From Hyphomicrobiales bacterium (GTDB lineage: Bacteria; Pseudomonadota; Alphaproteobacteria; Rhizobiales; JAJFHB01), in the NCBI GenBank assembly GCA_021775625.1, contig JAJFHM010000358.1, positions 1 to 34,717 on the forward strand: 34,717 bases of DNA, in the 5' to 3' direction. The notes beneath the pieces are model-generated. The model ran no database searches and was not told the DNA's origin. It saw only the letters and a list, made by a program, of their open reading frames with translations. Numbering within the stretch: the first letter of the stretch is position 1; every line of letters begins with the position of its first letter. Below are positions 1 through 34,717 of this stretch, in pieces. Position numbers and translations under genes: made by a program.

Positions 1-1020
1 CCGCAGGCTGGCGGTGCGCTCGCCCCAATCGGGTGGATAGTTGAGGCCGATGGAATAACCAACGCGGCTTTCCTTGGAATAGCCGTTGTTGTTCAAAACC
101 TTCTGCCACACCGCCTCAAGCCCTTCGCATGTGGATCCGGGCCTGGCCATTTCGAGGGCCACATCGACGCCCTCGACAATCACTTTGGCGAGATCGGAAA
201 TCGCCGTCGGCGGTTTGCCCAGATGTATGGTGCGGGTCAGCGGCGTTTGGTAGTGACGCCGCGCGGCAGCGATTTCCATCATCACCAGGGCCTTATTTGG
301 CAACGGTTCGTCGGTCCATGTCAAATGCGGTGTCGAGGTGCCCTCGTCCACCTGGATCAGGGGGCAGAGGCTTGTGTAATCGCCGAAATGCCCGCCGATC
401 CCCATCACCTGCGCATGATAGACATCGGCGCAGATCTCGTATTGCGGCACACCGGGCGCCATTTTCTGCAAGGCGGCATCCATCACCTTGGTCACGATCA
501 ATCCGGCTTCCCGCATCAAATTCACTTCCGCCGGCGATTTGACCAGACGCGCCCAGTTCACCAGTTCGCGCGCGTCCGAAACTTTGGCGTTCGGCAGGCC
601 GTCGACAATGTGCCGGTGCGCGCGGGCTGTATAATAATGCGCGTCAAGCTCGACACCGATGCGGGCAGCCCCCCACCCTTTGGCGATGATCAACTCGCAC
701 AATTCATCGAACGGATGGTTGACCGGGTGATGCACCAGGGGCTCTGAAAAGCCGATGATGTTTTCAGCCGGCAGGTCGGTCGTAATATGGGCGGATTTTG
801 CATCCTGCGCCCGGCCGAACCAGATCGGCCACTCCTCGTTCTGATGCACGACCACCGCCTGCGGTGTGTAGAACGACCAGCCGTCAAAACCCGTCATCCA
901 GCCCATGTTGGCTGGATCCTGGCAGATCAGGAGATCGAAGCCAGCGCGGTCCATGCGCTGCTTCACGTCAACAACGCGGCTTGCGTATTCTTCCGCCTCA
1001 AACGGTTTTGCGTAGTTCAT
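1..1020 (-). CDS. doeA: M24-family (Xaa-Pro peptidase fold) hydrolase, ectoine hydrolase DoeA/EutD-like; C-terminus truncated by the window start
   Basis: Reverse strand reads open from ATG (1020-1018) to base 1: MNYAKPFEAEEYASRVVDVKQRMDRAGFDLLICQDPANMGWMTGFDGWSFYTPQAVVV...HLTWTDEPLP...HYQTPLTRTIHLGKPP...GYSIGLNYPPDWGERTASLR. The DPxNMxWxTGxDGWSFY and GYSIGLxYPPDWGER signatures fit ectoine hydrolases. Missing from the ORF track because it runs off the edge. Confidence 0.8.
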   Translation of the reverse strand, partial: MNYAKPFEAEEYASRVVDVKQRMDRAGFDLLICQDPANMGWMTGFDGWSFYTPQAVVVHQNEEWPIWFGRAQDAKSAHITTDLPAENIIGFSEPLVHHPVNHPFDELCELIIAKGWGAARIGVELDAHYYTARAHRHIVDGLPNAKVSDARELVNWARLVKSPAEVNLMREAGLIVTKVMDAALQKMAPGVPQYEICADVYHAQVMGIGGHFGDYTSLCPLIQVDEGTSTPHLTWTDEPLPNKALVMMEIAAARRHYQTPLTRTIHLGKPPTAISDLAKVIVEGVDVALEMARPGSTCEGLEAVWQKVLNNNGYSKESRVGYSIGLNYPPDWGERTASLR

Positions 1021-1072
1021 CAAGTGCCTCCATCACCGCACAATCAATGTCTACGGTGAACGTGTGCGGTGT

Positions 1073-2236
1073 TTACCGTGTCAGGCGTTCGCCCACTTTT
1101 TCGAGAAATTCAAGCCCCTGGGCCAACTCGCCAACCCGGATGTATTCATCCGGTTGATGCGCCCGGTCGATGCTTCCCGGCCCGAACACAACCGTGGAAT
1201 AGTCCTTCTCGCTGAAGTACCCGGCATCGGTTCCAAACGAGACCACATCCTCACCATTGAGGCCGGTGAGTTCGCACACGAAAGCTACAGCTGCCGTGGC
1301 GTTCTTGTTGTCGAGTGCCGGCACCGGCGCCTCGGTGATCACCTTGATGTCGGCGTCAGGATGTATGGCGCGCATTTGCGGCAGCAACTCGGTCCTGGCG
1401 AACTCTTCAATCTCGGCGATGACAGCGGCGCCGTCCTCGCCTGGCATCGGCCGCAGCTCCCATTCAAAAGTGCACCAGCCCGCCGTCGCATTGCGTACAG
1501 CACCGCCGGTGATCGTCCCCACATTGAAGGTCGCATAGGGCGGATCATAGGGCGAGCCGATATAGGGGTTTGCAGCAAAGGCCCGGCCCATCTCATCTAT
1601 TTTCGAGATCAGCCGCGCGCCGTAGGAAATCGCGCTGACACCGCGTGACGGGTTGGACGAATGCACTTCGAAGCCGGTGATCTCGGTGCGCATTTCATAT
1701 CCGCCCTTGTGGCCCGACACGATCTTCATCTCTGTCGGCTCGCCCACGATGACAATCGCGGGCCGGTAGGCCTTGGCCGCCATATCGTCGAGCATATAGG
1801 GCATGCCGAAGCCGCCGGTTTCCTCGTCGAAGGAAAAGGCAATGTGGACGGGACGTTGCAGGTTCATTGCCACCAGGATCGGAACCGACCCCAGGACGCA
1901 GGCGAGAAACCCTTTCATGTCGACGGATCCGCGGCCGTAAAGCCGGTCGTCCTGGCGCACCAGCGTAAACGGGTCGTTGCTCCACGCCTGGCCTTCCACC
2001 GGAACCACGTCGGTATGCCCGCTCAGGACCACCCCGCCATCGACTTCCGGGCCGATCGTGGCATAGAGGTTGCCGCGCTCGCCCGTCTCATCGAAACTCA
2101 GCGACGACGCAATCCCATGCGCATCCAGATAATCGCGGCAGTAATCGACAATGTCGCCATTCGGCCGCCCCGAAATGGTCGGGAAGCCGACAAGGTGCTC
2201 CAGTATTTCAATTGTGTTCGCAACCCGCCCGTCCAT
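1073..2236 (-). CDS. argE: M20-family deacetylase, acetylornithine deacetylase (ArgE)-like
   Basis: LSGHTDVVPVEGQAW, DDRLYGRGSVDMKGF, FSFDEETGGFG metal/active-site motifs; full-length 387 aa; lies 52 bp downstream-to-upstream of the DoeA-like gene on the same strand. Confidence 0.85.
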   Translation of the reverse strand: MDGRVANTIEILEHLVGFPTISGRPNGDIVDYCRDYLDAHGIASSLSFDETGERGNLYATIGPEVDGGVVLSGHTDVVPVEGQAWSNDPFTLVRQDDRLYGRGSVDMKGFLACVLGSVPILVAMNLQRPVHIAFSFDEETGGFGMPYMLDDMAAKAYRPAIVIVGEPTEMKIVSGHKGGYEMRTEITGFEVHSSNPSRGVSAISYGARLISKIDEMGRAFAANPYIGSPYDPPYATFNVGTITGGAVRNATAGWCTFEWELRPMPGEDGAAVIAEIEEFARTELLPQMRAIHPDADIKVITEAPVPALDNKNATAAVAFVCELTGLNGEDVVSFGTDAGYFSEKDYSTVVFGPGSIDRAHQPDEYIRVGELAQGLEFLEKVGERLTR

Positions 2237-2323
2237 GGCGTCCCCTCACCCACACACGAATACATTTCAAACTGACAATCCCCTATATCACCGAGTGATG
2301 GTGATGTCCGCCGCCATGTGGGG

Positions 2324-2452
2324 TCAGTCGATATAGCCCCGCTGCCGCAGAAAGGCCTCGCGCGCTGCGGGGAAGTCTTTGTATGTCGCGGTCCCGACGC
2401 AGTCGCTGTTTGGGTCATAGCCGCCGGAGCACCCGCTCAATTCCCAAACCAT
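2324..2452 (-). CDS. putative 42-aa small protein
   Basis: Reverse-strand ATG 2452 to TGA 2324: MVWELSGCSGGYDPNSDCVGTATYKDFPAAREAFLRQRGYID*. Sits 7 bp after the stop of the exported Cys protein; below the ORF-track length cut-off. Confidence 0.3.
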   Translation of the reverse strand: MVWELSGCSGGYDPNSDCVGTATYKDFPAAREAFLRQRGYID

Positions 2453-2459
2453 TGTGGTG

Positions 2460-2777
2460 CTACTGGCCGCTGCAGGCAGCGGGTGCGCTTGTCATGAACT
2501 CCCCGGCCTTGACCATATCCTCCTGAGACGTCTCCGCCTGCAGCTTCTGCATGAGCGCGTCATCTTCCTTGATCACGGCGATGACAAGGTTCTGCTGCTT
2601 CTCATTCAGATCCGCCTCCGCCTTGTCGCCAATGCACTTGCAGGCGCTTTGCGGCAGGCCGAGCCGTGCCTTGCATTCGGTCTGAAGGATCTCGCCGGTT
2701 CCAGCATGGACAAGCGACGCCGGGACAACGCCAAACATGACGCCTGTGACAAGAACGGCAATGCGGGAGTTTTTCAT
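2460..2777 (-). CDS. small exported Cys-containing protein of unknown function
   Basis: MKNSRIAVLVTGVMFGVVPASLVHAGTGEILQTECKARLGLPQSACKCIGDKA...; Lys + hydrophobic core + AxA-like signal peptide; start chosen at 2777 inside the longer ORF. Confidence 0.65.
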   Translation of the reverse strand: MKNSRIAVLVTGVMFGVVPASLVHAGTGEILQTECKARLGLPQSACKCIGDKAEADLNEKQQNLVIAVIKEDDALMQKLQAETSQEDMVKAGEFMTSAPAACSGQ

Positions 2778-3563
2778 GGCTGCTTCCTCTTGTTCGTTGA
2801 CCGGGCGGCATGCCGCCCTTGCAGCGCCCAAAACCGGCGCGAGCGCATACTGAACAGGTTTGTGCTGGACGTCCAGATATCAGCAATGATTGCCGAATTT
2901 CTCGGCAGGATGATTCGCAATGGAAGATCTGCAAGCATTTGCAATACAAGCCAAACAGCCCGCAGGCTTGCATAAAGGGGCTTGGAAAATTTTTTGCGGT
3001 GCCTGTCATGTTCTGCATACGGTGCTCCGTCTAGCGCATGTTTATCCGGATAATACCCGGCATTTATCGGAGCTTTTCACCTCTCCCGCATGGCCGCATC
3101 GCACACCACAAATGCGTTATACCACTGGTTAACAAATAGTTATTTGGCCTTTGACTCCGCACATCCAGCTGTTAGCTTTGCCGCGTGGGGGAAGTCGAGC
3201 TGCGATTGCACTCCCGTGCGCCACGCATGGGAGGTTGGTCGAAATGTAATGCGTATTTAACCGGCAGCATTCACCAGCCTGATTTGCACCTCGACGCCGG
3301 ACTGTGAGCCGGGACGTGAAAGGTGCGATCACACGAAAGCGCCGGGAACGTCTTCCTTCAGTCCGCACAGTGATAACGGTTCAGGTTGGGGAGACCGCCT
3401 TACATTCACACATTTTGCAAACGGCACAATTGGTTACCGGCACCAAGCCCGTTCGGCTCCTGCCAAGGCCAATAGAATACGACCGGCGCAAAATATCCGA
3501 CCTGACTGAATGTGTTTAGAGAAAATTCCCGAGACACAACATTCAAGTGGGGAAATAGGGAAA

Positions 3564-4946
3564 ATGGAAGAGCAGCTTGCGAAGTTGATAGAAGAGGTTG
3601 CGGCCCTGAAGGCCGCAAACGCGACTGGCAACACGGTCGCAGCGGAAATGTACTACTACATCACAATTCCGCTGATGATCCTGATCCATGTCGGCTTTCT
3701 TGGCTATGAAATGGGCGCATCGCGCCTCAAGAACGTGTTGGCTTCAGGCATCAAGAACATCCTTGCCTTCGCCTTCATGATCCCGACGTTTTATTACTTT
3801 GGCTGGTTTGTCTACTGGGTGTTCCCCAATGGACTGGACTTCAGTGCCGGTCCCGCCGCGATCAGTGGCTGGGACTATGCAATGGGCGCCGCCAATCCGG
3901 TGGGAGAAGTGATGGGTCCGCATCTGGCAGACAATGCCACGGGCGTATTCTGGGGTGCGTTCACGCTCTTTGCCTGCACCACGGCGTCCATCATGTCGGG
4001 TTCGGTGATCGAACGCATCCGCATGGTGCCGTTCGTCATCCTCGCCGTCCTTCTCGGCAGCTTCGCCTGGGTCGTCGCGGCGGCCTGGGGCTGGCACGCA
4101 GACGGCTGGCTGGTTACCAAATGGGGTTTCCACGACTTTGGCGCGGCCGGCGTTGTGCACATGATCTCGGGCTTCTTCGCCCTTGGCGTGTTGCTCCATC
4201 TCGGGCCACGCATCGGCAAGTTCAACGCCGACGGCACCGCCAACCATATCGGCGGCCACAACCTGCCGCTGACCGCAATCGGCCTCTTGCTGATCATCGT
4301 CGGCTTCTGGGGCTTCCTGATGGCCTGCCTGATTTACCCGGGCGAAGCATGGTCCTGGAGTGCAACCGAGTTCACCACCATTTACGGCACGCCGATCACT
4401 CTGTCCGCATTGTCCTTCAACATTTTGATGGGCTGCGCAGGCGGGATCATCGGGGCCTGGGCCATTACCCGGGATCCGTTCTGGATGATGTCGGGTGCCC
4501 TGGGCGGGATTATCTCCTGCGCCTCCGGACTTGATATCTGGTGGCCGCCCATGGCCTTCGCCATCGGCTTCGCCGGCGCATGCATCATGCCTTATTCCTA
4601 TCGTATGTTGGAAAAATGGGGCATCGACGATGCGGTTGGCGCGGTGACGGTCCACGGCACGCTTGGTGCCTGGGGCGTGATCTCCGTCGGCATCTTCGCC
4701 AGCGGATATCCGGCTCTGTCCGGCGATGCAGGCGTTCCGGTGACCAGCTTTGTGGGTCAGTTCGTCGGCATGATCGTCATGTTCCTGTGCGGTTTCGTTC
4801 CGGGCTACCTCGGTGCCTGGATCTTCAGTGCACTGGGAATATTGCGTGTGCCTGAGTCGGCGGAAATCGCCGGCCTTGACGCCACGAAAGTTCCTTCGCA
4901 GGCATTCCCTGAAGGCATCGGACCATCGGCACATCCGGCCGAATAA
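3564..4946 (+). CDS. amtB: Amt family ammonium transporter with N-terminal coiled-coil-like extension
   Basis: ASIMSGSVIERIR, HDFGAAGVVHMISG (first pore His) and DDAVGAVTVHGTLGAWG (second pore His) motifs; MEEQLAKLIEEVAALKAAN N-terminal extension; start at 3564 inside ORF 3510-4946. Confidence 0.93.
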   Translation: MEEQLAKLIEEVAALKAANATGNTVAAEMYYYITIPLMILIHVGFLGYEMGASRLKNVLASGIKNILAFAFMIPTFYYFGWFVYWVFPNGLDFSAGPAAISGWDYAMGAANPVGEVMGPHLADNATGVFWGAFTLFACTTASIMSGSVIERIRMVPFVILAVLLGSFAWVVAAAWGWHADGWLVTKWGFHDFGAAGVVHMISGFFALGVLLHLGPRIGKFNADGTANHIGGHNLPLTAIGLLLIIVGFWGFLMACLIYPGEAWSWSATEFTTIYGTPITLSALSFNILMGCAGGIIGAWAITRDPFWMMSGALGGIISCASGLDIWWPPMAFAIGFAGACIMPYSYRMLEKWGIDDAVGAVTVHGTLGAWGVISVGIFASGYPALSGDAGVPVTSFVGQFVGMIVMFLCGFVPGYLGAWIFSALGILRVPESAEIAGLDATKVPSQAFPEGIGPSAHPAE

Positions 4947-4967
4947 CAGCGAAAAAGGAGAACACCA

Positions 4968-5153
4968 ATGGGTGCACCATTTGATTCAGGTACCTGGAAC
5001 GGCGTTGAGAACGCTTATTACGTCGGTGCCGGTGGCGGGACTGGAACAGAGATGGTCTGGCTCGTGGTCTCGATCGGTCTGTGCTTGTTGGCCTTATGGA
5101 TGGGCCATTCGCACGAGATGGATGCTTACAAGCGCTCGGAAAGCACAAAGTAG
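4968..5153 (+). CDS. small single-TM protein downstream of amt
   Basis: AAAAAGGAG-type RBS before ATG 4968; MGAPFDSGTWNGVENAYYVGAGGGTGTEMVWLVVSIGLCLLALWMGHSHEMDAYKRSESTK, 61 aa; 21 bp after amt and before a terminator. Confidence 0.75.
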   Translation: MGAPFDSGTWNGVENAYYVGAGGGTGTEMVWLVVSIGLCLLALWMGHSHEMDAYKRSESTK

Positions 5154-5176
5154 CTTTCTGGCCGCTGATGAAAACC

Positions 5177-5206
5177 AAGGGCGCCCTTATGGGGCGCCCT
5201 TTTTTC
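5177..5206 (+). terminator. rho-independent terminator of the amt operon
   Basis: AAGGGCGCCC-TTATG-GGGCGCCCTTTTTT perfect stem followed by T-run. Confidence 0.85.
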
Positions 5207-5215
5207 TAGATCGCT

Positions 5216-5908
5216 TCACGCCAGCGCAAAATCCAACGCCGCTCGCGCGTGCAGAACCGTGGTGTCGAACACCGGGATGTCAAAGTCGGACGGGCCGATC
5301 AACAGTCCCACCTCCGTGCACCCGAAGATGACACTGTCCGCTCCACCGTGTCTTGCCGCTGCAACCACCTCGAGATAACGCGCCTTTGATTTGGGCAGGA
5401 CCACGCCCTGGCACAATTCGTCATAGATGATGTCGTGAACGACCGTACGACCGGCATCATCAGGAACCAAAACGCCGATATCATGCGCGCGCTTCAATCG
5501 ACCTTTGTAGAACTCCTGTTCCATGGTGTATCGGGTCGCCAGGAGCAGCGGCCGCGTGACATTCGCCGACTTGATTGTCGCTGCCGTAGCATCGGCAATA
5601 TGTATGAGCGGAACATCGACCGCGGCCTGAACCTCTTCGGCCATCTTGTGCATGGTGTTGGTGCAGATCACGACACATTCGGCACCGCCCCGTTCAAGTT
5701 TGCGGGCGGCAGACACCATCTCCTCGGTCGCCGCAGTCCAGTTTCCCGCCGCCTGATACGCTTCAATCTCGGCAAAATCAAAAGACCACAACAACAGTTT
5801 GGCTGAGTGCAAACCGCCGAGGCGCTCGCGCGCCATGCGATTGAGCAGCTGATAATATGTGACCGTGCTCTCCCAGCTCATACCGCCGATCAGGCCGATG
5901 GTTTTCAT
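5216..5908 (-). CDS. aspartate/glutamate racemase family protein
   Basis: MKTIGLIGGMSWESTVTYYQLLN; VVICTNTMHKMAEEV (Cys) and SVIFGCTEVGLLI (Cys) paired catalytic motifs. Confidence 0.92.
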   Translation of the reverse strand: MKTIGLIGGMSWESTVTYYQLLNRMARERLGGLHSAKLLLWSFDFAEIEAYQAAGNWTAATEEMVSAARKLERGGAECVVICTNTMHKMAEEVQAAVDVPLIHIADATAATIKSANVTRPLLLATRYTMEQEFYKGRLKRAHDIGVLVPDDAGRTVVHDIIYDELCQGVVLPKSKARYLEVVAAARHGGADSVIFGCTEVGLLIGPSDFDIPVFDTTVLHARAALDFALA

Positions 5909-6065
5909 TTCTCCCGCCTTCCCCGGCCTGCACGGAATTCCCCGGAGTGCGGCCGAATTGCCCTACAGAAATTTCTGAGAGTTCTTATATCCAGTACAAG
6001 GGCGATTCTCCGGAAACCCATCCGGAAATATCGCAGACCACCGAGGTTGAGGCAGGAGAACCACC

Positions 6066-7289
6066 ATGTCCGACACAGCGCTGACGTTCGACCTCGTATC
6101 GCAGGCCTACAAGCGCAATCCGTTTCCGACCTACCAGCGCATGCACGCAAAAGCCCCGGTGTCGCGCACCAAGATCCCTCTGGTGGGACATGCCTGGCTG
6201 GTTAGCCCTTATGACGACGTGATCGCGCTTTTGAAGGACAAGGACCGCTTTGCGCACGATCCCAAGAACGCGGGCCGCACGCAACGTGCCGGCATTGCCT
6301 GGTGGATGCCGCGCTTTGTCCGGATTTTGACCGATCACATGCTCGGCACCGACGAGCCCGACCATCGCAGGTTGCGGCGTTTGGTGGATAAGGCATTCGG
6401 ACGTCGCGGCATCGAAGGCATGCGGGCGCGCATCGAGACCATCACGGACGAACTGCTGGACCGGCTTGAGGACACGAAGGATGCAGACCTTGTCGCCGAA
6501 TTCGCACGGCCTCTTCCCCTCACCGTCATCTGCGAGTTGCTGGGCCTTCCTCACGACGATCGGCGCAAATTCACCCGATGGGTGGAAGCCATGACCCAAC
6601 CGCCAAGCGTCCTTGGCATTGCCCGGTCTTTTCCGGCCCTCCTGCAGTTGAGCCGGTATTTGCGCGCACAGTTCGAAGAACGGCGGCGCAATCCTCAAGA
6701 TGATCTGATTACAGCGCTGGTCGAAGCCGAAGACGCGGGCGAGCAACTGAACGAAGACGAACTTCTCTCGATGGTGTTCCTTCTGCTGGTTGCAGGCCAC
6801 GAAACCACTGTGCATCTGCTTGGCAGCGGCACGCTGGCGCTTCTGCAGAACCCTGGCGAACACGCCAAACTCGCAGCGGACTGGACCCTCATCGGCTCCA
6901 GCGTGGAAGAACTTTTGCGCTACACCTCACCGGTCGAGTTCGCCACAGTGCGCTACGCCATCGAAGACACCGAGCTGAGCGGACAGACCATACCGAAAGG
7001 CGAGCCCATATTGCCCGCACTGGGTGCTGCCAATTGCGATGTACAGCAATTCGACCACCCCGAGCGCCTCGACATTGCGCGGGCGCCCAACAGCCATGTC
7101 GCCCTTGGCAGCGGCATTCATTTCTGCCTCGGCCAGCAACTCGCCCGGCTTGAGGCACAGATCGCCTTCGAGCATCTGTTCAAGCGGTTTCCCGAAATGT
7201 CCCTGGCGTGTCCCTCGCAGGAATTGCAATGGCGCGGCACCCTGGGCCTGCGAGGTCTGGCCAGCCTGCCGGTGAAGCTGCGCCCCTGA
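6066..7289 (+). CDS. cytochrome P450
   Basis: AGHETT I-helix, EELLRY (ExxR), heme loop ALGSGIHFCLGQQLAR. Confidence 0.95.
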   Translation: MSDTALTFDLVSQAYKRNPFPTYQRMHAKAPVSRTKIPLVGHAWLVSPYDDVIALLKDKDRFAHDPKNAGRTQRAGIAWWMPRFVRILTDHMLGTDEPDHRRLRRLVDKAFGRRGIEGMRARIETITDELLDRLEDTKDADLVAEFARPLPLTVICELLGLPHDDRRKFTRWVEAMTQPPSVLGIARSFPALLQLSRYLRAQFEERRRNPQDDLITALVEAEDAGEQLNEDELLSMVFLLLVAGHETTVHLLGSGTLALLQNPGEHAKLAADWTLIGSSVEELLRYTSPVEFATVRYAIEDTELSGQTIPKGEPILPALGAANCDVQQFDHPERLDIARAPNSHVALGSGIHFCLGQQLARLEAQIAFEHLFKRFPEMSLACPSQELQWRGTLGLRGLASLPVKLRP

Positions 7290-7312
7290 ACCCCGTCTTA
7301 ACGAGGTTTTTT
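7289..7312 (+). terminator. putative rho-independent terminator after the P450 gene
   Basis: AACCcCG-TCTTAA-CGaGGTT followed by TTTTTT, beginning at the stop codon. Confidence 0.55.
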
Positions 7313-7338
7313 GATAATGGTTTGATCACAACAATACT

Positions 7339-7609
7339 TGGGCCTGCTGAACATCATAGTTGCAGTGTCGGTTTGACCAGATTGGTCCGGTTTGGTGTTG
7401 TGAGGAGGATGGACATGCCGCGCATATTCGACGACGAATGTCGCAAAACCGGACCAATCTGGCCAAATCCCGCAGGGACGTGGCCCATTTGGCCCCTGGG
7501 CAGCGTTGCTCAAAGCTTGAAGTGGGCGACACTACGGCGCCTTTCGCGCCTTGCCAGAGGCCAAATGGGCCACGCCGACGCTACGACTATGATGTTCAAC
7601 AGGCCCTAA
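7339..7609. repeat. ~270-bp nested inverted-repeat element (MITE-like or structured RNA)
   Basis: Outer arms 7339-7365 (TGGGCCTGCTGAACATCATAGTTGCAG) and 7581-7608 (CTACGACTATGATGTTCAACAGGCCCTA) are inverted repeats. They enclose two further inverted repeats, 7375-7393/7446-7464 and 7479-7498/7555-7574, plus a small GGCGCctttcGCGCC hairpin at 7536-7550. Confidence 0.8.
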
Positions 7610-7689
7610 AGCGCCATTGGTGTGAATTCTCATCCTGTGCCACTATATCATATGCACTCAATTCGAAGCGACAGGGAAGCTTGAGTCCC

Positions 7690-9966
7690 ATGACCATGCC
7701 CGATCTTACATTCCGTCAGCGGCGTATCAGCCAGCCAATCCTCAACGTGGTGCGCAAGCTGTTGCCTCCCATGTCCGACACCGAGCGCGAGGCCCTGGAG
7801 GCCGGAACCGTCTGGTGGGAGAAGGATCTGCTCACCGGTGATCCTGAATGGGACCGCCTCTTGCGCATGGGCACACAGAGCCTCACCGACGAAGAGCAGG
7901 CCTTTATTGACGGGCCCGTAAACGTACTTTGCGCCATGCTCGATGACTGGAAGATCGTCTTCGAAGAGCGCGATATTCCGCAAGAAATCTGGGCCTTCAT
8001 GAAGGACAAGGGTTTCATGGGCCTGATTATCCCCAAGTCCTATGGTGGCAAGGGATTCTCGGCCAGCGCCAATTCCGAGATTGTCATGCGCCTGTCGGCG
8101 GTAAGCCCGTCTGCTGCAGTGGCGGTCATCGTGCCCAACTCGCTTGGACCGGGCGAGCTCTTGATGCTGTTCGGCACCGACGCGCAAAAGGATCACTACC
8201 TGCCGCAACTGGCCGACGGCCGCGAAATTCCAGCCTTCGGCCTCACCAGCACGGACGCCGGATCCGATGCCACCGCCATGACCGATCGCGGCGTGGTCTG
8301 CTACCAGAACTACAAAGGCAAGAAGACCCTTGGCATGCGGGTTGACTGGTCCAAACGCTACATCTCGCTCGGGCCGGTCTGCTCGGTCCTCGGCCTCGCC
8401 TTCAAGCTCTCCGATCCCGACCGCATTCTCGGCGGCGAAGAAGATCTCGGCATCACCCTGGCGCTGGTTCCAACCGACGCGCCGGGAGTGAGTATCGGGC
8501 GCAGGCACTATCCAGGCATGCAGGCATTCCCCAATGGTCCCAATTCCGGCAAGGATGTGTTCATGCCCATGGACTGGATCATCGGCGGCCAGGAACGCAT
8601 TGGACAGGGCTGGCGCATGCTGGTCACCGCCCTGTCTGCGGGGCGCGGCGTCATGTTGCCTGCCATGTCGACCAGTGGCATGAAAGTGGCCGCATTTTCG
8701 TCTGGCGCCTATGCGCGGATTCGCGCGCAGTTCAACACCTCGATCGCCAACTTCGAGGGCATTCAGGAGGTCCTCGCGCGCATCGGGGGCGAAACCTACA
8801 TCATAGATGCTGCCCGAAGGTTGACCCTGCGCGCCATCGATCAGGGCGAAAAACCGGCGGTTGTCTCCTCAATCATGAAGTATCACGCAACGGAACGCAT
8901 GCGCGCCGTGACCAACGATGCACTCGATGTGCATTCCGGCAAAGGCGTAATTGACGGGCCGCGCAACTATCTCGGGTCGGGTTACCGCGCCATCCCCATC
9001 GCCATCGCGGTTGAAGGCGCCAACATCATGACCCGCAATCTGATGATCTACGGTCAGGGCTCGATCCGCTGCCATCCGTTCATCCTTGACGAAATGGCGG
9101 CAGCCCAGAACCCGGACAAGCTGGAAGGTCTCAAGGCTTTTGACGAGACGCTGTTTCAGCACGCCCTGTTCCAGCTGAAGACCTTTGCGCGCGCGTTCGC
9201 GCGGAGCTGGACTTACAGCCTCTTCAGTTCGGCACCGGTCAGAGGGCCGACCGCAAAGTACTTCAAGCGCGCCAAGCAGATGAGCGCTGCTCTGGCGCTG
9301 ACCAGCGAAGCCGCAATGGTCACGCTGGGCGGCCGCCTCAAACGCATGGAGATGCTGTCGGCGCGCCTCGGCGATGTCCTGAGCGAACTCTATTTGTTGT
9401 CTGCCGTCTTGAAGAAATGGGAAGACGACAACCGTCCGAAAGAAGACTTGCCGCTGGTGGAGTGGTCCGCGCAGACCTGTCTGCATCGTGCCGAAACGGC
9501 GCTCCGGGGCGTTCACGACAATTTCCCGATCCGGCCCATTGGCTGGATTCTGAAAGCCGTCGTAAGTCCGTTGGGCTCACGCCATCACGCGCCCAAGGAT
9601 AAGCTGAGCCGCGCTGTTTCGGATGCCATCTCCAAGCCGAACGGCGCCCGCGACCGCCTCACGGAAGGCATCTATGTTGGCGGCGAAGACCGTGAACTGG
9701 GACGCCTCGAGCGTGCCTTCCAACGCAATGCGGAGGTCGCACCCGCCAAGGCCAAGATGCGCAAGGCAAAAATTCGGGACATTGAAAAAGCATTGTCGGA
9801 AGGTGTCATCACCCAGGATGAAGCGGAAAACCTGCATGAGGTGACCGCCATGATCCGCGAAGTGCTCAAGGTCGATGACTTTGCGCCGGAAGAACTGACC
9901 GGCAAGAAGAAACCCAAGGCACGCGCAAAGACGCCTCAAAAGCCCTCGGCAAAAGAGTCCGCCTGA
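7690..9966 (+). CDS. fadE: acyl-CoA dehydrogenase, FadE-like (long form)
   Basis: FGLTSTDAGSDATAM, long N- and C-terminal extensions typical of FadE; start at ATG 7690 or 7696, since the ORF-track extension to 7360 lies inside the inverted-repeat element. Confidence 0.9.
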   Translation: MTMPDLTFRQRRISQPILNVVRKLLPPMSDTEREALEAGTVWWEKDLLTGDPEWDRLLRMGTQSLTDEEQAFIDGPVNVLCAMLDDWKIVFEERDIPQEIWAFMKDKGFMGLIIPKSYGGKGFSASANSEIVMRLSAVSPSAAVAVIVPNSLGPGELLMLFGTDAQKDHYLPQLADGREIPAFGLTSTDAGSDATAMTDRGVVCYQNYKGKKTLGMRVDWSKRYISLGPVCSVLGLAFKLSDPDRILGGEEDLGITLALVPTDAPGVSIGRRHYPGMQAFPNGPNSGKDVFMPMDWIIGGQERIGQGWRMLVTALSAGRGVMLPAMSTSGMKVAAFSSGAYARIRAQFNTSIANFEGIQEVLARIGGETYIIDAARRLTLRAIDQGEKPAVVSSIMKYHATERMRAVTNDALDVHSGKGVIDGPRNYLGSGYRAIPIAIAVEGANIMTRNLMIYGQGSIRCHPFILDEMAAAQNPDKLEGLKAFDETLFQHALFQLKTFARAFARSWTYSLFSSAPVRGPTAKYFKRAKQMSAALALTSEAAMVTLGGRLKRMEMLSARLGDVLSELYLLSAVLKKWEDDNRPKEDLPLVEWSAQTCLHRAETALRGVHDNFPIRPIGWILKAVVSPLGSRHHAPKDKLSRAVSDAISKPNGARDRLTEGIYVGGEDRELGRLERAFQRNAEVAPAKAKMRKAKIRDIEKALSEGVITQDEAENLHEVTAMIREVLKVDDFAPEELTGKKKPKARAKTPQKPSAKESA

Positions 9967-9986
9967 GCGGATGAGGAGAACCTGAC

Positions 9987-11300
9987 ATCGCCACGCCGTC
10001 CAAAACGACCGCAAATCGCGGCCGCGCACCCGTCTACATTGTAGACGGCGCCCGCACTCCGTTCATCAAGGCCCAGGGCCGGGCCGGGCCCTTCACACCG
10101 GTCGATCTCGCAGTACAGGCCGGCAGGCCGCTCTTGTTGCGCCAGCCGTTTGACCCATCCGAGTTTGACGATGTTATTCTGGGCTGCGTCAATGTCCATG
10201 CCGATGAGGTCAATCCGGGCCGTGTTGCCCCATTGCGGCTCGGTTGCGGGCCGGAAGTGCCCGGCTGGACCGTGCAACGCAACTGTGCATCCGGCATGCA
10301 ATCCATTGATGTTGGATACAGATACATCGCCGATGGCGGCGCCAACCTGATTCTGGCGGGCGGCACCGAAGCTCTGAGCCATGCACCTTTGATGTTTTCG
10401 GATGATGCGGCAGCCTGGTTCGGCGGCATGTTCGGCGCCAGATCATTGGCGGCGAAACTCAGACAGCTGACCCGCTTCAGACCCCGGTTCATGACGCCAA
10501 GCATCGCCCTCCTGCGCGGCCTGACGGACCCGGTGGCCAAACTCAATATGGGGCAGACCGCGGAGATCCTGGCACATCAATTCGGCATCTCCCGGGAACA
10601 GGCCGATGCGTATGCTGTCGAAAGCCATCTGCGGCTCGCCAAGGCGCATGATGAAGGCTGGCTCGGCGAACTCGTCCCCATGATCGGCAATGACGGTAAA
10701 GTCTATGACTTTGACAACGGCGTGCGCCGTGACAGTTCAGTTGACCACCTGGGCAAACTCAAGCCCGCCTTTGAGCGGCCCTACGGCAAGGTCACAGCCG
10801 GCAACAGTTCGCAAATAACCGACGGTGCATCCTGGATCATTCTTGCCTCGGCAGCCGCGGTCAAAAGGCATGATCTCACTCCCATGGCCAGGATCGTGGA
10901 CAGCGAATGGGCGGCCCTTGACCCCTCCGTCATGGGACTTGGGCCGGTGATCAGTTCAACCCCCATCTTGAAGCGCCACAAACTCAGCCGCGAGGACATC
11001 GGGGCATGGGAGATCAACGAAGCTTTCGCAGCCCAGGTCCTGTCCTGTCTCGCCGCCTGGACCGACGACAGGTTCTGCCGGGAAATCCTCGGGCTGAATG
11101 ATCCCTTCGGGGCGGTTGACCGCGAAATCCTGAATGTCGACGGCGGTGCCATCAGTCTCGGCCATCCCGTCGGCACAAGCGGCAACCGCATTGTCCTGCA
11201 TCTGATCCATGTGATGCGCCGTTTAGGCACCAAGCTTGGGGTGGCGACCGAGTGCATTGGCGGCGGCATGGGCGGCGCCATGTTGATCGAGGCGTTGTGA
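9987..11300 (+). CDS. fadI: acetyl-CoA C-acyltransferase (thiolase), FadI/FadA-like; probable ATC start
   Basis: RAPVYIVDGARTPFIKAQGRAGPF N-terminus, NCASGMQS active Cys, EINEAFAAQV, GGAISLGHPVGTSG, ECIGGGMGGA. The conserved N-terminus is upstream of the track start (TTG 10134); frame opens at 9975 with no ATG/GTG/TTG before the conserved region. Confidence 0.88.
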   Translation: MATPSKTTANRGRAPVYIVDGARTPFIKAQGRAGPFTPVDLAVQAGRPLLLRQPFDPSEFDDVILGCVNVHADEVNPGRVAPLRLGCGPEVPGWTVQRNCASGMQSIDVGYRYIADGGANLILAGGTEALSHAPLMFSDDAAAWFGGMFGARSLAAKLRQLTRFRPRFMTPSIALLRGLTDPVAKLNMGQTAEILAHQFGISREQADAYAVESHLRLAKAHDEGWLGELVPMIGNDGKVYDFDNGVRRDSSVDHLGKLKPAFERPYGKVTAGNSSQITDGASWIILASAAAVKRHDLTPMARIVDSEWAALDPSVMGLGPVISSTPILKRHKLSREDIGAWEINEAFAAQVLSCLAAWTDDRFCREILGLNDPFGAVDREILNVDGGAISLGHPVGTSGNRIVLHLIHVMRRLGTKLGVATECIGGGMGGAMLIEAL

Positions 11301-13435
11301 TGGCGAAGCGCAAGACCAAGATGGACCGGGCGGAAGCTCTGGCAGGCCTGACGCAGGAAGCATTGTCTTTCGGCACTCCGGCAGCCGACCAGCCCCCAGG
11401 TCCCGAGCTCTATCACTGGCACTGGCATCTCGACGAGGACCACGTCGCATGGGCCATTCTTGACAAGAGTGATGCCAGCGCAAACACCCTCAGCGAAGGC
11501 GTGCTGATCGAACTCGACAAGCTCCTCGATGCACTCGACGCGATGAAACCCAAGGGCCTCGTCATTCGCTCCGCCAAACAGGGCGGCTTCATTGCCGGTG
11601 CCGAGATCGGTGACTTCGAGACCATGTCCGATCCAGCCGTTGCTGCGGAAAAGCTCGATCAGGGCCTCGCCGTACTCGACAAACTGGAGGCGTTCCCCGC
11701 CCCCACCGTTGCGCTTGTTCACGGCTACTGCCTCGGTGGCGGGCTCGAACTGGCCCTTGCCTGCCGCTATCGTATCGCCCGCGATGACGCCAAGCTCGGT
11801 TTCCCGGAAGTCATGCTGGGACTGCATCCGGGACTTGCCGGAACCTGGCGGTCTTTGCGCATCATGGACCCCATCGAGGGCATGACGTTGATGCTCACCG
11901 GACGGTCTTCGCACGCCCGCAAGGCCAAGCGGCAAGGTCTTGTCGACGCGGTTGTACCCGAGCGCCACATGGCAAGCGCTGCCGCCTCCGCCGTTGCCGG
12001 CAAGCTGCGCACCTCATCGCCGGCCCGCAGCCTGAAGGCCAAACTCATGCGCACTTCTCCTGGACGGTCCTTTGCCGCGGGACAGATGCGCAAGAAAACC
12101 GAAGCCCAGGCAAGCCAGGCCCACTACCCCGCGCCCTATGCCATGATCGATTTGTGGCAACGCCACGGCAACGATGCTTCTGCCCTGCGAGCGGAGGAAA
12201 CCCGGTCATTCGTGGATCTGCTCGGAACCGACACGTCAAAAGGGTTGGTGCGGTGTTTCTTCCTGCGCGAAAGCCTCAAACAACACGGCAAGGACGTCGC
12301 TCATGACATTGGCCATGTGCATGTGGTCGGCGCCGGCATCATGGGTGGCGACATCGCCGCATGGGCGGCTTTGCGCGGCTTCAAGGTCACATTGCAGGAC
12401 CGCGAGACGAAATACATAGCCCCGGCGATTGGGCGTGCCGCAAAGCTGTTCAAGCGCAAAATTCACGACGAGGCCGAACGGCGGGCAGCCCTTGACCGCT
12501 TGATACCCGACCTCGCGGGCGACGGCATAAGCCGGGCCGACCTGATCATCGAGGCGGTGCCTGAGAACGAAGACATCAAGCACGCCGTGTTTTCAAATGC
12601 CGAAGCGCATATGAAGGACGGTGCCATTCTCGCGACCAATACGTCGAGCATTCTGCTGGAAAAACTGGCGGAGAAACTCGAACGTCCGGAGCGGTTTATC
12701 GGCATTCACTTCTTCAATCCGGTGGCCAAGATGCCGCTGGTCGAGGTGGTGACCCACGATGCGCTCGACCGCAAGGTCAAGAACCGGGCGTTGTCATTCG
12801 TCAACGCCATCGACAAATTGCCATTGCCGGTGAAGAGCGCACCGGGGTTCCTGGTCAACCGGGCACTGACGCCTTACCTCATGGAAGCCTTTCTTTGTAT
12901 CCAGGAAGGCATGAAGCCCGAGCTTGTGGATGCTGCCGCCGAAGCCTTTGGCATGCCCATGGGTCCGATCGAACTGGCCGACCAGGTTGGGCTCGATGTC
13001 GGCCTGCACGTGGCGGGCGTATTGAAGCGCGATCTCGATCAGGACATGCCGGACATTCCGGACTGGTTTATCAAGAAGGTCGAGGGTGGCGATCTCGGCC
13101 GAAAATCCGGCAAGGGCATTTATGTCTGGAAACACGGCAAGCCACAAAAAAGGCCTCAGGCGGGCGCGGTTCCTGCGGATCTCGCTGACCGGTTGGTGCT
13201 GCCGCTGCTCAATGCCTGTGTCGCCTGTTTGCGGGAAGGCCTGATTGACGGTGAACAGGCGGTCGATGCCGGCATGGTCTTCGGAACCGGTTTCGCACCG
13301 TTCCGCGGCGGCCCGATGAGCTACGCACGCGACCGTGGAATCGATGACATCGTGGATGCGCTTAAACAACTGTCGGAGCGGCATGGCAGCCGGTTTGCAC
13401 CGGATGAAGGCTGGCAATTGCTGAAAAGCAAGTAG
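11300..13435 (+). CDS. fadJ: 3-hydroxyacyl-CoA dehydrogenase / enoyl-CoA hydratase multifunctional protein (FadJ/FadB-type)
   Basis: Crotonase GYCLGGGLELALACRYRIA and LGFPEVMLGLHPG; HCDH HVHVVGAGIMGGDIA, ATNTSSI, GIHFFNPVAKMPLVEVV. Start ATG 11300 overlaps the thiolase TGA by 1 nt. Confidence 0.95.
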   Translation: MAKRKTKMDRAEALAGLTQEALSFGTPAADQPPGPELYHWHWHLDEDHVAWAILDKSDASANTLSEGVLIELDKLLDALDAMKPKGLVIRSAKQGGFIAGAEIGDFETMSDPAVAAEKLDQGLAVLDKLEAFPAPTVALVHGYCLGGGLELALACRYRIARDDAKLGFPEVMLGLHPGLAGTWRSLRIMDPIEGMTLMLTGRSSHARKAKRQGLVDAVVPERHMASAAASAVAGKLRTSSPARSLKAKLMRTSPGRSFAAGQMRKKTEAQASQAHYPAPYAMIDLWQRHGNDASALRAEETRSFVDLLGTDTSKGLVRCFFLRESLKQHGKDVAHDIGHVHVVGAGIMGGDIAAWAALRGFKVTLQDRETKYIAPAIGRAAKLFKRKIHDEAERRAALDRLIPDLAGDGISRADLIIEAVPENEDIKHAVFSNAEAHMKDGAILATNTSSILLEKLAEKLERPERFIGIHFFNPVAKMPLVEVVTHDALDRKVKNRALSFVNAIDKLPLPVKSAPGFLVNRALTPYLMEAFLCIQEGMKPELVDAAAEAFGMPMGPIELADQVGLDVGLHVAGVLKRDLDQDMPDIPDWFIKKVEGGDLGRKSGKGIYVWKHGKPQKRPQAGAVPADLADRLVLPLLNACVACLREGLIDGEQAVDAGMVFGTGFAPFRGGPMSYARDRGIDDIVDALKQLSERHGSRFAPDEGWQLLKSK

Positions 13436-13700
13436 TCGAACATACGCGCACACAGTCAATTCCGCATACGGACCCAAATTGCCATTGCCGACGCAAACCC
13501 AATCGCCTTATACTGAGCCCAAGAGACCTTGCGACCGCATCTTCGGGTAGATCGGTGCAAGGGGGGCGGAAGTTCAATCGCCGTTTAAAAAGGATTGATG
13601 TATGTTTGCGCCGTTGTCTGACCGTGCATCTGTGAAGACGCAAGAGACGAGATCAGCAAGTTTCAAAACCGCACCCTCCGAAACAAAGAGACGTTCGACC

Positions 13701-16280
13701 ATGATAGCCATCCGTCGGTTCGTGGGCGCTGCTGCCTGCATTCTTTGTGTCTTGAGTGCTGTGCATTCCGAAGCGTTTGCCCAGGACACCAACCCTTTGC
13801 AGCCAGGCGAGGCTTACTCGACACGGTTCTCCGGCACCACCGCAGGTAATAACAGCGCCGGCGAGACCATCCCAGTCATCGATCTCAGCGGCGTGGTCGG
13901 CAGCATCATTGATCTGCGTGCACCGGGCCATGAGCCCAAGGGCGAGCATTGGTTGACGGAACCGCAGCGTGCACCTCTGACCGCAGCAGAGGTTGGACAG
14001 GTATTTGGCATCGCCATGGACGACTGGGATCCGGCGAACATCTACGTGGCAGCGACATCCGCGTTCGGGCTGCACCTGACCGACGAGGGTGAATGGATGC
14101 CCGGCATGTGGGGGACCGAAGGCGGTCCCGGCACAATTTACAAACTTGATGGTGAAACCGGCTACCGGCCACAGGTGTTTGCCGACATCACTTTGGAAGG
14201 GCGTGCGAACACCGGAGCAGGTCTCGGCAACATTGTATATGACAGTGAACATGGGCAATTGATTGTGTCGGATTTGGAAACCGGCATGATCCATCGCATC
14301 GATGCAGAGACGGGCGAAGATCTGGAACGGTTTGACCACGGCGTTGACGGCCGTTCTTCCTTTATCGACGCTGAAACCGGCGAATACAGTGCCCTGCCAA
14401 TTGCGGAATTTGACCCTGACAGCGCCGCCAATATCGAAGACTGCGACGACGATTTTTCTCAGACTCCCGAATGCTGGAACGTTGCGGACTATCGCCGCCG
14501 GGTTTGGGGTCTCGGCCTGTTTGCCAGCGACGAAGACGAAAATCTCCGGCTCTATTATGCCATCTGGTCGAGCGATCCGCTTGGCGCGGACGACTGGGCG
14601 GAGAATCCTGAAGACCAGCAAAATACAATCTGGTCCATAGGCATTGCCGATGACGGCAGCTTCGACATTCAAGACGTTCGCCGTGAACTCACCCTGCCGC
14701 CGTTTGACAACCTTGGCACGCAGACCGGCACCGCGGTTTCCGACATTGCGTTCTCGCAAGACGGAACAATGCTTCTGGCAGAACGCGGCGGTCTCCGGAA
14801 TTTTGGCCTCGACGCACCCCAGGCGTTTGCCACACCGCACGTATCGCGCGTGCTGCAATACAAGCTGCGCCAGGCCGGAATATGGGAACCTATTGCCCGA
14901 TTTGATGTCGGCTTCTATGACCGTGTCAACGATGGAGCACCATATCTGCGCGCCAACGGTGCCGGTGGCGTCGATTTCGGTTATGGCTACACCGCCAAGG
15001 GCGTCATCAGCCCGACCCGCCCCGGCCGGATGATGTGGGCATCGGGGAACTATCTCTGTTCCCCGCAAGGCCCCTGTAACGATCCCGATGGCGGCCCGAG
15101 GCAGGACAGCGACCAGGTGCACGGGCTTCAGGGCACCCCCCGCAATGCGGATTCCACCCTCTTGCCGGACGGTGCGATGGAAGAATACCCCGACGAGGGC
15201 GATCCCTACCCTGCACGCGGCCCCAACAGTTCCTACCTGATCGATACGGATTTCAACATCGATGGTTTCGGCCGCATCAATGAAGATGAAGCGGAGCGCG
15301 ACGACGCGTCCCGGGTTGGCGATATCGAGATTTTCCGAGCCGGCGGCGCGGCGCCACCGCCGGTCCCGTTGCACGCAAAACAGCTGTCGGCGTTCCACAA
15401 CAAGTTCCAGTCGAACGCTCATGACAAGGTGAAGACGCTGCCGATCCACACCAAGGCAAAATCGCACAACAAGGTGCAATCGACCGCACACATCAAACCG
15501 TGGTCGCATCACAAGCCGGGATCGCACAAGAAAGCCAAGTCATTCCTGCATGTGAAGCCGTTCTCGCACTTCAAGCCGAATTCAGTCGTGCATGTGAAGC
15601 CCTGGTCGCACCACAAGCCGGGATCGCACAAGAAGGCCAAGTCATTCCTGCATGTGAAGCCGTTCTCGCATTACAAACCGAAATCGAAAGTGCATGTGAA
15701 GCCGTGGACCCACTTCAAGCCGGGATCGCACAAGAAAGCCAAGTCATTCCTGCACGTAAAACCCTTCTCGCACTACAAACCGAAGTCGCTGCCGCTCAAG
15801 CAGCCCAAACCGATCCACGTCAAACCGTGGTCGCACTTCAAACCGAAGTCACACAAGAAGTCGAAATCTCAGCTGCATGTGAAGCCGCATTCGCACTACA
15901 AGCCGAAGTCGCTGCCGATCAAGCAACCCAAGCCGATTCACGTCAAACCGTGGTCGCACAACAAACCAGGTTCGCACAAGAAGGCCAAGTCCCTGCTGCA
16001 TGTGAAGCCGCATTCGCACTACAAGCCGAAGTCGCTGCCGATCAAGCAACCCAAACCGATCCACGTCAAACCGTGGTCGCACAACAACCCGGGTTCGCAC
16101 AAGAAGGCCAAGTCCCTGCTGCATGTGAAGCCGCATTCGCACTTCAAGCCGAAGTCGCTCCCGGTGAAGCAGCCGGCACCGGTCGTTTGTAAGGGTCCGC
16201 TTGTCGCCGTCAACGGCAAGTGCAAGTGTCGGTCACGGAGACAGGTTTTGAAAAACGGGGTCTGCGTTGACAAAAACTAA
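13701..16280 (+). CDS. large exported protein: N-terminal propeller-like/PQQ-like domain, Lys/His-rich repeat region, C-terminal Cys motif
   Basis: MIAIRRFVGAAACILCVLSAVHSEAFAQ signal peptide; ~500-aa acidic N-domain; repeats of HVKPWSHxKPGSHKKAKSxLHVKPxSHYKPKS; ends CKGPLVAVNGKCKCRSRRQVLKNGVCVDKN. Confidence 0.75.
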   Translation: MIAIRRFVGAAACILCVLSAVHSEAFAQDTNPLQPGEAYSTRFSGTTAGNNSAGETIPVIDLSGVVGSIIDLRAPGHEPKGEHWLTEPQRAPLTAAEVGQVFGIAMDDWDPANIYVAATSAFGLHLTDEGEWMPGMWGTEGGPGTIYKLDGETGYRPQVFADITLEGRANTGAGLGNIVYDSEHGQLIVSDLETGMIHRIDAETGEDLERFDHGVDGRSSFIDAETGEYSALPIAEFDPDSAANIEDCDDDFSQTPECWNVADYRRRVWGLGLFASDEDENLRLYYAIWSSDPLGADDWAENPEDQQNTIWSIGIADDGSFDIQDVRRELTLPPFDNLGTQTGTAVSDIAFSQDGTMLLAERGGLRNFGLDAPQAFATPHVSRVLQYKLRQAGIWEPIARFDVGFYDRVNDGAPYLRANGAGGVDFGYGYTAKGVISPTRPGRMMWASGNYLCSPQGPCNDPDGGPRQDSDQVHGLQGTPRNADSTLLPDGAMEEYPDEGDPYPARGPNSSYLIDTDFNIDGFGRINEDEAERDDASRVGDIEIFRAGGAAPPPVPLHAKQLSAFHNKFQSNAHDKVKTLPIHTKAKSHNKVQSTAHIKPWSHHKPGSHKKAKSFLHVKPFSHFKPNSVVHVKPWSHHKPGSHKKAKSFLHVKPFSHYKPKSKVHVKPWTHFKPGSHKKAKSFLHVKPFSHYKPKSLPLKQPKPIHVKPWSHFKPKSHKKSKSQLHVKPHSHYKPKSLPIKQPKPIHVKPWSHNKPGSHKKAKSLLHVKPHSHYKPKSLPIKQPKPIHVKPWSHNNPGSHKKAKSLLHVKPHSHFKPKSLPVKQPAPVVCKGPLVAVNGKCKCRSRRQVLKNGVCVDKN
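15366..16180 (+). repeat. in-frame tandem repeats encoding Lys/His/Pro/Ser-rich units
   Basis: CACGTCAAACCGTGGTCGCAC recurs; 123-bp (41-aa) period measured at 15811, 15934 and 16057; shorter 34-aa units upstream. Confidence 0.9.
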
Positions 16281-16367
16281 TACTGAGTTTGGTCCTCCGC
16301 ATCGCATCTCGGCATCCAGGGTGCACCGGATCGAAATGCGCAATCGTGGGGCGGAAGTACACGACGA

Positions 16368-17462
16368 ATGACACAGTGGTTTCGGCTGGTCTGTTTGCTG
16401 GTTCCGTTCGCGGTCGCGTTGATGTCACCGGCAAACGCACAGGAAGTGCGGGCTCTCAACACAAACCAGCACTACATCGAGCAGGCCTCAAAGACCCATT
16501 CACTTGACGTTACCGATACAGAGTCCGTGTTTCGCTTTGTCTTCGGCGCCTTGCCAGAATCAGTCACCGTCTATCCCACGGAAAACTACTACTACTTCAG
16601 CTTTTTGCACGACGGCGCCGAATTCGCCGGCAACCTGCGTCTGGACGCCAGCGACCGCGATAAGGGCATCATTCATTTTGCCTATTTTTCGGCCTACGCG
16701 CAGTGGAATCAGGAGATCGTCAGTCAATACAAACCACTGACGGCGGATGATGGCGTTCGGGTCGAAAAGCTCCACGACCTTGCCTACAAGATCACGTTTG
16801 AAGACAAATCAGTTACCTTCAATCTCAATGATCTCACAGACACCCGCCCTCCGCCCGGATCATTGCGCAAGAACGAGGAGTATCTCGGCCCGGTCTTCGA
16901 TGAATCCGGCATCGAGATGTATCTGGTGTTCAACACATCGCTGAAGATTTTCCACTATCTGCTCAACGACGCCGGCGCGGCACGAGAAGTGCTCAACCCA
17001 AGTGGAGTATCGGACCACATCTGGATCGGTCACCGGACCGGCTTTGCCTACTACGCGGACCGGTTGCTTAACCGGAAGATCCTCATTGGCGTCTACAACG
17101 GAAACTCGGAGGTCAACAATTACTTTGACGGTCCCTTCGATCAGTTGCCGGACAATTTTATCAGGGGCAACGCATTGAAGGATGCGCTGGAGGCCGCATT
17201 CCCCTCGATCAAGGGCAAGATTGATCGCTACGGCAATGCAGAAGGCGGGCAAACGCGTATTCTGGTAACGCCGTATATCCACTATGACAGCCCGTACGAA
17301 CTGCAATATTTCTCCGAATGTGCCGACACCGCCAGCGAAGACGAAGACGCCTATTACCGCTGCTTCAGCGTAGAGGAAGACGACGACGCGGAAGCGGCCG
17401 ATGCAAGCGCCGATGAAAGCACGGACACACCGTCTCAGGACACCTCCGTGACCGGCGACTGA
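16368..17462 (+). CDS. exported protein of unknown function with acidic C-terminal tail
   Basis: MTQWFRLVCLLVPFAVALMSPANAQ signal peptide; tail VEEDDDAEAADASADESTDTPSQDTSVTGD. Confidence 0.65.
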   Translation: MTQWFRLVCLLVPFAVALMSPANAQEVRALNTNQHYIEQASKTHSLDVTDTESVFRFVFGALPESVTVYPTENYYYFSFLHDGAEFAGNLRLDASDRDKGIIHFAYFSAYAQWNQEIVSQYKPLTADDGVRVEKLHDLAYKITFEDKSVTFNLNDLTDTRPPPGSLRKNEEYLGPVFDESGIEMYLVFNTSLKIFHYLLNDAGAAREVLNPSGVSDHIWIGHRTGFAYYADRLLNRKILIGVYNGNSEVNNYFDGPFDQLPDNFIRGNALKDALEAAFPSIKGKIDRYGNAEGGQTRILVTPYIHYDSPYELQYFSECADTASEDEDAYYRCFSVEEDDDAEAADASADESTDTPSQDTSVTGD

Positions 17463-17512
17463 TACCACCCTCACCGTGCTATAAGCCTCACGAGTAAACA
17501 CGGAGAAACCAG

Positions 17513-18880
17513 ATGCAGGCGTGGCTTGACGCAGCCCTTGACTACATTCCCGGGTGGCTTGACTTTCAGATGCGTCAATCCGAACGCCCCGGCTGTTCGA
17601 TCGCCATCACGCACAAGGGCCGGATCGTTCTGGAGCGGGCTTTCGGCTCTGCCGACACCGTCAAGGGGACCAAATTGACGTCGCGGCACCGGTTTCGTGC
17701 GGCCTCGCACTCCAAGACATTCACCAGCGCAGCCATCATGAAGCTGCGCGAGCAAAACCACTTGCGGCTCGACGACCGCGTCGGCGACTACGTTCCCGGC
17801 CTCTACCGCGACGTTGCTGAATGCACCATAAACCAGCTTCTCTCCCACAGCGCCGGGATTATCCGAGACGGAACGGATACCGGTCAGTGGCAGGACCGCA
17901 GACCGTTCCTCGACCGCCAGGAACTGATGCATGCACTTGCCGAGCCTCCGGTGCTGGCAGCGAGCATGCAGCTGAAATACTCAAACCACGGTTACGGCCT
18001 GCTCGGTCTGGTCGTCGAAGCCATCGCCGGAGAACCATTCAAGGACTGGCTCTCCCGCGAAATCATCACCGCCTCGAAGCTCCGGAACACCCAACCAGAC
18101 GGCCCCGCCACCACGGGCAAACCGTTCGCCAGGGGCCACAGCGGCAAGGTGCTACTCGGGCACCGCGTCGTCATCCCCGCGGATAACGCGACCAACGCAC
18201 TGGCGCCCGCCACCGGCATCATCTCAACCGCCGGCGATCTTGCCCGGTTTTTCGCCAGCCTCGATCCGGATGCAAAGACCAGCGTGCTGACACCCGCGAG
18301 CCGCCGCGAGATGGTGCGCCGGCAATGGCGCGATCCGCACTCGACCATCGAAAGTCACTATGGTCTCGGCATGATGATCGGAAAGGTCGATGATTGGGAA
18401 TGGTTCGGGCACAGTGGCGGGTTTCAAGGGGTCGCCAGCCGCACCGTCACGTTGCCCAAGCGCGACATCACCATTTCCGTACTGACCAACTCCATCGACG
18501 GGCCGGCCGGCGCCTGGTCCGACGGAATTATCCACATCCTGCGCGGCTTTTCCAAACGCGGTGCGCCCACAAAAGCCACTGCAGGCTGGTCCGGTCGTTG
18601 GTGGACTGTCTGGGGCGTCATCGACCTCGTTGCCGCCAAGGATCATGTGGCGGTTGCCAGTCCAGCCCTTTTGAACCCATTCTCCGGCGCCAGTAAAATC
18701 AAAATTGCGGGACAAGATGTCGGCTGGATCGATCAGTCCAGCGGCTATGGCAATCCAGGCGAAGGCGCGAGGCTGGTTCGCGGACGCACTGGCCGCATCC
18801 GCGAAGTATGGATCGCCGGCACGAAGTTCCTGCCAGAACGCGCTGCCAGGGCCGAATTGAAGAAAATGTATCAAAAGTGA
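17513..18880 (+). CDS. serine hydrolase, class-C beta-lactamase/PBP-like family
   Basis: SHSK (SxxK), YSNHG (YxN), LLSHSAGI motifs; RBS GGAGAAACC before ATG. Confidence 0.9.
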   Translation: MQAWLDAALDYIPGWLDFQMRQSERPGCSIAITHKGRIVLERAFGSADTVKGTKLTSRHRFRAASHSKTFTSAAIMKLREQNHLRLDDRVGDYVPGLYRDVAECTINQLLSHSAGIIRDGTDTGQWQDRRPFLDRQELMHALAEPPVLAASMQLKYSNHGYGLLGLVVEAIAGEPFKDWLSREIITASKLRNTQPDGPATTGKPFARGHSGKVLLGHRVVIPADNATNALAPATGIISTAGDLARFFASLDPDAKTSVLTPASRREMVRRQWRDPHSTIESHYGLGMMIGKVDDWEWFGHSGGFQGVASRTVTLPKRDITISVLTNSIDGPAGAWSDGIIHILRGFSKRGAPTKATAGWSGRWWTVWGVIDLVAAKDHVAVASPALLNPFSGASKIKIAGQDVGWIDQSSGYGNPGEGARLVRGRTGRIREVWIAGTKFLPERAARAELKKMYQK

Positions 18881-18893
18881 GTGAATTCTGCGG

Positions 18894-19988
18894 TCAATAG
18901 ACCACTGAAATCTGACCGCCGCCGGAATATTCAATGTAGTTAGACCGGCCCAGACCGCCGACCCCGCCCGAGAGTGAAAGCGAGATCATTTCAGTCAAAA
19001 CGATATTCACGCCACCGGTAACGGAGAAGTCGACGGCCGGGTCGTTGACATTTGACGCAACCAGGCCCGAATCCAGAGGCGGATTGCCGAATATGTCAAA
19101 TTCCCACGCACCCTCCACCGTGACTGACGGCTCGATCGAACGCACATCGTCGATCGCAATGGCATAGCTCAGCGTCGCGCCGAAATTCATCACAGCGGTG
19201 TGGACGGTTTGCGCGGCAAAAAATGTTGCGGCACTGTCGGTATACGCACTATCACGGTTGTAGGAATAAGAAAGCCCAACACTTGGGGATAACGTCAGGT
19301 TATCGCCAAGTGGGACATAGCCTGTGAGATTTGTCGCAAAGTTCCAACTGCGCGAGGAGAAGTCTCCGATCGATATTCGATCTGAGATGTCGTTCTTTGC
19401 CCAGGTATAGGTGAACGCCGCGTCGAACAGCAGGTTATCGCTCAGAGCGACGGCAATATACGGCCCGACACCGTAGCTCTGGGTCTCGAGGCGTCCGGGC
19501 GCAAAGGCTGCCCCGCCGAAATTGTTATCGATATCGGAAATGTCGTAGTTAAACGAGACACCCACCACCACGCTGTTGTTCAATGTGATATCCAGACCGG
19601 TACCGACCGTTGCCATTGGACCATCAAACTCGGCACCAGGCTCATCGCCCTCAATGTGAGTATAGCTGCCGTCAACCCAAATTCCCCAGCTCGGTGCAGC
19701 TTCAGGCTCGGCGGACACCGGAGAAACGACGGTTCCGAGGCCCGCAAACTGCCCAACGCTGCGTCGCGCATCGTCGCCACGCAGCCTGCCTTCGACAAGC
19801 TGTTTGATCCGCAGCCTGATGTTCTCGCCGCGCTGGATCAGCAATCTCGGAACGACAATGCGTTGCTGATCACGGAAGAAGTCACCCGCATGGGTGCTTG
19901 GCGCCCAAGGCACAGACGCAACAAAGCCGATCGCACCGCAAATTGCAGCGTACCCTAACGACTTCAGTCCTGACCGGATTTTCCCCAC
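18894..19988 (-). CDS. autotransporter-domain/outer-membrane beta-barrel protein
   Basis: Signal-like N-terminus, alternating beta-strand pattern (WGIWVDGSYTHIEGD..., YGVGPYIAVAL, SWNFATNLTGY), C-terminal aromatic ISVVY. Confidence 0.75.
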   Translation of the reverse strand: MGKIRSGLKSLGYAAICGAIGFVASVPWAPSTHAGDFFRDQQRIVVPRLLIQRGENIRLRIKQLVEGRLRGDDARRSVGQFAGLGTVVSPVSAEPEAAPSWGIWVDGSYTHIEGDEPGAEFDGPMATVGTGLDITLNNSVVVGVSFNYDISDIDNNFGGAAFAPGRLETQSYGVGPYIAVALSDNLLFDAAFTYTWAKNDISDRISIGDFSSRSWNFATNLTGYVPLGDNLTLSPSVGLSYSYNRDSAYTDSAATFFAAQTVHTAVMNFGATLSYAIAIDDVRSIEPSVTVEGAWEFDIFGNPPLDSGLVASNVNDPAVDFSVTGGVNIVLTEMISLSLSGGVGGLGRSNYIEYSGGGQISVVY

Positions 19989-20167
19989 GTGATCGGTGAT
20001 CCCTCAAATACACTTGTGCAATTCGGTACGGATTGCCCACCGAAACACATGGCGAACCTTAGCAGACCTGAGGGCCAGATCAACGATAGGATGGTGTTCC
20101 GGTGCTCGAAAGACAAATTGAACCCATCCCCGGTTACAACTGTCCGACCGCCGGCAAAGCCACTGTT

Positions 20168-21325
20168 TCAGCCGAAAACGCCATCCATGCGCTTCGCGAC
20201 TTCCTCAAGCATAACCTCGGTCGCCCCGCCGCCAACCGCCTGCACGCGCGCATCGCGCACCATCCGCTCTATGGCGGTGCCTGTCATATACCCGAAGCCG
20301 CCGTGATATTGCTGACAGGCGTACATGACCTCATTCACAAGTTCGCCGCACAAGGCCTTCAGCATGGAGACTTCGCGGACCACATCGTCGCCATGGCTCG
20401 CGCGCCACGCGGTTTCATAAGTAAACGCCCGTGCCGACGCCACTTTTGCGGACAACATGGCAATCTTGTTGCGGATCACCGGTTGCTGCCACAATGATTT
20501 GCCGAAGGCCGGCCGGTCGAGTGCGTATTGCACCGTGAGTTCAATTGCCTTTTGAGCTTCACCCATCGACTGTGCAGCAAGGGTCAGACGCTCGTTCTGG
20601 AAATTCTGCATGACCGCATAAAACCCGCGGTTCTCCTGTCCCAGAAGGTTTTCTTCCGGCACCCGGCAGTCCTCGAACAGAAGTTCTGCTGTATCAGATG
20701 ACCGCCATCCCATCTTGTCCAGTTCCTGGGCGACAGTAAATCCCTTGGTGCCCTTCTCCACGATGAACATGGAAATACCCCTGGACCCCTTGGCCGATCC
20801 GTCGGTCTTGGCCGCGATGAAGTAGAGGTCGGCGAGCACACCGTTCGTAATGTAGATCTTCTGCCCGTTCAAAACCCAATCGGAACCGTCGCGATGCGCC
20901 CTGGTCTTGATCGCCGCCACATCGGACCCCGCATTGGGTTCCGTAATACCAACCGCTGTGATCTTCTCGCCGGCGATCACACCGGGCAGATATTTCGCCT
21001 GCTGTTCATCGCTTCCCGCATTGACCAGATGCGGTGACGCCATATCGGTGTGAACCAGGACCCCGACGGCGAAGCCTCCGAATGTCGAGCGCCCGAGTTC
21101 CTCCGACATGACCACCGTTCCCAGATAGTCCATCTCCGAACCGCCATACCGGGCAGGATAGCGCAACCCGAACATCCCGAGTTCCCCCATCTTGCGCAAG
21201 GTTTTGCGCGGCACGTGGCCGTCTTTCTCCCATTGCTCGCCATACGGCTCGACTTCTTCGCGAACGAAGCGGCGCACTTGGTCGCGCAAGAGCGCATGCT
21301 CCTCTCCCAGATACGGTGATTGCAT
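20168..21325 (-). CDS. acyl-CoA dehydrogenase (isovaleryl-/long-chain-type active site)
   Basis: GITEPNAGSDVAAIKT, YITNGVLADL, FGKSLWQQPVIRNKIA, QYHGGFGYM...ERMVRDARVQAVGGGATEV. Confidence 0.93.
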   Translation of the reverse strand: MQSPYLGEEHALLRDQVRRFVREEVEPYGEQWEKDGHVPRKTLRKMGELGMFGLRYPARYGGSEMDYLGTVVMSEELGRSTFGGFAVGVLVHTDMASPHLVNAGSDEQQAKYLPGVIAGEKITAVGITEPNAGSDVAAIKTRAHRDGSDWVLNGQKIYITNGVLADLYFIAAKTDGSAKGSRGISMFIVEKGTKGFTVAQELDKMGWRSSDTAELLFEDCRVPEENLLGQENRGFYAVMQNFQNERLTLAAQSMGEAQKAIELTVQYALDRPAFGKSLWQQPVIRNKIAMLSAKVASARAFTYETAWRASHGDDVVREVSMLKALCGELVNEVMYACQQYHGGFGYMTGTAIERMVRDARVQAVGGGATEVMLEEVAKRMDGVFG

Positions 21326-21421
21326 GGCGGGGTCTCGTCTTTTTTGTCGGCTGAAGGTTGCGGGATCTCAACGCTGAAGATACTGCGAATTCGTTGTTTC
21401 AGCAATCCGACGGGTGCTCGC

Positions 21422-22540
21422 TTACGACGCGTTCGCAATAATCTCCCGAGCCATCTGATCGGCGATGACGCTGGTTGGTGTGTCTTCACCATCGGCTCTT
21501 TGAAAAATCGCAAGCGAGCGGTCATAGATCCGGTTGACCTTTTCGCGCAGTTCGGCCTCGGACACATCACCATCATACTCCGCGGCAACCGCGATGATGC
21601 CGGCTGAATTCACCACGTAGTCCGGCGCATACAGGATACCGCGCTTGCGTAGTGTGATGCCATCTTGCTCGGTGCCGAGCTGATTGTTTGCAGCGCCTGC
21701 GATGATCTTCGCCTGAAGACCTGGAATAGTGTCGGCATTGATCACACCGCCCAATGCACACGGAGCGACGATATCGACATCCTGGAACAGGATCGCAGTG
21801 GCATCGACCGCTTCAGCGCCCAGTTCATCGCAGGCGCGTTCCACATTGGGTTGGTAGACATCGGCCACCATCAGTTTCGCACCGGCGTCCGTGAGGTGCT
21901 TGCACAGGTTGAACCCCACATTGCCAACCCCTTGAACGGCAACGCTCAGACCATCCAGAGTGTCGCGATTGAACTTGTGCCGCACCGCTGCCTGCATCCC
22001 CAGGAACACTCCGAGCGCAGTTGTCGGCGAAGGATCTCCACCAAAATCTGTCCCGTCCCGCCCGATCCCGCTGACATAAACGGTCTGGCTCGCGGCCACC
22101 TCCATATCGGCGACTTTGATGCCGACATCTTCGGCTGTGATGTAGCGGCCGCCGAGCGCATCAACCGCCCGTCCGAAGGCTTCGAACAGGGCTTTCGACT
22201 TGTCCGTTTTGCTGTCGCCGATGATCACTGCCTTGCCGCCGCCATAGACCAGTCCGGCCAGGGCGTTCTTGTAGCTCATGCCGCGTGACAGCCGCAGCAC
22301 ATCGCTCAGGGCTTCGGCCTCGGTTCCATAGGGCCACATCCGGCAGCCGCCAAAGCCCGGACCAAGCGCAGTGGAATGCACCGCAATCATACCCTTGAGA
22401 CCACTGGCTTGGTCATAGAACATCTGAACGGTTTCATGGGCATCGAAGTCAGGATTGGAGAACACAGTCATGCCTTGGTCCTCACCACGCGCCAGAACAT
22501 TGCGCGACCGGGTCAGCAAGTTTGGATTTTGGAGTTTCAT
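21422..22540 (-). CDS. Leu/Phe/Val dehydrogenase (Glu/Leu/Phe/Val dehydrogenase family)
   Basis: ALGPGFGGCRMWPYG, MSYKNALAGLVYGGGKAVI, VAVQGVGNVGFNLCKHL; alternate start at MTVFSNPDF (about 22471). Confidence 0.92.
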   Translation of the reverse strand: MKLQNPNLLTRSRNVLARGEDQGMTVFSNPDFDAHETVQMFYDQASGLKGMIAVHSTALGPGFGGCRMWPYGTEAEALSDVLRLSRGMSYKNALAGLVYGGGKAVIIGDSKTDKSKALFEAFGRAVDALGGRYITAEDVGIKVADMEVAASQTVYVSGIGRDGTDFGGDPSPTTALGVFLGMQAAVRHKFNRDTLDGLSVAVQGVGNVGFNLCKHLTDAGAKLMVADVYQPNVERACDELGAEAVDATAILFQDVDIVAPCALGGVINADTIPGLQAKIIAGAANNQLGTEQDGITLRKRGILYAPDYVVNSAGIIAVAAEYDGDVSEAELREKVNRIYDRSLAIFQRADGEDTPTSVIADQMAREIIANAS

Positions 22541-22555
22541 GGGGCACCGATCGAT

Positions 22556-22583
22556 TAGGGCCTGTTGTGGATCATAGTTGCAG
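22556..22583. repeat. solo copy of the outer arm of the 7339-7609 element
   Basis: TAGGGCCTGTTGTGGATCATAGTTGCAGT versus TTGGGCCTGCTGAACATCATAGTTGCAGT at 7338-7366. Confidence 0.65.
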
Positions 22584-22691
22584 TTCCACTATATTTAATG
22601 ATTCTTAACGAAATCTGGTTTCGAACTGCATGACACCCGCAACACTAATGCTAGAATGAACGTGGGCGCGTGAAACAATCGACAATCTGCA

Positions 22692-22716
22692 TGTCTCACT
22701 TTCACGCATTGAGACA
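22692..22716. promoter_or_regulatory. dyad TGTCTCA-N11-TGAGACA just upstream of the acyltransferase gene
   Basis: Perfect 7-bp inverted repeat 26 bp before ATG 22743. Confidence 0.35.
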
Positions 22717-22742
22717 GAAGTTTGCAGCATTTCGGCATGTGA

Positions 22743-23957
22743 ATGGACCAGAGAGTCAACATAAGCGTCGAGGGGGAAAGTGAACCGGTTTCCACCGGCG
22801 ATCTTACTTGCGCGCTTTATGCATCTGCCGAAAATATTCCACGTACCGCATGGTTCTCCGTCGTTCAGTCCGAGGACTGGCCGATGCACCCCGATGTCCT
22901 GCACCTGCAGGAACGCACACTCGCAGACCAGGCCCGGTTCTGGTTCGGCATCGTTAACAACCAGCACGGAGAGCCCCAGGCCTGTGCAGCTTTCGCCTTG
23001 TTCGCCACGGATGTGGTCCAGGCCTCGCCACAACTGGTCAAGGCAGCCATCGCACCGCTCCGCCGCCTTTGGCCAAACACACTGAATTCAAAGATCCTGT
23101 TCTGTGGCCTTCCGATCCCGGATGGCGGCAACCACCTGCGGATCCATCCGTCAGCTCACAGTGCCGGCGTTTTGCGCTGCATCGATGCCACCATGCTCAA
23201 CCTCGCCAGGTCCACCGGCGCACCGATCATGGTGATAAAGGAATTTACCGACGACGAAGCGTCTCAATTGCACGGACTGGAAGACCTCGGTTACCTGCGC
23301 GGCAACATTCCGCCCATGCACCAGTTTACACAGCCGTTTAAAAGCTTTGACGCATACCGGGATGCGCTGAGATCGAACTACCGCCGCCAGCTCGACGCGT
23401 CGATCACAAAGTTTGAAGCCCTCGACGCAACGGTCAGTCATTATACGGAGCCCCACGCCATTCGCCGGAAATTCACAGACGATGTGCATGGGCTTTACCT
23501 CAATGTTCTCGCCCACAGCGCGCATCGTCTGGAAATCCTGCCTGCGGCCTTCTTCCGCGAACTGCCCCGGACCATTCCAAACGACGTTGTCCTGACACTC
23601 GTGGAGCATCGCGGCAAGCCGCTCGCGTTCGCATTCGGGATCCACAGGAACCATACATTCAGCAACCTGTATGTCGGCTGCGATTACGCCATGAACTCTA
23701 AAGCGGATCTCTATTTCAATGTCTTCCATCTCTCGATGAGCGCAGCCTTCAAGCGCGGCGCAAGCCATATGAAACTCGGCGCCACATCCGACGACTTCAA
23801 GGCGAGGCTCGGCTGCTCGCAAAGCAACGCCTGTGCCTATGCGCGCGCCACGGGACCCCGCACAAACAAGATGTTTCGCGCATTTTCCGGACTGCTGTTT
23901 CCCCCGGTAACGCAAATTGCGCCGCGCCGGGTGTTCCGGGAAACGCCACGCTCGTGA
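22743..23957 (+). CDS. GNAT/FemAB-like acyltransferase (peptidogalycan-biosynthesis-protein-like)
   Basis: MHQFTQPFKSFDAYRDALRSNYRRQLDASITKFE, LVEHRGKPLAFAFGIHRNHTFSNLYVGCDY, FNVFHLSMSAAFKRGASHMKLGATSDDFKARLG. Confidence 0.7.
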   Translation: MDQRVNISVEGESEPVSTGDLTCALYASAENIPRTAWFSVVQSEDWPMHPDVLHLQERTLADQARFWFGIVNNQHGEPQACAAFALFATDVVQASPQLVKAAIAPLRRLWPNTLNSKILFCGLPIPDGGNHLRIHPSAHSAGVLRCIDATMLNLARSTGAPIMVIKEFTDDEASQLHGLEDLGYLRGNIPPMHQFTQPFKSFDAYRDALRSNYRRQLDASITKFEALDATVSHYTEPHAIRRKFTDDVHGLYLNVLAHSAHRLEILPAAFFRELPRTIPNDVVLTLVEHRGKPLAFAFGIHRNHTFSNLYVGCDYAMNSKADLYFNVFHLSMSAAFKRGASHMKLGATSDDFKARLGCSQSNACAYARATGPRTNKMFRAFSGLLFPPVTQIAPRRVFRETPRS

Positions 23958-24038
23958 GCCTGACGCGAATGTGTGTGGCCTTGCCGGTCCGCGCCTGTTT
24001 GAATAGACCTGACACAGGAAAATGAACCAGGAGGATTC

Positions 24039-25772
24039 GTGGCGGATACAGGCAGCACCGGACAGAACGCCAGACCTGACATGGTGCGCTGGTATGATCC
24101 GCGCCTTCTGATCCTCACCGGCTTTCGCGTCGCTATTGCCACCGTGGTCGGGCAGATTGCCGACTACAGGGAAGTTCAAGCCGCTCTGGACCCGATCGGG
24201 GACGATCCCCTGAGAGGGGTGTTCGATTACTCCGCCGACGGCAGCCACGACGGGTTCTGGTTCGATTACGCAGCCGACATGGGCGATGGCTGGCATTCGA
24301 GCTACTCCGTTGCCAGCCAGATTGCCAAACCCCGCCTCAACGCCGATGGAACCGCGACGGAGCGGGGCAAATTCCTGATCATGGGCGGTGATGAAATCTA
24401 TCCCGGCCCCTCCCCGCAGGCCTATGCCGATCGGCTGATCAGCCCCTATGAAGCCGCCTGTGAGGACGTCCCGGACTTCTCATCCGACCTGTTCGCGTTA
24501 CCGGGCAATCATGACTGGTATGACGGGCTGAAGGCATTCACCGGCGTCTTCTGTCGCGCCCGGCGCGATGATGAGGATCATCCCGGAAACAAGATCGGCA
24601 ACTGGCAGACGCGGCAAACGCGGAGTTACTTTGCCCTCAGGCTGCCGGAAAACTGGTGGCTCTGCGGTCTGGACATTCAACTGGCTGCAGATCTGAACGC
24701 TGCCCAGATCGAGTATTTCGCCGACATCGCTCGCTTTGTCATGGCGCCGGGCGACAGGATTGTCCTTTGTACACCGGTGCCAAGCTGGGTCTTCGCGCGG
24801 GTGCGGGATCCCAAGGCGATGCAGAGTTTCATGGACATCGTCCGCCTGCTGGAGGCCAACGGCGCCAACGTCCGGCTGGTCCTGACCGGCGACCTGCATC
24901 ACTACAGCCGGTATGTCTGCTCCGATAACGAACCGGCCTTGATCACGGCCGGCGGCGGCGGCGCCTTCAAGCACCCGACGCACAAACTCACCGAGACGGT
25001 GGATGTTCCCTTTGGCGATGGAGATCCTGAGAGATTTACCCTGGCTGCATGCTATCCGGACAAGAAAACTTCACTCGCACTGTCATACAAGAACCTGTTG
25101 TTTCCCTTCATCAACTGGGATTTCGCGGCAGGGATTGGAGCGATCTACGCAGTGCTCGCGTGGTTCCTCGAGACCCGCCGTTCCTCCGGCGCAACACCCT
25201 TAAGCCAGGCGTTCATCGATTTCATGGCCGGCACCAATTCCCTGGGCGCGGCACTCTCCCGTTTCTTTGAAACCATACCGAAGAGCCCGGAATTCGCCCT
25301 TGTGGTGTTTGCCGTCTATATCGGGTTGATCAACTTCAACCGCACCCACAGCCGGATCACCCGCATCCTCATGGGCACGGCACACACGGCAACACATTTC
25401 GCAGCACTCATTGCCGCATTTTGCATCGCCGTGCAGGTGGCGTCCTGGATCAACCCGCAATTTGACCTGATCGGAGGTGCGTTCCTCATGTTCCTGACCC
25501 TGATGATGGTCATTGGAGGATTGTTCGGAGGGCTTGTGTTTGGTGCCTTCCTCCTGTTTTCACTGAATGTGCTGGGCCTGCAGTGGACCAACACGTTCGC
25601 ATCTCTGAGGATCGCGGATTTCGGCAACTTCCTGCGTCTGCACATTGCCCCGGGCGGTGAGCTGACGGTCTACCCGTTCAAGGTCGAGACAGCACAGCGC
25701 GCCATCCCCGGCGTCGGCATAAGACCGGCATCTCCCGCAGAACCCATCGAACCTCCCATCCGGATTGGCTGA
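24039..25772 (+). CDS. calcineurin-like metallophosphoesterase with C-terminal multi-TM domain
   Basis: GGDEIYPGPS, LPGNHDWYDGL, LTGDLHHYSRY motifs; hydrophobic segments in the C-terminal third; GTG start behind CAGGAGG. Confidence 0.8.
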   Translation: MADTGSTGQNARPDMVRWYDPRLLILTGFRVAIATVVGQIADYREVQAALDPIGDDPLRGVFDYSADGSHDGFWFDYAADMGDGWHSSYSVASQIAKPRLNADGTATERGKFLIMGGDEIYPGPSPQAYADRLISPYEAACEDVPDFSSDLFALPGNHDWYDGLKAFTGVFCRARRDDEDHPGNKIGNWQTRQTRSYFALRLPENWWLCGLDIQLAADLNAAQIEYFADIARFVMAPGDRIVLCTPVPSWVFARVRDPKAMQSFMDIVRLLEANGANVRLVLTGDLHHYSRYVCSDNEPALITAGGGGAFKHPTHKLTETVDVPFGDGDPERFTLAACYPDKKTSLALSYKNLLFPFINWDFAAGIGAIYAVLAWFLETRRSSGATPLSQAFIDFMAGTNSLGAALSRFFETIPKSPEFALVVFAVYIGLINFNRTHSRITRILMGTAHTATHFAALIAAFCIAVQVASWINPQFDLIGGAFLMFLTLMMVIGGLFGGLVFGAFLLFSLNVLGLQWTNTFASLRIADFGNFLRLHIAPGGELTVYPFKVETAQRAIPGVGIRPASPAEPIEPPIRIG

Positions 25773-25788
25773 GAGAGCACACCTGCAC

Positions 25789-27516
25789 ATGTACAAGCTC
25801 TCTTCCGACCGCGCATCGCCCGCATCACATTACGATGTTGTGGTGATAGGGTCGGGCTATGGTGCCGGTGTTGCCGCATCCCGCCTGGCGCGGATGGGTT
25901 ATTCGGTCGGCATTCTTGAGCGTGGACGCGAATATGCCCCGGGCCAGTTCCCGAAATCCCTGAGTGGCGCCACTGGCGAATTCCAGGCAGAGCTGCCCTG
26001 GCATCGGGTCGGCTCGCGCCTCGGCCTGTTCGATCTCAGGGTCAATCGCGACATATCGGTCATGGTCGGTTGCGGCGTTGGGGGGACGTCGCTCATCAAC
26101 GGCAATGTCATGCTCAAGCCGGACCGCCGCATTCTTCAGGATGCAAGCTGGCCCAGACACATACGAGATGATGCTGATTCACTCTTGCAGGAAGGCTACC
26201 GGCGCGCCGGGCGTATGTTGCAGCCGGCATCCTATCCGCAATCCGCGCCGGCCCTGAAGAAGCTCGATGCGTTCGAAATTCAAGCACAAGCGGTTGGTGG
26301 CCCGTTCTCCCGTCCGCCCATCAATGTTACCTTCACGGCCGACCCGGGCGGCAATCCTGCAAACGTCGTTCAGGCCGATTGCACCTTGTGCGGCGACTGC
26401 TGTTCGGGATGCAATGTGGGCGCCAAGAACACCGTCGCCATGAACTACCTGCCGGATGCATTGAATCACGGCGCGCAACTGTTTCCGCAATCAGCGGTGC
26501 GTCACCTGGAACGCAAGGCAAATCAATGGCGGGTCGTATTCGAACGGATAGAAGGCGAAGACGGCGGCGCTGCCGGAGGTCATCACACAGTGACGGCCGA
26601 CATTGTTGTACTTGGGGCCGGAACGCTTGGATCGACGGAACTTTTGTTGCGCTCCGGCGAAGCCGGGCTATCGCTATCCAGCCGCGTCGGACATAATTTC
26701 TCCGGCAATGGCGACGTCATCGCCTTCGGCTACAACAACGACATTCCCATAAACGGCATTGGCATCGGACACCCGCCGCAGGACGGCGCTGAGCCGGTCG
26801 GCCCGGTCATCGCCGGACTGCTCGATCTGCGCGGCACCGATGATCCAGCAGACGGAATGGTCATTCAGGAAGGCGCAATCCCGAGCGTTCTCGCGCCAAT
26901 CCTGCCAGCACTCATGTCGGGCATCGGGCCGATGTTTGGAACCGACACCGACATCGGCGATTATTTCGTAGAAGCCAAGCGCAGCTGGAAGAGCCTGATC
27001 AAGGGCGCCTATACCGGTGCCGTCCGCAACACACAGACATTTCTGGTGATGGCGCATGATGGCGGCGGCGGCCGCATGGTGCTTGAGGACGATAGGCTGC
27101 GTCTGCACTGGCCGGATGCCGGTGACCACCCGGTGTTCGAACGCATCAGCGACACATTGCACACAGCAACCGCCGCCACCGGCGGCGCTTATGTGGACAA
27201 TCCCATGTGGAGCGAGGCGCTCGGACGCAATCTCGTCTCGGTGCATCCGCTTGGCGGCTGCTGCATGGGGGCCGATGCCGACACCGGCGTCATCGACCAC
27301 AAATGCCGGGTATTTTCCGCCGAAGGGGAGACACATTCAGGGCTTTATGTCTGCGATGGCGCAGCCCTGCCCCATTCGCTGGGCGTCAATCCCGGACTAA
27401 CTATTTCGGCTGTCGCGGAACGCGCCATGATGTTGTTGGCGCAGGACTACGGACGCCGCTTCGACGACCAGCGCAATCCGGACGCACCAGTACGGTATGC
27501 CCAACCTGCCGTCTGA
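25789..27516 (+). CDS. GMC oxidoreductase, cholesterol-oxidase-like, with Cys cluster
   Basis: VVVIGSGYGAGVAASRLA FAD fold, CTLCGDCCSGCNVGAKNT cluster, SVHPLGGCCMG and GVNPGLTISAVAER C-terminal motifs. Confidence 0.9.
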   Translation: MYKLSSDRASPASHYDVVVIGSGYGAGVAASRLARMGYSVGILERGREYAPGQFPKSLSGATGEFQAELPWHRVGSRLGLFDLRVNRDISVMVGCGVGGTSLINGNVMLKPDRRILQDASWPRHIRDDADSLLQEGYRRAGRMLQPASYPQSAPALKKLDAFEIQAQAVGGPFSRPPINVTFTADPGGNPANVVQADCTLCGDCCSGCNVGAKNTVAMNYLPDALNHGAQLFPQSAVRHLERKANQWRVVFERIEGEDGGAAGGHHTVTADIVVLGAGTLGSTELLLRSGEAGLSLSSRVGHNFSGNGDVIAFGYNNDIPINGIGIGHPPQDGAEPVGPVIAGLLDLRGTDDPADGMVIQEGAIPSVLAPILPALMSGIGPMFGTDTDIGDYFVEAKRSWKSLIKGAYTGAVRNTQTFLVMAHDGGGGRMVLEDDRLRLHWPDAGDHPVFERISDTLHTATAATGGAYVDNPMWSEALGRNLVSVHPLGGCCMGADADTGVIDHKCRVFSAEGETHSGLYVCDGAALPHSLGVNPGLTISAVAERAMMLLAQDYGRRFDDQRNPDAPVRYAQPAV

Positions 27517-27544
27517 CTTTTCCGCGCCGGCGACCTCAATAGCA

Positions 27545-27580
27545 AAAGGGCCGGCAAACGCCGGCCCTCTGCATCTTTAA
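27545..27580. terminator. likely convergent (bidirectional) terminator
   Basis: AGGGCCGGC-AAAC-GCCGGCCCT stem between convergent genes, with A-rich and T-rich flanks. Confidence 0.7.
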
Positions 27581-27593
27581 GGTGTTTCTGCGG

Positions 27594-28559
27594 TCAGGCG
27601 CCAAACGGTGCAAAGACGTAGCCGTTGCCATCTTTGGTGACGGTCCCGGCATTCGGGAACCCGAAGTGGTAACCGGCAACCACCGCACCGTCCGCGATCA
27701 CCCGGTCAAACAGGGCGATCCGGTTCTTGGTCGCGGTTTCCGGATCGGAATCGAACACCGCCTGCCAGGTCGGGTTGACCACGAACAACGCCGGTACGTT
27801 GGCGATATCGCCCGCCACTATGAGCTGCTTGTCGCCCGAACTGATGTGATATGCGGTATGACCCGGAGTATGCCCGAAGGCTGGAAGCGAACGAATGCCG
27901 GGCGCCACGTCCTTTTCGCCCGACACCTGGGTCACGTTCTTCCAGTTCGGGAACGTTGCCTGAATGCGCTTGCCGAGCCCTTTGCGGTTGTCGGGAAGCT
28001 TTTCGATCAGGGCCGGATCAGTCCAGAACTTATACTCGGTCTCCGGCACGATGATTTCCGCGTTGGGGAACACCTGAGCATTGGTGTCCTTCGCCATCAG
28101 GCCGAATATATGGTCGGGATGGAAATGTGAAATCAAGACCGTATCAACTGACGCCCCATCGAGCCCGGCCGCCGCCATGTGCTTCATCATCATGCCTGCA
28201 GTCGGCGCCAGCTGGCCGCCGGTGCCGGCATCGATGAGAACCGTCTTGCCGCCGGTCTTGATGAATGTCTGAGCGAATTCGATGGGGATATACTCATCGC
28301 TCAGGCCACCCGCCTTCAGCGCCGCCTTGGTCTGCTCGAGCGTCGCGTTGCGAATGAAGTTGTCGGCGTGTTTCTTCTTCCAGATGCCGTCATAAAGCGA
28401 CACGCACTCGATATCGCCGATCTTGTATTTGTGATAGCCCTGCTCGCGGGCCGTATCGGCAAGCGCGCTTGGCAGGAATGTGAGCGTTCCGGCAAGGCCG
28501 AGCGCCGCGGCGCCGGTGGCGGAAAGGATCACTTCGCGCCGGTTGGGTGTGTAGGTCAT
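27594..28559 (-). CDS. exported MBL-fold metallo-hydrolase
   Basis: NRREVILSATGAAALGLAGTL Tat-like leader; ISHFHPDHIFG; AFGHTPGHTAYH; VAGDIANVP. Start chosen at 28559. Confidence 0.9.
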   Translation of the reverse strand: MTYTPNRREVILSATGAAALGLAGTLTFLPSALADTAREQGYHKYKIGDIECVSLYDGIWKKKHADNFIRNATLEQTKAALKAGGLSDEYIPIEFAQTFIKTGGKTVLIDAGTGGQLAPTAGMMMKHMAAAGLDGASVDTVLISHFHPDHIFGLMAKDTNAQVFPNAEIIVPETEYKFWTDPALIEKLPDNRKGLGKRIQATFPNWKNVTQVSGEKDVAPGIRSLPAFGHTPGHTAYHISSGDKQLIVAGDIANVPALFVVNPTWQAVFDSDPETATKNRIALFDRVIADGAVVAGYHFGFPNAGTVTKDGNGYVFAPFGA

Positions 28560-28787
28560 GATTTGCTCCCTTGGTCTTCTGAAGGGTCGTTCCGGCAATG
28601 GTTTGCCGGCCCTTACGATAAAATCTCATATCTGGATGGCGTTATTGTTGCACATCGCAGGATGTAGATGAGCAATCTCACGTAAATTTGACAAAACTAT
28701 TGCACGAAGCGGGATACCTGACCGCATGCGGACGTGTGCCGCCCAGGGGCGACACACCGCATTGTTTCACGCAGACGGGAAGCGTCT

Positions 28788-29438
28788 TTAAAAGTGCAGG
28801 TTCAGGCCGACCTTGAGGATGTGCATGTTCAAGTCCAGGCTTGCGGCCGTAGTTGTACCGGTTGCGGAAGTTTTTCCGTCTCCAAAGTCGATGTACAAAT
28901 ATTCAACCTTGGTCGAGATCCAGCTCGTATCGAACAGATAGGCCTCGCCTCCGCCGCCAATCACATAACCGGTTTCATGATAATGGAACGGGCTGCCCGG
29001 CGCTAAATTAGCGCTGAACCCAACACCGACGACTGCAACACCACCGGTCACATAAAGTGCGTATTCCAGCTGATCTCCAAAGAGATAGCCGACGCGCCCC
29101 CGTGCCGTGCCGAGCCAGCTCAGTTCGACTTCACAGGTGCCGCCACCCGGACAGGCGAGCCGGTCGCCAGCCTCAAGGATGGAACCATCAACCTCAACGC
29201 CGATCAGGAAGCGGTCCTGCTTGTGATTGTAGCCAACGGTCAATCCGTTGATCCAGCCTTCCATATCGAAGTTGGCGGAGCCGATCGTATCGTCGAAATT
29301 ATCGTCCACTCCGACATAACCGGTGAAAAAGCCGGCGTACAAGCCGTTGAAATAGTCCGGCGACTGAGCGTCCGCTCTTTTCGCCAGAAATCCGAAAACC
29401 ACCACAAATGACAAAAGGCAAAATCCGAGACGTTTCAT
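28788..29438 (-). CDS. outer-membrane beta-barrel protein (Omp25/Omp31-like)
   Basis: MKRLGFCLLSFVVVFGFLAKRADAQ signal; FNGLYAGFFTGY; KVEYLYIDFGDG; LKVGLNLHF C-terminal Phe. Confidence 0.82.
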   Translation of the reverse strand: MKRLGFCLLSFVVVFGFLAKRADAQSPDYFNGLYAGFFTGYVGVDDNFDDTIGSANFDMEGWINGLTVGYNHKQDRFLIGVEVDGSILEAGDRLACPGGGTCEVELSWLGTARGRVGYLFGDQLEYALYVTGGVAVVGVGFSANLAPGSPFHYHETGYVIGGGGEAYLFDTSWISTKVEYLYIDFGDGKTSATGTTTAASLDLNMHILKVGLNLHF

Positions 29439-29633
29439 CGGATCCACTCCCCAAAGCGGCAAAATAACGCCGCGAATTGACCACAGTCGCAATATCATCC
29501 CGAATGCATATAATCACCGTACGGTACATGATTCCAAGCAGTTTACCACTTAGCAAGGTGATTTGTCTGACCACGTTGCATTTTGGCCACACCGAAACAG
29601 GCTTTTCTACAGATGATCAGACGCGAGACCGCT

Positions 29634-30410
29634 TCATTCGTTCAGAACGGCCACGGCGCGCGTCCAACCAGCGGACGCGGCTTTGATTTTGACCGGCAGA
29701 CAGATGATTTCGAAACCCGCCGCAGGCAGTTTTTCAAGATTATGCAGCTTTTCGATGTGGCAGTAGCCGATGTCGCGCCCGGCGCGGTGACCTTCCCAGA
29801 TAATCGCCGGATCCCGTGTCTCAGCCCACTTCTTTGCAGTGTGGACGAAAGGCGCATCCCATGACCAGGCATCGGTTCCGGTGACACGTACGCCGCGTTC
29901 AAGCAGATAAAGCGTCGCATCGCGGCCCATGCCGCAGCCTGTGTCTATGTAATCATCGTTCCCGTGCACCTCGCCTGCCCGCGTGTTGACGACGACGATG
30001 TCCAGCGGCTGCAGGTCGTGGCCAATGCGCTTGAGTTCCGTCTCCACATCGCCTGGCGTTGCCACATAGCCGTCATCGAAATGCCGGAAGTCGAGCTTCA
30101 CGCCTGCGCCCATGCACCACTCAAGCGGCACCTCATCGATTGTGATGGCCCGCTTGCCGCCGTCCATGGTCGAGGCGAAATGGTAGGGCGCATCGAGATG
30201 GGTGCCGTTATGGGTCGCGAGCGAGACCTGTTCGATTGCCCAGCCCTCGCCGTCCGGCAGATCATCGCGCGTCAGTCCGGGAAAATAAGTGGCCATCTGG
30301 CCGGCGGTATCCGCGTGGGCGAAATACTTGACTTCGGGCCGCATGGGTGCGGGATCCGAGATCACATCGTTCTCGATGGCAATGGACAGGTCGATGATCT
30401 GGCGCGGCAT
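29634..30410 (-). CDS. cyclase family protein (kynurenine-formamidase-like fold)
   Basis: LATHNGTHLDAPYHFA (HxGTHxDAPxH), VTGTDAWSWDAPF. Confidence 0.9.
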   Translation of the reverse strand: MPRQIIDLSIAIENDVISDPAPMRPEVKYFAHADTAGQMATYFPGLTRDDLPDGEGWAIEQVSLATHNGTHLDAPYHFASTMDGGKRAITIDEVPLEWCMGAGVKLDFRHFDDGYVATPGDVETELKRIGHDLQPLDIVVVNTRAGEVHGNDDYIDTGCGMGRDATLYLLERGVRVTGTDAWSWDAPFVHTAKKWAETRDPAIIWEGHRAGRDIGYCHIEKLHNLEKLPAAGFEIICLPVKIKAASAGWTRAVAVLNE

Positions 30411-30422
30411 GATCTCCTCCGG

Positions 30423-31178
30423 TCAGCGATTGGCGGCGACAAACGCGTCAGCCCGCTCATGTTGCAGATATTCAAGCGCCTGCGGATCGTCTTGCAAAAG
30501 CTTCCGCATGTAGCGCGCCCGTTCATCCGCATCGATGTCGCCGATGCCGGCTTCGACGCCAGCCATGGCAACCCGCGCGATATCCTTCGGGTCGGACTTC
30601 TCCCCCTTGATGCCCTTCAACATGTCGGTGTCGACCAGCCCGGCATAGATGCCGAACACCTGGGTGCCCTGGGCTTTCAGCTCGTAGCGCAGGCAGTGCG
30701 AAATCGACATGGCCGCGGCCTTGGAGGCGCAATAGGTGCCGAAGGGTGGAAAATTGGCAAGCGAGGCCACCGACAACATGTTGATGATCGCACCCCCGCC
30801 ATTGCGCGCCAGTGTCGGCGCAAAGGCCAGCGACATGTCGGCCAGGCCGTAAACATTCACATCCATTTCACGGCGAAAGGTCTCGCTCGATCCGGTTTCG
30901 ATGAGCCCCTTTGCCGCCAGTATTCCGGCATTGTTGAAAAGAACGGTCACATCGGGCGCCGCTTTCACCGCGGCTGCAATGTCCCCGCCAACGGTCACGT
31001 CCAGCTTCAAAGGCACGATGCGGTCCCCGTACGCGCCGCACAGCGGCTGCAGCCAGTCCACATCGAGTGCACAGGCATAGATCTTCGCAGCTCCGAGCCG
31101 CAAAAGCTCTTCTGTGTAACACTTGCCGAGCCCCTGATTGGCGCCGGTCACCAGGGCGATGCAGTCTTTGAGTTTCAT
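30423..31178 (-). CDS. SDR family oxidoreductase
   Basis: LVTGANQGLGK, LFNNAGI, YCASKAAAM. Confidence 0.93.
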   Translation of the reverse strand: MKLKDCIALVTGANQGLGKCYTEELLRLGAAKIYACALDVDWLQPLCGAYGDRIVPLKLDVTVGGDIAAAVKAAPDVTVLFNNAGILAAKGLIETGSSETFRREMDVNVYGLADMSLAFAPTLARNGGGAIINMLSVASLANFPPFGTYCASKAAAMSISHCLRYELKAQGTQVFGIYAGLVDTDMLKGIKGEKSDPKDIARVAMAGVEAGIGDIDADERARYMRKLLQDDPQALEYLQHERADAFVAANR

Positions 31179-32962
31179 GTCGCTATATCCTCAATCCCCG
31201 CCTTGCGCTGCCCATCGACCCCATGCTGACCGCCGGCTTTGCCTGGCACACCCGCGCGTTTGAGAGCCGTCAGGATCTCATCCACTTCAGGGCCGTCCTC
31301 AAACGGCAGGGTCTTTCGGAAGATTTCAACACTGAGACCGGGGCGTTCCGCCGCGATGGCTTCAAACCCCGCGCGCGCCTCATCGAGGCGGTCGAGCATC
31401 GCCAGGCACATCACCCGGGCATGCTGGGAGGCGCCGACCGGCCGCGACAGCTTATTGAGCACACTCAAAGCGTCCTCCAAGCGCCCCACCAGCAAGTAAG
31501 CCTGGGCAAGGGTCAAGCCGTAAAACTCCGGAGCATAAGGATTGATCCGCACCGCCCGCTCGGCCAGTTCCACGGCGCGCGCGCCCTGGCCCGTGCAGAG
31601 CAGCGAATGACCATGCGCAATCAGCATGTCGCTGTCATAGGGGTTCAGCTCAAACGCCCGTTCGGTGTAGTTGAGGGCAGCGGAATGCTCGTCTTTGATG
31701 TGCAGCAAACGCCCCATTAGCCGATGCGCCTGGGAATGACGCTCACTGCGCGTGAGCAACTCGCGAATTCGGGCGATGGCATAATCGACGCCGTCATCGC
31801 GCGATCTTGGCCATCCGAACATCACTTCAAAGGCATAGGTCCAGCAATCGCAGATTATGGCGAGTGGAGATTGCGGCTCCCTGGCGAGCGCCTTCTCGAA
31901 ATACTCCCGGGCAAGAAGTGTCTGTTCCCGGTCAACCCGGTGGAGGTGGGTTGTGCCGCGCATGACGAAATCGCGCGCGGTCCAAGCACTTTCGGGCTTC
32001 CGGTCGAGGGCTTCGGACACGAGGCTGATCAGTGCCTCGCCCACGGTGCTTGCCACGATGGCGGTCAGATCGTCCTGCAATGCGAAAACGTCGCCGACTT
32101 CGCGATCGAAGCTGTCAGACCATTTGCGCTGGCCGGTTTCGACTTCGACGATCTGGGCACTGACCCGCACCTTGTCGCCTGCCGCCTGGACCCGGCCTTC
32201 GAGCAGAAACAGGACACCGAGACGCTGGCCCAGCTCGCGGCCCGACTTAACATCCGCGTCGGCCGGAACGGCGCCGGGATCCAGTATGGACATTTCGTCG
32301 AAATGGGACATCGCCACGGAAATGTTTTCGGTCAGCGCCTCACTCAGGGTTTCCGCCGTCGGGTCTGCCCCGAGCGCCCGGAACGGCACCACCAGAAGCA
32401 TGCTGGGTTCGGTCTCTGTCGGCGCTGTGATCTTTTCGGCACTTTCGGCCGCCCCGTCATCGCGCGACCACGAAAACACCCGCACGGGTTCGTCGATGTT
32501 TTTCAGCGCCTGATCGCCCAGATCCGTGAATGTTGCCTCAACCTTGCGCCGCACCTGATCATGCACCACCGAGGCAATACAGATGCCGCCGGCATCCGCC
32601 AGCCCTTCAAGCCTGGCGGCCACATTGACGCCATCGCCGTAGATGTCATCGTCCTGAAAGATGATGTCGCCGAGATTGACCCCGATGCGGAAGCGGATTG
32701 GTGTGCCTTCCGCCGCATTGCTGATGCCCTGCCACGCAAGCGCGCACTCCACTGCATCGACCGCACTGCCGAACTCGACGAGAAAGCCGTCTCCCATACG
32801 TTTGACGATCCGGCCATTATTACGTGCAACGACAGGTTCGATGAGCCCACTCTCGCAACTCTTCAAAGCCGCAAGCGTTCCCGCCTCATCGCTGCGCATC
32901 AAACGCGAATAGCCGACCACATCGGCGGCAAGGATGGCTGCAAGACGGCGCTCCATGGTCAT
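31175..32962 (-). CDS. class III adenylate/guanylate cyclase-domain protein with TolB-like and TPR regions
   Basis: MERRLAAILAADVVGYSRLM, RMGDGFLVEF, DIYGDGVNVAARLE; degenerate TolB-like region; C-terminal TPR repeats. ATGA overlaps with both neighbours. Confidence 0.92.
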   Translation of the reverse strand: MTMERRLAAILAADVVGYSRLMRSDEAGTLAALKSCESGLIEPVVARNNGRIVKRMGDGFLVEFGSAVDAVECALAWQGISNAAEGTPIRFRIGVNLGDIIFQDDDIYGDGVNVAARLEGLADAGGICIASVVHDQVRRKVEATFTDLGDQALKNIDEPVRVFSWSRDDGAAESAEKITAPTETEPSMLLVVPFRALGADPTAETLSEALTENISVAMSHFDEMSILDPGAVPADADVKSGRELGQRLGVLFLLEGRVQAAGDKVRVSAQIVEVETGQRKWSDSFDREVGDVFALQDDLTAIVASTVGEALISLVSEALDRKPESAWTARDFVMRGTTHLHRVDREQTLLAREYFEKALAREPQSPLAIICDCWTYAFEVMFGWPRSRDDGVDYAIARIRELLTRSERHSQAHRLMGRLLHIKDEHSAALNYTERAFELNPYDSDMLIAHGHSLLCTGQGARAVELAERAVRINPYAPEFYGLTLAQAYLLVGRLEDALSVLNKLSRPVGASQHARVMCLAMLDRLDEARAGFEAIAAERPGLSVEIFRKTLPFEDGPEVDEILTALKRAGVPGKAGGQHGVDGQRKAGIEDIAT

Positions 32963-34707
32963 TCCGGCACACCGGCCTTGCGCAGGCCGCCAATAAACTG
33001 GTCACGACTGGGCTCATGCGTGATCGGCAGGGTAACATTCACAAAGTTGATCGTGACATCATCCTTGAACTTGCTCATGCGGTGGATGGCATCGGCGGCC
33101 TCATCAAGCCTGTCGAGCCAGGCAAGCGCGCTGATCTCCGGCAGATAGGCCCAGATCGTTGCATTCGGAGCTCTCTGCGCGCTCTGAGCATAGTCCAGGG
33201 CTTCCTCATGGCGTTCGAGGATCACCAGCGCAATCGCCTTGGAGGCCATGTAAGCCCAGAACATCGGGTCCTGCGGCGACAACCGCATGGCTTCGTCATG
33301 GGAGGCCAGTGCTTCCGCAGCCCGGCCAGCATGCCATAGTCCGTGGGCGCGGCCAAAATGCGCCGTGGAATAGCTCGGGTTGAGCGCAATGGCGGCATCA
33401 AAGGCCGCAATGCCAGCTTCAGGTTCGCCCCGCAATATTTGAGTTCGCCCAAGCGCGACATAGCCGAACGGATCGCTGACATCGATCCGGATCGCGGTGT
33501 TGGCGGCTTTCAATCCTGCTGCAAGGTGCAATTCCCGGTCCCTGCCCCCCATGAGCGTGTGGGTGTAGTGACCAAATGCCAGGCCCGCATGGGCGCTTGC
33601 AAATGTCGGGTCCAGCTCTATGGCGCGTTCGAAAAACCCAAGGCCTTTTTCCGCGTCTTCGCTGGTGTAGTGATACACATGCCACATACCGCGCTGGTGG
33701 TTCTCCCAGGCGTCGAGGTTTTCAGGCGGCTTGCGCAATGCGCGCTGCCGTTCAGAGCTGAGCAGCTGTGGTTCAATGGTCTGGACGATTGCGCCCACAA
33801 CTTCATCCTGAACCGCAAAGATATCCTCCATATCCCGGTCGAACCGGTCGGCCCAAAGGTGCGTGTCGTCAACCGCATCGATCAGCTGAGCAGTGATCCG
33901 GACCCGGTTGCCGGCCCGGCGCACGCTGCCTTCAACAACGTAGCGTACGCCAAGCTTCTCGCTGACCTCCTTGACGTCATTCGCCTTGCCCTTGAAAGCG
34001 AAAGACGAGTTGCGGGCGATCACGAACAGCGATTTGAACTTGGATAACTCTGTGATGATATCTTCGCTGATACCGTCTGCAAAATACTCCTGCTCGGCAT
34101 CGCTCGACATGTTGTCGAAGGGCAGGACCGCGATGGACGGTTTTTCGGGCAACGCGAGAATTGTCGCCTGTTTCAGGCCGGCATTTGCACCCTTCAGTCC
34201 TACCCACTGCCAGGCCCGAACGGGCTGGTCGATGTTCTTGAGCTTCTGCTCGCCGAGATCTTCAAACCTGGCATTGGTCTTGGCGCGGACGCTCTGGTGA
34301 ACCATGTCGGAAATACAGACACTGCCCGGTTCGGCCAGTGCCTCGAGCCTGGCCGCAACATTGACGCCATCGCCGTAAATATCCTCGCCATCGATCATGA
34401 CATCGCCAAGATTGATGCCAACACGCAGTGTGAGATTTGCCGCCTCGTCACCTTGCATCGCGTTCTGTATCGCAACGGCGCAATCGACCGCGTCAACAAC
34501 AGAGGCAAACTCAGCAAGAACCCCATCGCCCATCAGTTTGACGATACGCCCGTTGCGCTGCGCGATGTTCGGTTCGATGACGGTTTGACGGTTAGCCTTG
34601 ACTGCGGCAAGCGTCCCCGCCTCGTCGCTCTCCATGAGGCGCGAGAAACCGACCACGTCGGCGGCCATGATTGCGGCCAGTCGGCGTTCGACCATGAACT
34701 TCCTCAC
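32959..34707 (-). CDS. class III adenylate/guanylate cyclase-domain protein with TolB-like and TPR regions (paralogue)
   Basis: MVERRLAAIMAADVVGFSRLM, LMGDGVLAEF, DIYGDGVNVAARLE; PSIAVLPFDNMSSDAEQEYFADGISEDIITELSK TolB-like domain; TPRs. Start may be 34695 (MVERRL). Confidence 0.93.
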   Translation of the reverse strand: MRKFMVERRLAAIMAADVVGFSRLMESDEAGTLAAVKANRQTVIEPNIAQRNGRIVKLMGDGVLAEFASVVDAVDCAVAIQNAMQGDEAANLTLRVGINLGDVMIDGEDIYGDGVNVAARLEALAEPGSVCISDMVHQSVRAKTNARFEDLGEQKLKNIDQPVRAWQWVGLKGANAGLKQATILALPEKPSIAVLPFDNMSSDAEQEYFADGISEDIITELSKFKSLFVIARNSSFAFKGKANDVKEVSEKLGVRYVVEGSVRRAGNRVRITAQLIDAVDDTHLWADRFDRDMEDIFAVQDEVVGAIVQTIEPQLLSSERQRALRKPPENLDAWENHQRGMWHVYHYTSEDAEKGLGFFERAIELDPTFASAHAGLAFGHYTHTLMGGRDRELHLAAGLKAANTAIRIDVSDPFGYVALGRTQILRGEPEAGIAAFDAAIALNPSYSTAHFGRAHGLWHAGRAAEALASHDEAMRLSPQDPMFWAYMASKAIALVILERHEEALDYAQSAQRAPNATIWAYLPEISALAWLDRLDEAADAIHRMSKFKDDVTINFVNVTLPITHEPSRDQFIGGLRKAGVPE

Positions 34708-34717
34708 CGCTTGGAGA

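Follow-up and report, generated by a model that had tools for sequence, protein, structure and literature searches.

Comparison with Described Systems

The closest named system to the locus described here is the His-Xaa-Ser (Hxs) system HxsABCD (Haft and Basu, cited in PMC9062424), called a putative maturation system and comprising a repeat protein (HxsA), the radical-SAM proteins HxsB and HxsC, and HxsD. As in Hxs, our locus encodes a repeat protein with His and Ser at fixed spacing and has a dedicated partner encoded alongside. However, the Hxs repeat is the tripeptide H-x-S and its maturases are radical-SAM enzymes, whereas here the repeat is a hexapeptide, H-x4-S, accompanied by a single exported partner.

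Membership in the Hxs system was considered and rejected on several grounds. The H-x-S spacing is at background level, with Ser or Thr at position +2 of 8.6% of 888 tail His residues (91.3% at +5). The models of HxsB (TIGR03978) and HxsC (TIGR03977) each exceeded their cut-off in one of 27 partner genomes, the same genome in both cases; the genome that contains our locus is incomplete. The HxsA/HxsA4 models did not match the repeat protein of our locus; an array protein from Legionella (L256) scored 29 bits against a cut-off of 55, and another (L037) scored 34.9 against 121.65, matching through its peptidoglycan-binding part. Finally, that one genome (G033) possesses both systems as separate genes: an HxsA/HxsB/HxsC-like cluster (L335, L337), whose HxsA-like protein has a HYSHASHSSHASHHSHYS tail with the classic H-x-S pattern HASHSSHAS, and the H-x4-S partner.

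A chemical precedent is provided by noursin, a histidinobutyrine lanthipeptide in which the enzyme NorKC links the side chain of a His to a residue derived from Thr in the peptide (PMC10206099). NorKC is a synthetase that depends on NTP, and its substrate is a short precursor peptide in which Thr precedes His (residues 8 and 11) (PMC10206099). In our locus, by contrast, Ser follows His at a distance of five residues, and the exported partner belongs to no known family. Noursin serves as an analogy only.

Literature searches with the motif in several notations, conducted largely outside subscription journals, returned no description of it, and an earlier one may exist. The pair is real and apparently undescribed, both in its motif and in its partner family.

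Array Protein of the Window

The window is the whole stretch of DNA analysed, 34,717 nucleotides long (contig 288 of MAG G000, 61.6% complete). An open reading frame at 13602–16280 on the forward strand encodes 892 aa. The likely start is Met34 at 13701, giving a gene at 13701–16280; it would open a Sec-type signal sequence (MIAIRRFVGAAACILCVLSAVHSEAFA), in agreement with the original prediction that the protein is exported.

The N-terminal domain (13782–15365, forward strand) yields a confident all-beta AF2 model (pLDDT 84.7, pTM 0.89). Its top Foldseek matches are mostly propellers, with low TM-scores, its sequence profile matches DFPase weakly, and it corresponds to none of the Pfam and NCBIfam families. 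The fold is probably propeller-like, as had been guessed from the sequence, and low TM-scores preclude assignment of a specific propeller function. The likeness to SMP-30/DFPase-type six-bladed propellers, which consists of weak profile similarity and these propeller matches, covers only the N-domain; with no Pfam match and low TM-scores, it does not allow any function to be transferred. A 624-aa open frame running antisense to the domain (13653–15527, reverse strand) is probably a side effect of codon usage.

Downstream of the N-domain, at 15372–16157 of the same strand, follows an in-frame array of 35 non-overlapping H-x4-[S/T] hexapeptides. Position 1 is His in 35 of 35 units (25 CAC and 10 CAT codons), and position 6 is Ser in 33 and Thr in two, written with the codons TCG, TCA, TCC, TCT, ACG and ACC. 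Shuffling the tail composition gives about five motifs. The array has no match in Pfam or NCBIfam, in line with the earlier impression that it belongs to no named family. Tandem Repeats Finder (TRF) recovers the previously reported 123-bp period (3.6 copies) together with one of 102 bp; nevertheless, the basic unit is the hexapeptide rather than the long block, and the 32- and 41-residue blocks are higher-order duplications of hexapeptide groups. The aromatic and aliphatic residues (W/F/Y/L) proposed to occupy fixed positions do not do so; the fixed residues are His and Ser/Thr. The array is followed by a short C-terminal Cys motif (CKGPLVAVNGKCKC...CVDKN; 16188–16277, forward strand), which resembles one unit of the Cys-rich tails described below.

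An assembly or frame artefact had been named beforehand among the findings that would overturn the prediction. A genome of the same genus, with 75% N-domain identity, keeps both the frame and the motif, and the reading frame is on this ground real. Since this homologue carries 45 copies against 35 in the window, copy number varies, as anticipated. A broader version of the same objection, a low-complexity artefact or chance linkage, could draw on the repetitiveness of the tail and on contigs that break within the array. It is refuted by cross-species data: different genera, unrelated carriers and a further class all preserve the frame, the motif and the partner.

A Hexapeptide with Fixed Spacing

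The N-domain was found in 26 of 61 genomes of relatives and in 114 of 398 genomes of the order; the full-length array protein used as a query found no related loci. With the 134 further N-domain loci collected, tails could be compared in 135 proteins. Arrays of H-x4-[S/T] form the tails of 25 of them, and tails are otherwise wholly different among species. Relatives with arrays retain the propeller and change every feature of the tail except the His-to-Ser/Thr spacing, as exemplified by HTPRATHRRWGS, HRPPKSPHLPRGS, HLKWKSKFHKKWKS and SHNREGSHDRELSHFREGS. In sister proteins, this N-domain is joined to tails of the DUF11-like, peptidoglycan-binding or Cys-rich type. They share with the array proteins the organization into many short repeated tail units (DUF11, peptidoglycan-binding or CPKGWRRVNGKC repeats), but in the sisters Cys, in place of His and Ser, delimits each unit, and the partner gene is missing. 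Long Cys-rich basic repeats (CPKGWRRVNGKCRPP, CKQQGKRGKWPNC) accompany DUF11-like domains in sisters such as L043, L045, L046 and L049; these repeats also look undescribed.

The motif can be written as H-x-[R/K/P]-x-x-[S/T]. In 898 distinct hexapeptides from a set of 53 proteins, positions 1 and 6 are fixed and positions 2, 4 and 5 are nearly free, position 5 being Gly in 33%; position 3 is Arg, Pro or Lys in 78% and almost never acidic. Linkers between hexapeptides are mostly 0, 1, 2 or 5 residues long, and tandem amplification ranges from 9 to 74 copies. In strict tandem arrays (e.g., L166 and L256), position 2 often alternates between aromatic or hydrophobic and polar residues (HLRTGS/HNKKRS), a 12-residue period that hints at a folded repeat. 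A profile of strict tandem arrays (A3) had clear matches exclusively in partner-positive genomes. Weak matches in G195 and G238 contained no arrays upon inspection, and an unlinked match in G360 (HILFVS repeats, without a signal sequence) was dismissed as simple-sequence noise.

The spacing was also assessed by a test not selected on the motif, in which every tail His was scored in 22 tails with the partner at the locus and 110 tails without it. With the partner, Ser or Thr occupies position +5 of 91.3% of the His residues (n = 888), and all other offsets range from 4 to 24%, the highest being +11 and +12, as expected from the next unit. Without it, in mostly Cys-rich tails, the +5 value is 9.8% of 672 His, equal to the level of other offsets. 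Across GTDB, 38 N-domain ORFs with usable tails gave 93.6% of 1556 His.

The original prediction favored binding of polyanions or metals by a basic, His-rich tail, and the array might itself be the active part, with the partner as an accessory such as a metal-loading protein. The arrays are His-rich throughout and many are strongly basic, the window array carrying a net charge of +23 per 100 residues. Among relatives, however, this charge lies anywhere between −3 and +29 per 100 residues, and in certain arrays Lys and Arg are rare or missing within the motif (HLPIGS, HTPPGS), with His and Ser unchanged, making polyanion binding unlikely as a general role. Metal binding would leave the fixed Ser unexplained, as the +5 Ser/Thr is conserved as strictly as His yet is a poor metal ligand. 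Besides, the 22-row alignment of the partner (A2) contains not a single conserved His, and just two of its Cys are conserved. Taken as a whole, this alternative appears decidedly unlikely.

Partner Gene and Its Linkage to the Array

The key element overlooked by the original prediction lies directly downstream of the array gene, at 16368–17462 of the forward strand. It encodes a 364-aa protein with a signal sequence (MTQWFRLVCLLVPFAVALMSPANA) and the motifs VYPTENYYYF and NNYFDGPFDQLPDNF. The homologues in A2 share 43–68% identity with the window copy and about 45 invariant columns, which include E72, N89, R91, R223, the segment D254-G-P-F-D258-Q-L-P-D262 and the two Cys. No member of the family had a convincing match in Pfam or NCBIfam, PDB sequences gave no hit at E ≤ 10, and the AF2 model (pLDDT 84.5) matched nothing significantly among PDB and viral folds. 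As judged from these searches, the partner appears to be an exported protein of no known family.

Clustering of neighboring genes revealed a single gene family that adjoins array loci only, and no third conserved gene recurs among the neighbors. The partner HMM placed this family beside 22 of 25 array loci and none of the 110 loci with other tails. The remaining three loci are untestable, as they stop inside the array at a contig end, so that all 22 testable array loci have the partner; in those three genomes, the partner opens another contig and is preceded by an array of the same kind. The contrast of 22/22 with 0/110 overstates independence, because array-bearing N-domains all fall inside one clade of the N-domain tree (32 rows). 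Within this clade, a genome-wide search found the partner in 25 of 25 array genomes and in none of the seven non-array genomes. Most of these seven members have Cys-rich tails, one stops just 25 residues beyond the N-domain, and one (L035) is truncated by a contig end and counts only provisionally as a member without an array. Mapping the array label on the tree requires about six changes, at least two of them forced by starred branches.

The two genes lie next to each other, frequently with an overlap or only a short gap. Both window proteins bear signal sequences, and visual inspection shows them on many relatives too. This arrangement would also suit an export chaperone, folding factor or protease serving the array proteins. 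Such a role would leave unexplained why the two-residue spacing is kept on unrelated carriers, and sister proteins that share the N-domain do without the partner; we regard it as highly unlikely.

Independent Carriers and Distribution

The partner was detected in 43 of 398 genomes of the order, was almost absent from the class and phylum samples, and was not found on plasmids. It also adjoins arrays on small secreted proteins devoid of a propeller; indeed, its non-propeller neighbor is often a small exported protein bearing H-x4-[S/T]. Such carriers include HIGKPS/HAPEGS arrays with 17 of 17 and 17 of 19 His in the motif (L240 and L241), HSRRRS-type proteins (L229, L233, L243 and L246), HWRWGS/HNRARS pairs on the opposite strand (L228, L231, L234 and L236), three proteins at one locus (L237), and proteins with HNKWKS (L239) and HKRRKS (L248). 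In the gammaproteobacterium Legionella gresilensis (L256), a 216-aa exported protein with 24 exact tandem hexapeptides directly adjoins the partner. The pair spans many Hyphomicrobiales genera and at least one Legionella. Non-pathogens with the partner include Rhodomicrobium udaipurense, Rhodobium orientis and Prosthecomicrobium hirschii.

A GTDB scan with the partner returned 161 loci. Among the best 80 of these 161, 47 have a neighboring ORF above the H-x4-[S/T] threshold, while the same 80 loci yield 0–3 at control spacings of x1–x3 and x5–x9. The other 33 have no array reaching the threshold, several of them encoding small proteins with two or three motifs. Likewise, about four of the 43 partner genomes in the order sample have no array near the partner. 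Small natural carriers measure approximately 90–230 aa, and some bear only three to five motifs; besides the HIGKPS-type protein of L240, they include the HWRWGS-type proteins of L292 and L301.

Proposed Function of the Pair

Pairs of a substrate with its maturase or sorter have been found earlier through genomic signatures of this kind. Here the signature consists of a two-residue motif at fixed spacing, up to 74 repeats, unrelated secreted carriers and one uncharacterised exported protein. Four features are established: the motif itself, the strict +5 spacing, its occurrence irrespective of the carrier protein, and its tight genomic association with the partner. The array and the partner very probably constitute a dedicated functional pair.

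We propose that the first gene yields an exported protein whose tail is a string of independent H-x-[R/K/P]-x-x-[S/T] sites, and the second an exported partner dedicated to them. Their encounter would take place after export, either in the periplasm or extracellularly. There the partner, acting as an enzyme, would use the His and Ser/Thr side chains to recognize every hexapeptide and would covalently modify or join these side chains. The tail would thereby become a series of loops, closed or modified, and could serve structurally as disulfide-closed loops may do in the sisters' Cys-rich tails.

Covalent processing of the motif is our preferred reading, with a probability of roughly 45%. Three observations favor it. 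Only two side chains, both with reactive groups, are invariant, at a spacing reminiscent of the two ends of a small ring, and the four residues in between are almost unconstrained. The partner shows enzyme-like conservation, in contrast to the hypervariable arrays. Finally, the other tails carried by this N-domain consist of units delimited by Cys, which need no partner. Searches of Pfam, NCBIfam, PDB sequences, and PDB and viral folds assigned the partner to no catalytic family or fold, and no cofactor site was apparent in it; it is conservation that suggests enzymatic activity. Known routes of serine dehydration or crosslinking, of which noursin is an example, use NTP or SAM, neither of which is available outside the cytoplasm, and this counts against extracytoplasmic processing. 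The partner loci and genomes in which no neighboring array was found also speak against it. In its most specific form, the partner would be the first of a new enzyme family operating outside the cytoplasm without NTP or SAM and joining His to Ser in each H-x4-S unit, which we consider unlikely.

The main rival of covalent processing is docking, in which the partner would be a non-enzymatic receptor or anchor and the array, through numerous weak contacts, would tether its protein to the partner and thereby to the cell surface. The 9–74 tandem copies with variable linkers suit multivalent binding, two of the scanned array proteins also bear a peptidoglycan-binding domain, and no enzyme family was found for the partner. 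On the other hand, conservation of more than two side chains is usual for a docking motif, and here positions 2, 4 and 5 vary almost freely. Neither a membrane anchor nor a cell-wall domain is recognisable in the partner, and small proteins bearing only 2–5 motifs also pair with it. Docking seems somewhat doubtful, though a serious contender.

The small natural carriers make the pair directly testable. If the partner modifies the motif, it would represent a new extracellular protein modification; if it binds the motif, the latter would be a simple repeat tag for surface display. Should His-Ser joining prove true, bacteria would have a cysteine-free way to close loops in surface proteins.

Neighboring Genes and Related Loci

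Several other genes of the window surround the pair. A FemAB-like protein (PF04339; 22743–23957) and an autotransporter beta-barrel (18894–19988) are encoded nearby, and no recurring link to the pair was found for either. A serine hydrolase of the beta-lactamase family (PF00144; 17513–18880) adjoins the partner, and a homologue follows the partner in the same-genus genome only. In L. gresilensis, the array gene is directly followed by a gene for a membrane protein with nitroreductase (PF00881) domains (L256, 7912–9882, forward strand), which by eye resembles SagB-type dehydrogenases; it is absent as a recurring neighbor of other partner loci.

A genome of another order (G633) encodes a distant partner homologue (L253, E = 1e-77). 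The secreted protein upstream of it carries H-x3-S-like units (HQPGS, HRGSS, HGAAS), hinting that the spacing of the motif may have changed together with the partner.
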